A stretch of 64,000 nucleotides of DNA, taken from contig CAILKE010000004.1 of the NCBI GenBank assembly GCA_903834765.1, positions 1 to 64,000 on the forward strand, written 5' to 3'. Below, one piece after another: positions 1-64,000 of the stretch (position 1 is the first letter of the stretch; every line of letters starts with the position of its first letter). The stretch is from an uncultured Bacteroidota bacterium. Lineage in GTDB: Bacteria > Bacteroidota > Bacteroidia > B-17B0 > Aurantibacillaceae. Position numbers and translations under genes: made by a program. Below the pieces are notes generated by a model. It was not told the DNA's origin and made no database searches. It saw only the letters and a program-made list of their open reading frames with translations.

Positions 1-77
1 AAAAATAATTAAAAAATAAATAATACGTTTTGAAGAAAATTTAACATTCAAAATTTATAATTTAAAATTACAAAAGT

Positions 78-1466
78 ATGAAAGGACTATTTATAATAAG
101 CGGACTCGGAATTTTAGCAATGTTAGCCGAAATTTTCAAATTCAAAAAAGCATTGTTTCCTATAGTGTTAGTAGGTATTTTAGGAGCCTATGCTATTAAC
201 TTTACAGAATGGAATCAAAACATAAACATAGAAGCGTTCAGTAATATGATTCGTTTTGATAATGTGGCATTGGCTTTTAGTGGAGTAATTTTAGCGACCG
301 CTTTCTTCTGGTTTATTTTAGCAAACGATTATTTTGATGAAGATCATAAAACTGATCATTTTTCCTTAGTCTTATTTGCTTTAGTTGGCGCGTTAATGCT
401 AACGTCTTTCAGCAACATGACAACGTTATTTTTGGGTATCGAAATTTTATCTATTCCGATGTATGTATTAGCAGCAAGCAAAAAAAATAATTTAGCATCG
501 AATGAAGCTGGATTTAAATACTTGATCATGGGTTCGTTTGCCTCAGGTTTTTTATTGTTTGGTATTGCCTTAATTTACGGCGCAACCGGAAGCTTTGATT
601 TAATGGCTATTCGCGCATATATCTCTCATGCTCAAGGTGATTTGCCGGCATTCTTTTATGCAGGAGTATTATTAATGTTAGTGGCAATGTGTTTCAAAGT
701 AAGCGCTGCGCCCTTTCATTTTTGGGCACCAGATGTTTACGAAGGAGCACCAACTGTAATTACGGCCTTAATGAGTACAATTGTAAAAACGGCTGCATTC
801 GCTGCGTTTATGCATTTATTCTTAGTCGTGTTTGGTGGTGTTAGCGAAACATGGTCAATGGTTCTAGCAGTGATCATCACGCTTTCTTTAGTGATTTCAA
901 ACTTTACGGCAGCTGTTCAAACAAGTGTGAAACGTATGTTAGCATACTCTAGTATTAGTCACGCCGCATTTATGTTAATGGCTATTTTAGCTAATAATAG
1001 AGGTTGGGCAAGCATTTCTTCTATTTTATATTATTCATTAGCTTATTCTATAGGATCTATTGCAGCTTTCACCGTTTTATATAATGTATCTAAAGAAAAA
1101 GAAAATGCTAACATTGAAGCGTTTAATGGCTTAGGAAAACGTAATCCTTTAATGGCGGCCTGTATGGTTGTTGCTATGTTATCATTAGCAGGTATACCGG
1201 TTACAGCAGGCTTCTTTGCTAAGTATTTTGTGTTTGCTACATTAATTGGTACGTCTTTCAAATGGTTAATTATAGTAGCTATTTTAACATCAGCGGTAGG
1301 CGCTTACTATTATTTTAAAGTCATCATAGCTATGTACTTTAAAACAGCTGAAACAGAAGCAGAAGTGCCCGTTGAAACATCACACACGGTATTGCTTGTA
1401 CTTACAACTATCTTCACGATTGCCTTAGGTTTAGTGCCTAAGTTTGTGATAGAGATTTTTAGTTAG
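78..1466 (+). CDS. nuoN: NADH-quinone oxidoreductase subunit N
   Basis: This is the membrane subunit N of respiratory complex I, which couples NADH oxidation by quinone to proton pumping across the inner membrane. The 462 residues are almost wholly hydrophobic helices, as expected of the 14-helix antiporter-like NuoN/ND2 family, and the length is slightly short of the usual ~480. Family-typical stretches include SSISHAAFMLMA (about residue 290) and LAGIPVTAGFFAKYF (about residue 370). The N-terminus begins directly in the first helix, which supports the ATG chosen. Only 77 bases precede it in the window, so the rest of the nuo operon (nuoM upstream is usual) lies outside. A hairpin terminator follows 55 bases after the stop. 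Confidence 0.95.
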   Translation: MKGLFIISGLGILAMLAEIFKFKKALFPIVLVGILGAYAINFTEWNQNINIEAFSNMIRFDNVALAFSGVILATAFFWFILANDYFDEDHKTDHFSLVLFALVGALMLTSFSNMTTLFLGIEILSIPMYVLAASKKNNLASNEAGFKYLIMGSFASGFLLFGIALIYGATGSFDLMAIRAYISHAQGDLPAFFYAGVLLMLVAMCFKVSAAPFHFWAPDVYEGAPTVITALMSTIVKTAAFAAFMHLFLVVFGGVSETWSMVLAVIITLSLVISNFTAAVQTSVKRMLAYSSISHAAFMLMAILANNRGWASISSILYYSLAYSIGSIAAFTVLYNVSKEKENANIEAFNGLGKRNPLMAACMVVAMLSLAGIPVTAGFFAKYFVFATLIGTSFKWLIIVAILTSAVGAYYYFKVIIAMYFKTAETEAEVPVETSHTVLLVLTTIFTIALGLVPKFVIEIFS

Positions 1467-1521
1467 TATTTTTAGTGTTAGCATTTAAATCCCTTTAAAG
1501 TTTATATTTATCAAAACAAAA

Positions 1522-1548
1522 AAGGTAATCTATCAAATAGATTACCTT
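1522..1548. terminator. Hairpin terminator between nuoN and obg
   Basis: A perfect 10-bp stem (1522-1531 with 1539-1548, arm aaggtaatct) encloses a 7-base loop. Read on the minus strand it lies 20 bases after the obg stop and is followed by a T-rich run, so it should end obg transcription; it can also serve nuoN from the other side. The same stem sequence is used again at 17674-17700. Confidence 0.8.
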
Positions 1549-1568
1549 CTTTAAATTTATATTATTTC

Positions 1569-2573
1569 TTAATTCAACTGCTTCCAAAGCATATCCTTCA
1601 ACTGCATAATGTTGAAGCCAGATTGCGCAGAGAAGAAGATGTATGGAATTTTAAATTTGCCCTTCATGCGTTTATTTAAATCCTTTTCGAGCTCATTGAT
1701 CAATTCTTCATCAATGGTATCGCATTGAGAGATGCCCAAAATACGCTGTTTATCAAGTAACTCAGGGTTATATTCTTTTAGTTCGTTTAATAAAATTTTA
1801 TACTCCTCGTAAATGTTAGGGCTTTGGCAACTCACAATAAATAACAAAGACGAGTTACGTTCGATGTGTCGTAAAAAGCGTGTTCCTAATCCTTTGCCTT
1901 CACTAGCGCCTTCAATAATCCCCGGAATATCAGCCATCACAAAACTTTTGTAATCGCGGTAACTCACAATACCTAAATTAGGCGTCAATGTCGTAAATGC
2001 ATAATTAGCAATTTCGGGCTTAGCAGCTGAAACCACTGATAACAGGGTTGATTTACCTGCATTAGGAAAACCAACCAAGCCTACATCTGCTAAAACTTTT
2101 AATTCTAATATCTTCCATTCCATTCTACCTGGCTCTCCTGGTTGGGCGTAGCGCGGTGTTTGGTGAGTTGATGATTTAAAATGGGTGTTACCCAAACCAC
2201 CTCTACCTCCTGGAACTATAATAAATTCTTGTCCCTCTTCAGTTATTTCACAAACAACCTCACCAGTTTCTTCATCACGAGCAATGGTTCCTAAAGGCAC
2301 ATCTAATATTTGATCTTCTCCTTCTTTACCTGATTTATTGGATGAACCGCCACTTCCGCCTTCAGTGGCTTTAATGTGTTTACGGTATTTTAAATGGATG
2401 AGTGTCCAAAACTGTTTATTACCACGTAAGATGATATGTCCGCCACGTCCGCCATCTCCTCCATCTGGTCCACCAAAGGCAGTCAATATATCGCGGTGCA
2501 AGTGCGTAGAACCAGAGCCTCCCTTACCGCTACGGCAACATATTTTTACGTAATCTACAAAGTTATTGTCCAC
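1569..2573 (-). CDS. obg: GTPase Obg/CgtA
   Basis: Obg is a conserved GTPase involved in late 50S ribosomal subunit assembly and stress control. The 334 residues show the glycine-rich Obg fold (about 1-160) and then the G domain: G1 GFPNAGKS at 168-175, G3 DIPG at 225-228 and G5 FSAQSG near 314. The G4 motif, normally [NTS]KxD, reads SQCD at 282-285, so the base-contacting lysine is a glutamine. The start is GTG: an in-frame stop lies a few codons upstream with no ATG between, and the N-terminus matches the family. No long C-terminal extension is present. The gene follows adk on the same strand, a common order in Bacteroidota. Confidence 0.95.
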
Positions 2574-2654
2574 TTTTTTTTGAGTTATGAATTAAATTTT
2601 AAAATGAAAGTTAATGTCTTTCGTCTTAAATCTTTTATCTTGGGTCAGTATTAA

Positions 2655-3842
2655 TTATTTTTTCTTTTTAATTATTTTTTTAGTCACGCTAGGGCGTGAT
2701 ACTTTTTTCTTAGCAACTACTTTAACAACCTTCTTAGGGGCTGATTTAACAACCTTTTTCGGAGCAACCTTTTTAACTGCTTTTTTAACAACTACCTTCT
2801 TTAGAGGTTTTTTCGCAACCGCTTTTTTTGCTACTTTTTTAGCAAGTGCTTTTTTCTTAGCAACAACTTTAGTAACCTTTTTAGTCACGCCTGGACGTGA
2901 TGATTTAACAACCTTTTTCGGAGCAACTTTTTTAACTGCCTTTTTGGCTAAAGCTTTTTTTACGATTGTTTTTTTAGCAGACACTTTCTTCACAGCCTTT
3001 TTCGGTGCTGCTATTTTCTTTGGAGCTACAATAGCTTTCTTTTTCGGAGCCACTACAGCTGTTTTTTTAACTGGAGCCGAAACCTTTTTTGGAGCCACTG
3101 GCTTTACTTTTGGAGCAACTTGTTTTTTTATTTCAGTTTTTCTAACTTCTGCAATATCGTGTTTTAACTCTTCAGAAATTTCAGTAGCTACTTCAAAATC
3201 ATTAATGGTTAAATCTAAATGTTCAATATCATTTTCAAGCATCGTTAATTCTATTTCAGCTTTTACAAATACGATGCGTTCGCACAACTCATTGAAAATC
3301 CCATCAACAGAACCAATTCCATGTATTGAATGAAATTTAGCTTGCTCCGAATAATATTTTTTAAGAGGCAATGTTTTGTTGTTGTATTCGTTTACGCGAT
3401 TTCTAATAATATCTTCATTTTGATCGTCCGCTCTTCCTGATTCTTTTCCGCGTAACAACAAACGTTTAATCAATTCTTCATTATCAACTTCAAGAGCTAA
3501 CATAGCACTAATAGCCGTTCCTTTCTTTTGTAACAAATCATCTAAAGCCACAGCCTGAGCTTGTGTGCGAGGAAAGCCGTCAAATATAAAACCTTTAGCG
3601 TTTGGTTCAGCATCAATCTTTGCTTCTATCATTCCAATAACGATATCATCACCAACTAAATCACCCTTGTCCATTAATTGTTTAGCTTCCATGCCTAAGG
3701 CAGTACCTCGTGCAATTTCGCTACGTAAAATATCACCAGTTGATAAATGGGTTAAATCATATTTTTCAATTAATTTTTGAGATTGTGTACCCTTGCCTGC
3801 ACCTGGAGGGCCAAATAAAACGATGTTTAACATGTTAGTCAT
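2655..3842 (-). CDS. adk: Adenylate kinase with lysine-rich histone-H1-like C-terminal tail
   Basis: Residues 1-192 form a short-LID adenylate kinase, which interconverts ATP+AMP and 2 ADP. Visible motifs are the P-loop GPPGAGKGTQ (11-20), LSTGDILR (33-40), the AMP-site GFIFDGFPRTQ (84-94) and a short lid with arginines RGKESGRADD (131-140). Residues ~193-238 are an acidic/charged linker. Residues 239-395 are a tail of APKK, AKK and VKK repeats: I count 61 lysines and no Asp or Glu in 157 residues. This resembles histone H1 or bacterial Hc1-like DNA-binding tails. Usual adenylate kinases are ~190-220 residues, so the protein is nearly doubled. ATG at 3842 is used; the ATG three codons later (3833) fits the family equally well. 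It lies between hpt and obg. Confidence 0.9.
   Translation of the reverse strand: MTNMLNIVLFGPPGAGKGTQSQKLIEKYDLTHLSTGDILRSEIARGTALGMEAKQLMDKGDLVGDDIVIGMIEAKIDAEPNAKGFIFDGFPRTQAQAVALDDLLQKKGTAISAMLALEVDNEELIKRLLLRGKESGRADDQNEDIIRNRVNEYNNKTLPLKKYYSEQAKFHSIHGIGSVDGIFNELCERIVFVKAEIELTMLENDIEHLDLTINDFEVATEISEELKHDIAEVRKTEIKKQVAPKVKPVAPKKVSAPVKKTAVVAPKKKAIVAPKKIAAPKKAVKKVSAKKTIVKKALAKKAVKKVAPKKVVKSSRPGVTKKVTKVVAKKKALAKKVAKKAVAKKPLKKVVVKKAVKKVAPKKVVKSAPKKVVKVVAKKKVSRPSVTKKIIKKKK
2743..2927. repeat. Direct DNA repeats inside the adk tail
   Basis: The same 26 bases occur at 2743-2768 and 2902-2927, 159 nt (53 codons) apart and in frame, with near-identical flanks continuing beyond each copy. A second pair of similar segments (around 2682 and 2883) encodes the repeated SRP-VTKK blocks. 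The lysine tail therefore seems to have grown by in-frame duplication. Confidence 0.75.
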
Positions 3843-3892
3843 TAGTTATGAATTATAAGTTATAAATTTTATTTTGTAATATTATTAAGGTG

Positions 3893-4432
3893 TTACTTTT
3901 TATCAAGCACAAAAATATCTTTCATGTTTCTGCCTAATCCATCGTAGTCTAATCCATAGCCCACAACAAAATCATTAGGAATTTCCATACCTACATAATC
4001 AATTTTTAATGTTTTAGTGTAAGCCTCCGGCTTCAGTAAAAAAGATGCTACTTTAATTTGCTTCACTTCTTTTTTAGTTAAAAGAGTGGCTAATTTTTCG
4101 AGGGTAATACCTGTATCAACAATATCTTCTACTACTACAACGGTGCGACCTTTGATCTCTTCAGTTAATCCAATCATTTCTGTAACAGTACCAGTACTGC
4201 TTGTCCCGTGATAAGAAGCCAGCTTAATAAAACTTATTTCGCAAGGTATAGTTACTTCTTTTAGCAGGTCTGCAGCAAACATAAATGAGCCATTAAGAAC
4301 GACTAAAAATATTGGCATTTCGTCAGATAAATCTGCATTAATTTTTTGAGCCATTATTTTCACACTTGCTAAAATTTTATCAGAAGTGATATATGGAACA
4401 AAAGTTTTATCTTTTAAGGTAACGCGCTGCAT
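3893..4432 (-). CDS. hpt: Hypoxanthine phosphoribosyltransferase
   Basis: This cytoplasmic purine-salvage enzyme transfers phosphoribose from PRPP to hypoxanthine or guanine. The PRPP-binding signature VVVVEDIVDTGIT spans residues 98-110, with the acidic pair E102-D103 and the TG turn. The flexible loop region SYHGTSSTG (73-81) and the base-binding KPEAY segment are also present. The length of 179 is typical. It precedes adk on the minus strand with 50 bases between; both serve nucleotide metabolism and may be cotranscribed. Confidence 0.93.
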   Translation of the reverse strand: MQRVTLKDKTFVPYITSDKILASVKIMAQKINADLSDEMPIFLVVLNGSFMFAADLLKEVTIPCEISFIKLASYHGTSSTGTVTEMIGLTEEIKGRTVVVVEDIVDTGITLEKLATLLTKKEVKQIKVASFLLKPEAYTKTLKIDYVGMEIPNDFVVGYGLDYDGLGRNMKDIFVLDKK

Positions 4433-4570
4433 AGTTTTTTTAGAAAGAGTAAATATAGCAACATTTTTTTGAGCAAAATAGCCCTTTTAAAAGAAAATCG
4501 AAAGAAATGCTGGTCTATTTTTAGAAGTGTTTTGAATAGCTTTTTATTCAATAAATAATTAAATAAAAGA

Positions 4571-4589
4571 GCTGTATGAATCATACAGC
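4571..4589 (-). terminator. Hairpin terminator of the DUF4349 gene
   Basis: Arms gctgtatga (4571-4579) and tcatacagc (4581-4589) form a tight 9-bp inverted repeat. On the minus strand it lies 17 bases after the stop of the DUF4349 gene and is followed by a T-rich run, the form of an intrinsic terminator. Confidence 0.7.
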
Positions 4590-4606
4590 CCTCAAATTCG
4601 TTGGTT

Positions 4607-5560
4607 TTATTGAACAAACCATTTTCGCTTGTATATAAATTTGAATACACCTAATGCGCCCAGTATTAATAGTGCTATTGGCCATAGTCTGATAAAGAAT
4701 AATAAGATCGCTCCTAAAACCACACCGCCATCAGTTAATGCACTTAGTAATTGGGTTCCAAAATTTGGTTTGTAAGGTTCTATAGGCGCAGCATAAGCAT
4801 ACGTTTCGCTTTTAGTTGTTTCTTTCTGGTAGATGCTAATAATAATGGTGCTATAGGCTATATCATGTTTAATCTCTTGAGCATTTAATTTCACATCGTC
4901 CGCTGTTGCTTGTTTGGCATATAAATTATCTTCTGCTTCAATGGTTGTATTTAGTTTTTTGCCCTTTTCATTAATTGTTTTTTCTAGGCGTTTTTGATGA
5001 TTCTCAAAACGTTGCTGCCATAAATCAGCTGCAGATAATTGTTTAGTAACATCCTCTGCTTTTACTATACGATGGTCTAAATAGTCTATTAATACTGATA
5101 TTTCGCTTAATGTTATATTTAATTCATCATTGGGTACGCGAATGGTAATATTACTATGCACTGTATAGTTTTTTATTTCACGCATACTATCGTTGCTAAT
5201 ACGAATATCATTTTTAGAATTAACAGTACTTTGTAAATCAGAAGTAGTTACATAACCTTGGTGTTCATTTACGATGTGTTCAATATCAAAGGTCGCGGTT
5301 TTCACATCTTTTACTTTAAAATATAAATCAGCCTTACGAACAAAAGCTCTTAAACTATCCTTTTTTAGTGAGTTTGGAGAGACGGGTTCTTTTTGAGAGG
5401 AAGTTTGTTCTGTGGTTGATGAAACAGAATCAGCATTTGATTTAGCATATGCTTCTTGTTTCGCTTTTTCTTCGCTAAATGGACTGCAAGAAATAAAAAT
5501 AAGGGTTGTGCCTAAAACAATACACGAAAGTTTTAAGTAATTTTTAGTTGAGTTTTTCAT
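4607..5560 (-). CDS. DUF4349 domain lipoprotein
   Basis: This is a predicted lipoprotein of the DUF4349 family, function unknown. The N-terminus has a hydrophobic stretch ending in the lipobox IFISC at about residues 21-25. The DUF4349 body runs from about residue 70 to 255 (start KADLYFKVKDV) and includes a central charged, coiled-coil-prone section (about 185-235). A transmembrane helix near residues 275-300 and a short basic tail (YKRKW) end the protein, which is the usual family layout. It appears to be a single-gene unit with its own terminator. Confidence 0.8.
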   Translation of the reverse strand: MKNSTKNYLKLSCIVLGTTLIFISCSPFSEEKAKQEAYAKSNADSVSSTTEQTSSQKEPVSPNSLKKDSLRAFVRKADLYFKVKDVKTATFDIEHIVNEHQGYVTTSDLQSTVNSKNDIRISNDSMREIKNYTVHSNITIRVPNDELNITLSEISVLIDYLDHRIVKAEDVTKQLSAADLWQQRFENHQKRLEKTINEKGKKLNTTIEAEDNLYAKQATADDVKLNAQEIKHDIAYSTIIISIYQKETTKSETYAYAAPIEPYKPNFGTQLLSALTDGGVVLGAILLFFIRLWPIALLILGALGVFKFIYKRKWFVQ

Positions 5561-5658
5561 AAAGGATGGTTTTAATATTCATACCACCTTTGATTATTTT
5601 GTAACCGAAACAAATTGTTAAGTTTGGTTAAAAGGAAAACAAATAACTGTAATTAAAA

Positions 5659-6300
5659 TTATTTTTTTCTCACGATCATCAATCCATCACGTAAGGGAAT
5701 AATCATGTTTTCTACTCTACTATCTGATTGAACAAACTCATTAAACTCATGCAGAGCCAGCGTTTCTTTATCCATTTTAGAAACAGCCATCGTTATTTTA
5801 CCACTCCATAATACGTTATCAGCAATGATTAGTCCGCCCGATTTTAATTTATCAATTACTAAATGATAATACGCTAAGTAGTTTTTCTTATCTGCATCAA
5901 TAAATACAATATCTATTGGTTCGTTAAGTGTTGGGATATAATTTTTAGCATCTGCCTTTACCAATTCTATTTTTTTAGCACACTCAGTTTTCGAAATAAA
6001 AGATTGTGCAAAAGCAGAAGTCTCTTCATTCACATCAATACTGATTAATTTACCTTCCTGGGTTAATCCCTCTGCTAAACATATCGCTGAATAGCCAGTG
6101 TAAGTGCCTATTTCTAGAATAAAAGAAGGTTTATATAATTTAGAAATAAAACTTAAAAAGCGTCCTTGCAAATGCCCACTCAACATTCGTGGAGACACTA
6201 CTTTTAAATGGGTTTCTCTATTTAGTTGATTTAAAACAGCTGTTTCGGGTGATGTGTGTAATTCGCAATAATCGGCTAATTCTTTGTCTATAAATTCCAT
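5659..6300 (-). CDS. SAM-dependent O-methyltransferase (class I, family 3)
   Basis: This soluble protein resembles the catechol/caffeoyl-CoA O-methyltransferase family (YrrM-like), which methylates hydroxyl groups with S-adenosylmethionine; the substrate is unknown. Motif I ILEIGTYTGYSAI lies near residue 60, an acidic SAM-ribose site follows (LISIDVNEE), and FIDADKKNY and ADNVLWSG are the family's metal and active-site motifs. I place the start at the ATG at 6300: the open frame continues upstream through a TTG, but the extra 27 hydrophobic residues are not part of the family. The product is 213 residues, normal for the group. Confidence 0.88.
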   Translation of the reverse strand: MEFIDKELADYCELHTSPETAVLNQLNRETHLKVVSPRMLSGHLQGRFLSFISKLYKPSFILEIGTYTGYSAICLAEGLTQEGKLISIDVNEETSAFAQSFISKTECAKKIELVKADAKNYIPTLNEPIDIVFIDADKKNYLAYYHLVIDKLKSGGLIIADNVLWSGKITMAVSKMDKETLALHEFNEFVQSDSRVENMIIPLRDGLMIVRKK

Positions 6301-6549
6301 GATGTAAAAATTGATTACAAATAACGGAAAGAAAAATGAATAAATAATTTGAATCTCAATTAGAAACTCATTCCTGGGCAATTAATAATGAGCAGGATAA
6401 TCAAAATAATACAACTATTTTTTAAAATAAAACCAATAGCCAAACTTACAAATTATAATAAAACCTAGCTTTTTAATTAAATGTTAAAATCTTAATGAGG
6501 CTTAAGTCTATCAAAGCACTATCTTTACCAAGTTTGTTTTTTACTAACA

Positions 6550-6668
6550 GTTTAGAAAGTTAGCAAGTTACAAAGTTTAAATAGTTGTGTTTGTAACTGC
6601 TTTATTTTATTACAAAATTAACTTTTCAACTTTTATAACTCTTCAACTTTCAAAACTTTCAAAATTTA
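6550..6668. repeat. AT-rich GAAAGTT/AACTTTC repeat element upstream of carB
   Basis: The 373-base gap before carB (6301-6673) holds no gene. Its right part has several gaaagtt-like heptamers on the left (6554-6577) and aactttc-like heptamers on the right (6620-6660), forming a loose inverted repeat. Similar elements lie at 23851-23880 with 24267-24278, and at 26515-26607. In the rest of the gap I see nothing but AT-rich sequence. Confidence 0.5.
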
Positions 6669-6673
6669 AGAAT

Positions 6674-9484
6674 ATGAAAGATACATCTATAAAATCCGTT
6701 TTAATTATTGGTTCAGGCCCTATTGTTATCGGACAGGCCTGTGAGTTCGATTACTCCGGCTCTCAATCAGCTAAAAGCCTTAGAGAAGAGGGGATTGAGG
6801 TGACGTTAATCAACTCTAATCCTGCAACTATTATGACGGATAAAGTAACTGCTGATTACATTTACTTATTACCATTAGAAGTAAAATCCATTATTAAAAT
6901 ACTTGAGGAACGTCAGATTGATGCTGTATTGCCTACTATGGGAGGACAAACAGCGCTTAACCTCGCATTGAAGTGCGATGATTTAGGAATATGGAAAAAA
7001 TATAAGGTGAAAATGATTGGCGTTGATATTGACGCTATCAAAGTAACAGAAGATCGTGATTTATTTCGTATTAGAATGAATGAAATAGGTGTTGGTATGG
7101 CACCTTCCAAAATTGCGAAATCCTTTTTAGAAGGAAAATCTATTGCTCAAGAGTTCGGTTTTCCTTTAGTCATTCGTCCTTCGTTTACGCTCGGCGGCAG
7201 CGGTGGTTCAGTGGTTTACAAAAAAGAAGATTACGATCATTTATTAAACAGAGGTTTACAAACATCGCCTATACACGAAGTATTAATTGACAAAGCTGTA
7301 TTAGGTTGGAAAGAATATGAATTAGAGTTGTTGCGTGATAAAAACGATAACGTAGCAATTATTTGTTCTATTGAAAATTTTGATCCTATGGGTGTTCATA
7401 CAGGTGATAGTATAACTGTGGCACCAGCGCAAACATTAAGCGATAGCACGTATCAACGTATGCGTACAATGGCTATTAAAATGATGCGCAGTATTGGTAA
7501 TTTTTCAGGAGGCTGTAACGTGCAATTTGCAGTTAGTGATGATGAAAAAGAAGAAATTATTGCTATTGAAATTAATCCACGCGTATCTCGTTCATCTGCA
7601 TTAGCAAGCAAAGCTACTGGTTACCCTATTGCTCGTATAGCTAGTAAATTAGCCATTGGGTATACTTTAGATGAATTACAAAATCAAATTACAAAACTAA
7701 CATCTGCTTATTTTGAACCAACTTTAGATTATGTCATCGTTAAAATTCCTCGTTGGAACTTCGACAAGTTTAAAGGCTGCAACCGCGAGCTAGGTTTTCA
7801 AATGAAATCTGTCGGTGAGGTTATGGCTATAGGACGTTCTTTTCAAGAAGCACTTCAAAAAGCTTGTCAATCATTAGAAATCAAGCGTAATGGTTTAGGT
7901 GCCGATGGAAAAGAAAACACCAATCAAGCAGAATTATTAGAAGGATTAGAACGCCCTAGTTGGAACCGTTTGTTTATGATTTATGATGCACTTAAAATGG
8001 GTATCTCTATCAAAACCATACAAAAATTAACTCGCATTGATATGTGGTTCTTAGAGCAGATTGAACAAATGATTGCATTAGAACACGAAGTATCTAAATA
8101 CCGTTTACAAGACATTCCGAAAGACTTATTATATGAGGCAAAACAAATGGGTTATGCCGACAGACAGGTAGCACATTTATTACGTTGCTTAGAAAGTGAA
8201 GTGTATAATAAGCGTAAAGAATTTAACATCAATCGTGTGTTTAAGATGGTTGATACTTGCGCTGCTGAATTCGAAGCAAAAACACCGTATTATTATTCGA
8301 CTTTTGAAGACGAAAACGAAAGCATACGTACAGAAAAAAAGAAAGTGATTATTTTAGGCTCTGGTCCAAATCGTATAGGTCAAGGAATCGAATTTGATTA
8401 TAGTTGTGTTCATGGTGTTTTAGCAGCCAAAGAAATGGGTTATGAAACCATTATGATTAACTGTAACCCCGAAACAGTTAGTACAGATTTTAGTACGGCA
8501 GATAAATTATATTTCGAGCCAGTATTTTGGGAACATATTTACGACATCATTCAGCACGAAAAACCTGAAGGAGTAATTGTACAATTAGGCGGACAAACCG
8601 CATTAAAGTTAGCTGAGAAATTAGAAAAATATGGTGTTAAAATAATAGGCACCGATTTTAAATCATTGGATTTAGCGGAAGACAGAGGCGCATTCTCTAA
8701 TTTATTAAAAGACAATCATATTCCTTATCCAAAATTTGGCGTGATTAACGATGCTGAAGAAGCAATTACTTTATCCAAAGAATTAGGCTTTCCATTGTTA
8801 GTTCGTCCGAGTTATGTGCTTGGAGGGCAATCTATGAAGATTGTGATTAATGAAGAAGAGTTAGAACAACATGTGGTGAAATTATTAAATGATTTACCTG
8901 ATAATAAAGTATTATTAGATCATTTCCTACAAGGCGCCATAGAAGCTGAAGCTGATGCTATTTGCGACGGCAAGGACGTTTACATTATTGGAATGATGGA
9001 ACACATTGAACCAGCTGGTATTCACAGTGGAGATAGTTATGCTGTTCTTCCAACCTTTGATTTATCAGACAATGTATTGAAACAAATGGAGCAACATACC
9101 AAAACCATTGCTGTTGCTTTAAATACAGTAGGTTTATTAAACATACAATTTGCCATTAAAGATGAAATTGTATACATTATCGAAGCAAACCCACGAGCCT
9201 CTCGAACCGTGCCTTTCATAGCTAAAGCCTACGATGAACCTTATGTAAATTATGCAACTAAAGTGATGTTAGGCGCCAAGGTTAAAGACTTTAATTTTCA
9301 ACCTAAGAAAAAAGGATATGCTATTAAAATCCCTGTATTTAGTTATGAGAAGTTTCCTGAAATTCAAAAAGAACTAGGTCCTGAAATGAAATCAACTGGC
9401 GAAGCCATTTATTTTATTGATGATTTGTATGATGAGTACTTTCAAAATATTTATAGCGAAAGAAACTTATATTTAAGCAAGTAA
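6674..9484 (+). CDS. carB: Carbamoyl-phosphate synthase large subunit
   Basis: CarB makes carbamoyl phosphate from bicarbonate, ammonia and two ATP for pyrimidine and arginine synthesis. Both homologous halves are present: GSGPIVIGQACEFDYSG near residue 14 and GSGPNRIGQGIEFDYSC near 560, each followed by an ATP-grasp domain (IEINPRVSRSSA near 310; IIEANPRASRTVPF near 835). The product is 936 residues against ~1070 in E. coli: it ends after the second carboxyphosphate unit and lacks the C-terminal MGS-like allosteric domain, as I recall for flavobacterial CarB proteins. I chose the ATG at 6674; the upstream GTG-extended frame adds 29 residues outside the family. No carA is adjacent. Confidence 0.93.
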   Translation: MKDTSIKSVLIIGSGPIVIGQACEFDYSGSQSAKSLREEGIEVTLINSNPATIMTDKVTADYIYLLPLEVKSIIKILEERQIDAVLPTMGGQTALNLALKCDDLGIWKKYKVKMIGVDIDAIKVTEDRDLFRIRMNEIGVGMAPSKIAKSFLEGKSIAQEFGFPLVIRPSFTLGGSGGSVVYKKEDYDHLLNRGLQTSPIHEVLIDKAVLGWKEYELELLRDKNDNVAIICSIENFDPMGVHTGDSITVAPAQTLSDSTYQRMRTMAIKMMRSIGNFSGGCNVQFAVSDDEKEEIIAIEINPRVSRSSALASKATGYPIARIASKLAIGYTLDELQNQITKLTSAYFEPTLDYVIVKIPRWNFDKFKGCNRELGFQMKSVGEVMAIGRSFQEALQKACQSLEIKRNGLGADGKENTNQAELLEGLERPSWNRLFMIYDALKMGISIKTIQKLTRIDMWFLEQIEQMIALEHEVSKYRLQDIPKDLLYEAKQMGYADRQVAHLLRCLESEVYNKRKEFNINRVFKMVDTCAAEFEAKTPYYYSTFEDENESIRTEKKKVIILGSGPNRIGQGIEFDYSCVHGVLAAKEMGYETIMINCNPETVSTDFSTADKLYFEPVFWEHIYDIIQHEKPEGVIVQLGGQTALKLAEKLEKYGVKIIGTDFKSLDLAEDRGAFSNLLKDNHIPYPKFGVINDAEEAITLSKELGFPLLVRPSYVLGGQSMKIVINEEELEQHVVKLLNDLPDNKVLLDHFLQGAIEAEADAICDGKDVYIIGMMEHIEPAGIHSGDSYAVLPTFDLSDNVLKQMEQHTKTIAVALNTVGLLNIQFAIKDEIVYIIEANPRASRTVPFIAKAYDEPYVNYATKVMLGAKVKDFNFQPKKKGYAIKIPVFSYEKFPEIQKELGPEMKSTGEAIYFIDDLYDEYFQNIYSERNLYLSK

Positions 9485-9579
9485 GTTTATAATAACCAAA
9501 ATATTTACTTACACAGCAATCTGTCGAGAAAGCCAAAAATTCTGGTGATTTGGAGATCTTTTGTTTTTTTTAAATAAAT

Positions 9580-10308
9580 CTAATCTTCATTTAAAATATA
9601 ATGTATGTGACGCCTACATTTTTTGCGCTTAATACCAAAATAACGAACATCACGATAAATGCGTCCTAATCCTATCCAAACACCATACGAATAAAAAAAG
9701 CCACTAAAATTTACATTAGGATTATTATCAAAATCATACCTATATCCTGCGGATCCTGAAATACCAAACCATTTTAGGGGCTTTACAGTGCATCCAATAC
9801 CACCTCCAACGATAACCGTTCCGCCTTTTCTATCTACTATAGTTTTATTGGTAACGGCATCTGTTAGTCTCACATTATAGCTCCCTAATCCTAATTCTAG
9901 AGGTAAATCCAATTCAAAATACCGCCTATCTAAAAAAGCATATTGATAGAATATCGTTAAATAATTTAAACTCAATGTTCGATTTGCAGAAATATTTTTT
10001 TCGTTTTTGCTAGTTAATTTTTGTCTAGCACTTGTTCTTATAGCATAAATACCAAATCCAACGGTATGCCTTTCTTTTAAGATAAGGCCAAGCTGAATAC
10101 CTTGCACATTTACAGGCGCGTCTTTAACAAAAGAGTTTCTGTTATCTAAAGAAAAAAATGGACGCACTTTTCTGAAACGATAAATGTGCGAGCTATCAGC
10201 ATGTAGTTTAGCTATTAGGGAATCTATTTTATGTTGTTTAATGTTATCTTGCCCAAAGCTGACTTCAACAAACACAAAACTTAAAATGATATAAATAGTA
10301 ATTTTCAA
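9580..10308 (-). CDS. Secreted beta-barrel-like protein, function unknown
   Basis: A signal peptide (about residues 1-19, ending FGQ) is followed by alternating amphipathic strands rich in Tyr, Gly and Phe, such as GLGSYNVRL, GGTVIVGGGIG and GYRYDF, suggesting a small outer-membrane barrel. The 242-residue protein ends in a basic stretch (KRKKCRRHIH). I do not recognise a named family. The only start available is TTG, since an in-frame stop lies two codons upstream and no other Met occurs in the signal region. It stands alone between carB (convergent) and the SRP RNA gene. Confidence 0.6.
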   Translation of the reverse strand: MKITIYIILSFVFVEVSFGQDNIKQHKIDSLIAKLHADSSHIYRFRKVRPFFSLDNRNSFVKDAPVNVQGIQLGLILKERHTVGFGIYAIRTSARQKLTSKNEKNISANRTLSLNYLTIFYQYAFLDRRYFELDLPLELGLGSYNVRLTDAVTNKTIVDRKGGTVIVGGGIGCTVKPLKWFGISGSAGYRYDFDNNPNVNFSGFFYSYGVWIGLGRIYRDVRYFGIKRKKCRRHIHYILNED

Positions 10309-10443
10309 TTCTTAATTTTTTTTAAGATAAATAAACGTAAATAAAATAATGGAAACTACAAACAGCGATTGATTTCCTTACATGGTTAGACTGTGATTTT
10401 TAGGAAAGTTTAAAGTCTTCACGAAAATATAAAGCACAAAAAA

Positions 10444-10541
10444 TGGGTAAGCTACTTTCATCGCACCGCTACAACCATCTACCCTTGCTATGTTCCCATC
10501 CTGGGGGATTTGACAGGAGCTGGTCGTGAAAGACTTACCCA
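10444..10541 (-). ncRNA. ffs: Signal recognition particle RNA (small bacterial type)
   Basis: The roughly 98-nt transcript would fold into one long hairpin closed by TGGGTAAG/CTTACCCA at its ends (10534-10541 with 10444-10451). At the apex the minus strand reads CCAGGATG-GGAA-CATAGCAAGG: a GGAA tetraloop (10493-10496) on a 3-bp stem, then the CAGG/AGCA internal loop that binds the Ffh M domain. This is the conserved SRP domain IV. The RNA pairs with Ffh to target membrane proteins. Confidence 0.9.
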
Positions 10542-10544
10542 CCG

Positions 10545-10552
10545 CAAAAATA
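10545..10552 (-). promoter_or_regulatory. Bacteroidota -7 element of the SRP RNA gene
   Basis: The minus strand reads TATTTTTG, matching the Bacteroidota -7 consensus TANNTTTG, ending 3 bases before the predicted 5' end of the SRP RNA. No TTTG stands at the expected -33 spacing, so only half of the promoter is clear. Confidence 0.5.
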
Positions 10553-10630
10553 GAAATTTTATTTCATTATTAGCATTATTTTGACAAAATTTGCATATTA
10601 GTTGTTTATAGCTATTATTAATTATTTTAT

Positions 10631-11590
10631 ATGAATATTTCCATTGTCATTCCTTTATTTAACGAAGAAGAATCGTTACCAGAACTTCACGACTGGATTA
10701 AGCGTGTGATGGACGAAAATAAATATTCGTATGAAATCCTTTTTATTGATGATGGTAGTAAAGATAAATCTTGGCAAGTTATAGAAGCACTTTCTGAGAA
10801 AAACCCTTGCGTGAAAGCCATTAAGTTCAGACGTAATTATGGAAAATCACCTGGCCTGCATGTAGGATTTGATGCAGCACAAGGCGATGTGGTTATTACG
10901 ATGGATGCTGACTTACAAGACTCGCCAGATGAAATTCCTGAGTTGTATAACATGATTATTTCAGGGAAATATGATTTAGTAAGCGGTTGGAAACAAAAAC
11001 GTTTTGATAATACATTTACAAAAAACATTCCTTCTAAATTATATAATTGGACCAATCGTAAAATATCAGGCATACAGCTGCACGATATGAATTGCGGACT
11101 TAAAGCCTATCGTAAAGAAGTGGTTAAAAGTATTGAGGTATATGGGGAAATGCATCGTTTTATTCCTGTATTAGCCAAAAATGCTGGTTTTTATAATATT
11201 GGCGAAAAGGTAGTTCAGCACCAAGCTCGTAAATATGGTGTGAGTAAATTTGGCTGGGAACGCTTTATCAATGGCTTTTTAGATTTAATGACCATTACGT
11301 TTTTATCTAAATTTGGGAAACGACCTATGCATTTTTTCGGCTTGATAGGGACATTAATGTTTATGGTTGGTCTGTTTTCAGCGTTATATTTAGGCTGTGA
11401 TAAACTGTACCACGCTTGGAATCACTTATCTGCACGTTTATTAACTCAACGGCCATCTTTCTATATTGCGCTCACATCAATGATTTTGGGCACAATGTTG
11501 TTTTTAGCAGGATTTATTGGTGAATTAATCTTACGTAATTCAGGTGATAGAAATCACTATTTATTAGATAAAAAAATAAATATATCATAA
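10631..11590 (+). CDS. Family 2 glycosyltransferase (DPM/ArnC/GtrB-like) with two membrane helices
   Basis: The N-terminal GT-A domain (about 1-225) starts with SIVIPLFNEEESL and has the nucleotide-sugar motifs FIDDGSKDKSW (about 38-48) and MDADLQDSPDE (about 91-101), then the acceptor-side RFIPVLAKNAG. Two C-terminal transmembrane helices (about 235-260 and 275-305) follow. This is the layout of enzymes that load a sugar onto a polyprenyl phosphate carrier at the inner membrane. The sugar is not predictable. The next gene starts 3 bases after the stop, so the two are probably cotranslated. Confidence 0.88.
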   Translation: MNISIVIPLFNEEESLPELHDWIKRVMDENKYSYEILFIDDGSKDKSWQVIEALSEKNPCVKAIKFRRNYGKSPGLHVGFDAAQGDVVITMDADLQDSPDEIPELYNMIISGKYDLVSGWKQKRFDNTFTKNIPSKLYNWTNRKISGIQLHDMNCGLKAYRKEVVKSIEVYGEMHRFIPVLAKNAGFYNIGEKVVQHQARKYGVSKFGWERFINGFLDLMTITFLSKFGKRPMHFFGLIGTLMFMVGLFSALYLGCDKLYHAWNHLSARLLTQRPSFYIALTSMILGTMLFLAGFIGELILRNSGDRNHYLLDKKINIS

Positions 11591-11593
11591 CCT

Positions 11594-12190
11594 ATGCCTG
11601 AAGAACAACCTCGACGAAAGCAAAGAATACCGCTATCTCCCGAAGAGTTGCATTACTTTATCAAATTAAAAAAACTAAAAGAAGTAAAAAAACTCGAACA
11701 ATTTAAGGCGACTTCTTTTTACAAAGTATTTAACAGCTTAAATATATTTTTAGCGGGATTAGTTACTTATTGCGTATTAAGTATCGTTGTGCTTAATACT
11801 TGGCAGCAAACACGTATATTCAACTACAGTATTAGGTTAGGTGATTATGTTCCGGAAATTGATCAATATACTATTTCAGAAATTCACCTTCAAACCATGT
11901 CCGGGAATGACTTAAGTATTAAGACTAGTTACCTGTTTCAAGAACCAACAAAATATCAATCTATATTTTTAGGCAAAGATTTTATTTTCCATAAAATATT
12001 AAAAGCCAAATTAAGTTTTGATACCAGGGATTTTTGGAGCATCAACGCTTATGCATCTTTGAGTGTTTGTTTATTTGCTCTCGCTATAGGGTTTTATATA
12101 TACATTTATAACCTGCACTTAACCGTTAATGGATTATTAACTGCTTTTGGATTGTTTGGCTTAGCAAGCTTGTATTTTATACTCATTTAA
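11594..12190 (+). CDS. Membrane protein of unknown function coupled to the glycosyltransferase
   Basis: This 198-residue protein is not recognised. It has a basic, proline- and lysine-rich cytosolic start (about 1-45), a transmembrane helix (about 52-72), a ~75-residue region that probably faces the periplasm, and two closely spaced C-terminal helices (about 147-172 and 178-198). Its ATG lies 3 bases downstream of the glycosyltransferase stop, which suggests that the two act together, perhaps as partner or flippase-like helper; this is inferred from position only. Confidence 0.6.
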   Translation: MPEEQPRRKQRIPLSPEELHYFIKLKKLKEVKKLEQFKATSFYKVFNSLNIFLAGLVTYCVLSIVVLNTWQQTRIFNYSIRLGDYVPEIDQYTISEIHLQTMSGNDLSIKTSYLFQEPTKYQSIFLGKDFIFHKILKAKLSFDTRDFWSINAYASLSVCLFALAIGFYIYIYNLHLTVNGLLTAFGLFGLASLYFILI

Positions 12191-12315
12191 GGGAAACCCT
12201 ATTTAATCCTTTTTTCATCGTTGAACTGCATTTTTGAAAGCCTCAAATACCCATGTATTCTTCGTCTTCAAAAACTTGTTCGCCTCGAAAAATGAATTTT
12301 TAGAGGTCCCCTCGA

Positions 12316-13008
12316 TCATGCCGAAAACAGACCAACTTCATTCAAATTCCAGTCAATTGGAGTAATATGATTAGAAATTAAGTAAGCGTTTGTTTTAGAA
12401 AAATGGTTACTTCCAAAAAAGGCACCTCGAGCCAATGGTGATGGGTGTGCTGCTTCTAAAATTAAATGTCTGCTAGAGTCAATAAGTGGCGCTTTTGTTT
12501 TTGCATAATTTCCCCATAATAAAAACACCACATGTTCCTTTTCATCAGAAATAAGTTTAATAACGGCATCTGTAAAAGTTTCCCAACCTTTTTTTTGATG
12601 ACTACCTGGTACTTCTTCTCTAACTGTTAATGTGGCATTTAATAGCAGAACACCTTGTTGCGCCCACTTTATTAAACTTCCGTGAGTTGGAATAGGATTG
12701 TTGATGTCGGCTTGTAATTCTTTAAAAATATTTTGTAAAGAGGGAGGGACTTTAATTCCTTTATTTACTGAAAAACTTAAGCCGTGCGCTTGATTTAGGC
12801 CATGATAAGGGTCTTGCCCTATAATAACAACCTTAACGGTATCGAAAGGGGTTAATTCAAAAGCTTTGAAAACATCCTGTTCTTTTGGGAAAATAGTATA
12901 TGTTAATTTTTCGGACTCTAAAAAATCAGTTAGCGCCATAAAATATAGCTTTTTGAATTCTTTTTGTAGGTGAGATTTCCAGCTTTTATTGAAGTTTTGG
13001 AGGTACAT
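12316..13008 (-). CDS. ung: Uracil-DNA glycosylase
   Basis: Family 1 UDG removes uracil from DNA to start base-excision repair. The water-activating loop GQDPYHG is at 64-70 (catalytic D66), the uracil-binding LLLNATLTV near 120, and the DNA-intercalation motif HPSPLARG near 185. I use the ATG at 13008, giving 230 residues, the usual length; the open frame extends 12 codons upstream only to a TTG. It converges on the glycosyltransferase pair and diverges from the small lipoprotein gene. Confidence 0.93.
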   Translation of the reverse strand: MYLQNFNKSWKSHLQKEFKKLYFMALTDFLESEKLTYTIFPKEQDVFKAFELTPFDTVKVVIIGQDPYHGLNQAHGLSFSVNKGIKVPPSLQNIFKELQADINNPIPTHGSLIKWAQQGVLLLNATLTVREEVPGSHQKKGWETFTDAVIKLISDEKEHVVFLLWGNYAKTKAPLIDSSRHLILEAAHPSPLARGAFFGSNHFSKTNAYLISNHITPIDWNLNEVGLFSA

Positions 13009-13083
13009 AGGGGTTATTAATTTATTTTGGTAAAATAATTTCAAAATATAATACCATTTTTTTTAAACTTAGGCAAAATACTT

Positions 13084-13091
13084 TATATTTG
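13084..13091 (+). promoter_or_regulatory. Bacteroidota -7 element before the small lipoprotein gene
   Basis: TATATTTG matches TANNTTTG and ends 23 bases upstream of the ATG at 13115. The -33 region is T-rich but has no clear TTTG. Confidence 0.45.
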
Positions 13092-13114
13092 TTGCCTCTT
13101 TAAAACCTAAAAAT

Positions 13115-13246
13115 ATGAAAAAATTAGCTTTACTATCAGTTTTATCAATTACTTTTTGTGCAACTGTTTCTTCTTGCAAATCGCACGAAAAATGTCCTGC
13201 TTATTCTAAAGCTAATACAGCATTTTCTTCAAAAAAATCGGTTTAA
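13115..13246 (+). CDS. Small lipoprotein (43 residues)
   Basis: This short gene encodes a signal peptide with a lipobox ending in SSC at about residue 21, followed by only ~22 mature residues beginning KSHEKCPAYSKA. The tiny Cys-containing mature part (xCPAYS) recalls short lipoproteins often annotated in Bacteroidota, with no known function. Support comes from the upstream -7 element, the clear lipobox and a stop only 6 bases before the ytxJ start. It may be cotranscribed with ytxJ. Confidence 0.65.
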   Translation: MKKLALLSVLSITFCATVSSCKSHEKCPAYSKANTAFSSKKSV

Positions 13247-13252
13247 TTTATT

Positions 13253-13606
13253 ATGCTTTGGCATCAATTAACTGATATTAATCAGTTACATAATATTATA
13301 CAATTATCTAAAGAACAGTCTTCTCAAAAGTTGACTGTTCTTTTGTTTAAGCATAGTACGAGGTGTTCTATCAGTTCAATGGCTCTTAATCGTTTTGAAA
13401 ACAAATGGAAAGACGATGAAACTATTCAAACCTATTATTTAGATTTATTAAACCATCGTGATGTTTCAAATGAAATAGCATCATTATTGCAAGTTGAACA
13501 CGCCTCTCCGCAGGTATTATTAATTCGGGATGGAAAATGCTTTTATCATAATTCCCATAATGGTATTAATGTAAATGAAATTTTAGAAGTTATTGATGCT
13601 GCTTAA
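13253..13606 (+). CDS. ytxJ: Bacilliredoxin-like protein YtxJ (bacillithiol system)
   Basis: This 117-residue thioredoxin-fold protein fits the YtxJ/DUF2847 family, annotated as monothiol bacilliredoxins that remove bacillithiol from proteins. The active-site segment is FKHSTRCSISSMA (about 32-44) with a single Cys, and the cis-Pro region ASPQVLLIRDG comes near 82-92. Its presence suggests that the organism makes bacillithiol; the bsh genes are not in this window. It lies directly after the small lipoprotein gene. Confidence 0.85.
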   Translation: MLWHQLTDINQLHNIIQLSKEQSSQKLTVLLFKHSTRCSISSMALNRFENKWKDDETIQTYYLDLLNHRDVSNEIASLLQVEHASPQVLLIRDGKCFYHNSHNGINVNEILEVIDAA

Positions 13607-13636
13607 TTTTAAATCAGCACTTTAAATACTGCAATG

Positions 13637-14077
13637 TTAATTTCCTTCAAATTCTTTAACGGAATCAATCCATTCTTCGGGAACAGAAATGCTTTGATTT
13701 TTTTCGTAATCAAAACATACCATGGTACTTTTACCTTGAGCGCAAAGAATAACACCTACATCTGATTTCACAATTAATAAATGTTCTACATCAAAGCTTT
13801 TATTTCCAAAGCGATTTATTTTAGTTAAACAATATAAATCATCTTCTAGTAAAATAGGGCGCTTATACGTAATAGTTGTTGACGCTAAAATAATTCCTGT
13901 CTTTGACCAATTATTCTTTTTTCTTAAAACATCTTTAAAATAATCAGTACGAGCTGTTTCGAAATAGGTTAAGTGTACTGCATTGTTGACGTGACCTTGT
14001 TTATCAATATCTTTGAAACGAATTTGAATATTGGCTTGGTGTTTATAGGTTTGCAATACTTCCTGTAATTCAATCAT
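13637..14077 (-). CDS. Acyl-CoA thioesterase (4HBT, YbgC/FadM-like)
   Basis: This is a 146-residue hot-dog-fold thioesterase. The active-site segment IRFKDIDKQGHVNNAVHLTYFETAR (about 18-42, listed as its key residues D24, D26, H30, N32 and N33) is diagnostic of the 4-hydroxybenzoyl-CoA thioesterase group. The substrate is unknown. Its ATG overlaps the stop of the polyprenyl synthase by one base (TAATG), so the two are translationally coupled. Confidence 0.82.
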   Translation of the reverse strand: MIELQEVLQTYKHQANIQIRFKDIDKQGHVNNAVHLTYFETARTDYFKDVLRKKNNWSKTGIILASTTITYKRPILLEDDLYCLTKINRFGNKSFDVEHLLIVKSDVGVILCAQGKSTMVCFDYEKNQSISVPEEWIDSVKEFEGN

Positions 14078-15060
14078 TAGTTGTCTCTATTTAATAAATG
14101 TAAGGCAAAGGCCTTAAGAAGTTCCTTTTTAGAGGCATTAGCATCTAGTTCACTTAAATGTTTCAGCGCAATGTCGGTATGATTATTAGCTTCTGCTAAT
14201 GCTAATTCTTTTACACCTAAGGCATTATAAATAGCGGTTACTTTCTTTACTTTCTCTTCGTTTGTGATTTCTTTATTTGACAATAAATAAGTCAATTGTT
14301 CTGTTTGCATGCTATTTGCTAATTCAAACGCATCAAGCAACATAAATGTTTTTTTGTTAGAGATAATATCGCCGCCAACTTGCTTACCAAATTTTTCATC
14401 ATCAGCATATACGTCTAAAACATCATCTAAAATTTGAAAAGCAATACCAACATGTTTGCCAAACTCGTATAAGTGATTTTGGTTAGTGATGCTTGCATCG
14501 GCACAAATAGCACCCATTTGCAAACTACATCCTAAAAGCACGGCTGTTTTATAAGTGATCATATCAATGTATTCGTGTACACTTACTTTCGATTGTGTTT
14601 CAAAATTCATATCGTATTGTTGACCCTCACAAACTTCTATACCTGTTTTAGAATACAAATTCAATAAAGCGTGAATGTGTTCAGGTTTTGATTTAGCGAG
14701 CACTTGAAAGCCTTTTACCATCATGCCATCCCCGCTTAATAAGGCAATATTATGATTCCATTTTTCATGAACGGTTGTATTGCCTCTGCGAAGTGGCGCA
14801 TTATCTAAAATATCATCATGAATTAATGAAAAATTATGGAACAATTCTACAGCCATCGCTGATGGAATAGCAATTTCTGGATTTACGTCAAACAAATCAC
14901 AACCAACCAAGGTTAATAAAGGCCTAACGCGCTTGCCCCCCAAACCAATGATATAAGCCATTGGCTCATACATTTCTTTTGGTTCGGCATTATGTAAAGA
15001 TGTTTGTTCTTCGTGTAATGCTTTTTGTAGTAATTGAAATAAATTTGAATATTCTTGCAC
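14077..15060 (-). CDS. Polyprenyl (trans-isoprenyl) diphosphate synthase
   Basis: This enzyme chains isopentenyl diphosphate units onto an allylic diphosphate, for quinone tails or lipid carriers. The two aspartate-rich motifs are visible: DDILD with following RRG near residues 76-87 and FQILDDVLDVYADD near 208-221. The GGKRVRPLL motif is at about 38-46. The 327-residue length suits long- or medium-chain synthases, but chain length cannot be read off. The start is GTG, 8 bases after the rfbA stop, with no in-frame ATG suitable. It forms an rfbA-synthase-thioesterase operon. Confidence 0.9.
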   Translation of the reverse strand: MQEYSNLFQLLQKALHEEQTSLHNAEPKEMYEPMAYIIGLGGKRVRPLLTLVGCDLFDVNPEIAIPSAMAVELFHNFSLIHDDILDNAPLRRGNTTVHEKWNHNIALLSGDGMMVKGFQVLAKSKPEHIHALLNLYSKTGIEVCEGQQYDMNFETQSKVSVHEYIDMITYKTAVLLGCSLQMGAICADASITNQNHLYEFGKHVGIAFQILDDVLDVYADDEKFGKQVGGDIISNKKTFMLLDAFELANSMQTEQLTYLLSNKEITNEEKVKKVTAIYNALGVKELALAEANNHTDIALKHLSELDANASKKELLKAFALHLLNRDN

Positions 15061-15068
15061 CGTATGTT

Positions 15069-15935
15069 TTATTTTGTTTCTACCATTTTTAGTAAATAGG
15101 TTCCATAACCACTTTTAGTTAAAGGTGTTGCTATTTTAATAAGTTGTTCTTTGTTAATGAAGCCCATCGTAAAAGCAACTTCTTCTATACATCCGATCTT
15201 TAATCCCTGACGTTCCTCGATTACTTGAACGAACTGCCCTGCTTGCATGAGGGATGCAAAGGTGCCGGTATCAAGCCAAGCAGTGCCTCTATCTAAAATA
15301 GACACTTTTAATTTTTTACGTTTTAAGTATTCTTTATTCACATCAGTGATTTCATACTCACCACGCGGAGATGGCTTTAATTCTTTAGCAATTTGTACAA
15401 CTGAATTATCATAAAAATACAAACCTGGAACTGCATAATTCGATTTTGGTTGTGCTGGTTTTTCTTCAATAGAAAGTACATTATGATCTTTGTCGAAATC
15501 GACAACGCCATAACGCTCTGGATCACTTACGTGATAAGCAAATACAACACCTCCATCGGGGTCATTAATTTTTTGCAACATACGTCCCATGCCAACACCA
15601 TAAAAAATATTATCGCCTAATACTAAGGCCACTTTATCGTTACCTATAAATTTTTCGCCTAATACAAATGCTTGGGCTAAACCATTAGGCACTTCTTGAA
15701 CTACATATGAAAATTTACAACCCAAATCTTCGCCCGTTCCCAATAGTTTTTGAAAATTAGGTAAATCATGTGGTGTTGATATAATTAAGATTTCATTAAT
15801 ACCAGCCATCATCAATACAGATAATGGATAATAAATCATAGGTTTATCGTAAATAGGCATCATTTGCTTACTCATCGCTAATGTTAATGGATGCAAACGT
15901 GTCCCAGACCCTCCTGCTAATATTATTCCTTTCAT
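15069..15935 (-). CDS. rfbA: Glucose-1-phosphate thymidylyltransferase
   Basis: RfbA/RmlA makes dTDP-glucose, the first step towards dTDP-rhamnose and other deoxysugars for surface polysaccharides. The signature GGSGTRLHP (8-16), the conserved [17 protein letters not shown] (about 21-37), LGDNIFYG (near 108) and EEKP (near 160) are present, and the 288-residue length is standard. The other rml genes are not adjacent; instead the gene leads an operon with a polyprenyl synthase and a thioesterase. Confidence 0.93.
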
Positions 15936-16029
15936 TTCTCTTTAATTTTTGTGCTTTAAAAATAGGATTTTATTTTATAAGATAATGTCTTTTCTATGCT
16001 TTTTAATGAAATATTAGCCAAATGGTTAG

Positions 16030-16037
16030 TAAATTTG
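16030..16037 (+). promoter_or_regulatory. Bacteroidota -7 element before ctaA
   Basis: TAAATTTG fits TANNTTTG and ends 19 bases before the ctaA ATG. A matching -33 TTTG is not evident. Confidence 0.4.
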
Positions 16038-16056
16038 CGATCAAAATATTCATATC

Positions 16057-17112
16057 ATGAATACTCAGAATCCTAACAAAGCAGTTATCTATTGGTTACT
16101 AATAGGATGTGGACTTGTATACATCATGGTTGTCGTAGGCTGCATCACACGACTTACACATTCAGGGCTATCAATTACAGATTGGAGTTTTATGGGTTCG
16201 ATGCCGCCACTATCAGAAGAGGCTTGGCAAGAGCGTTTTTCGCTATATCAACAAAGCCCGGAGTTTACAAAAATTAATTTCATGATGAAGTTGGATGAAT
16301 TTAAACACATCTTTTTTTGGGAATATATTCATAGACTTATTGGCAGAACGATGATGTATGTTTTTGCAATTGGATTAATCGTTTTGATCATCCGGAAAAA
16401 AATAAAAAAGGAAATGTTTCCTTCATTAATCCTCTTGTTTTTTATGGGAGCAATGCAAGCGGTGATTGGTTGGTGGATGGTATATAGCGGTTTACAAGAT
16501 AGGCCAGCGGTAAGTCATTTTAGATTAGCAACACATTTAATGAGTGCATTTACGTTGTTCGCTTTTACTTTTTGGTTTGCCTTAAAACTATTATACCCTA
16601 AAGAGCAAACCGAAGAAAGTAATGGCAACAAATTGAAAGGATTATCTATTACGTTTTTCGCACTGCTCATTATACAAATTATTTATGGAGCCTTCACGGC
16701 GGGTTATGTAGAAGGAGATGCTGCCAAACTTCGACCAGGAAAAATATTTAATTCTTGGCCAATGATGGGTGATTCATGGATGCCAGAGCAAGTAACCATG
16801 AAAGAGAGTTTTTATTTAAACTTTTTTGAAAACGCTAGCGGTATTCAGTTTGTACATCGCACCTTGGCTATTTTATTAGTACTTGTGTTTTCTATTATTT
16901 GGTATAAATCCAATAAATTAAAATTAAATAAAGCTCAATACATAGGCATTACGCTTTTAATATACGGGATTACGATACAGTTTATTTTGGGAGTATTTAC
17001 GTTATTGTACAGTGTGCCTGTAGTATTAGGTGTATTGCATCAAACAGGAGCTTTCTTTTTATTTGCAAGCTCTGTGTATTTAATTTTTCAAGTGAGTAGG
17101 AAGAGCCAGTAA
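16057..17112 (+). CDS. ctaA: Heme A synthase (COX15/CtaA)
   Basis: This inner-membrane enzyme oxidises heme O to heme A for aa3-type cytochrome oxidases. The 351 residues contain eight hydrophobic helices. Conserved features are GCITRLTHSGLSITDW (about 28-43), the helix histidines in FFWEYIHRLIGR (about 87-98), a pair near SHFRLATHL (about 153-161) and FVHRTLA near 266, with a last one in VLHQTGAFF near 327. The long loop with PGKIFNSWP is typical of the COX15 (type 2) branch. It converges with the cytochrome lipoprotein gene. Confidence 0.92.
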   Translation: MNTQNPNKAVIYWLLIGCGLVYIMVVVGCITRLTHSGLSITDWSFMGSMPPLSEEAWQERFSLYQQSPEFTKINFMMKLDEFKHIFFWEYIHRLIGRTMMYVFAIGLIVLIIRKKIKKEMFPSLILLFFMGAMQAVIGWWMVYSGLQDRPAVSHFRLATHLMSAFTLFAFTFWFALKLLYPKEQTEESNGNKLKGLSITFFALLIIQIIYGAFTAGYVEGDAAKLRPGKIFNSWPMMGDSWMPEQVTMKESFYLNFFENASGIQFVHRTLAILLVLVFSIIWYKSNKLKLNKAQYIGITLLIYGITIQFILGVFTLLYSVPVVLGVLHQTGAFFLFASSVYLIFQVSRKSQ

Positions 17113-17135
17113 TTTATATTTCTACTACTGACTCT
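17102..17135. terminator. Possible hairpin between ctaA and the heme lipoprotein gene
   Basis: Arms agagccagta (17102-17111) and tactgactct (17126-17135) pair with one mismatch in ten. The stem overlaps the ctaA stop codon and sits between convergent genes. No strong T-run follows on either side, so termination is only a suggestion. Confidence 0.35.
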
Positions 17136-17143
17136 CTAAAGAT

Positions 17144-17470
17144 TTAATTATTAGCCGCGCCAGCATCTATCCAACATATAATATTATCTTTTTGGGCACT
17201 AGTCAATGTGTTGCCTTTTGGCATAGTCCCATTTACGATAGAGCTTCTAATAGAAGAAGCTGAAGCACTAACTTGTGAATACGAGCTATAAGAACTGTGG
17301 CAACTAACGCAGCTATTTTGAATGACAGGATGCGCATCAATTGAATATGATTTAACACTATTACAGGTAGGGGTATAAGAAGCAGAAGTTGTTGATGTTT
17401 TTTTACAAGAAACAACACTTAAAGAAACTGCCGCTATAGTTAAAGATAAAACAAGCACTAATTTTTTCAT
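17144..17470 (-). CDS. Small monoheme cytochrome-like lipoprotein
   Basis: The 108-residue protein has a signal peptide with lipobox VVSC (Cys at about 22) and one heme-attachment motif CVSCH (about 54-58). A likely distal ligand is the Met of GTMPKG near 82, and CWIDAGA near the C-terminus is typical of cytochrome c-like domains of secreted Bacteroidota proteins. A Ser-rich linker (SSYSSYSQVSASASS) is present. It is probably an electron carrier anchored in the periplasm or outer membrane; the partner is unknown. Confidence 0.75.
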   Translation of the reverse strand: MKKLVLVLSLTIAAVSLSVVSCKKTSTTSASYTPTCNSVKSYSIDAHPVIQNSCVSCHSSYSSYSQVSASASSIRSSIVNGTMPKGNTLTSAQKDNIICWIDAGAANN

Positions 17471-17673
17471 AGATAGATTTTATTTTTTCAAATGTGAAAT
17501 ACAAAAACAAATATATAAATGAGATTTTATATATCGCTTACACTTATTCTAAAGGTAATACAAAATCTTATCTCTTAAGTTTTTTACACATATTAACCAT
17601 AACCTTTTTTATTACTAGCTTGCAAAAGTAATTTTCTAATAAATATCATGTAGTCGTTTTTTGTGAAACAAAA

Positions 17674-17700
17674 AAGGTAATCTACAAAATAGATTACCTT
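17674..17700 (-). terminator. Hairpin terminator of the TPR gene
   Basis: An 11-bp perfect stem (17674-17684 with 17690-17700; arm aaggtaatcta) has a 5-base loop. It lies 24 bases after the stop of the minus-strand TPR gene and is followed on that strand by a T-run. The stem repeats the sequence of the terminator at 1522-1548. Confidence 0.8.
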
Positions 17701-17723
17701 TTAAAATTTCAAGCGATTTCAAG

Positions 17724-19340
17724 TTACTTACCTGCTGGGCTTTTAAAGAAATCAACCTGTTTTTTATTTGCGGGATCTAACTCTTTAATAATTGTAAAGT
17801 ACTCCTTAGCTTTAACATTATCTTTCATTACTAAATAATGATATCCTAAATACTCACAAGCCTCAATAACGTTTAACTTAACTCCAACTCTTTCTTCAGG
17901 CTTAACTAAAGTTAATGCTTTTTCGTAGTGCGGTTTAGCTAACCATTTTTCGTTTTTTAAATCTTGCTGAACATTTGCTTTTCCTCTCCAAAAATAAGCA
18001 GTTGCAAATGTTGGAATAGCCTGAGTAACTTTAGAAAAACAAGAGTCTGATTTTACAAAATCTTTTGGTCCAAAATAATAAGCGCGCCCCATTTCAAAGT
18101 AGTCTTGTCCAGTTAAATTTTTTGGGTCTCCTCCCATTATCCTTTCATAGGTAGCGATTGCCTTATCATGCTTTTTACCTTTAGAATAAATTTTAGCAAT
18201 TTCTCTCAACATATCATTTGATAATGATTGATCCATTGAAATAGCTTTTTCAATTTCAATTATGCCTAGGCTATCTTTGCCTGTTTTTGCTAATAAAATT
18301 CCTTTGTACTTATAGTCAGTTGCTTGGTATTTGAAGTTTGTTCTACTAGTAGCTTTATCAAAAAATTTATTGATGGCTATTAATCCTTTTTTGTAGGCTG
18401 CTGTATCTGTTTTATTTCCTAACTCAGCATAAGAATAACCTAAGTACCTATCTAAATATAAATTGTTATTTCCTGCTTTTTGCAAAGCTTCTATTTCTAA
18501 AACAGCATCTTTATAATTTTTATTAGAGAATAAAAAAGTTGCGTAACGCTCGCGAGCGATTGGGCTATCGTTTAATTCTAAATATTTTTTATAGCTTTCT
18601 ATAGCTTTAGCATCTTGCTTTGCTTTGTGATATAGCTCTGCTTGTTCGCGGTAGGCAGGAGCATATGTTGGATCAATGACAATTGCTTTTTTGTAATACT
18701 CTAAAGCTAATTGATAATTTTGTCCACGCTCATATAATTTACCAGAACGTAAAATACCTTTGGCTGATTTTGGATCTAATTCACTAGCCTTTGTATAATT
18801 TTTAATTGCTGGACCGCCATCTGTAGGATTTTTTTCTAAAACAGCGTCACCTAATAAAATATAACTCTCTGCATTTTTCGGATCAATTTTAATAGCAGTG
18901 TTTAATAACGTAATAGCTTCGTCTAAACTTTTTTGTTCAGCATTAATATATATTTCAGCTGTTTTACGCATTACTTCCGCGTTTTTGTTATTACTTAAGG
19001 TTGCTGCTTTGTAGATGGGTGTTTTAGCATCTGCTTGTTTTCCCTTGTACCATAAAACTTTTCCAGTGCCAACATAATTTAAAGGATAAGTAGCATTTAG
19101 GTCAATACCTTTTTGATAAAAGATATTTGCTGAATCTAGATCTCCGTTTTTGAAGAAGTTTTCGCCATAGTAAAAATAATTGTCACCTTTAGTTGGCTCT
19201 TTTGCAATAAGTGCTCTAAAGTCTGCAGCGGCAGATTCAAAGCGTTCGTTATCTGTTTTTTTAATAGCGTCCTGTAAGGTTTGCGCAAACGCAATGTTAG
19301 CGATGATAATACCTGTGCTTACTAGAATTGTTTTTTTCAT
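17724..19340 (-). CDS. Secreted tetratricopeptide-repeat protein
   Basis: After a signal peptide (1-19, cut after AFAQ) the 538 residues are almost all TPR motifs, about a dozen helical pairs (for example AESYILLGDAVLEKN, ALEYYKKAIVIDPTYAPAY, ATYERIMGGDPKNLTGQDYFEMG). Such proteins act as periplasmic scaffolds. It is the last gene of a minus-strand set after a PstS-like lipoprotein and an unknown secreted protein. No enzymatic domain is visible. Confidence 0.8.
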   Translation of the reverse strand: MKKTILVSTGIIIANIAFAQTLQDAIKKTDNERFESAAADFRALIAKEPTKGDNYFYYGENFFKNGDLDSANIFYQKGIDLNATYPLNYVGTGKVLWYKGKQADAKTPIYKAATLSNNKNAEVMRKTAEIYINAEQKSLDEAITLLNTAIKIDPKNAESYILLGDAVLEKNPTDGGPAIKNYTKASELDPKSAKGILRSGKLYERGQNYQLALEYYKKAIVIDPTYAPAYREQAELYHKAKQDAKAIESYKKYLELNDSPIARERYATFLFSNKNYKDAVLEIEALQKAGNNNLYLDRYLGYSYAELGNKTDTAAYKKGLIAINKFFDKATSRTNFKYQATDYKYKGILLAKTGKDSLGIIEIEKAISMDQSLSNDMLREIAKIYSKGKKHDKAIATYERIMGGDPKNLTGQDYFEMGRAYYFGPKDFVKSDSCFSKVTQAIPTFATAYFWRGKANVQQDLKNEKWLAKPHYEKALTLVKPEERVGVKLNVIEACEYLGYHYLVMKDNVKAKEYFTIIKELDPANKKQVDFFKSPAGK

Positions 19341-19369
19341 TTGTTATGTATTATGTTATCTAAAAATTA

Positions 19370-19933
19370 TTATTGTTGAGTGTTAATTATTCCGCTTTTT
19401 ACTTCTATCAGAAATTGGTAGTTGATTTTATTTTCTAGTCCTATAATAGAAATTTTTTCTGCGGCTATTTCAAGTTTAAAATCCATACGGTAATTTTTTG
19501 TATTTGACTTTTCTCCATAGTTAATAGGGTCAAAGGAGGCAACACAATTAATTATATTATTATTTAGAAGTAATTGTCCAGACATATCATACATTTTTTC
19601 GTTGTTAACTTGTTGATTAAATACAAATAAATTTTCTCCGATATTTCCTTTAAACTTAATTTTTTGAGAACCTTTACTAATCAGAATAGAATCTAATTTT
19701 GAATCACCTGTTTTTAAATCTGCCACATCAAAACTTAAAAGAAAATCACCGGTAGCTGTATTAAGTATCATTTGGCTATAATCGGTAAATGCATTAAACG
19801 CATTTCCCTTTTTATCGATAGATTCAATCATTAATTTGGTTTCACTTAAATAGGGACTATTTGTTTGAGCAGAAACGATATAACTTATTACCAAAGTAAA
19901 AATGCATACATATAACTTAGATAACAGCTTCAT
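19370..19933 (-). CDS. Secreted protein of unknown function
   Basis: This is a 187-residue protein with an N-terminal signal peptide (about 1-22, ending VSAQ). The mature part is predicted mostly beta strand, with alternating segments such as ATGDFLLSFDVADLKTGDSKLD and KIKFKGNIGENLFVF. The layout loosely recalls YceI-type lipocalin-like proteins, but I cannot confirm it. It lies 29 bases upstream of the TPR gene, so they are probably cotranscribed. Confidence 0.55.
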   Translation of the reverse strand: MKLLSKLYVCIFTLVISYIVSAQTNSPYLSETKLMIESIDKKGNAFNAFTDYSQMILNTATGDFLLSFDVADLKTGDSKLDSILISKGSQKIKFKGNIGENLFVFNQQVNNEKMYDMSGQLLLNNNIINCVASFDPINYGEKSNTKNYRMDFKLEIAAEKISIIGLENKINYQFLIEVKSGIINTQQ

Positions 19934-20049
19934 TTTTTAATTTATTATAGATTTTAAAAATACGTTTTTAAAAAATCAAATTACCTGCCATTAATTGTTT
20001 TTGAGGCAAATATTCGGCAAATTTAACATAATTTTAATGTTTTTTGACC

Positions 20050-20967
20050 TTATTTCAACGGACTCATATCTACTTCTATTAAGCGCTCTTCTTGTCTGTA
20101 GGGAGCTAAGCCCTGCTTTAAAAACATGAGTTGACCGATTGGTCCTGCAATAAATGTTTGGATGCCTTTTCCTAAACTAAATTCAGAAGAACGGCGTATG
20201 ATACAAATAGTTTTAACGAATGGATAATTGCGTGTTGCAATATTTGATTGATCAGGCATATACGCCAAATTATTATTTGGTCTTGATACAGAAAGAATTT
20301 TAATTGTTTTTAAGAATTCTTTGGTTGTGTTATCATCTTTGTCGCTTAGCCATCCATAGTCGCAAACACCAATGCTTGTTGAATTTGACGAAATCGCTTT
20401 TATTAATTCTTTGGTATTATTTACTGCTTTGCAATTGCCTCCAAAATTTTGATTAGGAATTAATGAGTCCTTTAAATACCTAGTACTCCCTGAGTTTTGA
20501 TTATCAAACACCATATTGATGTGCTTTGATTTTACAAATGAACTATCGTTTCCTTTTAATAGGTTCGTTATTTGATCAACAGAAATAACCGAATCAGCAA
20601 AATCTTTATTGGCGATAAAGGCGATGGCATCATAAGCCACAGTTGATGTTTCCGGATGAATGTTTTTAGCTACAAACTGAGCCATTTCTTTGGTTGTTAA
20701 TTCACGAGTAATAGCAATTATTTTACAACTATCGTTGAATAAAGCTTCTATACAAGCCTTTTCATCGGTTGGCATTATTGTGATATCTGAATTTTTATAG
20801 GTTGTTGTAAACGTATAAATTTGATTTTTGATATGAAGTGTGATGCCCTCATCAAACAGTAATGTTAATTTACCTGAAGTTGGAGTATCTTTTTTATGGA
20901 TATCATCTTTTAATCCACATGAAAATAAAAGAATAGAACAAGAGAATAAAATTAGGAATGATTTCAT
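20050..20967 (-). CDS. PstS-like phosphate-type substrate-binding lipoprotein
   Basis: This 305-residue protein has a lipobox (LLFSC, Cys about 17) and a periplasmic binding-protein fold of the PstS/PBP-like 2 type: RELTTKEMAQF, VAYDAIAFIANKD, the anion-site loop FDNQNSGSTRYL (about 160-171) and NYPFVKTICIIRR. No permease or ATPase genes are next to it; related Bacteroidota genes are often found with TonB/ExbBD and TPR genes rather than in a transporter operon. It leads the set with the unknown secreted protein and the TPR protein. Confidence 0.75.
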   Translation of the reverse strand: MKSFLILFSCSILLFSCGLKDDIHKKDTPTSGKLTLLFDEGITLHIKNQIYTFTTTYKNSDITIMPTDEKACIEALFNDSCKIIAITRELTTKEMAQFVAKNIHPETSTVAYDAIAFIANKDFADSVISVDQITNLLKGNDSSFVKSKHINMVFDNQNSGSTRYLKDSLIPNQNFGGNCKAVNNTKELIKAISSNSTSIGVCDYGWLSDKDDNTTKEFLKTIKILSVSRPNNNLAYMPDQSNIATRNYPFVKTICIIRRSSEFSLGKGIQTFIAGPIGQLMFLKQGLAPYRQEERLIEVDMSPLK

Positions 20968-21140
20968 ATGTCTAAATTATTGTTTTTTATCCCGATAGCT
21001 ATCGGGATGTGTTTGTGTTTCGGCAAACATGGCTATTTCATATGTTTAAATTATTTTTTCTTGTTATATGTTATAGTCAGTTTTAATCATTTGTGTTTTG
21101 GCAAACATAGCTATTTCATATTTAAATATATCTGTTTGCC
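20961..21140. repeat. Degenerate tandem repeat upstream of the PstS-like gene
   Basis: Three related blocks sit 74-78 bases apart: atttcatatg at 20961 and 21035 and atttcata at 21113. The last two blocks share tttgtgtttYggcaaacatRgctatttcata (21012-21044 and 21090-21120, two differences). The first block includes the start codon of the PstS-like gene. The third block's ggcaaaca (21100-21107) is followed by its inverse tgtttgcc (21133-21140). The rest of this 290-base gap (20968-21256) holds no gene that I credit. Confidence 0.6.
20989..21008. repeat. 20-bp perfect palindrome containing GATAGCTATC
   Basis: atcccgatagctatcgggat is fully self-complementary. From memory, CCCGATAGCTATCGGG is a frequent intergenic palindrome in Bacteroidota genomes. 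Here it falls between the first and second blocks of the 74-78-base repeat and 22 bases upstream of the PstS-like start codon. Confidence 0.7.
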
Positions 21141-21256
21141 AAATATACCGCCTTTTATTAAATATGAATATACAACTTGCAACTGATTGTATCTTATAAA
21201 TACATGACGCAGTCTAAACTATTATTGAGTGTAAATAGAAATAAGAGATTAAAAAA

Positions 21257-22477
21257 TTAACCCAACAATCTAATTGATTTTTTAAGAGCTTCGATAAATA
21301 TATCTACCTCTTCAAACGTATTATAAAAAGCAAAGGATGCTCTAATGGTTCCAGGTATATCGTAAAACTGACAAATAGGTTGTGTACAGTGATGCCCAGA
21401 GCGAATGGCCACACCATATTTATCTAATAACGTACCAATATCAAACGGATGAATGGAACCAATATTAAATGAAATAACAGAGGTTTTGTGTTTGGCATTA
21501 CCATATATTACTAAGCTTTCAATAGCTTGTAAATGTTTAGTGGCATAATGTAATAAATCATCTTCGTGTTTTTGAATGTTTTCAAAACCAATTTCAGTGA
21601 CATATTTTATAGCGGCCGCTAATCCAATGCCTCCTTCAATATGTGGCGTACCCGCTTCAAACTTTAAAGGAGCATCAGCGAATTCTGTTTTTTCAAGAGC
21701 CACGGTTTTAATAGTTCCACCGCCTGTTTGGTAGGGGCCGAATTGGTTTAACCATTCTTCTTTAGCGTATAATACACCAACGCCTGTTGGCCCAAATAAT
21801 TTATGACCACTAAATACATAAAAATCACAATCTAAATCCTGCACATCCGGCTTTAAATGCGGAACAGCCTGAGCCCCATCAATTAATATAGCTGCTTGAG
21901 AAAGAGAGCGAATTGTTTTAATCATTTCCTTTGCAGGATTGATGGTTCCTAAGGTATTAGAAATGTGAGTGAATGCAACTAATTTTGTTTTTCCTGTAAT
22001 TAGTTTAGGAAGTTCTTCTAATAATAATTCTCCCGCTTGATTGATGGGAATGTATTTTAAAATTGCCTTTTTTTCTTCACATAAAAGTTGCCACGGAACA
22101 ATATTACTGTGGTGTTCCATTTGTGTGATGATAATTTCGTCACCTTCTGTAATTTCTAAATTTCCAAAACAATGCGCTACTAGATTGATAGATTCTGTTG
22201 TTCCTTTTGTGAAAATAATTTCACTTGCTTGTTTAGCATTAAGGTGTAATTGTATGGTTTTACGGTCTTCTTCATAAGCAATGGTAATTTCTCTGCTTAA
22301 TGTATGAACGCCACGATGTATGTTTGAATTTTGATAGGAATAGTAATGAGAGATTGCATCAATTACTGCTTGAGGTTTTTGTGCGGTAGCCCCATTATCA
22401 AAATACACTAAGGGTTTTCCGTTTACAGTTCTTGATAGAATAGGAAAATCTTTGCGTATTTTAGTTATATCTAACAT
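21257..22477 (-). CDS. sufS: Cysteine desulfurase SufS
   Basis: SufS is the PLP enzyme that takes sulfur from cysteine as a persulfide and passes it to the SufBCD scaffold. The PLP lysine lies in SGHKLFGPTG (K226) and the catalytic cysteine in RSGHHCTQPIC (C364), the same numbers as I recall for E. coli SufS. The start is the ATG at 22477, giving 406 residues; the open frame runs 20 codons further upstream through a repeat that spells CHTERSRS, which is not part of the protein. It is the last gene of the suf operon. Confidence 0.95.
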   Translation of the reverse strand: MLDITKIRKDFPILSRTVNGKPLVYFDNGATAQKPQAVIDAISHYYSYQNSNIHRGVHTLSREITIAYEEDRKTIQLHLNAKQASEIIFTKGTTESINLVAHCFGNLEITEGDEIIITQMEHHSNIVPWQLLCEEKKAILKYIPINQAGELLLEELPKLITGKTKLVAFTHISNTLGTINPAKEMIKTIRSLSQAAILIDGAQAVPHLKPDVQDLDCDFYVFSGHKLFGPTGVGVLYAKEEWLNQFGPYQTGGGTIKTVALEKTEFADAPLKFEAGTPHIEGGIGLAAAIKYVTEIGFENIQKHEDDLLHYATKHLQAIESLVIYGNAKHKTSVISFNIGSIHPFDIGTLLDKYGVAIRSGHHCTQPICQFYDIPGTIRASFAFYNTFEEVDIFIEALKKSIRLLG

Positions 22478-22496
22478 ATTATTTTGTTTTTCTTCG

Positions 22497-22528
22497 CTTG
22501 CACTTCGACTTCGCTCAGTGTGACAGCT
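22497..22528. repeat. HTERSRS-type intergenic repeat
   Basis: The sequence gcacttcgacttcgctcagt followed by gtgacagct lies in the 81-base gap between sufD and sufS. Read on the minus strand it gives the TGTCACACTGAGCGAAGTCG pattern that I recognise as a common Bacteroidota intergenic repeat, often mistranslated as HTERSRS. It contains short inverted CACT/AGTG ends. Confidence 0.65.
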
Positions 22529-22558
22529 CAAAGTCACGGGCTAAGTGAGACAATTTAA

Positions 22559-23839
22559 TTATAGTGCTTTTTCAAATAAGTGCAAAACGCGTTCTTGTAA
22601 AGAAGGGATTTCAATTTTATCAATTAATTCTTGAGCGAAGGCTTGCAATAATAATTTGCGAGCGCTTTCTTCTCCAATGCCACGAGCTTTTAAATAAAAT
22701 AACGCTTCTGTATCTATTTTACCAGTAGATGTTCCGTGAGAACACTTTACATCATCTGCATAAATTTCTAATTGAGGTTTAGTATTTATTATTGCATCAT
22801 CGCTCATCAAAATATTTTTACTGCTTTGATAGGCGTTTGTTTTTTGTGCGTCTTTACGAACAAATATTTTTCCGTTAAAGGTTCCTATTGATTTATCTTT
22901 TGCAATGCCTTTATATAATTCGTTGCTTTCGCAATGTGGCATTTGATGATCAATTAATGTATGATTATCAATTTGCTGAGTTCCATTAGAAATAAACAAA
23001 CCATTTAAATGCGCTTCGCAATTAGAATCTGCCAACACCACATTGTGATTGTTGCGAACTAACTCTCCACTCAAAGTCATGGTTGTGTTTGAATAGTTAG
23101 AATATTTATTAATCTTTACTTGGTTTGTATTTACTGAGTATGATAAAGCGCCTTCGTTTTGAAAGGTATGACAGGTTAGTTTTGCATTCTCTCCAACAAA
23201 TTTTTCACTTACGAAATTAGAAAATACTTTTCCTGTTCCGATATTAAAAAAACTTTCCACTAAAGTAACATCAGCACTTGCGCCAATATGAATAAAACTA
23301 CGCGTGTTTGATACAATATTAGAACTGCCGCTATTCACATAAATGACATGAAGAGGCATAGGAATAATATTTCCTGTTTCTATTTTTAAAAACAAACCAT
23401 TGCCTGTGAAAGCAGCGTTTAAAGCAATTAATGCATCTGTATCAGATTTTGCTTGAGAAGATAATAAGATTTTTTCTGAAGCAGATAATTCATTTAATGA
23501 CTTAACGGTTAAACCCTTCACAATCATTTTTTCGCTTAAGGCTTCATTGTAATTGCCATTAACAACAACTAAATTAATTGCTTCATCTAATTTAAGGGGA
23601 GCAATGTCAGCGTTTGTTAATTCATTAAAGGATTGTTCAACCGATTTAAATTCTTTGCGAAGCACCGCTTCCAGATTACAATATTTATAATCTTCGTGTT
23701 TATTATTGGGAATACCTTTCTCTTCCAAATACCGAATAGCAGAAATGATTTCTGTATCAGGCATAAAATCAACCTTTGGAGCATTCTCTTGAAGTTGATC
23801 TAATAAAGTTTGAGTTATATTTGATTTAGTCTCTATCAT
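22559..23839 (-). CDS. sufD: Fe-S cluster assembly protein SufD
   Basis: SufD forms the SufBC2D scaffold complex on which Fe-S clusters are built. The 426-residue protein has the variable N-terminal helical region and the right-handed beta-helix core with family stretches such as NHTLIDHQMPHCESNELYKG, FNGKIFVRKDAQKTNAYQSS, KPQLEIYADDVKCSHGTSTG and FYLKARGIGEESARKLLL, including the conserved KCSHGT motif. It is separated from sufC by an inserted four-helix-bundle gene; in most suf operons sufC and sufD are adjacent. Confidence 0.94.
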   Translation of the reverse strand: MIETKSNITQTLLDQLQENAPKVDFMPDTEIISAIRYLEEKGIPNNKHEDYKYCNLEAVLRKEFKSVEQSFNELTNADIAPLKLDEAINLVVVNGNYNEALSEKMIVKGLTVKSLNELSASEKILLSSQAKSDTDALIALNAAFTGNGLFLKIETGNIIPMPLHVIYVNSGSSNIVSNTRSFIHIGASADVTLVESFFNIGTGKVFSNFVSEKFVGENAKLTCHTFQNEGALSYSVNTNQVKINKYSNYSNTTMTLSGELVRNNHNVVLADSNCEAHLNGLFISNGTQQIDNHTLIDHQMPHCESNELYKGIAKDKSIGTFNGKIFVRKDAQKTNAYQSSKNILMSDDAIINTKPQLEIYADDVKCSHGTSTGKIDTEALFYLKARGIGEESARKLLLQAFAQELIDKIEIPSLQERVLHLFEKAL

Positions 23840-23850
23840 TACAGTTATGA

Positions 23851-23880
23851 AAGTTTGTTAGTTATGAAAGTTTAGAAAGT
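23851..23880. repeat. Left flanking repeat of the S23 gene
   Basis: Two tandem gttatgaaagttt-like units end in agtttagaaagt (23869-23880). The exact 12-base inverse, actttctaaact, lies at 24267-24278 on the other side of the S23 gene, so the gene is bracketed by an inverted repeat. Confidence 0.6.
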
Positions 23881-23888
23881 CCTTAATC

Positions 23889-24266
23889 TTAAACTTTCTT
23901 CTTTTGTGTTCTTAAATAGGATATAAATCCACTTATTGTTTTACTGACTTCTAATACTTTATTGTTTAGTTTTTCAAATTCTTCTGTTGTAATATATTTT
24001 TGATTTCTGGCAACATACATTTGAGCTCTTAATTCTCCTGCTGAAGCTTTCGCTACTAAAAGGAAATAAATAAACTGATTGTTTCCCTCTCTTTCAAATC
24101 CTTCTGCGATATTTGAAACAACTGAAACTGAGGCCCTTCTCATCTGATCCCTTAGCCCGAAATCTTTAGAAAATTTATCTTTATTTGAATGTTCATATAT
24201 TAAATCAGACAATTCAAGTGCTTTTTGCCAAGCAACAATATCTTCAAATTTTAATATAGTAGCCAT
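23889..24266 (-). CDS. Four-helix-bundle protein (S23 / 23S rRNA intervening-sequence family)
   Basis: This 125-residue helical protein belongs to the S23 (IVP) family, first found encoded within intervening sequences of 23S rRNA genes; its biochemical role is unknown. Family features: the start FEDIVAWQKALEL (about 7-19), LRDQMRRASVSVVSNIAEGFER (about 38-59, key residues R43, S46, N52, E55 and G56), FLLVAKASAGELRAQ (about 68-82) and a C-terminal helix. It sits inside the suf operon between sufC (13-base gap) and sufD (49-base gap), bracketed by inverted repeats. It has no obvious link with Fe-S assembly and looks inserted. Confidence 0.85.
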   Translation of the reverse strand: MATILKFEDIVAWQKALELSDLIYEHSNKDKFSKDFGLRDQMRRASVSVVSNIAEGFEREGNNQFIYFLLVAKASAGELRAQMYVARNQKYITTEEFEKLNNKVLEVSKTISGFISYLRTQKKKV

Positions 24267-24278
24267 ACTTTCTAAACT
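24267..24278. repeat. Right flanking repeat of the S23 gene
   Basis: actttctaaact lies between the S23 start codon and the sufC stop and is the exact inverse of 23869-23880. Similar heptamers occur upstream of carB and between sufA and sufB. Confidence 0.6.
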
Positions 24279-24280
24279 AA

Positions 24281-25042
24281 TTAACTTTCTATTCTTTCAA
24301 ACTGAGCTTTAATTTCATCATACCCTTTTGCTTCCATTTCAAGAGCTAATTCTTTTCCGCCACTTTTTACAATACGTCCTTTGTATAAAATATGCACAAA
24401 GTCAGGAACGATATAGTCTAACAAACGCTGGTAGTGTGTAATGACAATGGTTGCGTTATCTTTTGATTTTAATTTGTTAACACCTGTTGCTACAATACGC
24501 AAGGCATCAATATCTAATCCACTATCCGTTTCATCTAAGATGGCTAACTTAGGATTTAACATCGCCATTTGAAAAATCTCATTACGTTTTTTTTCACCAC
24601 CGCTAAATCCTTCGTTTACACTACGACTTGCTAGTTTAGCATCTAACTCAACTAGTTTAGATTTTTCTTTTACTAATGCTAAAAAATCTTTGGCTGGCAT
24701 TTCTTCCTGACCATGGTATTTTCTGATTTCGTTTACAGCTGTACGTAAAAAATTAACATTACTTACTCCTGGAATCTCAACAGGATATTGAAACGCTAAA
24801 AATAATCCTTCACGAGCTCTATCTTCAGGAGATAATTCTAATAAGTTTTTCCCATTAAAGGTTACTTCACCTTCTGTTACATTGTAATCTTCACGACCAG
24901 CTAAAACACTTGATAATGTTGACTTTCCGGAACCATTTGGTCCCATGATGGCATGAACTTCACCAGCCTTAACTTCTAAATTTATTCCTCTTAATATTTC
25001 TTTATCGCCAATTGACGCATGTAAATTTTTAATTGATATCAT
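24281..25042 (-). CDS. sufC: Fe-S cluster assembly ATPase SufC
   Basis: SufC is the ABC-type ATPase of the SufBC2D complex. Motifs: Walker A GPNGSGKST (about 34-42), the Q-loop in FLAFQYPVEIPG, the signature SGGEKKRNEI (near 147), Walker B KLAILDETDSGLD (near 165) and the switch His in IVITHYQRLL. The 253-residue length is standard. It is 9 bases downstream of sufB on the same strand. Confidence 0.96.
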   Translation of the reverse strand: MISIKNLHASIGDKEILRGINLEVKAGEVHAIMGPNGSGKSTLSSVLAGREDYNVTEGEVTFNGKNLLELSPEDRAREGLFLAFQYPVEIPGVSNVNFLRTAVNEIRKYHGQEEMPAKDFLALVKEKSKLVELDAKLASRSVNEGFSGGEKKRNEIFQMAMLNPKLAILDETDSGLDIDALRIVATGVNKLKSKDNATIVITHYQRLLDYIVPDFVHILYKGRIVKSGGKELALEMEAKGYDEIKAQFERIES

Positions 25043-25051
25043 AATCTTTTT

Positions 25052-26503
25052 TTATCCTACTGATCCTTCTAAACTAATTGCTAATAATTTTTGTGCTTCA
25101 ACAGCAAATTCCATTGGTAATTTATTTAATACTTCCTTGCAATATCCGTTCACGATTAAGCCAATTGCTTTTTCGTTATCAATACCGCGTTGCTTGCAAT
25201 AAAACAATTGATCTTCACCAATCTTACTAGTCGTTGCTTCGTGTTCTACTATAGCTGATTTATCTTTTATTTCAATATATGGAAATGTGTGCGCTCCGCA
25301 TTTGTCGCCCATTAACAAACTATCGCATTGAGAAAAGTTGCGTGCGTTGCTAGCACCTTTTTTAATTTGAACTAAGCCTCTGTAACTGTTATTGCTAAAG
25401 CCGGCTGAAATCCCTTTTGATATAATGGTTGAACGCGTGTTCTTACCAATATGTATCATTTTGGTTCCAGTATCTGCTTGCTGATAATTATTAGTTACTG
25501 CCACTGAATAAAATTCGCCAACAGAATTGTTTCCTTTTAAAATAACCGAAGGATATTTCCATGTTACCGCAGAACCTGTTTCTACTTGTGTCCAGCTAAT
25601 TTTAGAATTGTCTTCTAAACATATTCCGCGCTTGGTTACAAAATTAAAGATACCGCCCTTGCCATCTTTATCTCCAGGGTACCAATTTTGTACAGTGCTA
25701 TATTTTACTTCAGCGTTTTTATGTGTAATAATTTCTACAACAGCAGCGTGTAATTGATTTTCATCACGTTGAGGTGCAGTACAACCTTCTAGGTAAGAAA
25801 CATAAGAATCTTCGTCTGCAATAATGAGCGTTCTTTCGAATTGCCCAGTTCCACTAGCGTTGATGCGGAAGTAGGTTGACAATTCCATTGGAGAACGAAC
25901 ACCTTTTGGAATGTAACAGAATGAACCGTCAGTAAATACTGCAGAATTTAAAGCCGCATAAAAATTATCTGTAGGAGGCACTGCCATACCCATGTATTTT
26001 TTTACTAGTTCAGGGTGGTCTTGAACTGCTTCACTAAATGAACAAAATATAATTCCTTTTTCTGCTAAAGTTTCTTTAAAGGTTGTTTTTACCGAAACGC
26101 TATCAAATACAATGTCAACAGCAATATTGCTTTGTACACCGCTTAAGCGTTTTTGCTCTTCTAAGGAAATACCAAGTTTTTCGAATGTTTTTAATAATTC
26201 TGGATCTACTTCGTCTAAACTTGCTAACTCTTTTTTAGGTTTTGGAGCAGAGTAATAAATGATATCTTGAAAATCAGGCTTTTTATATGATACATGTGCC
26301 CAAGTTGGCTCTATCATATTTTGCCAATTACGAAATGCTTTTAAGCGGAATTCCAACATCCATTCAGGTTCATTTTTTTTAGCAGAAATAAAACGAATGA
26401 TATCTTCGTTTAATCCCTTAGGCGCTTCATCTGTATCAATGTTGGTTGTAAACCCCCATTTATATTCGTTCTGTATATGTTCTTCTAGTATTTCGTTTGC
26501 CAT
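25052..26503 (-). CDS. sufB: Fe-S cluster assembly protein SufB
   Basis: SufB is the main scaffold subunit that receives sulfur from SufS and builds the cluster. The 483-residue protein shows the family stretches [50 protein letters not shown] and [19 protein letters not shown], with conserved cysteines, then [20 protein letters not shown] near the end. A 104-base gap holding a repeat element separates it from sufA. Confidence 0.96.
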
Positions 26504-26514
26504 TTCTTTTAGTT

Positions 26515-26607
26515 AAAAGTTTTAAGGTTTAGAAAGTTTAGAAAGTTATTTTTAGTTACTGTTGATTATTCAACTTTCATAACCAATTAACTTTCATAAC
26601 TTTTAAA
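26515..26607. repeat. GAAAGTT/AACTTTC inverted-repeat element between sufA and sufB
   Basis: This AT-rich element fills the gap between sufA and sufB. Left copies of tttagaaagtt (26528-26548) face right copies of aactttcata (26571-26600); gaaagtta at 26541-26548 and taactttc at 26588-26595 pair exactly. It could form a hairpin in the suf transcript. Confidence 0.5.
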
Positions 26608-26934
26608 CTACACAGAGAATGATTCTCCGCAACCACAAGAACGCGTAGCGTTAGGGTTTTTAAAAATAAATCCTTTTCCGTTCAATCCGCCACTATAATC
26701 TAATTCTGTTCCTACTAAATACAAAAAGCTTTTCCGATCAACAACAACTTTTACTCCGTTATCTTCAAACAATTGATCTCCCTCTTTTAATATATTATCA
26801 AACACTAAATTGTACATCAATCCAGAACACCCTCCACCATCAACACCCACACGAATGAAAGTATCTACTGGTTTATTTTCTTCTTTAATTAAATTAATCG
26901 CGTGTTCTTTTGCTGCGTTGCTTACTGTTATCAT
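26608..26934 (-). CDS. sufA: HesB/IscA-type Fe-S carrier (SufA-like)
   Basis: This A-type carrier delivers assembled clusters to target proteins. The 108 residues carry the three conserved cysteines: GGCSGLMYNL (Cys about 36) and the C-terminal pair in RSCGCGESF (about 100-102). It is the first gene of the suf operon and is preceded by a strong Bacteroidota promoter. The name sufA is by position; ErpA or IscA would be equal labels. Confidence 0.88.
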   Translation of the reverse strand: MITVSNAAKEHAINLIKEENKPVDTFIRVGVDGGGCSGLMYNLVFDNILKEGDQLFEDNGVKVVVDRKSFLYLVGTELDYSGGLNGKGFIFKNPNATRSCGCGESFSV

Positions 26935-27000
26935 TTCCTAAGTAATTAATGGTTAGTTAATTGGTTCTTATTCTTAATTAGATTAAATCTAAATTGAGTG

Positions 27001-27032
27001 CAAAAATACCACTTTTATGGTAGGTGTGCAAA
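27001..27032 (-). promoter_or_regulatory. Consensus Bacteroidota promoter of the suf operon
   Basis: On the minus strand TTTG (27029-27032) is followed after exactly 20 bases by TATTTTTG (27001-27008), a full match to the TTTG-N19-21-TANNTTTG promoter of Bacteroidota. Transcription would start about 60 bases upstream of the sufA ATG. Confidence 0.75.
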
Positions 27033-27098
27033 TAAATAAGAGGGAAGTTTTTACGAAAAGCAGAATCAATTATTATAACAAAATATTCGAGTTGATTG

Positions 27099-27563
27099 CT
27101 AAGGATTACTTTCTTTCAATCCTTTAAACCACTCTATTAATAATAAACGCTGGGCGTCTGTTATTTTTGCTTTCTGGTGCATCCATGTATAGGAAGCCAT
27201 AGGCATTTCGTTTTTCTCAAGCATTTCAACGCATTCGTCGAGTTTGTGATTTTTTCTTTTTAATACATAGGTTCCCCATTCGGAAAAATTAAGGTGATGA
27301 CTGCCTTCATTTATATGATGTTTAATCCACCAAGATATAGGTGCAATATTGGTATACCAAGGAAATGTTGGTTGGTTAGAATGGCAATCGTAACAGGCAG
27401 TTTTTAGTAATAGAGTTACTTCAGTATTTGGAGTTGTAATTGAAATTAAATCTTTAGAAGCATCAATTGGTTTAGTAGATTTATCAATTCGGAAGGATTG
27501 GATAAATAGAAATGTGATAGCAAGAATCAAACTAATTTTTTTGAGAGAAAATCGTTTTTTCAT
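27099..27563 (-). CDS. Heme-binding domain protein (Haem_bd), single CxxCH
   Basis: The 154-residue protein has an N-terminal signal or anchor helix (about 8-24) and one heme-attachment motif, CYDCHSNQPTFPWYTNIAPIS (about 57 on; heme ligands C57, C60, H61), the typical start of the Haem_bd family of small periplasmic cytochrome-like proteins. The conserved GSHHLNFSEW and a Met in EKNEMPMASYTWMH (possible distal ligand) follow. The partner is unknown. It follows the SiaB-like gene on the same strand with a 59-base gap. Confidence 0.82.
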   Translation of the reverse strand: MKKRFSLKKISLILAITFLFIQSFRIDKSTKPIDASKDLISITTPNTEVTLLLKTACYDCHSNQPTFPWYTNIAPISWWIKHHINEGSHHLNFSEWGTYVLKRKNHKLDECVEMLEKNEMPMASYTWMHQKAKITDAQRLLLIEWFKGLKESNP

Positions 27564-27622
27564 TTAAGATGTTAGTAATAAATATGAGTTGTTAGCGTTT
27601 CTTTAATAGATAAGAAAAATGA

Positions 27623-28195
27623 TTAAAGACTAATCGTAGAATTAAGAATGAATAATGACATCTGGTCATTAATTTTTTTGAATTCTATTTTTAATTTATT
27701 TCCACTTTTCATACCTATAGTAATAAAGCCTAACCCAGCCCCACCTTTATCGCTTAATTGGTTGTTTTCCAAATGCTCTAAATAGTATGCTTTTAGAGCT
27801 TTTTCGTCTTCAAACGAATTAATGGCTTCTATTTGTTTTTCTAATGCGGATATAGAATTGTTTGCTACTAAATTAGCAGATACGAAATCTATTTTTACTC
27901 CAGTTTTGGAAACTATAAAGAAATTTGGTTGATCGCCTTCGCTACTTTTTTGACCATGTATCAATATATTTTGAAGTGTTTCTACGCTAATAAAAAATAT
28001 TTTTTTAAGAGGTCCTTTCGGGATTTCTAAAAAAGACACAACGTTTTCAACTTCGCCTTCTATTTTAGAAATAACGTCTTGAGAAATCAACCCATAATGA
28101 GAAACAAGAACTGTATGAGCCTCTTTAAATTGATTTAACTTTTGTTCATACTCGTTATGAACAAACTCTTTTTCGCTATGTGAAAATGAACTCAA
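27623..28195 (-). CDS. SiaB-like protein kinase family (DUF6272)
   Basis: The 190-residue protein resembles SiaB, a protein kinase with a diverged GHKL ATPase fold that regulates an anti-sigma-factor-antagonist in Pseudomonas. The N-box-like helix VETLQNILIHG (about 72-82) and the glycine-rich lid DKGGAGLGFITIG (about 149-161) are visible. The start is TTG: a stop codon precedes it immediately and there is no Met in the first 60 residues. It lies 9 bases after the deoxynucleoside kinase gene. No phosphatase or antagonist partner is in the window. Confidence 0.75.
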   Translation of the reverse strand: MSSFSHSEKEFVHNEYEQKLNQFKEAHTVLVSHYGLISQDVISKIEGEVENVVSFLEIPKGPLKKIFFISVETLQNILIHGQKSSEGDQPNFFIVSKTGVKIDFVSANLVANNSISALEKQIEAINSFEDEKALKAYYLEHLENNQLSDKGGAGLGFITIGMKSGNKLKIEFKKINDQMSLFILNSTISL

Positions 28196-28204
28196 CTATA
28201 ATTT

Positions 28205-28822
28205 TTATTTAAATAAGCCGTTTACTTCGCCATCAATCATTCGAATTATTTTTCCTAAATCTTCTTTACTTTCACTAAAGTTAATTTCGTCAATATCTAC
28301 AATTAATATTTTGCCACCTTCATATGTTGTTACCCATGCTTCGTAGCGCTCATTTAGTCTTTTCAAATAATCTAAACGAATTGAGTTTTCGTAATCTCTA
28401 CCACGTTTTTGTATATGTTTTACTAGGGTTGGAACCGAGGCACGTAAATATATAATTAAATCAGGCGCTTTTACCAAGCTATCCATTAATTTGAATAAGT
28501 TAAAATAATTATCATAATCACGGGTTGTCATTAAGCCCATTGCATGTAAATTTGGAGCAAAAATATAGGCATCTTCGTAAATAGTTCTGTCTTGAACTAC
28601 CTTTTGTTTACCTTGTCTGATTTCTTGAACTTGTCCAAAACGAGAGTTTAAAAAATACACTTGTAAGTTGAATGACCAACGTTGCATATCGTCATAGAAG
28701 TCATTTAAATAAGGGTTATCGTCAGCATCTTCATAATGAGGAGTCCATTTATAATGTTTGGCTAATAATGATGTTAACGTTGTTTTTCCTGACCCAATAT
28801 TTCCGGCAATAGCTATGTGCAT
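28205..28822 (-). CDS. Deoxynucleoside kinase
   Basis: This 205-residue kinase of the dNK family phosphorylates deoxynucleosides (dA/dG/dC in bacterial relatives) for salvage. The P-loop AGNIGSGKTT (6-15), the substrate helix ending FNLQVYFLNSRF (about 51-62), the DRTIYEDAYIFA motif (about 79-90, a DRS-like motif with catalytic E near the P-loop side) and the lid KRGRDYE (near 140) are present. Substrate preference cannot be told from sequence alone. Confidence 0.9.
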   Translation of the reverse strand: MHIAIAGNIGSGKTTLTSLLAKHYKWTPHYEDADDNPYLNDFYDDMQRWSFNLQVYFLNSRFGQVQEIRQGKQKVVQDRTIYEDAYIFAPNLHAMGLMTTRDYDNYFNLFKLMDSLVKAPDLIIYLRASVPTLVKHIQKRGRDYENSIRLDYLKRLNERYEAWVTTYEGGKILIVDIDEINFSESKEDLGKIIRMIDGEVNGLFK

Positions 28823-28929
28823 AATTCTCTCTTTGTAAAAATCGTCTTGTTTATAATATACTAAGATACGGTTTTATCTATATACACAAAACTTTTTAAT
28901 GTTTTTTTTCATACACTATCGCATTCCAA

Positions 28930-30153
28930 TTAATTTGCAGTTTTTAGCGTAATTTGTGGGTTGTATTTAGTAATAATTGCTTTGGTATCTTCAAAGGCTT
29001 CAGCCATTTTTTGTTTATGACTGGCATTTAAAAACGAGGGTAATTTAGTGCTATCATTATGCCATTGAGCAGGAAATAAAATGTGCATTTTTTTACCACC
29101 ATCACCTCTGTAAACCCATGTTGGCAAATAGCTTGCGCTTTTGAAGGAGTTTGTTTTTTTTGTGATATTTTTTTGAATCGTGAGTTTTAAAATAACACCA
29201 GCATCTGTATATCTCCAGTATTGGTTAGATAGAAAATTACCTAAGGAGTATGCGACAAATGCAGTATCGTTAATTGCGCTAGAATAGAGTATTTTGGTTG
29301 GACCTACTACATGGGGATGAGCTCCAATAACGATTGTAGAACCTGCATCCAAAGCAAAACGAACAGCATCTTTCTGTGCTTGTGTTGGTTCGGTAATATT
29401 TTCTAATCCCATATGATAAAAAACTAAAACAATGTCTGCGCCATTTTCTTTTGCCATTTTTATGGCGTTTGTAATTCCTGCAGAATCAATGACGTTTAAC
29501 ATATATTTATGATCTGTATGAGGATAAGCTCCATTTGTTCCGTAGGTGTAATTTAATACCCCTAACTTTATTCCTTTAATATTAAGAATGCGAATAGAAT
29601 CATGATCTCGTTGATTTAAATATGTGCCAGCATAACCTAAATCATTTTTTTTAATTACGTCGATAGTTCGCAAAAGGCCTTCTTCTCTGGTATCCATGCT
29701 ATGATTGTTGGCAGTTACTAAAAAATCGAAACCAGCTTCTTTGATTGCTTTGCAATAAGAATCTGGTGAATTAAACGCGGGGTATCCAGCATAAGGTTGA
29801 GTTGTTCCGGCAAATGTTGTTTCTAAATTCCCGATAGTGATATCGGCATCTTGTAAGTAGGGTTTAATATATTCAAAGCTTGGATTAAAATTATATTCGC
29901 CATTAGGTAATTTAGCATTATTCGTTTGTGGCAAATGACACATTAAATCGCCCACTAAATTGATGGTTATTTCAGAAATAGAGTCGGGGATATAGTTTAA
30001 GTTAGGCTCATAAATGATTTCTTTGTTATTTTTAGTATCGAATTTAGTATCTTCTTTTATCTCAATGTTTACAGCCTTTTGAGAAGATGTACATTTATTT
30101 CCTAGTAATAAAATAAGAAATATAGAAAAGGCAATATAAATGAATTTTGGCAT
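28930..30153 (-). CDS. CapA-family metallophosphatase-like lipoprotein
   Basis: The 407-residue protein belongs to the CapA/PgsA group with a calcineurin-like fold, linked to poly-gamma-glutamate capsule in Bacillus but common in bacteria without a capsule. The motifs INLVGDLMCHLPQ (near 64-76), IGNLETTF (near 105), TANNHSMDTREEG (near 144-156) and IGAHPHVVGP (near 275) carry the metal ligands. The N-terminus has a hydrophobic helix and a Cys (LLGNKC) that could be a lipid site, although Lys at -1 is unusual. It precedes no capsule genes here. Confidence 0.85.
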   Translation of the reverse strand: MPKFIYIAFSIFLILLLGNKCTSSQKAVNIEIKEDTKFDTKNNKEIIYEPNLNYIPDSISEITINLVGDLMCHLPQTNNAKLPNGEYNFNPSFEYIKPYLQDADITIGNLETTFAGTTQPYAGYPAFNSPDSYCKAIKEAGFDFLVTANNHSMDTREEGLLRTIDVIKKNDLGYAGTYLNQRDHDSIRILNIKGIKLGVLNYTYGTNGAYPHTDHKYMLNVIDSAGITNAIKMAKENGADIVLVFYHMGLENITEPTQAQKDAVRFALDAGSTIVIGAHPHVVGPTKILYSSAINDTAFVAYSLGNFLSNQYWRYTDAGVILKLTIQKNITKKTNSFKSASYLPTWVYRGDGGKKMHILFPAQWHNDSTKLPSFLNASHKQKMAEAFEDTKAIITKYNPQITLKTAN

Positions 30154-30158
30154 GCGTA

Positions 30159-31172
30159 TTATTTTTTAAAATCATTAAGGTAGGCATTACATATAAATTG
30201 CACTGTTTCGGTAAATGGTGTAAATGAGAGGTTTAATGTTTTTGTAATCCGAGCATTAGAATAGGTGTTTTTTTCTAAAACGGAATGAATCATATTTGCT
30301 GTAACGGTTTGTTCTTTGCCTGTAAACATGTGACGTAGCGAATCTGCCCATTTAGCAAGAGTTAGTAGGGTTTTTCCGGCATGAATATGTGGTTCCTTTT
30401 TGTGAAATTGTTTTTGAATGGTTGAAATAATTTCCTTGAAGGTATAATTGTTTTCAGAAAGTATGTATCGCTTTCCCGTTAGGTTTTTAGCAACAAGCGC
30501 AATCATACAATTAGCTACATCTATTGCATTTACTATAGCACTAGATCCGTTAGTATAAAATGGAGTGCCTTTATAACAGGTAGGTATTAATTTACCCGAA
30601 CTCTGATTCCAAAAACCCGGACCTAAGATGATACTTGGATTAACGATAACAGCATTTAAGCCTTCTTCGATGCCACGCCAAACCTCGCGTTCGCCGTTAT
30701 ACTTACTAATTGCATAATCACTCGCAATGGGAGATGATTTCCAATAAACGGATTCATCAATGTTTTGTGTAATATCTGGATTTTGCAAAGTCGCAATAGA
30801 GCTCACATGACAAAGTGTTTTGATGTTTTTTTCTAAACAAGCGTTGACAATATTTGCTGTGCCTTCTGCATTTATTTTATATAATTGTTTGATGTCTTTT
30901 TTATTGAAAGATACAAAGCCGGCACAATGATAAACCACATCAACCCCTTCTATAGCATCTAATACTGAATAAATATCACAGATGTCGGCATCTATCCATT
31001 TAATTTGTTGAAACAGTGATTCGTAATCTGATGTATAGTATGAAAACAATTTTTTTGTTTTCGTAGTATCACTGCTCAATCGTTTTATAGCTACAACAGT
31101 TTTTTTTTGTCTTAATAGTTGTAAAGCAACATGTGCGCCTACTAATCCTGTTGCTCCTGTTATTAAATTCAT
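30159..31172 (-). CDS. NAD(P)-dependent epimerase/dehydratase (extended SDR)
   Basis: This 337-residue extended short-chain dehydrogenase has the nucleotide motif TGATGLVGAHV (about 5-15), the VYHCAGFVSF segment near 80, and the catalytic YxxxK in DYAISKYNGE near 150, with Ser in CHVSSIATL. Related proteins act on nucleotide sugars, dihydroflavonol-like compounds or 3-beta-hydroxysteroids; the substrate here is unknown. It lies 5 bases before capA on the same strand and 2 bases after the PAP2-like gene, so the three form an operon. Confidence 0.85.
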   Translation of the reverse strand: MNLITGATGLVGAHVALQLLRQKKTVVAIKRLSSDTTKTKKLFSYYTSDYESLFQQIKWIDADICDIYSVLDAIEGVDVVYHCAGFVSFNKKDIKQLYKINAEGTANIVNACLEKNIKTLCHVSSIATLQNPDITQNIDESVYWKSSPIASDYAISKYNGEREVWRGIEEGLNAVIVNPSIILGPGFWNQSSGKLIPTCYKGTPFYTNGSSAIVNAIDVANCMIALVAKNLTGKRYILSENNYTFKEIISTIQKQFHKKEPHIHAGKTLLTLAKWADSLRHMFTGKEQTVTANMIHSVLEKNTYSNARITKTLNLSFTPFTETVQFICNAYLNDFKK

Positions 31173-31174
31173 GA

Positions 31175-31807
31175 TTATAAAAATCTAAATAGTTGGGCTA
31201 ACCCAAATAAACAAAACTGCATCAAACAGCCAACAATAAAGCCGGCGTATACTTGACTCGGAATATGAGCACGTAATTGTAATCGTGCAAATCCAATTAT
31301 GCCGGCCAATAAAATACTTACAGAAATAGCTGTAAAAACAGGCATTTGCATATAATAACAAAATGCAAGCAGTACACCAAACACTCCGCCAATTCCAATT
31401 AGGTGAGCGCTAATTTGCCACCATATTGAAATAATTGCCGTTAATAAAATACATAAGCCACCGCCTAAAACGAACAGCTTAACGGCAGGCCAAATATTAA
31501 AATCGTATATCAGATAAAACAATCCAAAATAACAAAAGGCTGTCATGATCAATGGAAAAATGCGCTCTTGACGATTTTCTAACTTGATAGAGGATATGTA
31601 TTTTAATTTAAAGAGAATGAATAGGTTTATAACAGGAATAAAAAATGTGAATACGAATACCATTAAAATAATGGCAATTTTTGTTTTGAATGGGGTATAA
31701 ATAGCATAAATACTATTAGATAAGCCAAAAAACACTAGTAAGCAACCGTAAGTTGCCATTAGTAATGGGTGTAATATAGTAGAAATAATTGTGGCTATTT
31801 TTTGCAT
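31175..31807 (-). CDS. PAP2-like membrane phosphatase homologue
   Basis: The 210-residue protein has about six transmembrane helices. The WWQISAHLIGIGG (about 128-140) and GFARLQLRAHIPSQVYAGF (about 171-189) segments follow the SGH and RxxxxxH motifs of PAP2 lipid phosphatases; the Arg, two His and Ser expected at the site can be placed, but the first KxxxxxxRP motif is replaced by KLENRQERIFPL. It is therefore PAP2-like, and the activity is uncertain. It leads the operon with the SDR and CapA genes. Confidence 0.75.
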   Translation of the reverse strand: MQKIATIISTILHPLLMATYGCLLVFFGLSNSIYAIYTPFKTKIAIILMVFVFTFFIPVINLFILFKLKYISSIKLENRQERIFPLIMTAFCYFGLFYLIYDFNIWPAVKLFVLGGGLCILLTAIISIWWQISAHLIGIGGVFGVLLAFCYYMQMPVFTAISVSILLAGIIGFARLQLRAHIPSQVYAGFIVGCLMQFCLFGLAQLFRFL

Positions 31808-31978
31808 GTTATAGATTGCTAATTTACACTAATTTATGTTTATACGTTTTAGTTTTTCATTAGAATAACTTCGGAAGAAAATCGAAGGATGTTATCTACA
31901 TGGATATTGTGAAAAACTAATTTTAGGCTTCCCATCTCACTAAAAACAAATCTGCATCTTTATTGAATTACAATAGTT

Positions 31979-33427
31979 ATGCATAAACCTTTTTACACAT
32001 TGTTTTTTTTAGGATTAATATTTATGATGCTAGCTGCTATCAGTATGGTGTTTCCTGAGAAGGGATTTTATATCACAGAATCGTATAGCATACATTATCC
32101 TACTTTGCAATCGCTGTTTGGTTCTAGTAAAGAAGAAAAAAAAGATATTTCAGCGATTATCGCTTTAGCAGATACAGAAGAAAAGGTAACTGAAAATAAT
32201 AGTAAGGCTGCAGAAATAACAGCCATTGAATTAAAGGACACCGCTATTAAATTAAACACAAGCATACAATATAAAAACGCGACTAAAAGCGCTATGGCTA
32301 ATTTTTTTAATTCGTTAGCAAATATTAATAAGGAGGAAAAAAGTATTCGGATTCTCCATTATGGCGATTCGCAAATAGAAGGCGATCGTATCAGCGATTA
32401 TTTGAGATTAAAATTACAAAATTTATATGGCGGCGAAGGCCCCGGATTGGTTTCCTTTATGCCTGTAGCACCAAGCGTGGTTAATAAAATTTCGTGGAGT
32501 ACTAATTGGGATAGATATTCTGTATTTGCAGGTAAAGACAAACGCGTGAAACATACTAATTTTGGAGCATTAGCACACATTACTCGTTTTTGCGGATACA
32601 CGACGTTAACTGACACAACTCAATATAAATCAGCATGGGTAAAAATTGTGACGAGCAAGAATGGTGGAGCGAAGGCTGGCGCATATAAAAAAATAAAATT
32701 ATTTTATGGTGGAGCCCAAGCTAAAACACATGTGGAATTATATGAAAATGGTTCGTTAAATAATTCGGATTCATTACTAAGTGGTGGTAATTTTAATATT
32801 AAAGAATTTAATTTGAATCACCCGGCTTTATTACATGAGTTTAAATTTAAGGGCAAGGATAGCCCTGATTTTTATGGCATTTCGCTCGAGAGCGGCAAAG
32901 GAATCATGGTAGATAATTTTGGATTGCGCGGCAGCTCAGGAACATTTTTCAATCAAATTAATTTCACTCAGCTTAAAAACTTTTATGATTATTTGAATAC
33001 GAAATTGATTATTCTTCAATTTGGTGGGAACGCACTACCGTATATTAAAACAAAAGAACAAGCGGATAATTTCGGGTTGTATTTGAAAGTACAAATAGCT
33101 ACTATTAAAAAATTAGCACCTCAAGCATCTGTATTGGTTATAGGACCAGCAGACATGAGTGTGAAAGAAGGAGCAGATTACGTTACACATCCTCAATTGG
33201 AAAACTTACGTGACGCTATTAAAAAAACAGCCTTTGAATACGATTGTGCATTTTTCGACATGTATAATTGCATGGGTGGCCATAACAGTATGCTTACATG
33301 GGTGGAGCAGGGAATTGGTGCAAAAGATTATATCCATTTTAGTTCAGGTGGTGCACGCAAAATAGCCGTATTGCTTTATGCTTCATTGATTAATGATTAT
33401 AATGCGTTTGTAAAGAGCAACAAATAG
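31979..33427 (+). CDS. SGNH/GDSL hydrolase, membrane-anchored
   Basis: This 482-residue protein begins with a transmembrane or signal helix (about 5-24) and a ~100-residue linker, then an SGNH esterase domain. Block I is LHYGDSQIEGDR (about 125-136; Ser nucleophile in GDSQ), the oxyanion Asn is in QFGGNALPYI (block III, near 350), and the DxxH pair lies in AKDYIHFSSGG near 457. It starts a three-gene set with a second SGNH protein and an MBOAT acyltransferase, so it probably transfers or removes O-acetyl groups on a polysaccharide in the periplasm. Confidence 0.85.
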   Translation: MHKPFYTLFFLGLIFMMLAAISMVFPEKGFYITESYSIHYPTLQSLFGSSKEEKKDISAIIALADTEEKVTENNSKAAEITAIELKDTAIKLNTSIQYKNATKSAMANFFNSLANINKEEKSIRILHYGDSQIEGDRISDYLRLKLQNLYGGEGPGLVSFMPVAPSVVNKISWSTNWDRYSVFAGKDKRVKHTNFGALAHITRFCGYTTLTDTTQYKSAWVKIVTSKNGGAKAGAYKKIKLFYGGAQAKTHVELYENGSLNNSDSLLSGGNFNIKEFNLNHPALLHEFKFKGKDSPDFYGISLESGKGIMVDNFGLRGSSGTFFNQINFTQLKNFYDYLNTKLIILQFGGNALPYIKTKEQADNFGLYLKVQIATIKKLAPQASVLVIGPADMSVKEGADYVTHPQLENLRDAIKKTAFEYDCAFFDMYNCMGGHNSMLTWVEQGIGAKDYIHFSSGGARKIAVLLYASLINDYNAFVKSNK

Positions 33428-33468
33428 AATTAATAGACAATAGAGATAGAGGAGACCAAGGGACTAAT

Positions 33469-34713
33469 ATGAAAATCATAAAATCAATTAAAATAGGAAA
33501 TAAAATAGTGCGTAAAGTCTTTTTAGTCTTATGTCTCTTTAGTCTTGTATCTACTGTAAAATCACAACTTCCGTCCTTTATAAATCTAAATCAAAGTAAA
33601 TTGTATTTTAGTAACGACAGTTCAAGGTTTATGGATTTCTATAAAAAAATAGATGAACTTAATGAAGGAAAACGAAAAAAAGTCACTATTGCGCATTTTG
33701 GTGGCTCGCATATTCAAGCGGGCTTTTGGACAGAAGTTTTAATGGATGGCTTTCAGGGATTGAATAAATATGAAGGGGGTGGCACGTTTGTTTTTCCTTT
33801 TGCAATTGTACATGCCAATAGCCCACACTTTTTCACATCGTTTACCACTGGTCATTGGAAAAGATGCCGTTGTGCATTAGCTAAAGAAATGTGTGATAAT
33901 TTGGGAATGGCAGGTATTGCAGGCATTACAAATGATAGTGTGATCACATTTGGTTTTAAATTATTACCGAACAATCATAACAAAACATTTAATTCTGTAA
34001 AAGTATATCATAATTTTAATCCAAGTTTTGAATTAGCACTTAATCATGAAATGGCCTTACAATTTGTAAGAAAAGACTTTAAGGATAAAGGCTATACAGA
34101 ATTTACCTTCGAATCATTTATTGATTCCTTAAATTTTGTTGCGATTAGAAAAGATACAAATCACCGTGATTTTATGTTGCGAGGCTTTAGTGCAGAAAAT
34201 AATAATCCTGGATTTTATTATGCAGCTATTGGCGTTAATGGCGCAAGCAGTAATTCCTTTTTGCGTTGCAATGAATTCGTCAATGAATTAAAAAGTATTC
34301 CACCAGATTTAGTTATTTTTTCGTTAGGAGTTAATGACACGCAAGGAAAGAATTTCACGAAGCAAGAATTTATTGCTAATTACGATAGTTTGATAGTCCA
34401 AATAAAAAAAGCATCACCTAATTGCGCGATCTTATTTACTACAACCACTGATAATTATATAAAACGTAAAACATCTAACAAACGCCCTATTAAGGCAGAA
34501 GAAGCGATGTTTGATTTAATGGAAAAACATAAGGCAGCAGTATATGATTTATACGCCGTGATGGGTGGATACAAATCTATTTATAAATGGTTCAAAGCTG
34601 GGTTAGCGGCGAAAGATAAAGTGCATTTTAATGGACGAGGATATAAATTACTTGCCGGTTTAATGTTTGACGCCATAGATAGAAGTTATCGATATAATAG
34701 TAAAGTGAAATAA
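33469..34713 (+). CDS. Second SGNH hydrolase, block I GGSH
   Basis: The 414-residue protein has a signal peptide (about 1-33, ending VKSQ) and an SGNH domain. Block I reads AHFGGSHIQAGF instead of GDS: the nucleophile Ser is kept but the Asp is Gly. The block III Asn is in FSLGVNDTQGK (near 286), and the catalytic DxxH lies in AKDKVHFNGRG near 385. The paralogue upstream shares the same layout. It is probably the second half of an O-acetyltransferase pathway that uses the MBOAT protein downstream. Confidence 0.83.
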   Translation: MKIIKSIKIGNKIVRKVFLVLCLFSLVSTVKSQLPSFINLNQSKLYFSNDSSRFMDFYKKIDELNEGKRKKVTIAHFGGSHIQAGFWTEVLMDGFQGLNKYEGGGTFVFPFAIVHANSPHFFTSFTTGHWKRCRCALAKEMCDNLGMAGIAGITNDSVITFGFKLLPNNHNKTFNSVKVYHNFNPSFELALNHEMALQFVRKDFKDKGYTEFTFESFIDSLNFVAIRKDTNHRDFMLRGFSAENNNPGFYYAAIGVNGASSNSFLRCNEFVNELKSIPPDLVIFSLGVNDTQGKNFTKQEFIANYDSLIVQIKKASPNCAILFTTTTDNYIKRKTSNKRPIKAEEAMFDLMEKHKAAVYDLYAVMGGYKSIYKWFKAGLAAKDKVHFNGRGYKLLAGLMFDAIDRSYRYNSKVK

Positions 34714-34801
34714 AAAGGGATTTAAGAGGAATGATTCAAGACAAAAGCGAGACTAACATAGCTTTCAAATTATCTTTCTTTGATTTCAATCTCTAAAAAA
34801 A

Positions 34802-36469
34802 ATGCTGAACGATATACTCACATATTTAAAACCGTATTTCCTTTATGTGAAAGGGCAACCTGTCATTTTTACACAACTCTATTTTTGGGGATTCTTTGCC
34901 GTTGTATTGGCTATCTATTCGCTATTATATAAAAAGAACACACTACGTACGTTTTATTTGCTGTTCGTGAGCTTTTTCTTTTATTACAAAACCAGCGGCG
35001 TTTTTTTAATATTACTTATCTTCACTATTTGCAGCGACTATAATTGGGGAAGGCTTATACAGCAAGCTAAATCAGTTAAACGAAAAAAATTGTATTTGAC
35101 TATCAGTATGATTTTAAATTTGAGTTTACTGTGTTATTTCAAGTACGCATACTTTTTTACTGAGAGTGTGAACGACTTAGCGGGCACTCATCTTCAATTT
35201 TTCAATCACTTCGCTCAGTTCAGTAATACCTTTTTGGGAACAAAAGACCCTATTGATAAATTAATTTTACCGGTGGGAATATCTTTTTTTACCTTTCAAT
35301 CTATTTCGTATACCATTGATATATATCGCGAAAAAGTAACACCTGTTAAATCTATTTTTGATTACGGCTTTTTTGTATGCTTCTTCCCACACCTTGTTGC
35401 TGGACCAATAGTGAAGGCCAACGAATTTTTATATCAAATATATTTGCCATATAATTTAAAGCGAAAAGAATTTGGATTGGCAATTTTTTGGATCATCAAC
35501 GGTTTAGGAAAAAAAATTGTAGCCGATTATATTGCGGTTAATTATATCGATCGCATTTTCGATAATCCAAACTATTATTCAGGTGTAGAAACGGTATTTG
35601 GTATTTTTGGGTATTCTCTTCAAATTTATGCTGATTTCAGTGGATATACAGACATTGCCATTGGAGTAGCGTTATTGTTAGGTTATAGATTAAAAACAAA
35701 TTTTAAGTCACCCTACAAATCCCAAGACGTTAGCGAGTTTTGGAAACGTTGGCATATTTCTTTATCATCATGGCTTAAAGATTATTTATACATTCCTTTA
35801 GGAGGCAATAAAAAAGGAACAATTGGCTCATATATCTGTATAGCTTTTTTATCTTTTGTTTTAGTGTTACTCACAGGAAAAATCTGGTTGCTGTTAGTAT
35901 TATTAGCCTTAGCAATTGTATTTCTTATGTTATCATATTTCTTCCCAAAAGTTAAACAGAGCATAAACACTAATATTAATTTGTTGGTAACTATGCTTCT
36001 TGGGGGCTTTTGGCATGGGAGTTCCTGGCTATTTATTATTTGGGGAGGTTTAAATGGATTTGGACTGGTTATACATAAACTATGGTTGAAAATCTCACCA
36101 TTTAAAAATGCTAACTCGTTTTTTGTAAAAGGAATGTTGGTTTTGATAACCTTGACCTTTATTAGTTTTACACGTATTTTTTTTAGAAGTGATAACCTTG
36201 AAACCGTTAGTCTCATTTTTGATAGAATTAACAACCACTTTGGAGCAGCACTCACGTTTAATATTATTAAAGGTTATGCTGTTGTGTTTTCAGTTATTGC
36301 CATTGGTTATTTAATTCATTGGATACCAGAGCGTATTAAAGAAGTTTATCGAAATAAATTTTCGGATTTACCTTTACCTATTATGAGTATAGTAGTGGTT
36401 TTATTTGTGTTTTGTATTTATCAATTAGTCAGTGGCGAAATGCAACCCTTTATTTATTTTCAATTTTAA
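34802..36469 (+). CDS. MBOAT O-acyltransferase (AlgI/DltB-like)
   Basis: MBOAT proteins move acyl groups across or at the inner membrane for secreted polymers. The 555-residue protein has about 12 helices, the family stretches GPIVKANEF and YADFSGYTDIAIG, FWKRWHISLSSWLKDYLYIPLGG (about 315-337; H320), and the catalytic His in GGFWHGSSW (H405). With two SGNH hydrolases just upstream it forms a patatin-free AlgI/J/X-type acetylation cassette. The polysaccharide target is not in the window. Confidence 0.93.
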   Translation: MLNDILTYLKPYFLYVKGQPVIFTQLYFWGFFAVVLAIYSLLYKKNTLRTFYLLFVSFFFYYKTSGVFLILLIFTICSDYNWGRLIQQAKSVKRKKLYLTISMILNLSLLCYFKYAYFFTESVNDLAGTHLQFFNHFAQFSNTFLGTKDPIDKLILPVGISFFTFQSISYTIDIYREKVTPVKSIFDYGFFVCFFPHLVAGPIVKANEFLYQIYLPYNLKRKEFGLAIFWIINGLGKKIVADYIAVNYIDRIFDNPNYYSGVETVFGIFGYSLQIYADFSGYTDIAIGVALLLGYRLKTNFKSPYKSQDVSEFWKRWHISLSSWLKDYLYIPLGGNKKGTIGSYICIAFLSFVLVLLTGKIWLLLVLLALAIVFLMLSYFFPKVKQSINTNINLLVTMLLGGFWHGSSWLFIIWGGLNGFGLVIHKLWLKISPFKNANSFFVKGMLVLITLTFISFTRIFFRSDNLETVSLIFDRINNHFGAALTFNIIKGYAVVFSVIAIGYLIHWIPERIKEVYRNKFSDLPLPIMSIVVVLFVFCIYQLVSGEMQPFIYFQF

Positions 36470-36485
36470 AAACCAATCAACGATC

Positions 36486-36833
36486 ATGTCAAAACAAATA
36501 GAAGAATTCGATAACTATCGCGCTAAGATGAACGATGTTATTTTAGGAAAAGAGAATTTAGTGATTAAGCGCTTATTTAATTTAGACACTCAAACATACA
36601 GTGAAGGTGCCTTAAATGTTAAGACCAAGGAAATGCTTGGTTTAGTTGCTAGTATGGTGCTACGTTGCGACGATTGCATCAAATATCATTTGGGAAAGTG
36701 TTATGATCAAGGTTGCACGACAGAAGAAGTTTATGAAGTTTTTGCCGTAGCTAATATTGTTGGCGGTACCATTGTAATACCACACACACGCCGTGGCGCT
36801 GAGTTTTGGGAAGAACTACTGAGTCAGAAGTAA
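36486..36833 (+). CDS. Carboxymuconolactone decarboxylase family (AhpD-like)
   Basis: This small helical protein has the AhpD-type CxxC in LRCDDCIKYHLGKCYDQG (about 58-75; C60 and C63, with H67 three residues on), typical of peroxide-defence CMD proteins that use the two Cys as a disulfide reductase site. The start is the ATG at 36486, which gives 115 residues and the usual family start; the open frame runs back into the MBOAT gene end, but those 18 residues are not conserved. It lies 16 bases after the MBOAT stop. Confidence 0.85.
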   Translation: MSKQIEEFDNYRAKMNDVILGKENLVIKRLFNLDTQTYSEGALNVKTKEMLGLVASMVLRCDDCIKYHLGKCYDQGCTTEEVYEVFAVANIVGGTIVIPHTRRGAEFWEELLSQK

Positions 36834-36843
36834 AAAAGTTTAT

Positions 36844-36873
36844 CTGTTTTTAAAGTTATAATTGGTATTTTTG
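36844..36873 (+). promoter_or_regulatory. Promoter abutting the DUF3109 start codon
   Basis: CTG (36844-36846; near TTG) is followed after 19 bases by TATTTTTG (36866-36873), a Bacteroidota promoter. The ATG at 36878 lies only 5 bases downstream of the -7 element, where transcription should start. Confidence 0.55.
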
Positions 36874-36877
36874 CACC

Positions 36878-37474
36878 ATGATAGCAATTGGCCATACACT
36901 TATTTCCGAAGATATTTTTGATAAACAATTTGTATGCGATTTAAATGCTTGTAAGGGAGAATGTTGTGTTTCGGGAGATAGTGGCGCTCCTTTGGATAAA
37001 AAAGAGTTAAAAATTTTAGATGCAATATATCCTGTTGTAAAACCTTACATGAACGAAAAAGGCATTGCTGCTGTTGAAAAGCATGGTAGTTATGTATTAG
37101 ACGCGGATGGAGATTATACAACCACCTTAGTAAGCGATGGGGCAGAGTGTGCTTTTGTATTTTTTGACGATAAACATATTGCCAAATGTGCCATTGAACA
37201 AGCATACTTAGAAGGGAAAACGGAAGAGTTTGTTCATGATTGGAAAAAACCTATATCGTGTCATTTATATCCTATTCGTATTCAAGAATACAAAGAGTAT
37301 GATGCTGTTAACTATCATGCCTGGCATATTTGTAAGCCAGCTTGCGAATGTGGCGCCCAATTAAATGTACCAGTTTATGCATTTTTAAAAGAACCCTTGA
37401 TTCGTAAATATGGTGAAGCGTGGTATAATGAAGTTGACGCTATATTTAAAGCATACGGTCAAAAGAAAAAATAA
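36878..37474 (+). CDS. DUF3109 family cysteine-rich protein
   Basis: This 198-residue protein belongs to DUF3109, a Bacteroidota family with conserved Cys clusters thought to bind zinc or an Fe-S centre; function unknown. Conserved segments are FVCDLNACKGECCVSGDSGAPL (about 18-39; Cys 20, 25, 29 and 30), GAECAFVFFDD (near 88), AKCAIEQAY (near 106), ISCHLYPIRI (near 126) and HICKPACECG (near 150). The start matches the family N-terminus exactly, which makes the promoter position (5 bases away) notable. Confidence 0.88.
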   Translation: MIAIGHTLISEDIFDKQFVCDLNACKGECCVSGDSGAPLDKKELKILDAIYPVVKPYMNEKGIAAVEKHGSYVLDADGDYTTTLVSDGAECAFVFFDDKHIAKCAIEQAYLEGKTEEFVHDWKKPISCHLYPIRIQEYKEYDAVNYHAWHICKPACECGAQLNVPVYAFLKEPLIRKYGEAWYNEVDAIFKAYGQKKK

Positions 37475-37494
37475 TTAGTGTCAACAATAATTTA

Positions 37495-38484
37495 TTAAAA
37501 TGCACCCATAGCATGACCATAGACAATTATAAATCCGCATAATAAAAGGAATAATAAGGTATTGGCTATTTTTAATTGTTTGATTTCTGATAAATAATCT
37601 CCCATAATGATGCTAAGCGGAATGATGCACGGTAACAAAATCATATCCGTTGTTTGTTTGTAAAACAATATAATTAGAGATAAAAAAAGGAGCCATATGA
37701 TGACATATTTTATTTTTATTGTTTTTATTTTGTTTCCAAAGCCTTTGCTAACGTAATGAAAAATTGAGAGTACTATAATAAAAACGGTAATAATAAAATA
37801 CACTAAGTAATACTCCGATATAACAGGTTTTTGAAAATTTGCCATATTATTTTTGAAAATATCAATTATTGTAAAAGCCCCTAAACCGTTGAGGTAACTA
37901 ATACCCATATAAATATAAACAGGGATTAGTAAGCCAATGATTAGCAAAACCCATTCTCTCCAATTAAAAGACCTCAGTATGATAATTGCTATAACGGCAA
38001 TTGGAAATATTATAATGTAGTATGTGTAGCTAAAGGAGGCTATGCCTAACAAGAGCCCAGCCTTAAAAATTGCTGATAAGGCAGTGTCTTGCCTGTAAGC
38101 ACTAGCAATATAATAAATAGCAGGCAATACAAATAAATTGGCAATAAATATAGGTTCAATATGTCGGCTGGTAGTTGCTGAAAATGCAAACAGGATGTAT
38201 AAAAAAGCTGGTAAATAATTAGTTTTCGAAGTTATTTCTTGATTAATAGCAATAATGTTGACTAATATTGCGCCTATTATAATGCTAAATAAGTTGATGA
38301 ATTGTGATGCCAAGAACGGCGTTTCCTGAGAAAAAAATAAATGATAAAAGACATGTTCTTGCCCAATAGGTTGGATTGATAGTGGTAAAGGAAATAAAAA
38401 ACTACAAGCCCATAATCCAACACTAAACACTATTAGGATAATAATAGAGCCTTGGAAGTTATTTTTAAGAGGGGCAACAAACAT
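37495..38484 (-). CDS. Polytopic membrane protein, DUF6427-like
   Basis: The 329-residue protein has about nine or ten transmembrane helices and few charged residues. The layout, including FINLFSIIIGAILVNIIAI near 65 and the ATTSRHIEPIFIANLFVLPA region near 107, resembles the DUF6427 family of Bacteroidota. No enzymatic motif is seen. It diverges from the small DUF6341-like gene, the same neighbour pairing found in flavobacteria as far as I recall. Confidence 0.6.
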   Translation of the reverse strand: MFVAPLKNNFQGSIIILIVFSVGLWACSFLFPLPLSIQPIGQEHVFYHLFFSQETPFLASQFINLFSIIIGAILVNIIAINQEITSKTNYLPAFLYILFAFSATTSRHIEPIFIANLFVLPAIYYIASAYRQDTALSAIFKAGLLLGIASFSYTYYIIIFPIAVIAIIILRSFNWREWVLLIIGLLIPVYIYMGISYLNGLGAFTIIDIFKNNMANFQKPVISEYYLVYFIITVFIIVLSIFHYVSKGFGNKIKTIKIKYVIIWLLFLSLIILFYKQTTDMILLPCIIPLSIIMGDYLSEIKQLKIANTLLFLLLCGFIIVYGHAMGAF

Positions 38485-38499
38485 TTTTTTAAAAGGAAA

Positions 38500-38531
38500 T
38501 TGCTAGGATATAGAAAAAAATTATATTTTTG
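38500..38531 (+). promoter_or_regulatory. Promoter of the small DUF6341-like gene
   Basis: TTG (38500-38502) and TATTTTTG (38524-38531) stand 21 bases apart, matching the Bacteroidota promoter. The ATG at 38560 lies 28 bases after the -7 element, and its position rules out the longer upstream frame that begins at 38452. Confidence 0.65.
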
Positions 38532-38559
38532 TGCTGCAAACTTACAAAAAATAATACTT

Positions 38560-38772
38560 ATGGGAGCTTTAATGATTTCTTTAATGGTAACAATGACTGA
38601 TGTTTTTTATGGCATCGGTAAATTTTCATACAAGGTTTTTGATTTGATGAAAAAAATGGGTCATGGACCAAATATTATTTTATGGATTATTATTTTTAGC
38701 TTATTAGTGTATTGGACACTTCAAATTATTAAACAAACTAAAGAAGCCAAGAAGAACGGCACACTGATATAG
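38560..38772 (+). CDS. Small membrane protein, DUF6341-like
   Basis: The 70-residue protein has an amphipathic start, the segment DVFYGIGKFSYKVFDLM (about 14-30) and one transmembrane helix (about 39-56), then a basic tail (KQTKEAKKNG). The FYGIG start and single helix recall DUF6341 proteins, which are encoded beside DUF6427 genes; this match is from memory and moderate. It has its own promoter and a strong terminator 21 bases after the stop. Confidence 0.6.
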   Translation: MGALMISLMVTMTDVFYGIGKFSYKVFDLMKKMGHGPNIILWIIIFSLLVYWTLQIIKQTKEAKKNGTLI

Positions 38773-38792
38773 GCTTTCATGCTTTTAACCAC

Positions 38793-38818
38793 AACCTCGA
38801 TATATTTATATCGAGGTT
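38793..38818 (+). terminator. Intrinsic terminator after the DUF6341-like gene
   Basis: Arms aacctcgata (38793-38802) and tatcgaggtt (38809-38818) form a 10-bp perfect stem followed by a run of T (to 38825). This is a clear rho-independent terminator 20 bases before the start of the adhesin gene. Confidence 0.85.
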
Positions 38819-38837
38819 TTTTTTTATATTTACTTAA

Positions 38838-41800
38838 GTGAATGCACTGAAAATCATAATCGTATTAGTAAGTATCTGTTTATACGGGCAAGCACAGCGT
38901 GTCAAAACGCCCCATCCACAAGCTCAATCCTTTGTCCGTTTTACCGAAAATAAGCAGCAATGGGATAAGCAGATTAAGTACAGAGCACAATTAGATGGAG
39001 GGGCATTATATGTAGAACAAAGTGGAAAACTTACTTTTCATTTGTACGATAAGGATACATACAGAAGCAGACACTTAGGGAAAATAATTTCGTCTACTTT
39101 AAAATATCATGCATATAGTATTGATTTTATAGGAGCTAATCCATTACCACAGATTGCATCGAGTTATGTTTATGAAGATTATAATAATTATTTTATAGGG
39201 TCTGATCAAGCGCATTGGGCAAAACAGGTACATCATTACAAAAGCATTACTGTTAAAGAGCTGTATCATGGAATAGATGCACTTTATAACGGCGGAAGCC
39301 AGTCTATTAAATATAATTTCATCGTTCGTCCTAATGCAAATCCAAATGATGTGAAATTACAATATACTGGGGTAGAAAACATTAAGCTAAAAAATGGCTC
39401 TTTGTATATTAGCACTTCAGTGAGCGAATCTATAGAACAGAAACCTTTTGTTTATCAATTGATAGAAGGTGACACTGTTGAAATAGCAAGCAAATTTGTG
39501 TTAGAAAAAAACACGGTTTCATTTAAACTATTAAAAGAGTATAATCATAATATCGATTTAATTATTGATCCATTGTTAGTCTTTGCCGCTTCAAGCGGCA
39601 GCACCGCCGATAATTTTGGTATGACTGCCACCTATGATTCTCGAGGAAGCTTGTATACAGGCGGCACTTGCTTTGATATTGGCTACCCTACAACTAGCGG
39701 TGCTTATGATGTTAGTTTTAATAGTTTGCAAGGGTATACCGACGTCGTCATTACAAAATATGATTCGTCTGGGGTGTTTTTAAAATACTCGACATACATA
39801 GGTGGCGCTGGTTCAAGTGAAATTGTCACAAGTTTAATCGTTGATAAAAATGATAATTTGTGTTTGTATGGAGCAACGGGTTCTTCCGATTTCCCTACCA
39901 CCTTGGGTTGCTATGATAATACCTTTAACGGAGGCTCTGCTATTTCTTTTGTATTTAACGGCACGACCTTTAACAGTGGCACTGATATTTATATAGCAAA
40001 ACTAAATGTTACGGGAACAACTCTATTAGCATCTACATTCATAGGAGGATCGGGGAATGATGGAATTAATTATAATAACATGATTGCGTCATACACCTCT
40101 GCTTATGGAACAGTGACAGAATATCCGCCAGATTCGTTGCAATATAATTATGGCGATCAATACCGTGGTGAAATACAAGTGGATAGCCTGTATAATATTT
40201 ATATTTATAGCAGCACCAAATCGGCTGATTTTCCTACACAAAATGCAATAGATAATACGCTTGGCGGACAACAAGACGCGGTACTTGTTAAGTTTAACCC
40301 CACGCTTAGTAGTTTAGTATTCAGCACATTTATAGGAGGAAGTGATAACGATGCTGGTTATTCGTTAGCATTAGATGATACGTTAAATGTATATGTTACA
40401 GGCGGAACAAGAAGCGTCGATTTCCCAGTTACGGCAGGCAGTTATCATTCAGTATATGGCGGTGGTAAATGCGATGGCTATGTCTGTAAAATAAAAGCGA
40501 ATGGGTCGAGTATGATGCACTCAAGTTTTATTGGTACTAATGATTACGATCAAAGTTATTTTGTACAGTTAGATAAACAACAACAAGTGTATTTATATGG
40601 GCAATCCTTAGGTAATATGCCTATAACAGCAGGAGTATATTCAAATGCGAATAGTAAACAATTTATTCAGATATTGAATGCACAATTGAATACATTAATT
40701 GCGTCTACCGTGTTTGGTAATGGTAATGGCACGATTAATATTTCACCATCAGCATTTTCGGTTGATTGTGCGGGAAATATTTATTTATCAGGTTGGGGTG
40801 GAAATATTATTTTTTTAAATCCAACTATTGGAATGCCTTTGTTAAATCCTATTCAGTCAACAACTGATGCCTATAATTTTTACTTAATGGTACTTGGACC
40901 AAATATGAATAGTTTATTATTTGGAAGTTATTTTGGAGGAGCATCCAGTCACGAGCATGTGGATGGCGGCACGAGCCGGTTTGATAAAAAAGGAATTATC
41001 TATCAATCGGTTTGCGCAGGCTGTGGAGGTAATGATGATTTTCCTGTAACTCCTGGAGCATGGCCAACATCGTTGTATGGTTCAAATGTGAATCAATCCT
41101 CTAATTGTAATAATGGCGTGTTTAAAATAGATTTTCAATTAAACTCTGCACAAGCCAATATATCTGCAAACACCTTAAGCGGTTGCGCCCCATTAGTAGT
41201 TAATTTTAATAACACTAGTACGCCCGGACATGCCTATTTGTGGAACTTTGGAGGCAACGATACTACATCACAGGTATTTAATCCGGTGAAAACATTTACA
41301 GCGTCCGGAACGTATACCGTTCATTTGTACGTAAAATCATCTATTTGTACAAATTTGTATGATACCGCAAGCCTTGTTATTATAGTTCATCCGAAGCCTT
41401 CTGCTAATTTTACAATGACTGTTGATTCGTGTTCCAATAATGTTCAATTTAATAATACATCAAGTCCGTTAACAAGTGCATATAAATGGTATTTGAACTC
41501 CGTACTTTTTTCTTCAACAACAAACGCCACAAAATCTTTTATTAGCGCCGGAACATACACAGTAAAATTAGTAGCGACGAATTCTTTTGGATGTAAAGAT
41601 TCCATTTCCAAAACTATACTTGTTCCTGTAGATTCTATCACTATTAATTCACCTCAATCAAAATGTACTAACGAAACTAAAGTATTACAAGCTTCCGGAG
41701 GCACTAGTTATTCATGGTCGCCAACCACTGGCTTATCAAATCCGTTCTCTGCATCAACCTCTTGCAGCGTTCAAACAACAACTATTTATACTGTTACGAT

Positions 41801-42878
41801 TTTACAAAATAGTTTGTTTGGAAAGACGTGCGTAAAAACACTTACTACATCAATAACCGTTTATCCAAAAATTACGTCTTCATTTAACTATAGTGTTGGA
41901 GGTTGCAATAACAATGTTCAGTTTACGGATGCATCAACCCTTACTCCAATTAGTTGGCAATGGAGTTATGGTGATGGAAATAGTAGTATTATTCAAAACC
42001 CTTTATATTACTACGGTTCTTCAGGCACATATACCGTTTCGTTAATTGTAACTAATAGTTTCGGATGCAAAGACACAAGTAAACAGGTGCTTAATTTATC
42101 TGGATTCTCGCCTTTGGCAGTTAATGCTTCCATTTCTAAATGCGAACCAGACACCGTTCAATTGTTTGCCAGCGGAGGAGTTACTTATGCCTGGTCGCCA
42201 ACGCAGTATCTTTCTAATGCCACTATTTCAAACCCTAAAGCATTTCCGCCAACCACTACTATTTATACTGTCACTATTAGTTCCATTAATGGAACAGACA
42301 CTTGTAAAAGTGAATTAACAACGACCGTATCAGTTTTTCCATATTCTTATAATACAAACTCCATAACGGTTTCATCCTCTACACTTACGCTTGGACAAAC
42401 AGTTACTGTTACATTAAATGGATTTACTTATTCAGGAAACATTAGTATAATGCCTTATGTGCCTTTTTCCTATACTGGAAATAACAGTATTGTATTTAGC
42501 CCAACAAAAACAGGCGAATACAGCATTTATTTTACCGATCAAAACAACTGTCAACACTTTTTAAAAACAGTATTCATAGAGATTTTAACTGATGCGTGTA
42601 ATGAAAGCACTGTGTATTTACCGACAGGCTTTACGCCTAATGGCGATGGCACGAATGATGTGTTATACATTCGGAGTAATTTTATTACAGAAGTTTATTT
42701 AACAATTTACGATCGCTGGGGTGAAAAACTATTTGAGACGAATGATGTTAAAAATGGCTGGGATGGCATATTTAAAGGCAAGCAATTAGATCAAGGTGTA
42801 TATGGATATTACATGACCTTTAAGTGTAATAACGGACAAGAATCATTTAAAAAAGGAAACATCACTTTGTTGAGGTAA
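38838..42878 (+). CDS. Large secreted adhesin-like protein with SBBP and PKD repeats and type B T9SS sorting domain
   Basis: The 1346-residue protein is exported by the type IX secretion system and probably ends on the cell surface. Layout: signal peptide (1-20, ending GQAQ), a DUF7948-like N-terminal domain (about 30-240), SBBP beta-propeller repeats (about 245-720, e.g. STFIGGSDNDAGYSLALD), at least three PKD domains (about 775-1090), and the gliding-motility-type C-terminal sorting domain from LPTGFTPNGDGTND (about 1259) to YDRWGEKLF, GWDGIFKG and the end KKGNITLLR. The start is GTG, immediately after an in-frame TAA. The next gene begins directly after its stop. Confidence 0.88.
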   Translation: MNALKIIIVLVSICLYGQAQRVKTPHPQAQSFVRFTENKQQWDKQIKYRAQLDGGALYVEQSGKLTFHLYDKDTYRSRHLGKIISSTLKYHAYSIDFIGANPLPQIASSYVYEDYNNYFIGSDQAHWAKQVHHYKSITVKELYHGIDALYNGGSQSIKYNFIVRPNANPNDVKLQYTGVENIKLKNGSLYISTSVSESIEQKPFVYQLIEGDTVEIASKFVLEKNTVSFKLLKEYNHNIDLIIDPLLVFAASSGSTADNFGMTATYDSRGSLYTGGTCFDIGYPTTSGAYDVSFNSLQGYTDVVITKYDSSGVFLKYSTYIGGAGSSEIVTSLIVDKNDNLCLYGATGSSDFPTTLGCYDNTFNGGSAISFVFNGTTFNSGTDIYIAKLNVTGTTLLASTFIGGSGNDGINYNNMIASYTSAYGTVTEYPPDSLQYNYGDQYRGEIQVDSLYNIYIYSSTKSADFPTQNAIDNTLGGQQDAVLVKFNPTLSSLVFSTFIGGSDNDAGYSLALDDTLNVYVTGGTRSVDFPVTAGSYHSVYGGGKCDGYVCKIKANGSSMMHSSFIGTNDYDQSYFVQLDKQQQVYLYGQSLGNMPITAGVYSNANSKQFIQILNAQLNTLIASTVFGNGNGTINISPSAFSVDCAGNIYLSGWGGNIIFLNPTIGMPLLNPIQSTTDAYNFYLMVLGPNMNSLLFGSYFGGASSHEHVDGGTSRFDKKGIIYQSVCAGCGGNDDFPVTPGAWPTSLYGSNVNQSSNCNNGVFKIDFQLNSAQANISANTLSGCAPLVVNFNNTSTPGHAYLWNFGGNDTTSQVFNPVKTFTASGTYTVHLYVKSSICTNLYDTASLVIIVHPKPSANFTMTVDSCSNNVQFNNTSSPLTSAYKWYLNSVLFSSTTNATKSFISAGTYTVKLVATNSFGCKDSISKTILVPVDSITINSPQSKCTNETKVLQASGGTSYSWSPTTGLSNPFSASTSCSVQTTTIYTVTILQNSLFGKTCVKTLTTSITVYPKITSSFNYSVGGCNNNVQFTDASTLTPISWQWSYGDGNSSIIQNPLYYYGSSGTYTVSLIVTNSFGCKDTSKQVLNLSGFSPLAVNASISKCEPDTVQLFASGGVTYAWSPTQYLSNATISNPKAFPPTTTIYTVTISSINGTDTCKSELTTTVSVFPYSYNTNSITVSSSTLTLGQTVTVTLNGFTYSGNISIMPYVPFSYTGNNSIVFSPTKTGEYSIYFTDQNNCQHFLKTVFIEILTDACNESTVYLPTGFTPNGDGTNDVLYIRSNFITEVYLTIYDRWGEKLFETNDVKNGWDGIFKGKQLDQGVYGYYMTFKCNNGQESFKKGNITLLR

Positions 42879-43916
42879 ATGATAATGAGGAAACAGCATA
42901 ACTATTTTAAGAAACTCATCAGCTTGATGCTATTAGTGCTTGGAGTATATATTGGTTATGCTCAAGACCCTCATTATTCCAATTGGCAAATGTCGCCATT
43001 AAACCAAAACCCTGCAAATACTGGGATGTTTGAAGGAGATGCACGTTTCATTTTAAATTATAGAAATCAATGGCAGAGCGTGAAAGTGCCCTATAACACT
43101 TTTAGTTTTGGTACGGATTTTAATTTAAATAAATCATTTATTAAGGGCACAAAAGAGGCTATCGGCCTTATGTTTAATCATGATTTGGCTGGAGACGGAA
43201 GGTACACTATAACAGAAGTGAAAGTGCCGATCAATCATAAACTCACTTTTAAAAAAGACACCGGATTAACCATTGGTATTGGTGTATTAGCGGGCATTAC
43301 GAATTTAAGCATAGATCCAAACAGATTATCATACGATCAACAATGGGATGGTGATGTTTATAATCAAAGCCTTTCAAATGGTGAAACGTTTTTAAGACAA
43401 TCTAAATTGATAACAGATATTTCTTTAGGAGCAGTCATTCAAAAAAAATTCAGACAGCATTTAATAGCTACCATTGGTTATGCTATCAACCACATCAATC
43501 AACCGAACATTTCATTTAGCGATACTAAAGGTGTTTTATTAAGACCGCGCCATAATGAAAGTCTTCAATTAAAATACAGTTTCAATAATATATCAGCCGT
43601 TATGTTTGAATATTTTGGTAATCAACAACAAGCCTTTAAAGAAAACTTAATAGGCCTTTCGTATTATTATACAATCGATCCCAACACAAACACTAAATTG
43701 AATGTAGGAGTTTTTATAAGAACAGGTGATGCGCTCATAACCAGTGTTGGAATAGAATACAGCAACATGCGTATACAAATGTCTTACGATTATAATTACT
43801 CGCAATTTAAACGAGCCACTAATGGTAAAGGCGGTTTTGAAATCTCTTTTATATACATTCACGCCAAAAAACGAAATTTTTTACCAAAAAAACGTGTTTG
43901 TCCAATTTATATGTAA
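42879..43916 (+). CDS. PorP/SprF family outer-membrane protein (first copy)
   Basis: PorP/SprF proteins are outer-membrane barrels that help secrete and hold type-B-sorted T9SS proteins; SprF with SprB in Flavobacterium johnsoniae is the reference. The 345-residue protein has a signal peptide (about 1-28, ending YAQ) and the family start DPHYSNWQMSPLNQNPANTG (29-48). It ends in KKRVCPIYM, shared with the second copy. Its ATG directly follows the TAA of the adhesin gene (no spacing), so the two are translationally coupled. Confidence 0.88.
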   Translation: MIMRKQHNYFKKLISLMLLVLGVYIGYAQDPHYSNWQMSPLNQNPANTGMFEGDARFILNYRNQWQSVKVPYNTFSFGTDFNLNKSFIKGTKEAIGLMFNHDLAGDGRYTITEVKVPINHKLTFKKDTGLTIGIGVLAGITNLSIDPNRLSYDQQWDGDVYNQSLSNGETFLRQSKLITDISLGAVIQKKFRQHLIATIGYAINHINQPNISFSDTKGVLLRPRHNESLQLKYSFNNISAVMFEYFGNQQQAFKENLIGLSYYYTIDPNTNTKLNVGVFIRTGDALITSVGIEYSNMRIQMSYDYNYSQFKRATNGKGGFEISFIYIHAKKRNFLPKKRVCPIYM

Positions 43917-43936
43917 AATAATTACTACTTTAGTGT

Positions 43937-45655
43937 ATGCAAAAACGTTTAATACTCTTAACACTTCTTGCCATATCCTTATTTACGGATATAGCCCATG
44001 CAACTCACATTGTTGGTGGTGAAATGAATTATAAATATTTAGGACTTAATAAATACGAGATTCGTTTAACGGTTTATCGTGATTGTTATGTAGGTGTTCC
44101 TCCATTTGATAATCCTGCAACAGTAGGTATTTTCGATGTTAATAATAATCCTATACAAACCTTGCAAATGGTATTTAGAGGATTAGATACCTTAGCTCCA
44201 ACGATTAGTGATCCTTGTACAATACCGCCACTTGATTTTTGTTATGAAGTAACAACTTATATAGATACAATTACATTACCACCAATAGTAGGCGGTTATC
44301 AATTATCTTATCAACGTTGTTGCCGCAATACTAATATTTTAAATTTAATTACGCCCGAATGTATTGGAGCGACATATTATGCAAGTATTCCTGGTTCGGA
44401 AGTACAGCCTATCAATAGTAATCCTGTGTTTAAAAATTGGCCACCACCGTTTATTTGCGCAAACAAACCATGGATATTTGATCATTCAGCGATTGATTAC
44501 GATGGCGATTCCTTGGTGTATGAACTCTTTCAGCCTTATAATGGATTAAATGGATATTGCCCTATTATTAGTAGTTCGGTGCCAAGCACAGGAGTTAGTT
44601 GTGGCGCACCTCCTGTGAGTTGCACTAGTACGCCCGTTCCTCCGCCATTCTATACAGTGCCTTGGAATTCACCTTATAGTACAACAGATATGTTAGGCGG
44701 TGTTCCTATGGTTGTTAATCCTCAAACAGGATTAGTAACAGCTACTCCTAATTTGCAGGGGTACTTTGTAATCGGTATAAAAGTAAAGGAATATAGAAAT
44801 GGTGTGTTTTTGAGTGAAACAAAGAGAGATTTTCAATTGATTGTGAAACCTTGTCCTAGTGTGGTTGTAGCTGCGGCTCAGGCACCACAAGCTATTTGCG
44901 GTACAACATCTATATCTTTTGTTAATAATAGTGCGGGCACGAGTTTAAATTACAATTGGTATTTTGGCGACCCATCTACAACAGCCGATACATCTCATTT
45001 TACGAATCCAACCTACGTTTATCCAAGTACCGGAAGTTATTCAGTTACATTGGTGGCATATGTGAGTAATAAACCGTTATGTAATGATACAGTAACTACA
45101 ACTGTGGCGATTAGTAGTGCATTTAAAGCAAACTTTATATTTACTACTGTTGCATGTTCAAATAATTTAGTGGAATTTAAAGGAAGCGTTCAATCGCCTC
45201 CAGGCACAACGACTATTTGGAATTGGAACTTTGGTGATGGTGATTCTTCTCATGTTCAAAATCCTTCTCACATTTTCCCTGCATCAGGAATTTTTCCAAT
45301 TACATTGATTACATATATTCCTAATTCGGTTAATTGTATAGATACTTTATTTGCACAATCAGTTAATGTCAATTCAAATCCTGACTTATTTATTCCAAAT
45401 ACATTTACACCTAATGGTGATGGACATAATGATATTTTTAAAGTACGAGGCCCCCTTTATGAAATATTTTATTTTGCAGTTTATGATCGTTGGGGCGAAT
45501 TAATGTATGATACTACCGACCCTTCACAAGGCTGGGATGGCATATTTAAAGGCAAACAGGCAGACCCTGGCGTTTTTGGGTATTATGTAAAAGCGAAATG
45601 TAGCGAAGGAAGTACTGAGATTTTTAAAAAAGGGAATGTGACTTTAGTAAGATAA
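43937..45655 (+). CDS. Secreted PKD-domain protein with type B T9SS sorting domain
   Basis: This 572-residue protein has a signal peptide (about 1-22, ending AHA), a ~290-residue N-terminal part starting THIVGGEMNYKYLG that is widespread in gliding-associated Bacteroidota proteins, two PKD domains (about 314-395 and 396-475; LNYNWYFGDPST and WNWNFGDGDSS) and the gliding-motility-type C-terminal domain from FIPNTFTPNGDGHND (about 484). The end (GWDGIFKGKQADPG..KKGNVTLVR) closely matches the large adhesin upstream. The next gene starts directly after its TAA. Confidence 0.88.
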   Translation: MQKRLILLTLLAISLFTDIAHATHIVGGEMNYKYLGLNKYEIRLTVYRDCYVGVPPFDNPATVGIFDVNNNPIQTLQMVFRGLDTLAPTISDPCTIPPLDFCYEVTTYIDTITLPPIVGGYQLSYQRCCRNTNILNLITPECIGATYYASIPGSEVQPINSNPVFKNWPPPFICANKPWIFDHSAIDYDGDSLVYELFQPYNGLNGYCPIISSSVPSTGVSCGAPPVSCTSTPVPPPFYTVPWNSPYSTTDMLGGVPMVVNPQTGLVTATPNLQGYFVIGIKVKEYRNGVFLSETKRDFQLIVKPCPSVVVAAAQAPQAICGTTSISFVNNSAGTSLNYNWYFGDPSTTADTSHFTNPTYVYPSTGSYSVTLVAYVSNKPLCNDTVTTTVAISSAFKANFIFTTVACSNNLVEFKGSVQSPPGTTTIWNWNFGDGDSSHVQNPSHIFPASGIFPITLITYIPNSVNCIDTLFAQSVNVNSNPDLFIPNTFTPNGDGHNDIFKVRGPLYEIFYFAVYDRWGELMYDTTDPSQGWDGIFKGKQADPGVFGYYVKAKCSEGSTEIFKKGNVTLVR

Positions 45656-46753
45656 ATGGCAAATTTAAAAATATATAATAGGGTAATTGATGCTGGCTGT
45701 TTATTGCTAAACACGCTTAACTTGTGTCGTCAAAGAGCGAGAAATAAATACTGTTTTTTAATGACCTATGTTTTATTTCTATCAACTTGCTCATATGCAC
45801 AAGACATTCACTTTTCTCAGTATACTGGTTCTATTTTAAATGTCAATCCTGCTTTTACAGGCTTATTTGACGGTGATTACCGTGTTAACGGTATTTATCG
45901 CAGTCAGTGGTCGAGTGTGCCAGTGCCATATCGCACTATTTCAATTGCAGCTGATGGAAGATTTAAAACAAAAAAAATGAAAAGTGATTGTTTTGGTTTA
46001 GGAATCTTATTTAATAATGATAAAGCAGGTGATACCTATTATAATACTAATCAATTTTATTTATCAGGTTCTTACATTCATAAAGTAAATAAGGACTCTA
46101 CTTTACTATGGACTTCTGGTTTGACAGCAGGCATTTCAAACAGTGCGTTTAATTATAATCGAATGACCTTTGACGATCAGTATCAAAGTTATTCTTATAG
46201 TGCTTCTAATAGTACCGGAGAAAATTTTGCTAAGAACGCCACTACTTTTGGAGATTTCAGTATAGGTACGGCGCTTCAATATGCAATTAAACAAAGGGCT
46301 TTTGTGCAGTATGGCATTTCTTACCATCATTTGACAAGTCCAACTTTGACTTTTCAAAATAATACAAGTATTCGATTAGATTCTAAATTGAATAATTATA
46401 TCAGCTTTCAATATCCTATCGCACCTAAAATAGACATTGTTGCAGAGTTGCTATACTCTCATCAGGGCAAGTATAATGAAATTGTTCCCGGCACTCAGTT
46501 TCGTTTTTTGTTGAATCAAAAATCAAATCAGTCTGCTTCTATAGGTTTATATTATAGAACAAGCGATGCAGTTATTGCGCGTGTTGGTTATCAAATCAAA
46601 ACATTAACTGCAGGAATCAGCTATGATGTTAATACAAGTAAATTCAATGCGGCCACTAGTCATAAGGGAGCGATTGAGTTTTACGTTACCTATATTTTCA
46701 AAAAAGTATTACCATTTTCGCCTAAAACGCGTGTTTGCCCTATTTATATGTAA
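45656..46753 (+). CDS. PorP/SprF family outer-membrane protein (second copy)
   Basis: This is a paralogue of the PorP/SprF protein at 42879, with the family start DIHFSQYTGSILNVNPAFTG. It follows the second type-B protein with no spacing (TAA then ATG), as in the first pair. The first ATG gives 365 residues but a ~30-residue run before the hydrophobic core is atypical for a signal peptide; the ATG at residue 36 would give a very short one, so the start is uncertain. The C-terminus ends KTRVCPIYM, as in the first copy. Confidence 0.83.
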   Translation: MANLKIYNRVIDAGCLLLNTLNLCRQRARNKYCFLMTYVLFLSTCSYAQDIHFSQYTGSILNVNPAFTGLFDGDYRVNGIYRSQWSSVPVPYRTISIAADGRFKTKKMKSDCFGLGILFNNDKAGDTYYNTNQFYLSGSYIHKVNKDSTLLWTSGLTAGISNSAFNYNRMTFDDQYQSYSYSASNSTGENFAKNATTFGDFSIGTALQYAIKQRAFVQYGISYHHLTSPTLTFQNNTSIRLDSKLNNYISFQYPIAPKIDIVAELLYSHQGKYNEIVPGTQFRFLLNQKSNQSASIGLYYRTSDAVIARVGYQIKTLTAGISYDVNTSKFNAATSHKGAIEFYVTYIFKKVLPFSPKTRVCPIYM

Positions 46754-46758
46754 AACTT

Positions 46759-48717
46759 ATGTTTAAAAAAACAATCTATCTTTTTGTACTTTGCTTTGGG
46801 ATGTATGTGAATACGCAGGCACAAAGTATCAAACAATTATTAAAACAAGGCTCTGTTGCTATGAGTATAAAAGATTATTCATCGGCTACACAAATTTACA
46901 ATCAAATTATTTTAATTGATTCATCCAATGTTTCGTATCAATTATTGTTTGCCGATGCCTCTCGTTTAAATTATGATAACGCAACAGCTTTGCATTGGTA
47001 CGAAAAAATTTTCAAGCAAGATAATGGTAAAATATATACCGAAGTTCTCTTTTATATCGCTACACAGCTTAAAAATACAGGTAAATACAAGGATGCCAAA
47101 AAATATTTTGACAAGTATTATAAAAAACAAAAAAATAGTAAAGACAAAACAAAAAAACAATTAGCACTTAAAGCTAAGCAAGAATTTGACGCGTGTGATA
47201 TTGCTCAAATATTGGTAAAAAATCCAGTGGAGGTAAATATTTTGCACTTAGATAGCATGGTAAATTCTAAGGTGAGTGAGTATGCTCCTTTTGAATACGA
47301 CAGCCTTTTGTATTTTTCATCCTTAAGAGATAAATCTAAGAGTGACGCAAATGGAGTTGGTTATAATAAATTATATACATCTCATAAATCGCCAACTAAA
47401 GAAAATAAATTTTTAAAAGCTCAAGAGCTCGATAGTTTGTTTAATAAAAATGGTATACATAATGCCAACACCAGCTTCAATGCTGATTTTACGAAGATCT
47501 TTGTGTCGCGCTGTGGCGCCATTAATGCAAGCCAATATAAATGCGAAATATATGTCTCTAATTTTAAGGATGGTCATTGGACCGATCTACAAAAATTACC
47601 AGCTCCTATTAATGTGCAAGGAAGTAATACGACTCAGCCTTGTATTAGTGAATTGAACGGGAAGGACGTTTTGTTTTTTGCTAGTGATAGAAGTGCCGGA
47701 GAAGGCGCGATGGATATTTGGTATGCTTATATGAATAAAGACGAGTCGTTTGAAACGCCTGTTAATGCTGGCAAAAAAGTAAATTCGATTGAAGATGAAA
47801 TCACTCCTTGGTATGTTAAAGAAAACAACACACTTTTTTTTAGCAGTACGTGGCATAAAGGACTAGGAAACTTTGATATTTTTAAATCAGAATACAAGAC
47901 CAGTGAATTTACAGATCCACAAAATTTGGGCTATCCTATTAATAGTAGCTATAACGATATTTATTACAGTATTAATTCTAAAAAAGACAAAGCCTATATG
48001 TCGTCTAATCGTTTGGGTTCTTATTTTGAAGACAAGCCAAGTTGCTGTAATGATATTTATAGTTTCCCTATTACGCCGCTTACCGAGCCACCAAAGCCTA
48101 TTGACACAACAGCACTTATTATTAATAAAATGAAAGTATTATGTCCGCTGACTTTATATTTTCATAACGATGAACCGGAGCCAAAAACAAAAGTGATTGT
48201 TACGAAGAAAAATTACAAAAAAACGTATGAGGATTATACGGTGATGAAAGAAAAATATTTTGCTGAATATACAAAAGGATTGGAAGGTGATCCTAAAAAT
48301 TTAGCACAAAATCGAGTGGAGAATTTTTTTGAAGATAGCGTAGATGCAGGCATGCAAGATCTTGAAAAATTTGCGCAATTACTTGAGCAAGTATTGGCTC
48401 GTGGCGAAAAAGTAAAAATTACGATGAAAGGCTATTGCAGCCCATTAGCAAGTACTGATTATAATGTGAATTTGGCTAAGCGACGCATCAGCAGTTTGCA
48501 AAATTATTTTTTAGAATATAATAACGGAGAGTTTGTGAAGTATGTCAATAATACAAATCCAACGGAAGGAAGTATTGAATTTACAAACGAAGATATTGGG
48601 GAGTTGCCAATTAGTAAAGTAAGTGATGATGTGAAAGATGTTCGAAACTCTGTGTATAGCCCCTATGCTGCTATGGAGCGAAAGATACAAATCATTGCTG
48701 TTAGTTATTTAAAGTAA
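46759..48717 (+). CDS. TPR / beta-propeller / OmpA-domain protein (PorE-like)
   Basis: The 652-residue protein has a signal peptide (about 1-22), TPR motifs (about 25-130), a PD40/WD40-type beta-propeller (about 190-430, e.g. ISELNGKDVLFFASDRSAGEGAMDIWYA) and a C-terminal OmpA peptidoglycan-binding domain (about 545-652, VKITMKGYCSPLAS and NVNLAKRRISS). This is the domain order of PorE-type T9SS components. I use the ATG at 46759, since the frame open from 46735 starts within the PorP gene. It closes the operon and probably anchors the cell-surface machine to the wall. Confidence 0.85.
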   Translation: MFKKTIYLFVLCFGMYVNTQAQSIKQLLKQGSVAMSIKDYSSATQIYNQIILIDSSNVSYQLLFADASRLNYDNATALHWYEKIFKQDNGKIYTEVLFYIATQLKNTGKYKDAKKYFDKYYKKQKNSKDKTKKQLALKAKQEFDACDIAQILVKNPVEVNILHLDSMVNSKVSEYAPFEYDSLLYFSSLRDKSKSDANGVGYNKLYTSHKSPTKENKFLKAQELDSLFNKNGIHNANTSFNADFTKIFVSRCGAINASQYKCEIYVSNFKDGHWTDLQKLPAPINVQGSNTTQPCISELNGKDVLFFASDRSAGEGAMDIWYAYMNKDESFETPVNAGKKVNSIEDEITPWYVKENNTLFFSSTWHKGLGNFDIFKSEYKTSEFTDPQNLGYPINSSYNDIYYSINSKKDKAYMSSNRLGSYFEDKPSCCNDIYSFPITPLTEPPKPIDTTALIINKMKVLCPLTLYFHNDEPEPKTKVIVTKKNYKKTYEDYTVMKEKYFAEYTKGLEGDPKNLAQNRVENFFEDSVDAGMQDLEKFAQLLEQVLARGEKVKITMKGYCSPLASTDYNVNLAKRRISSLQNYFLEYNNGEFVKYVNNTNPTEGSIEFTNEDIGELPISKVSDDVKDVRNSVYSPYAAMERKIQIIAVSYLK

Positions 48718-48720
48718 ACA

Positions 48721-49608
48721 CTACTTCTTCTCTAGTCTGCCCCAAACGCCTAATGGCAAGTTAACGCCACTTTTTGCTTCTAAAAATAATTCGCCAATAC
48801 TTAAATTTGATTTATTTTTTGTTGCAAAGGGTTTTAGTAAATTTTGAGGCACTAAGGCCGAAAATCCCAATGAATAAGCATTTAGAATAAGCAAGTGTTG
48901 TTTAGTATCTAAAATTTGTAACACACTATCAATCATTTCTAAAATATTATCTTCTAGTTTCCATTTTTCGCCATTAGGACCATGACCAAAAGCAGGTGGA
49001 TCTAAAATGATGCCTTGATATAAATTGCCCCGACGTTGTTCTTTTTTTACAAATTTAAGCGCATCATCTACCATCCAACGGATATTATCTAAATGAGAGT
49101 TTTGCATGTTTTCATTGGCCCAACTTACCACTTGTTTGATGCTATCTACATGTGTCACATCTGCACCCGCAGCACGAGCAGCAATAGAAGCTCCACCCGT
49201 GTATGCAAATAAATTTAAAAACTTTGGCTTCTCTAAACCTACTAAAAATTGATGGATCACATCCCAGTTACACGCTTGTTCCGGAAAGATACCCACGTGT
49301 TTAAACGAAGTTAAACCCAATCTGAAATCTAACGTTTGAGTGCGGAGTTGCATGCTGTTTAAAGGATATTCAATATGCCATTGTTCTGGCATTTTTTTTA
49401 GCATTTTCCATTCACCACTAGACGATGATTTAGAAATAAATTTAACGTGAGCTTGTTTTTCCCATTCGGCTTGAGTATATATTTTCTTCCAAACTGCTTG
49501 CGGTTCGGGGCGTATCGTAATGTATTTGCCAAAGCGTTCTAGCTTTTCAAAATCGCCACAATCTATTAATTCGTAGTCTTTCCAGTGTGTTGGTGTCAAT
49601 AATTCCAT
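48721..49608 (-). CDS. Class I SAM-dependent methyltransferase (RlmI-like)
   Basis: The 295-residue protein has an N-terminal part with KYITIRPEPQAVWKK (about 29-43) and a Rossmann methyltransferase domain with motif I FLNLFAYTGGASIAARAAGAD (about 131-151; F135, Y137, G139) and motif IV DPPAFGHGPNGEKW (near 205). The DPPxF motif and N-terminal region resemble 23S rRNA cytosine methyltransferases of the RlmI/RlmL-K type. The true substrate is not proven. It converges with the OmpA-domain gene, 3 bases apart. Confidence 0.82.
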   Translation of the reverse strand: MELLTPTHWKDYELIDCGDFEKLERFGKYITIRPEPQAVWKKIYTQAEWEKQAHVKFISKSSSSGEWKMLKKMPEQWHIEYPLNSMQLRTQTLDFRLGLTSFKHVGIFPEQACNWDVIHQFLVGLEKPKFLNLFAYTGGASIAARAAGADVTHVDSIKQVVSWANENMQNSHLDNIRWMVDDALKFVKKEQRRGNLYQGIILDPPAFGHGPNGEKWKLEDNILEMIDSVLQILDTKQHLLILNAYSLGFSALVPQNLLKPFATKNKSNLSIGELFLEAKSGVNLPLGVWGRLEKK

Positions 49609-49620
49609 TTTATAAAAATA

Positions 49621-49651
49621 AGTTTTAGTTTTTAGTTTTTAGTTTTTAGTT
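49621..49651. repeat. Short tandem heptamer array
   Basis: About four copies of agttttt in tandem lie 12 bases upstream of the methyltransferase start. The array sits in its 5' region and could vary in copy number. Confidence 0.6.
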
Positions 49652-49805
49652 CTCAAAGTAGTGAATAGTGCTGTGTTGATAATGCGCTTGTTCAGTGTTA
49701 AAACTAAACCTATAAAATATATAACTTGACGTATTATTAAAAATTAATGCACACCCAAAAATACAGTTCAACAAACAAATAACTAACCTCAAACAACCTA
49801 TATAT

Positions 49806-51422
49806 ATGGCAAAATCAATTAACTCATCTTTAGTTTCGATTATCACCGTTTTCTTTTTTTGGGGATTTCTAGCGGCTTCCAATGGCATTTTCATTCCCTT
49901 TTGTAAAACGCATTTTCATTTAAGTCAGTTTCAATCCCAGTTAATTGACAGTGCTTTTTTTGGCGCCTATTTCATAGGCTCATTATTATTATACATGTTT
50001 TCTCTTAAACTAAATTCAGACATTATTAATAAATTAGGCTATAAAACCACTATTATTTTAGGATTAAGTGTTTCTATTATTGGTGCTTTGGTAATGATAC
50101 CCGCGGTAAATAGTGGCTCATTCCCTTTTATTTTAATGTCGTTTTTTATTATTGCCTTAGGATTTTCGTTACAGCAAACATCGGCGAATCCCTTAATATT
50201 AAACTTAGGAGATCCAGCAACTGGTTCGCATCGATTAAATTTTGCTGGCAGTATTAATTCGTTTGGCACTACGATAGGACCAATATTAGTAAGCGTGTTA
50301 TTATTTGGAAAAGCCATTGCTGGTGATGCAGATAAAGAATCAGCACCTATTTCATCTATCAATATTTTGTATATTATTTTAGCTATTGCTTTTGCTATTG
50401 CTGCAATTATTTTGTATTTCACAAAAATACCTAAACTTCAAATAGAAGAAGGGGACTCAACTATGAAGGTTTTGAAAACACCCTTACAAGTGATTTGCGG
50501 ATTTTTATTGGTTGTGATTTTATTATTTGTTTATAGTTCTATAAACGCCTATTCATCAGCATCTCCAAGTTATGTGTTTTTAAGCAGTATTACAGTGTTT
50601 TTAACTATTGTGTTTGGATTATTAATGATTCAATATCAATCGATCAAAAAACAAAATCGTTTCGAAACAAAATCTTATCCTCAAGTTATTTTAGGGATGG
50701 CTGCTATTTTTGTATATGTGGGTGTTGAAGTATCTATACAAAGCAATTTAGGATCTTTACTAAAACTGCCTGAGTTTGGCGGGTTACAAATTTCAGAAAT
50801 AGGCCCATACATTTCTATTTATTGGGGAAGCTTAATGATAGGGCGATGGACAGGCTCTATTGGGGCATTCAAATTAAATAAATTAAACACTATTTTACTC
50901 ACCATAGTTGTTCCTTTTTTAGCGCTTTGCTTAGTGCTATTTATGAATTTTTTGAACGGTGCATCACCCAATCAATTTTTCATGTATGCTTTATGCGTTT
51001 CATTTTTAGTTGGAGCGTTTTTTTTAGGAAAACAAAAACCTGCGTTGACCTTAATTATATTTGGAAGCTTAGGAATGTTAGCAATGCTTATAGGTTTGCT
51101 AACAGTAGGAAAATTGAGTGTTTTTGCTTTTTTAAGTGGCGGATTGTTTTGTTCTATTATGTGGCCTTGTATTTTTTCTTTAGCGATAGCGGGTTTAGGA
51201 AAGTATACAAGTCAGGCTTCCGCTTTTTTAATTATGATGATTGTTGGGGGCGCTGTTATCCCTCCAATGCAAGGCTATTTATCTGATAAAACAAGTATTC
51301 ATAGCTCCTATATTATTCCCGTATGTTGTTTTGCTTATTTAGCGTGGTATGCTTTTAAAGTTAAAACGATTTTAAAAATCGAAGGAATTGATTACGATGC
51401 TGCCCCTGAAACAGCGCATTAA
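49806..51422 (+). CDS. Sugar MFS transporter (FucP-like)
   Basis: This 538-residue protein has 12 or more transmembrane helices and the FucP-family start SIITVFFFWGFLAASNG (about 11-27), then the ALGFSLQQTSANPLILNLGDP segment (about 117-137; Q124, N129, P130) and RLNFAGSINSFGTTIGP (about 144-160). FucP-like proteins import fucose, glucose, galactose or other sugars with protons; the substrate here is unknown. It is followed by pyruvate kinase, which fits sugar use. Confidence 0.88.
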   Translation: MAKSINSSLVSIITVFFFWGFLAASNGIFIPFCKTHFHLSQFQSQLIDSAFFGAYFIGSLLLYMFSLKLNSDIINKLGYKTTIILGLSVSIIGALVMIPAVNSGSFPFILMSFFIIALGFSLQQTSANPLILNLGDPATGSHRLNFAGSINSFGTTIGPILVSVLLFGKAIAGDADKESAPISSINILYIILAIAFAIAAIILYFTKIPKLQIEEGDSTMKVLKTPLQVICGFLLVVILLFVYSSINAYSSASPSYVFLSSITVFLTIVFGLLMIQYQSIKKQNRFETKSYPQVILGMAAIFVYVGVEVSIQSNLGSLLKLPEFGGLQISEIGPYISIYWGSLMIGRWTGSIGAFKLNKLNTILLTIVVPFLALCLVLFMNFLNGASPNQFFMYALCVSFLVGAFFLGKQKPALTLIIFGSLGMLAMLIGLLTVGKLSVFAFLSGGLFCSIMWPCIFSLAIAGLGKYTSQASAFLIMMIVGGAVIPPMQGYLSDKTSIHSSYIIPVCCFAYLAWYAFKVKTILKIEGIDYDAAPETAH

Positions 51423-51509
51423 TAGTACAATATTTCCGAATAGCGTAATAATTTATTAAATATGAATTTACAATCGAAATAGCTACATTCGTGGTGATAA
51501 AAAATCAGT

Positions 51510-52940
51510 ATGAATTTTAATTATAACAAAACTAAGATCGTGGCCACCATGGGTCCGTCTACAGAAAACATTGCAGTTCTTGAAGAATTATTTTTAGCAG
51601 GGTTAGACATTTGCCGTATTAACTTTTCTCATGGGGATTATGAGCCAATCAAACACGTTGTAGATAATATTCGAATTTTAAATAAAAAATTAAACCGTAA
51701 CGTTGGTATTTTGGGTGATCTGCAAGGACCTAAATTACGTATAGGCGTGATGGAAAATAACGGAGCTGAATTGATCAATGGCAACGAAATAACTATAACG
51801 ACTAAAGAATGCGTCGGTACAGCAGAAAGAATATTCATGACCTATCCGCAATTTCCACAAGATGTTTCGGCGGGTGAATTAGTATTAATTGATGATGGGA
51901 AAATTACTTTGAAAGTGATAGAAACCAATCGTAAGGATGAAGTTCGCGCATTGATTATTGCGGGAGGAACATTAACATCAAAAAAAGGAGTGAATTTACC
52001 TAACACGAAGATTTCTTTACCTTGCTTGACGCTAAAGGATTTGCGTGATTTAGATTTCGCACTTGAAAATAATTTTGAATGGATTGGTTTATCTTTTGTA
52101 AGAAGTGTAACCGATATCATTGAACTAAAAGACATCATTCGTTCTAAGAAAAAACCGGCGCGCGTAATTGCTAAGATTGAAAAACCAGAAGCGATCAAAG
52201 AGATTGATAAGATCATTGAAGTAACAGATGGTGTGATGGTTGCGCGTGGAGACTTAGGTGTAGAAATGCCAATGGAACAAGTTCCATTATTACAAAAAAT
52301 GATTGTGAACAAATGTATTCTTGCGTCTAAACCTGTTATTATTGCTACTCAAATGATGGAGAGTATGATCACAGCTTATACTCCAACTAGAGCAGAAGTG
52401 AACGACGTGGCGAATGCAGTACTTGATGGTGCTGATGCGGTAATGTTAAGTGCAGAAACATCAGTAGGACGTTACCCAGTAAAAGTGATTGAATACATGC
52501 GCCGAATTATTACACAAATCGAAAGCGATGATCGTATTTATTATAAAGAACACGAACCTGAATTAAAAACAGTAACATACATTACAGATAGTATTTGTTA
52601 TAATGCCAGTGTCATGGCTAAACAAGCAGGCGTAACCGCTATTGTATCTATGACACATAGTGGGTATACAGCCTTTAAATTAAGTAGTCACCGACCAAAA
52701 GCAAACATTTATATTTTTACGGATAATCAATATTTATTAAACGCTTTAAGTTTGGTATGGGGCGTACGTGGTTTTTATTACGATAAATACGAAAGTACAG
52801 ATGACACCATTTCTGATTTGAAAGATTATATTAAGGATGGTGGTTTTGTAAAAGCGGATGACTTGGTAATTAACTTAGCGAGTATGCCTATGAAAGAGAA
52901 AGGTAGAACGAATATGCTTAAGTTGAGCTATATTCAATAG
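51510..52940 (+). CDS. pyk: Pyruvate kinase
   Basis: Pyruvate kinase makes pyruvate and ATP from phosphoenolpyruvate. The 476-residue protein has KTKIVATMGPSTENIAVLE (about 7-25), RINFSHGDY (near 36-44), DLQGPKLRIG (near 70), the active-site block ARVIAKIEKPEAIKEIDKII (about 218-237; K224, E226) and MVARGDLGVE (near 243), then the C-terminal domain with SAETSVGRYPVK. Length and motifs are standard. It is 87 bases after the MFS gene. Confidence 0.95.
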   Translation: MNFNYNKTKIVATMGPSTENIAVLEELFLAGLDICRINFSHGDYEPIKHVVDNIRILNKKLNRNVGILGDLQGPKLRIGVMENNGAELINGNEITITTKECVGTAERIFMTYPQFPQDVSAGELVLIDDGKITLKVIETNRKDEVRALIIAGGTLTSKKGVNLPNTKISLPCLTLKDLRDLDFALENNFEWIGLSFVRSVTDIIELKDIIRSKKKPARVIAKIEKPEAIKEIDKIIEVTDGVMVARGDLGVEMPMEQVPLLQKMIVNKCILASKPVIIATQMMESMITAYTPTRAEVNDVANAVLDGADAVMLSAETSVGRYPVKVIEYMRRIITQIESDDRIYYKEHEPELKTVTYITDSICYNASVMAKQAGVTAIVSMTHSGYTAFKLSSHRPKANIYIFTDNQYLLNALSLVWGVRGFYYDKYESTDDTISDLKDYIKDGGFVKADDLVINLASMPMKEKGRTNMLKLSYIQ

Positions 52941-53006
52941 ACCATCTTAATAAATGTTTTTTTATGACTTGCTTTTTTATTTTTTAATCGATGTCTAATA
53001 TCTTAA

Positions 53007-53690
53007 CTACTGATTAAAGTGTTTTAAGATTGCATCTTCGTAACTATTACCTAAAGGAATTTTTTTGTCTCCAATTTGAAGAACCTTATTTCTTAAGCTC
53101 TCTACTTTTTTAATAGGCACAATGAATGAACGGTGCACACGTAAAAAATCATTAGTAGGAAGTTTTTCCATCATTGCTTTCATGGTCATTCGAACGACTA
53201 AGGTTTTTTGTTGATGTAAAAATATTTTTAAATAGTCGTCCAATGCTTCGATGCATATTACATCATCTAAATTAATTTTTTGCAAACTGTAATCCGCTCT
53301 TACGAAGATGTGTTTTGATTTTGGATTATCATGAACCGCAAAATAATCAGTGGCTTTATCAGCAGCTTGCTTGAAACGCTCAAATGTAAAGGGTTTCAAG
53401 AGGTAGTCCAACGCATTTAAAGTAAACCCTTCTACAGCATAATCAGCACGCGAGGTTATAAAAATGACTAAAGTATTTTGTTTGATCTGTTTGTACAAAT
53501 CTATGCCATTGATATTGGGCATATCAATATCCAGAAAAATCAAATCTGTTGGAAATTTCCTTAAATATTTTAATCCATCTTCAGCATCGCTAAATGTTTT
53601 TTCTAAAGTAATGGATTCAATTTCTTTGCAAAAATTTTCGATCACCTTTAAGGCAATTGGCTCGTCGTCTATAGCTATGGCTTTTATCAT
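53007..53690 (-). CDS. LytTR-type response regulator
   Basis: This 227-residue protein has a receiver domain (acidic pocket D8-D9; phospho-acceptor D54 in LIFLDIDMPNING; conserved Lys near 103 in LLKPF) and a C-terminal LytTR DNA-binding domain (about 125-227, starting FVRADYSLQKI; FLRVHRSFIV is conserved). Such regulators in Bacteroidota are usually next to a LytS-type histidine kinase; no kinase gene is in the window, so its partner is elsewhere. Its target is unknown. Confidence 0.9.
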   Translation of the reverse strand: MIKAIAIDDEPIALKVIENFCKEIESITLEKTFSDAEDGLKYLRKFPTDLIFLDIDMPNINGIDLYKQIKQNTLVIFITSRADYAVEGFTLNALDYLLKPFTFERFKQAADKATDYFAVHDNPKSKHIFVRADYSLQKINLDDVICIEALDDYLKIFLHQQKTLVVRMTMKAMMEKLPTNDFLRVHRSFIVPIKKVESLRNKVLQIGDKKIPLGNSYEDAILKHFNQ

Positions 53691-53849
53691 AAGGGAGATA
53701 TCAAAAGTTTAAACTCGAAAAGCAAATACTGTACTAAGTTAATTAGCTTTTGCAAAATAAGCAATAACAGAGGTTAATGATTTGTTTTTAGAGGTTAATG
53801 CGCACATTATTTAAACAATATACTGTAAATTTAGTTTAGAAATAATCTA

Positions 53850-54902
53850 ATGCCTAACAGAACTCATACAGCCGATGTATTAAAAGGAATAGCCATTCTT
53901 TTTATGATACAAGTGCATTTGACGGAGTTATTCGCTAGTTATGAATTAGCGACAAGTAGTGCTGGGAAAGTTTTTATGTTTTTAGGTGGACCACCTGTAG
54001 CGCCTTTGTTTATGGTGCTTTTTGGCTATTTCATTTCGGTCACTCATAAATCAACTTATCAATTAATAGTAAGAGGTGTGGAAATTTTTGCCTTAGGGAT
54101 GTTGTTAAACTTGGCTTTGAATTTTAATTTAATCTATACTGTTTGGAGAGGTTTATTGCTAATAGACATTTTGCCTTTTGTATTTGGTGTGGACATTCTT
54201 CAGTTTGCTGGCTTAAGCCTAATTGTGATAGCTTTACTAAAAAAAGTATTGGAACAACAATTGGTTATAATAGTCATCGTAATTATTACTTCGGTGTTAT
54301 TAGGTCAATATTTAATATCATTTATCCCAGAAAACAATTTCTTAATATATGTAGCAGCCTTTTTTTATGGAAGTGCCCAATGGTCCTATTTCCCTTTGTT
54401 TCCATGGATAGCCTACCCTTTAATAGGAATGGCTTTGTATCAATTGCAACAGCGTTATCAGATAGATGTAACGCTTACTACAAAAACCAATAAAGCATTA
54501 GTCATCTGCGCTTTGTTGTTTTTGATACTCACCATTGGTTATGCCATTTCCATTGCGTCTGATTTACCATCCTATTATCATCATGGCATTTTATTTTTTT
54601 TATGGGTGATTGTCTTTTTAAGTGTGTATAGTGTTTGTGTTCATTCAATAACAGAACGTATAGGAACAACACGTGTATTTACATATTTGACTTGGCTAGG
54701 AAAACACGTGACGCTGATTTACATTATACAATGGATCATCATTGGGAATATTGCTACTGAAATTTATAAAAGTATTACATCGCCCTTATATATAGCATTG
54801 TGCTTCATTGGAGTGTTAGTGGCGTCAAGCGGGTTAGGTTATTTTATGTTGAAACTAAAAATCTATTACACAAATAGATTTTTAGTTAAGAATACTAATT
54901 AA
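53850..54902 (+). CDS. Membrane acyltransferase-like protein (HGSNAT/DUF1624 or OafA-like)
   Basis: The 350-residue protein has about ten transmembrane helices. The N-terminus DVLKGIAILFMIQVHLTEL (about 9-27) carries D9 and H23 in the place typical of membrane acyltransferases with a D-x-x-K/R-G start, either the heparan-alpha-glucosaminide N-acetyltransferase group or the OafA/acyltransferase-3 family. The GPPVAPLFMVLFGYFIS stretch (about 47-63) fits both. The acceptor is unknown. It diverges from the LytTR gene. Confidence 0.7.
   Translation: MPNRTHTADVLKGIAILFMIQVHLTELFASYELATSSAGKVFMFLGGPPVAPLFMVLFGYFISVTHKSTYQLIVRGVEIFALGMLLNLALNFNLIYTVWRGLLLIDILPFVFGVDILQFAGLSLIVIALLKKVLEQQLVIIVIVIITSVLLGQYLISFIPENNFLIYVAAFFYGSAQWSYFPLFPWIAYPLIGMALYQLQQRYQIDVTLTTKTNKALVICALLFLILTIGYAISIASDLPSYYHHGILFFLWVIVFLSVYSVCVHSITERIGTTRVFTYLTWLGKHVTLIYIIQWIIIGNIATEIYKSITSPLYIALCFIGVLVASSGLGYFMLKLKIYYTNRFLVKNTN
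54853..54887. terminator. 13-bp inverted repeat at the 3' end of the acyltransferase gene
   Basis: Arms aactaaaaatcta (54853-54865) and tagatttttagtt (54875-54887) are perfectly complementary with a 9-base loop and lie inside the last codons, between two convergent genes. It could terminate transcripts from both sides, although no T-run follows. Confidence 0.5.
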
Positions 54903-54925
54903 TAATATAATTATTAAAAATAAAA

Positions 54926-56191
54926 TTATTCTTTTAGAAGTTTTATTTTTTGATTTCCAATTGCTAACAAATAACAGCCAGGGCTCAAATCTGTTACATT
55001 AATTTTTTCATATTCATTCCCGGTTAATAAAACTTCTCTGATTAAATCGCCAAGAAGATTATAAATAGATGCACTCTTTATTGATTTGCCATATAATCCT
55101 GAAATATTAATTTCTGAACTAATTGGATTTGGAAATACATCGATCTTATTATTATTATTTACTTGAACACCGGCTGCTATTGGCGCCTGGCCGCAATTCC
55201 ATTGACTATAATCTATAGAGTTAGCTGTTCTCCATGCGTTAAAGGCGGTTTGCTTTTGCGAGATGGTAGCCCAAACAATTGTCCCCAACATATTATTTAA
55301 AGAATCAACTACTGTTGTAAGTCTTTGGCGATAATTAACCAAAGAGTAATGTTTAAAATTTGTCATGATAGAAGCGACATAAAATTTATTGGGAGGATAA
55401 GCTCCAGTTTGTAATTTATTTGTAATGTCTCTAAAATAGTTAACAATCCATTGCACAGACACATTACTATCTGGGATTTGCGGAGAACACCCATTACCTT
55501 GCAGCCAAGCATTTGTTGAAGAGGGCGTATGCGAATAAAATCCGATTGAATCATTTGCATTAGATGGTTGCCAAATCCCATAATTATTTGCGTCGTGTTT
55601 ATGAGGAGGACTACTTCCTGGCCCCCACATTACTTGCGCTTTCCATGGCTTGTGAAACCTAGCGCCAGGATAATTAACATTTTGGTAAAGTGTCCAATCT
55701 TGTCCTGTAAACGGATTAGGAGTTGCACTTTGGGTCCAGCATAAAAATCCTCCTAAGTTATGAGAAGCTACTGCGCCAGTAGAATCAATCATGTGCGCAA
55801 CATCTGCAATATCTAGTGTATAGATTGGTGTTGAAGTTTTATAGCGTGGGTCAATTTCAATATAAGCACCTGCTGTACCGCCTTTTTTATTGCAGTATTC
55901 TAATACATCAACCATAGAGGTCGCTGCACTTTCTTGAGTCATTGAAGCGAAAACAAATTTTTGACATGTTTCTAAATTCCATTTAGCACCTTTTGCATAA
56001 ACCATATCTGCAATCTTTCTAGCTGTATCTGCTGTTGCTTGAAAGAAAGATGGATTCGTATCGTATGGCTCCGCATAGGCTCCAGTACTGGTCATTTCAT
56101 TGTGTGATACAATATTTACATAAAGTTTTGGAGTTTGTGCTTTAGTTGATAATACTCCTAGTAATATGGAAATGGTTATTATTTTTTTCAT
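54926..56191 (-). CDS. Secreted protein with type A T9SS sorting domain, function unknown
   Basis: The 421-residue protein has a signal peptide (about 1-18), a ~320-residue domain that I do not recognise, and a C-terminal type A sorting domain of about 70 residues, starting near 350 (IDVFPNPISSEINI, SIYNLLGDLI, LSPGCYLLAIG and the end KIKLLKE). The N-terminal domain has several Trp, His and Asp, such as SHNEMTSTGAY, AYIEIDPRYKT and HNLGGFLCWTQ, loosely recalling polysaccharide-acting enzymes. It is probably exported and then anchored or released. Confidence 0.75.
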   Translation of the reverse strand: MKKIITISILLGVLSTKAQTPKLYVNIVSHNEMTSTGAYAEPYDTNPSFFQATADTARKIADMVYAKGAKWNLETCQKFVFASMTQESAATSMVDVLEYCNKKGGTAGAYIEIDPRYKTSTPIYTLDIADVAHMIDSTGAVASHNLGGFLCWTQSATPNPFTGQDWTLYQNVNYPGARFHKPWKAQVMWGPGSSPPHKHDANNYGIWQPSNANDSIGFYSHTPSSTNAWLQGNGCSPQIPDSNVSVQWIVNYFRDITNKLQTGAYPPNKFYVASIMTNFKHYSLVNYRQRLTTVVDSLNNMLGTIVWATISQKQTAFNAWRTANSIDYSQWNCGQAPIAAGVQVNNNNKIDVFPNPISSEINISGLYGKSIKSASIYNLLGDLIREVLLTGNEYEKINVTDLSPGCYLLAIGNQKIKLLKE

Positions 56192-56215
56192 GACTACTGC
56201 TTTTAAATGTTAAGG

Positions 56216-56223
56216 CAAAAATA
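56216..56223 (-). promoter_or_regulatory. Bacteroidota -7 element of the type-A-sorted protein gene
   Basis: The minus strand reads TATTTTTG, matching TANNTTTG, 24 bases upstream of the ATG. A -33 TTTG at the right spacing is not seen. Confidence 0.4.
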
Positions 56224-56245
56224 ATAAAAATATTTTTAAATAAAT

Positions 56246-57712
56246 CTACATCATCTTAAAATTACCTGCTTCAATTAAGTCTTCTTCACTTAACATGCTA
56301 ATATCAATTAAGTCAGATCTATATTGTGCACGTATGCCTTTGATCCAGCGTTTGGCGCGTTCAGATAATTGAAAGTCATCAGACATTAATCTCCCACGTA
56401 AAACTAAAATACCTAGGTCTGCGCCTTCATAAATATAATCATCCTTTTGCGTGATTTGTAAAAAGAAAGCCTCGTTATCATCAACTACAGATTGACGATG
56501 TGCATCCATTTTTTTAAATACGATGTTGCCATTTTTTTTCATTTCCCATATTCCTGATTCAGGAACTTTGGTTGCTAATTCCAATGATTTTTTAGTATGC
56601 TTAATTACCAATTGGCTCCAACTATCCATGTTTTCTGCCTTCATCCAACGATCCACTAATTCGTTCACGTTAATGGTATAAGGTACATCCATCCATTCTA
56701 ATAAATGAAATAAGAACATAGGCACATCCATCATCGCAAATTTCGAATGATTAGTTAAAGAGCTGACACCCGACACACGAGGATTTAATTCTCCTAAATA
56801 AATTTCACCGTTCTCTTTATCAATTAAAAAATCTAATTCAAAATAACCTTTGTAACCTTCTTTGCCTAACTGATCTCCAAACTTTTGCGTGTAGGTTTTT
56901 GCTTTTTCGCGGATGTCGGCATTAAAAGCATTCCCGAAAATTTCGTTACCGCACCAACCACCTTTATATGGCGTAAGTTCTTTAAAGCCTACTAACTCAG
57001 TCATTAAAGGCGCTACCAACGTACCATGTTGTGTCACACATCCTTCTATTGCAGTGCCATAGCAGTTAATGCGCTTCATGATCTTTACTTCTTTCTCTTT
57101 GGTAATTTCTTCCGCATGCGTATTAAATTCTTCTTCATTAGAAATGAAAAAAGTAGTATGCCCCGAATCGCCATAAGGTGTTTGCACGACTAAATGCTCA
57201 CCTAATTTTTCAGATAAGGTACTTAAGTGGTTGTAATCCGTTACTGGAGATAATACATTGGGAACGCAAGCTACACCAGCTTTTTCAGCGATGCGATTGG
57301 TGTTTACTTTGTTATCTAAAAAAGAACGTAATTGAGCAGAAGGAAAACACACATCCAATCCTAATGCTTTGGCAAGTTGTTCTGTTTTTTCGTCAAACAT
57401 TAAAAACAAGGCTTTGCCCATATTGCTATTCACCGCTCTTGAGGTAATGTAATCAATCACCTCGGGGTGTTGCAATAAATAATTATTGATGTCTTCTATG
57501 CTTGTGAATTCTTCATGCGGCACTTCTACTTTCGGAGAAAATAAATTGGGGTGTTGCCCATCATAGGAATCAATGTGACTAATGTACTTGAAATTAGACA
57601 CCCATTCGTCCATACCCAATAAATTAAAATTGGTAGCACTGATGAAATAGATAGGCGTTTCATTTGATTTAAAAAACGCTTTGATGTCGGAGATGCTATG
57701 TAGTGTTTTCAT
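56246..57712 (-). CDS. ATP-grasp ligase of unknown substrate
   Basis: The 488-residue protein has an ATP-grasp fold: a pre-ATP domain (about 1-130), the nucleotide-binding HLVVQTPYGDSGHTTFFIS near 174 (glycine-rich loop), and the Mg-binding ELDFLID followed by IYLGELNPRVSGVSSLTNHS near 300 (E..NPR). ATP-grasp enzymes form C-N or C-S bonds through acyl phosphates. It is likely to be labelled biotin carboxylase by similarity, but no biotin-carrier domain or partner is present. Its ATG lies one base after the stop of the PLP decarboxylase gene, so they are coupled. Confidence 0.78.
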   Translation of the reverse strand: MKTLHSISDIKAFFKSNETPIYFISATNFNLLGMDEWVSNFKYISHIDSYDGQHPNLFSPKVEVPHEEFTSIEDINNYLLQHPEVIDYITSRAVNSNMGKALFLMFDEKTEQLAKALGLDVCFPSAQLRSFLDNKVNTNRIAEKAGVACVPNVLSPVTDYNHLSTLSEKLGEHLVVQTPYGDSGHTTFFISNEEEFNTHAEEITKEKEVKIMKRINCYGTAIEGCVTQHGTLVAPLMTELVGFKELTPYKGGWCGNEIFGNAFNADIREKAKTYTQKFGDQLGKEGYKGYFELDFLIDKENGEIYLGELNPRVSGVSSLTNHSKFAMMDVPMFLFHLLEWMDVPYTINVNELVDRWMKAENMDSWSQLVIKHTKKSLELATKVPESGIWEMKKNGNIVFKKMDAHRQSVVDDNEAFFLQITQKDDYIYEGADLGILVLRGRLMSDDFQLSERAKRWIKGIRAQYRSDLIDISMLSEEDLIEAGNFKMM

Positions 57713-57713
57713 A

Positions 57714-60455
57714 TTATTTTTTTACTTTGACTTTTGTTTCAGGCATTCGGATGGTATGCATAGAACCCATAGCAGAGATGGTGTTTTTTCGATTGAGCGC
57801 TTCGATGGTAAATACTTTTAATCCAAGTTCTGCTTTGTAGCCATGTATTTCTTTTACATCCAAGGCAATCATAAAGCGTATGATGTCTTCGCTTACTACT
57901 TGTCCGGGCACTAAAATTGGGAATCCTGGAGGGTAAGGAATTACAAACGATGTTGATACTAATTCTTTATTAGTAGCAAGTTCTTTTAAACAATCCTTCA
58001 ATAAAATATATTCACATAGTTCTTCTTCATATGCTAAGAAAAAGGCTTCGCGAATATTTCCTCCGGGCACGCCAGGAGATGCTTGAAAGGAACGATGAAA
58101 GTAACTGAAATCAGGCAAAGGAGGTACATCTTTAATTAAAGAGGTGATTTGTTTTTTTGAAATTTCTGCTTCGCGTTTGTTTAAGGAACGATTGCTTTCA
58201 TCTAATTCATCCGCAATTTGTAATAAAGCATTGATCAAAAAAGTAACACTGCCTCGCGTGGTTCCAATGTTGGTCATAAACAAAACCGTGTTCCGCGATG
58301 TTTTGTTTACCTGAATATTGAAACGATCCATCAAGTAACTGTTTTTAAAATCATCGCCGGTGATGCCTGCTTTTCCAACGGAAAGGGTAACTTTAGTAGG
58401 ATCTAATACAAACTCATCTTTTTCCCAGGCCTCTTCCATACGATCCCAACCATCATGATCAGTATAGTATTCGCTTGAACTACATTGTCTAAATTCTGCA
58501 GGAACAATATCCTTTACATTTAGTACGTGAAAATATTTACTCAATTTTGGATGGTCTTGTATCTTGGAGCGTAAGATCATTGCCATTTCAATACTTTGTT
58601 CTACGAGCTCGTAACCTTCTAATTCTACTTGTCTACGTCCTATATCTAATGATGCTAAAATTTGATAGTTGGCAGACGTCGTTGTATGCGTCATGTATGC
58701 CTCTTGAAAATTATCAGCCACACGACGGCTAAACTCTTCATCCCACACTTGTATCATAGAGCCTTGACGAAAGCATGATAAGGTTTTGTGAGTACTTTGT
58801 GTTGCATACACGCGTATCTTTACTTTTTCAGGATCGGGTAGAGTAGGTATCTCTCCGGGTTTTAAACCAGCAATGTGTTTTTTGTAACTTGCTTTATATT
58901 CTTCACTTCTGTACTTGTGAAATAATTTTTGCGCCACATACATGCCTGTACGTTGCCTGTAAGTATAGGTAAAGCTGGCAAAGGCAAACCATGCTTCGTC
59001 CCATAAAAAAACCATATCAGGTTTAATGGCTAATACTTCTTCCATTACTTTTTCAACATTGTACACTAAGCCGTCAAATGTACAGTTGGTTAGTAATAAC
59101 ATTTTTACTTTATCTAAACGACCGGCTTTGCTTAACGAAATTAAGCGTTCTTTGATGATTCGCAATGGCACAGCGCCATACATCGAATATTCCTGAATAG
59201 GAAAAGAATCTAAGTATGCTGGGAAAGCCCCTGCTAATACCAATCCGTAATGATGTGATTTGTGACAATCTCTGTCAACCAATACCACGTCTCCTGGTTT
59301 GATTAATGCTTGCTGCACAATTTTATTAGCAGTAGATGTTCCATTGGTAACATAAAAGGTATGCTCCGCACCAAACGCTTTAGCTGCTTTTTCTTGTGCT
59401 TTTTTTAAGGGGCCTTTAGGTTGTAACAAAGAATCTAATCCACCATTAGTAGCAGATGTTTCTGCTAGAAACACATTTCGTCCATAGAAATCACCAAAGT
59501 CAGAAATCCAACGCGATTTAAAAACAGAGTTACCTCTTGATATTGGCATTGCATGAAATATACTTGTTGGCTTTTTGCTATACTCTGTTAAGGCATTATA
59601 GAAAGGCGCTTCGAAGCGTTCATTAACACCGCTGATAATCGTTAAGTGTAATTCCTGCACATCTTCCATACGGTAAAAAATGCGACGGAATGCTTTTAAG
59701 GTAGAGTCTTCTAAATGAGTTAAGGCTGTATCAGTAATGTAATATAAGTCTAACTCAGGTCGGAATTGATGAATGTATTTTCCTAATAGGGGACCAATTT
59801 CAGCATCACTGATTGTTGTGATGTCGATTTTTAAAACAGTTTGAATAAATGGTCGGATATGCTTGTTAATATTGCTAGAAGCTAATAGCGGAGCATATCT
59901 GATACAAGCTGCTTGAATGTTATAATTAAAAAACAAACAAATCAGAGCGTCTTGAAAAGAACGTTGTACCAAAATATCATAAGTTAAATTGTCGTTAGGA
60001 TTAATGAGTTCTTTAAATTTGTGTTTAAGAATTATCTCTTCTGTATGAGACATGTCCTCTACAAAAAGTACTTCGAAATAATTTTTTTTAGTATGTTCCG
60101 TCGAATTGGAAGAAACTTCATTAGCATAATCATTTGAGAATTTTTCTTCTAAAATTTCGGGATGTGTTCTGTAGTTATCGCTTACTAAAAGCGAAACAAT
60201 TTCAGCTATTTGATTACTAACCGCTTTGAATTCCCGCTTTTCGAAAGACGCCATTAATTTTCGAACTAACGGTGTACCAGGAAAAGAAAAATATTGCTCT
60301 ATGCTTAATAGATTTTGAAGAACATCGTTCAATTCTTTCAGATGCTTATTTAACGTTTCGTTTTGTTGTAAACGATTCAGGTTATTACTTTTTTCCTTAA
60401 GCTCATTCCATAAATCAATTCTCAATTGATTGATGTTATAATGTTTTGAGTTCAT
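57714..60455 (-). CDS. Orn/Lys/Arg decarboxylase-family PLP enzyme with long N-terminal region
   Basis: The 913-residue protein has a ~300-residue N-terminal region without a clear catalytic motif, then the major domain of Orn/Lys/Arg decarboxylases: FYVTNGTSTANKIV (near 370), VDRDCHKSHHYG, TNCTFDGLVYN, WDEAWFAFASF, and the PLP lysine in ATQSTHKTLSCFRQGS (K557). The C-terminal domain has VIPYPPGFPILVPGQ near 848. Such enzymes usually make agmatine, cadaverine or putrescine. It is coupled to an ATP-grasp gene, an arrangement I do not recognise as characterised. The fold is sure, the substrate is not. Confidence 0.85.
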   Translation of the reverse strand: MNSKHYNINQLRIDLWNELKEKSNNLNRLQQNETLNKHLKELNDVLQNLLSIEQYFSFPGTPLVRKLMASFEKREFKAVSNQIAEIVSLLVSDNYRTHPEILEEKFSNDYANEVSSNSTEHTKKNYFEVLFVEDMSHTEEIILKHKFKELINPNDNLTYDILVQRSFQDALICLFFNYNIQAACIRYAPLLASSNINKHIRPFIQTVLKIDITTISDAEIGPLLGKYIHQFRPELDLYYITDTALTHLEDSTLKAFRRIFYRMEDVQELHLTIISGVNERFEAPFYNALTEYSKKPTSIFHAMPISRGNSVFKSRWISDFGDFYGRNVFLAETSATNGGLDSLLQPKGPLKKAQEKAAKAFGAEHTFYVTNGTSTANKIVQQALIKPGDVVLVDRDCHKSHHYGLVLAGAFPAYLDSFPIQEYSMYGAVPLRIIKERLISLSKAGRLDKVKMLLLTNCTFDGLVYNVEKVMEEVLAIKPDMVFLWDEAWFAFASFTYTYRQRTGMYVAQKLFHKYRSEEYKASYKKHIAGLKPGEIPTLPDPEKVKIRVYATQSTHKTLSCFRQGSMIQVWDEEFSRRVADNFQEAYMTHTTTSANYQILASLDIGRRQVELEGYELVEQSIEMAMILRSKIQDHPKLSKYFHVLNVKDIVPAEFRQCSSSEYYTDHDGWDRMEEAWEKDEFVLDPTKVTLSVGKAGITGDDFKNSYLMDRFNIQVNKTSRNTVLFMTNIGTTRGSVTFLINALLQIADELDESNRSLNKREAEISKKQITSLIKDVPPLPDFSYFHRSFQASPGVPGGNIREAFFLAYEEELCEYILLKDCLKELATNKELVSTSFVIPYPPGFPILVPGQVVSEDIIRFMIALDVKEIHGYKAELGLKVFTIEALNRKNTISAMGSMHTIRMPETKVKVKK

Positions 60456-60470
60456 GATTTTTATTTTTTT

Positions 60471-60576
60471 CTCGCAGAACTTCGCAGACTGTTTCTCAGA
60501 GTAACGTTAAGCTATATTTAATTTTATTTTTTCTCTGCGATCCTTTGCGATTAACTTTGCGCTATTCCGCGAGAAC
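60471..60576. repeat. Intergenic repeat with TCGCAGA/TCTGCGA motifs
   Basis: The 133-base gap between the decarboxylase and VOC genes has segments rich in tcgca and its inverse tgcga. An imperfect inverted repeat pairs 60472-60489 with 60533-60550 (13 of 18 bases). The GC content is higher than that of the surroundings. I recognise this type of CGCAAAG-rich repeat from Bacteroidota intergenic regions. Confidence 0.5.
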
Positions 60577-60588
60577 TATTATTTAATT

Positions 60589-61026
60589 TTAATGTTTCGA
60601 ATGCAACGCTAATCTGTTTCCTTCCGAGTCGATAAATAAAGCAAAGTAACCGGCCGTTTCACTTAAAAATGTTTTTTCTAATACTACTCTACCACCAGCT
60701 TCATTTACTTTTGATAACACATTATTTAAATCATCACCACCATTTAAATAAACGAGTGGCCCAACTTCGCTAGGTATGCAGCCGTTTCCAGTAACAATAG
60801 CGCCACTGATGCCATTTTCTGCTGGAAAAAAACCCATAGCAAATCCATTTAATTCTACGGTTGTAATTTCTATACCATAGATGTAATTAAAAAAGGCTAC
60901 AGACCGATAGTGATTATATGCTGGAATCTCGAACCATGTCACAAAATTTTTAGATACAGATTGCTGTTTTAATTTTTGAAGATTGGCTTCTTTAATTCTA
61001 CTTTTTAAATTGACAGTTGATCCCAT
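60589..61026 (-). CDS. VOC-family (glyoxalase-like) protein
   Basis: The 145-residue protein has the vicinal-oxygen-chelate fold of two betaalphabetabetabeta units: FVTWFEIPAYNHYRSVAFFNYIYG near 28 (core EIPAYN, 33-38) and ALFIDSEGNRLALHSKH at the end. Members are metal-dependent enzymes or resistance proteins, often annotated as glyoxalase or extradiol dioxygenase; the substrate is unknown. The start is the ATG at 61026; the frame runs 10 codons upstream only to a TTG. Confidence 0.82.
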   Translation of the reverse strand: MGSTVNLKSRIKEANLQKLKQQSVSKNFVTWFEIPAYNHYRSVAFFNYIYGIEITTVELNGFAMGFFPAENGISGAIVTGNGCIPSEVGPLVYLNGGDDLNNVLSKVNEAGGRVVLEKTFLSETAGYFALFIDSEGNRLALHSKH

Positions 61027-61168
61027 AACACTTTTTTTGTTAGCAATTGGAGACAATTTTATAGCTTGTTCCCAAAATACTGATACGTAAATATCCTTTT
61101 TTTAGTTGATATGAAAGAATAATTTGAACTACACATTTAACTGATTTACCTCAATTCTATATTTTGAT

Positions 61169-63448
61169 ATGTTTTTAGAGCGTACTCACCGATTTATATT
61201 AGTAATTTTAGAGTGTTATTATGCCCATAAAAACAAAAACGTGAAGTCCTTGTTTGAAATTATAAAAACTAATTATTGGTTTCAATGCATATTGAACAGT
61301 TACAGTTTGATGTTTTTTTCATTAAACAATGTGTTTGCTTCAATTATTATTTTAGTGACATTTTTTTCTCCTACTATCGGTTTAAGTGGATTTTTAGCAG
61401 TTTTGCTTATTAATGGATCAGCCTTTATTATGGGATTTAATAGAGATGAAATTAAAAATGGATTATTTGGATTTAATGCTTTATTCTTAGGATTGACTTT
61501 AGGCTATGAGTATTCTTTTAACATTACGTTTGTTATTTTATTTATGACGGCAATTCTCATTTTGTTATTAATCACAGTTTGGTTAAAAGGATTGTTTGCA
61601 ATACATAATTTACCCTTCTTATCTTTTCCTTTTATTATTGCTTATTGGATAGTTTCTTTAGCAACATCTAATTTTACTAATATACTCTTAGATGAATCTC
61701 ATATCTATGCTATTAATGAGATTGCCAAAAGTCAATCTTCTTTATGGTATCAGTTTGTTCATTCACTGGATGATATTTCATTATTTCCATTCGCATTAAG
61801 TTTTTTTAAAACCTTAGCAGGTACTTTTTTCCAAACGAGTATATTAGGTGGTGTTTTTATAGCCTTTGGATTATTGTATTTTTCGCGAATAGCTTTTTCG
61901 CTAAGTGTAATTGGATTTTATTTAGCCTATGTTTTTTATTCAGTTTTTGGAGCTGATGTTAATGATTTGACGTATAATCTATTAGGCTCAAATTTTATTT
62001 TTATAGCAATTGCGATTGGATGCTTCTTTTTAATACCCAATACGTATAGTTATATTACAGTTATTATTTTAGTACCAATACTGTTATTGGTTTTATTATC
62101 ATTAGGGAAAGTACTTTCTGTTTTTCAATTAAAAGCCTATTCATTATCATTCAGTGTGGTTTGCACAGCTTTCTTGTTTTCATTAAATCAGCGATGGCTT
62201 TATCGTTATTTACATCTTATTACGATACAATATTTTTCGGCAGAAAAAACAATTTATAAATACCTTAATTCTATTCAAAGATTTAAAAACGAACACCTTT
62301 ACAAAATTGCGTTACCCTTTTCTGGAGAATGGAATGTAAGTCAGGGATATGATGGGAAAATTACACATTTAGGAGATTGGAGTAAGGCCTTAGACTTTGT
62401 AATTGTTGATTCTAAATCTAATACGTATCGTGAGCCATCAAGTGCACGCGAAGGATTTACGAGAGAAAATTTTTATTGTTATAATAAAGAAATCTATGCA
62501 CCTTATGATGGTTATGTTTATGATATCATTAATACTGTAGAAGAAAACGATGTTGGTGAAGTGAATACAGAACATAACTGGGGAAACACCATTATACTAA
62601 ATCATTTGAATGGTTTGTTTTCACAGATCAGTCATGTTAAAAAAGATTCGTTTGGCGTTTTTATTGGACAATATATTACTAAAGGAACATATCTGGCAAC
62701 ATGCGGAAACTCTGGTCGTTCGCCAGAACCACACATTCATTTTCAATTACAAACGATTCCTACTATTGGAGCTCAAACACTAGAGTATCCTATTTCATAT
62801 TTCATTGAAAGAAATGGCACTGAAAAAACAATAAAAATCTCTGAGGTACCAAAAGAAGGGACTTTTATTAGTAATGTTCAAGTGAATGAATTATTAGTAG
62901 TTGGTTTTTCTTTTTTACCTGGGCAAAAAATTTCATTTCAAAATGAAAGCTCAAGAGCTATAATTAATTGGGAGGTTTTCACAGATTCCTATAACAGAAA
63001 ATATATTTATTGTGAAGAAAGTAAATCCTATGCATATTTTGTAAATGATGGCGTGATGCTTTATTTTACAGACTATGAAGGGGATAGAAGTTCTTTGTTA
63101 TTTAATTTTTATTTAGCCTCGTATAGGCAGTTGCTTGGATACTACGAAAACATTTCAGTAACAGATAATATTCCTTTAATTCATTTCAATAATCCATTCA
63201 TTCAATTTTTTCAGGATTTTGTGGCACCTTTTTATGTGTTTACAAAAGCTAATTATACATCTACTTTTAGTTTTACGGATAATGTATATGCGCCTCAAAA
63301 AGTCATGATTAATGCTGAAGTAACAGCAAAATTCATCAATCATACATTCAAAAAAATCAATTTTGAACTTGAATTAAAAGACAATAAAATTCAACGGTTT
63401 ACGATTCATAACAAACATAAAACAGAAATATACCATATGGTATCTTAA
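61169..63448 (+). CDS. Urea transporter fused to an M23 metallopeptidase domain
   Basis: The 759-residue protein joins a urea-transporter-like membrane part (about 40-350, ten or so helices, with FNRDEIKNGLFGFNALFLGLTLG near 89; N90, N101) to an M23 peptidase domain (about 380-550). The zinc ligands of M23 can be placed as H400 and D409 in THLGDWSKALDF and the HxH pair H522/H524 in PEPHIHFQL. The C-terminal ~200 residues are beta-rich and not recognised. M23 enzymes cut peptidoglycan cross-links. The start is uncertain: a -7-like TATATTTTG ends 2 bases before the ATG, so GTG at 61241 is another choice. Confidence 0.8.
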   Translation: MFLERTHRFILVILECYYAHKNKNVKSLFEIIKTNYWFQCILNSYSLMFFSLNNVFASIIILVTFFSPTIGLSGFLAVLLINGSAFIMGFNRDEIKNGLFGFNALFLGLTLGYEYSFNITFVILFMTAILILLLITVWLKGLFAIHNLPFLSFPFIIAYWIVSLATSNFTNILLDESHIYAINEIAKSQSSLWYQFVHSLDDISLFPFALSFFKTLAGTFFQTSILGGVFIAFGLLYFSRIAFSLSVIGFYLAYVFYSVFGADVNDLTYNLLGSNFIFIAIAIGCFFLIPNTYSYITVIILVPILLLVLLSLGKVLSVFQLKAYSLSFSVVCTAFLFSLNQRWLYRYLHLITIQYFSAEKTIYKYLNSIQRFKNEHLYKIALPFSGEWNVSQGYDGKITHLGDWSKALDFVIVDSKSNTYREPSSAREGFTRENFYCYNKEIYAPYDGYVYDIINTVEENDVGEVNTEHNWGNTIILNHLNGLFSQISHVKKDSFGVFIGQYITKGTYLATCGNSGRSPEPHIHFQLQTIPTIGAQTLEYPISYFIERNGTEKTIKISEVPKEGTFISNVQVNELLVVGFSFLPGQKISFQNESSRAIINWEVFTDSYNRKYIYCEESKSYAYFVNDGVMLYFTDYEGDRSSLLFNFYLASYRQLLGYYENISVTDNIPLIHFNNPFIQFFQDFVAPFYVFTKANYTSTFSFTDNVYAPQKVMINAEVTAKFINHTFKKINFELELKDNKIQRFTIHNKHKTEIYHMVS

Positions 63449-63464
63449 TCCTAAAACAATTATT

Positions 63465-64000
63465 ATGAAACTATTAAAAATCACAATCACTGCCTTATTA
63501 ACTTTCGCAACATTTAGTATGAGTGCGCAAGCGAACAAAGTATTATCAAATATTTTCAAGCAATCGTATGATTACGAAGCTACAAAAAATTATGAAGCTG
63601 CTATAAATACAATCAGTTCAGTGTATATTGAAACATCATATGAAATTAATATAAGATTAGGATGGTTAAATTATTTGTCAGGTAAATTCAAAGAATCTAT
63701 CAAATATTATCAAAAGGCAATTGAATTAATGCCTGCTGCTACTGAACCAAAATGGGGAATTATTTACCCATATACCAAGTTAGAAAACTGGATAGAAGTG
63801 GAAAAAAACTATGCGGCTGTTTTAAAAATTGATCCACAAAATTCTACAGCGAATTATAATTTAGGATTAATTTATTATTATCGTAAAGACTATATTTCTG
63901 CGAAAAAGTATTTTGATGTCTCTTTAAATTTATTTCCTTTTAATTACAACAATTTATTGATGAGCGCTTGGACAAACTATTTTTTAGGAAATAAAAATGA
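63465..64000 (+). CDS. Secreted TPR protein, cut by the window end
   Basis: This gene starts at the ATG 17 bases after the urea transporter-M23 stop and runs past the window end; 178 codons are visible. It has a signal peptide (about 1-23, ending MSAQ) and TPR motifs: YEAAINTISSVYIE, FKESIKYYQKAIELMPAATEP, WIEVEKNYAAVLKIDPQNSTA and DYISAKKYFDVSLNLFP. It is probably cotranscribed with the upstream fusion gene. Confidence 0.8.
   Translation, partial: MKLLKITITALLTFATFSMSAQANKVLSNIFKQSYDYEATKNYEAAINTISSVYIETSYEINIRLGWLNYLSGKFKESIKYYQKAIELMPAATEPKWGIIYPYTKLENWIEVEKNYAAVLKIDPQNSTANYNLGLIYYYRKDYISAKKYFDVSLNLFPFNYNNLLMSAWTNYFLGNKN

Follow-up and report, generated by a model that had tools for sequence, protein, structure and literature searches.

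The window (the whole 64,000-nt stretch of DNA analysed here, from an uncultured Bacteroidota bacterium) carries a row of three genes on one strand, VOC-DEC-LIG, next to a divergent gene for a urea-transporter and M23 peptidase fusion (Table 1). An earlier sequence-only reading had described a 913-residue decarboxylase with K557 as its PLP lysine, an ATP-grasp gene one base downstream and a VOC gene upstream on the same strand; all of this was confirmed, with a single base lying between the DEC stop codon and the LIG ATG and a spacing of 133 bases between VOC and DEC. For VOC the most likely start codon is the ATG at 61026, not the TTG at 61056; its homologues begin MG[GS]..., matching the former.

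Table 1. Genes and sequence features of the VOC-DEC-LIG locus, in window coordinates.
Feature	Position	Strand	Description
LIG	56246..57712	(-)	488-aa ATP-grasp protein, biotin carboxylase/PurK/GARS architecture; NF005096 725.9 bits
LIG C-terminal peptide ...EAGNFKMM	56249..56272	(-)	conserved, after variable linker
DEC	57714..60455	(-)	913-aa PLP-dependent OKR-fold (aspartate-aminotransferase fold) amino-acid decarboxylase; PF01276 269 bits
DEC Q852 (PYPPGFPILVPGQ)	57900..57902	(-)	Glu in Arg/Lys decarboxylases (PGE -> PGQ); Q852 invariant in family
DEC N717-R721 (NKTSR)	58293..58307	(-)	in place of EK[TS]G of Arg/Lys decarboxylases
DEC K557 (STHK)	58785..58787	(-)	predicted Schiff-base lysine; invariant in family alignment; aligns with LdcI K367
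VOC	60589..61026	(-)	glyoxalase-fold protein, 145 aa, first in VOC-DEC-LIG row
Urea-transporter + M23 peptidase fusion	61169..63448	(+)	divergent; PF03253 141 bits, PF01551 44.5 bits

DEC scored 269.1 bits against PF01276 in a profile search (cut-off 27) and is the sole PF01276 gene of the window's genome. The long N-terminal region noted previously is real: residues 9-892 match PDB entries 9N0O, 9N0N and 9N0P (E 4e-236; the 9N0O chain has 933 aa), and homology to this Rv2531c-type protein thus runs over the full length, the N-terminal extension included. In the family alignment K557 occupies the S-x-H-K PLP-lysine motif of OKR decarboxylases, and the conserved VEK[TS]G Glu of Lys/Arg/Orn decarboxylases is absent from DEC. 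At that position, which corresponds to LdcI E526 (a residue that we take to contact the side-chain amine of the substrate), every aligned member of the DEC family has Asn (N717); R721 is kept in all aligned loci but one, and the mycobacterial protein has Ile. The motif DEAW[FY]A[FY]A is common to DEC and the aligned arginine decarboxylase, so DEC might act on a guanidino substrate.

The relatives of DEC that occur without LIG offer a further view of its substrate. All four members of the LIG-less DEC clade adjoin AspT antiporters (the specificity of which is assumed from the family name), and DEC relatives have AspT, an aspartate 4-decarboxylase and an HdeA-family chaperone as neighbours. The basic amino-acid substrate is not supported in the form given by the sequence-only reading, in view of these AspT-type partners and of the replacement of acidic residues through N717 and PGQ.

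LIG is a member of the NCBIfam equivalog NF005096 (PRK06524), "biotin carboxylase" (725.9 bits; cut-off 684), a family for which no tested function was found in the literature. Its AlphaFold model (pLDDT 86.5) gave biotin carboxylases and PurK as the best Foldseek matches, at 10-14% identity, and the predicted fold is an ATP-grasp fold, with a Mg-binding E...E-x-N in which E292, E308 and N310 are invariant. In biotin carboxylases the Glu of the N-x-R-x-Q-V-E motif serves to activate bicarbonate. This motif is not found in LIG, which reads ELNPRVSGVSS in the window and ELNPRVTGASS in the family (i.e. ELNPR[VI][ST]G), and therefore the bicarbonate-activating Glu is missing. As biotin carrier and carboxyltransferase genes were also not found among the recurring LIG neighbours, a literal biotin carboxylase identity was rejected; the name suits the fold of LIG, not its bicarbonate motif. 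LIG is a probable acyl-phosphate-forming amide ligase. LIGs as far apart as those of Bacteroidota, Shinella and Cupriavidus end in E-x-G-x-F-K-[MIL]-[ML], whereas others lack this terminus.

The two genes are consistently found together. Of the 68 LIG loci flanked by enough sequence, 64 have DEC nearby; in 73/73 pairs the two genes share a strand, and the median gap is 133 nt. Both genes are present in the identical 10 genomes among 41 relatives, and their distances correlate (mirror-tree r=0.848; 0/2000 permutations). The pairing is thus not chance, which co-occurrence, adjacency and mirror-tree data together rule out; the sequence-only reading, which had proposed co-occurrence as a check and a mainly separate occurrence as its refutation, stands on this point across phyla. 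VOC was suggested as a possible third member, and this is borne out by its presence in 41 of the 65 LIG loci with enough flank and, at 80% identity or more, in the same 9 family genomes as DEC-LIG. The window VOC had no Pfam match at E<=0.01; however, a relative passes PF00903 (21.5 vs 20.6 bits), and glyoxalase I was the top Foldseek match of the predicted fold (TMq 0.63).

In many Bacteroidota, such as the flavobacteria Bizionia and Robiginitalea, these genes form part of a longer operon, AT3 (GABA transaminase)-NIT (C-N hydrolase)-VOC-DEC-LIG-C45 hydrolase-ALDH (SSADH-like), and across phyla amidohydrolases usually accompany DEC-LIG, frequently joined by a GABA transaminase and an SSADH-like enzyme. 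For AT3 the best matches are GABA transaminases (491 bits, below the equivalog cut-off), and its closest solved relatives are GabT and PuuE; ALDH best matches succinate-semialdehyde dehydrogenases (507 bits, also below cut-off). The C45 protein passes NF040521 (164 vs 85) and has no sequence relative in the PDB. The full gene set points to catabolism via an amide intermediate to GABA/succinate, and this catabolic company across phyla speaks against the purely synthetic pathway originally envisaged. Given joint inheritance and the usual GABA-breakdown neighbours, the pair resembles the core of a real, undescribed amino-acid pathway.

Plasmids of the Shinella/RAC02/XES5 type carry NIT, LIG and C45 without DEC, amid genes leading from arginine via 4-guanidinobutyrate to GABA: a 5-guanidino-2-oxopentanoate decarboxylase (732 vs 500 bits), an agmatinase-family ureohydrolase, an ALDH, a D-amino acid dehydrogenase and a racemase. 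Based on this cluster, the Glu-to-Asn change in DEC and the AspT neighbours, a product of the GABA type is no less likely than a polyamine. One further locus (L087) has an agmatinase-family gene two ORFs upstream of its C-N hydrolase gene. An agmatinase/urea step was rejected as a standard component of the operon, with agmatinase-type genes seen only near L087 and the Shinella-type loci; in the window's genome PF00491 has four matches, and relatives without DEC-LIG have equally many. That genome's single PF00282 (canonical GAD) match is weak (85 bits) and shared with relatives lacking the pair, and thus neither supports nor refutes canonical GAD as an alternative source of GABA. A search for a Bacteroidota promoter motif upstream found none near the operon, and matches were no more frequent than in shuffled sequence.

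The window's VOC-DEC-LIG is a reduced form of this operon. Its DEC is nested within the operon-linked clade of the tree, and the C-N hydrolase, C45 and an orthologue of the GABA transaminase were not found in the window's genome or its close kin. The lineage keeps the three genes beside the urea-transporter-M23 fusion, an orthologue of which (73% or more) adjoins DEC-LIG in 9/9 family-level genomes with the pair; the fusion accompanies only the reduced form. Since the window's family has no orthologues of the downstream enzymes, the GABA context is carried over from other lineages, and since the degradative genes are missing, the reduced form is possibly synthetic.

Our preferred reading, which we hold tentatively, is that VOC-DEC-LIG forms the core of an undescribed pathway in which an amino acid is decarboxylated and then conjugated as an amide at the expense of ATP, with a GABA-type product preferred. 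DEC would use PLP to strip the alpha-carboxylate from the amino acid and yield an amine, by first choice one of the GABA type, derived from glutamate or from a glutamate substituted at the gamma position, and LIG would join it to a partner as an amide via an acyl phosphate. In most bacteria the C-N hydrolase and/or the C45 Ntn hydrolase would break the amide, and the four-carbon unit would pass through the GABA transaminase and the succinate-semialdehyde-type dehydrogenase into central metabolism. With the downstream genes lost in the window's lineage, the reduced module would serve to produce the conjugate or would put it to another use. We infer the substrates, product, step order and VOC role of this scheme, alongside the observed gene content, linkage, co-occurrence, family membership, intact catalytic lysine and ATP-grasp fold. 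Two observations sit awkwardly with the proposed pathway: if DEC already yields GABA, there is no evident need for ATP-dependent conjugation and two hydrolases, and R721 is replaced in the mycobacterial relative.

A Puu-like route is possible, if somewhat unlikely. DEC would then produce agmatine, putrescine or cadaverine, LIG would acylate this amine (as PuuA does, using glutamate), its free end would be oxidised by the transaminase and dehydrogenase, and a hydrolase would free GABA or 5-aminovalerate, to be finished by the same enzymes. The OKR fold of DEC, its ADC-like DEAWFAFA motif, the kinship of AT3 with GabT and PuuE, the agmatinase-family gene of L087, the genes of arginine catabolism that surround NIT/LIG/C45 in Shinella and the urea transporter adjoining the reduced module are all in line with this route; yet the whole DEC family has Asn and Gln where basic-amino-acid decarboxylases carry their acidic anchor, the LIG-less DEC clade is accompanied by AspT antiporters rather than APC exchangers, and agmatinase-type genes do not regularly occur nearby. 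That LIG is instead a carboxylating enzyme, acting for example on a guanidino, urea or amine group, would agree with its equivalog name, its top Foldseek matches and the urea transporter and ureohydrolases that some lineages have in the vicinity, but is improbable given the replaced N-x-R-x-Q-V-E motif and recurring neighbours that include no biotin carrier or carboxyltransferase.

Amino-acid decarboxylation consumes a proton, and the AspT, aspartate 4-decarboxylase and HdeA-family neighbours of DEC relatives would suit a role for DEC in pH homeostasis or acid stress, with LIG merely co-transcribed. We give this little credence, as a transporter rarely adjoins DEC in LIG clusters, DEC-LIG linkage holds across phyla with correlated divergence, and LIG, in loci that lack DEC, is still accompanied by other catabolic genes. 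Lastly, both domains are individually common, but their conserved adjacency, identical presence and absence in the 41 relatives and mirror-tree signal make generic operon neighbours without a common function highly improbable. A broader form of the preferred GABA-type reading, quite doubtful at present, would make DEC and Rv2531c-type enzymes a non-polyamine branch of OKR decarboxylases producing GABA or gamma-aminobutyryl amides; with LIG, C45 and the nitrilase-family hydrolase they would form a conjugate-based GABA pathway in several phyla, and the window's lineage would have turned it into a synthetic module making a GABA amide.

DEC-LIG anchors a multi-phylum operon of which no description was found, and DEC is homologous to a solved, functionally orphan M. 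tuberculosis enzyme. The neighbouring genes narrow the likely chemistry to GABA or guanidino metabolism with an amide intermediate, leaving a short substrate list, so that a few enzyme assays could assign the DEC and LIG families; the questionable labels "arginine/ornithine decarboxylase" and "biotin carboxylase" could then be put right across many genomes.

Among known systems, the OKR decarboxylases LdcI, AdiA and SpeF share with DEC the fold, the PLP lysine and the D-x-A-W and HT[ST]TS motifs, but score only about 100-200 bits, and DEC lacks their VEKTG and PGE Glu residues and has extra N-terminal residues. True biotin carboxylases likewise share the architecture of LIG but not the QVE motif. 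Rv2531c (PDB 9N0N, 9N0O, 9N0P; "probable amino acid decarboxylase") is homologous to DEC over the full length, N-terminal region included, with the same NKTS- and PGQ-type pocket changes but Ile at the R721 position; its structure is solved and its activity not established (PMC12910592). The earlier claim of an undescribed pathway holds for the cluster itself, for which no describing paper was found, but not for the type of chemistry, which has a precedent in the tyrosine decarboxylase MfnA and the tyramine-glutamate ligase MfnD of methanofuran synthesis (PMC8141765). That pair follows the same logic of PLP decarboxylation and subsequent ATP-dependent amine ligation; however, MfnA belongs to PF00282 and DEC to PF01276, LIG (NF005096) best matches carboxylases rather than MfnD, and the MfnA-MfnD pathway is biosynthetic, without hydrolases. 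The E. coli Puu pathway (gamma-glutamylputrescine) resembles the full operon in its order of ligation, oxidation and hydrolysis, followed by GABA transaminase and SSADH. PuuA is a ligase of the glutamine-synthetase type, and PuuD a hydrolase of a different kind from the C-N hydrolase and C45; unlike Puu, the full DEC-LIG operon combines an ATP-grasp ligase with the latter two.

The decarboxylase gene (DEC) and the adjoining ATP-grasp gene (LIG) were found one base apart, where the sequence-only reading had placed them, and its PLP lysine (K557) and same-strand glyoxalase-fold gene upstream (VOC) were likewise recovered. The genome has no PF01276 gene other than DEC (269 bits, cut-off 27). LIG scores above the cut-off of the NCBIfam equivalog NF005096, ‘biotin carboxylase’ (725.9 against 684 bits). 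VOC has a predicted glyoxalase-like fold; the tabulated start is favoured because homologues and the sequence both point to that codon. The protein encoded directly downstream of LIG has no Pfam domain besides its sorting tail and did not adjoin LIG in any related locus compared.

Features of the DEC-LIG region in the window
Feature	Position	Strand	Description
421-aa protein	54926-56191	-	type IX secretion sorting tail
LIG	56246-57712	-	488 aa, NF005096 match
LIG C-terminal peptide	56249-56272		E-x-G-x-F-K-[MIL]-[ML]
DEC	57714-60455	-	913 aa, PF01276 match
VOC	start ATG 61026 (favoured)	same as DEC-LIG	133 bases upstream of DEC
Urea-transporter–M23 fusion	61169-63448	+	divergent, faced by VOC-DEC-LIG

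The DEC-LIG pair is real and not accidental: the co-occurrence check proposed earlier revealed both linkage and shared presence or absence. A scan of GTDB species genomes confirmed 338 LIG loci; the best 80, those closest to the window, were used together with added plasmid loci. DEC was found in 64 of the 68 such loci with enough upstream sequence, a count in which a few genomes appear twice and some of the MAGs may be misassigned taxonomically; the four exceptions were plasmids of Shinella, Sinorhizobium RAC02, Roseateles XES5 and Cupriavidus necator N-1. Strand was identical in all loci with both genes complete (73/73; median gap 133 nt). Among the window's own genome and the 40 nearest genomes in the collection searched, the same 10 of 41 carried DEC and strong LIG matches, and the other 31 had neither. 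In a phylum-wide sample (n = 198), three genomes had both genes and one had DEC without LIG, its DEC gene being cut by a contig end. Pairwise distances of the two proteins were correlated (r = 0.848; 0 of 2000 permutations), with relatedness not fully controlled.

Neighbour clustering placed the pair in a longer operon, ordered class-III aminotransferase (AT3), C-N hydrolase (NIT), VOC, DEC, LIG, Ntn hydrolase (C45) and aldehyde dehydrogenase (ALDH). Many Bacteroidota have this operon, as do MAGs carrying the labels Ignavibacteriota, Balneolaceae and Gemmatimonadaceae; individual genes are absent from many loci. The best matches of AT3 are GABA transaminases (491 bits), with GabT and PuuE its nearest solved relatives; ALDH is nearest succinate-semialdehyde dehydrogenases (507 bits), and C45 passes NF040521 (164 bits, cut-off 85). 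NIT belongs to the nitrilase superfamily but comes close to no named equivalog (79 of 410 bits at best). Proteobacterial plasmids carry a DEC-LIG-C45 core, mostly with NIT and in several cases followed by peptide-type ABC transporters. The gene set of operon and plasmids is of a catabolic type. One such plasmid, from Rhizobium, also encodes two radical-SAM enzymes of RiPP maturation, a C-methyltransferase and an epimerase, a few kilobases upstream (L121:2418-6237), and some loci have an additional small ORF between DEC and LIG (L013: MENELSYNIRGAAFKVHTELVPGLLESVYE...; L024).

No NIT-like, C45 or AT3-orthologous gene was detected anywhere in the window's genome or the close kin searched. Because the window's DEC branches within the operon-linked clade, the short VOC-DEC-LIG form is most plausibly a reduced version of the long operon. 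An orthologue of the urea-transporter–M23 fusion (73% or more) adjoins the pair in 9/9 family-level genomes having DEC-LIG; close orthologues occur only beside VOC-DEC-LIG and never with the long operon, and copies of ∼40% identity lie elsewhere in the class.

The modelled LIG structure (pLDDT 86.5) is nearest to biotin carboxylase and PurK (10–14% identity). Metal-binding E292, E308 and N310 are invariant, and the QVE of biotin carboxylase is replaced by [ST]G[VA]. Ligase chemistry is more likely than biotin carboxylation, because no biotin carrier or transferase partner was present among the recurring neighbours. The C-terminal peptide follows a variable linker in homologues from Bacteroidota to Shinella and Cupriavidus, is absent from many Flavobacteriia and rhizobial copies, and could be a docking tag or carry a modified lysine.

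The Orn/Lys/Arg decarboxylase family named in the sequence-only reading holds at the profile level, but as a plain substrate label it is doubtful. Aligned Lys and Arg decarboxylases share V-E-K-[TS]-G and PYPPGxPxxxPGE; in all DEC aligned, the first Glu, which in enzymes of this fold probably contacts the amine on a basic substrate's side chain, is Asn (N717) and that of PGE is Gln (Q852), with R721 nearly invariant. The segment DEAWFAFA, on the other hand, resembles arginine decarboxylase, and a basic diamine or agmatine is only somewhat less likely as the product than the GABA-type amine that we tentatively prefer. LIG would join the amine as an amide; the hydrolases of full operons would reverse this step, and AT3 and ALDH would finish the pathway. 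For the reduced module, the simplest guess is that it makes a conjugate for storage, export or use.

Two kinds of locus in which the genes part would both sit more naturally at a node of GABA metabolism than at one of polyamine metabolism. The Shinella, RAC02 and XES5 plasmids carry NIT, LIG and C45 without adjacent DEC, in a cluster with amino-acid permease, agmatinase-family ureohydrolase, aldehyde dehydrogenase, D-amino acid dehydrogenase, racemase, RidA and 5-guanidino-2-oxopentanoate decarboxylase (732 bits, cut-off 500). In Aru/Kau/Gbu arginine catabolism, such a gene set leads through 4-guanidinobutyrate to GABA and urea. Rhizobial DEC without LIG form a separate branch, and in all four members examined (L125, L132, L133, L134) one or two AspT-type aspartate:alanine antiporters adjoin DEC (two tested: 704 and 562 bits, cut-off 547), which hints at an acidic-amino-acid decarboxylation cycle. 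One LIG-less rhizobial DEC lies near aspartate 4-decarboxylase and an HdeA-family protein, another near SSADH and an aminotransferase.

DEC groups with M. tuberculosis Rv2531c, whose structures are solved and whose activity has not been clarified (PMC12910592); a fold survey describes actinobacterial and cyanobacterial members as of unknown function, probably non-polyamine (PMC8503589). The earlier statement that no pathway with this pair is described stands for the VOC-DEC-LIG cluster, of which no description was found in the open-licence papers searched, but not for the general chemistry: MfnA-MfnD of methanofuran synthesis, like the proposed DEC-LIG, pairs a PLP decarboxylase with an amine ligase, there an amine-glutamate ligase (PMC8141765), and the general chemistry is therefore not new.
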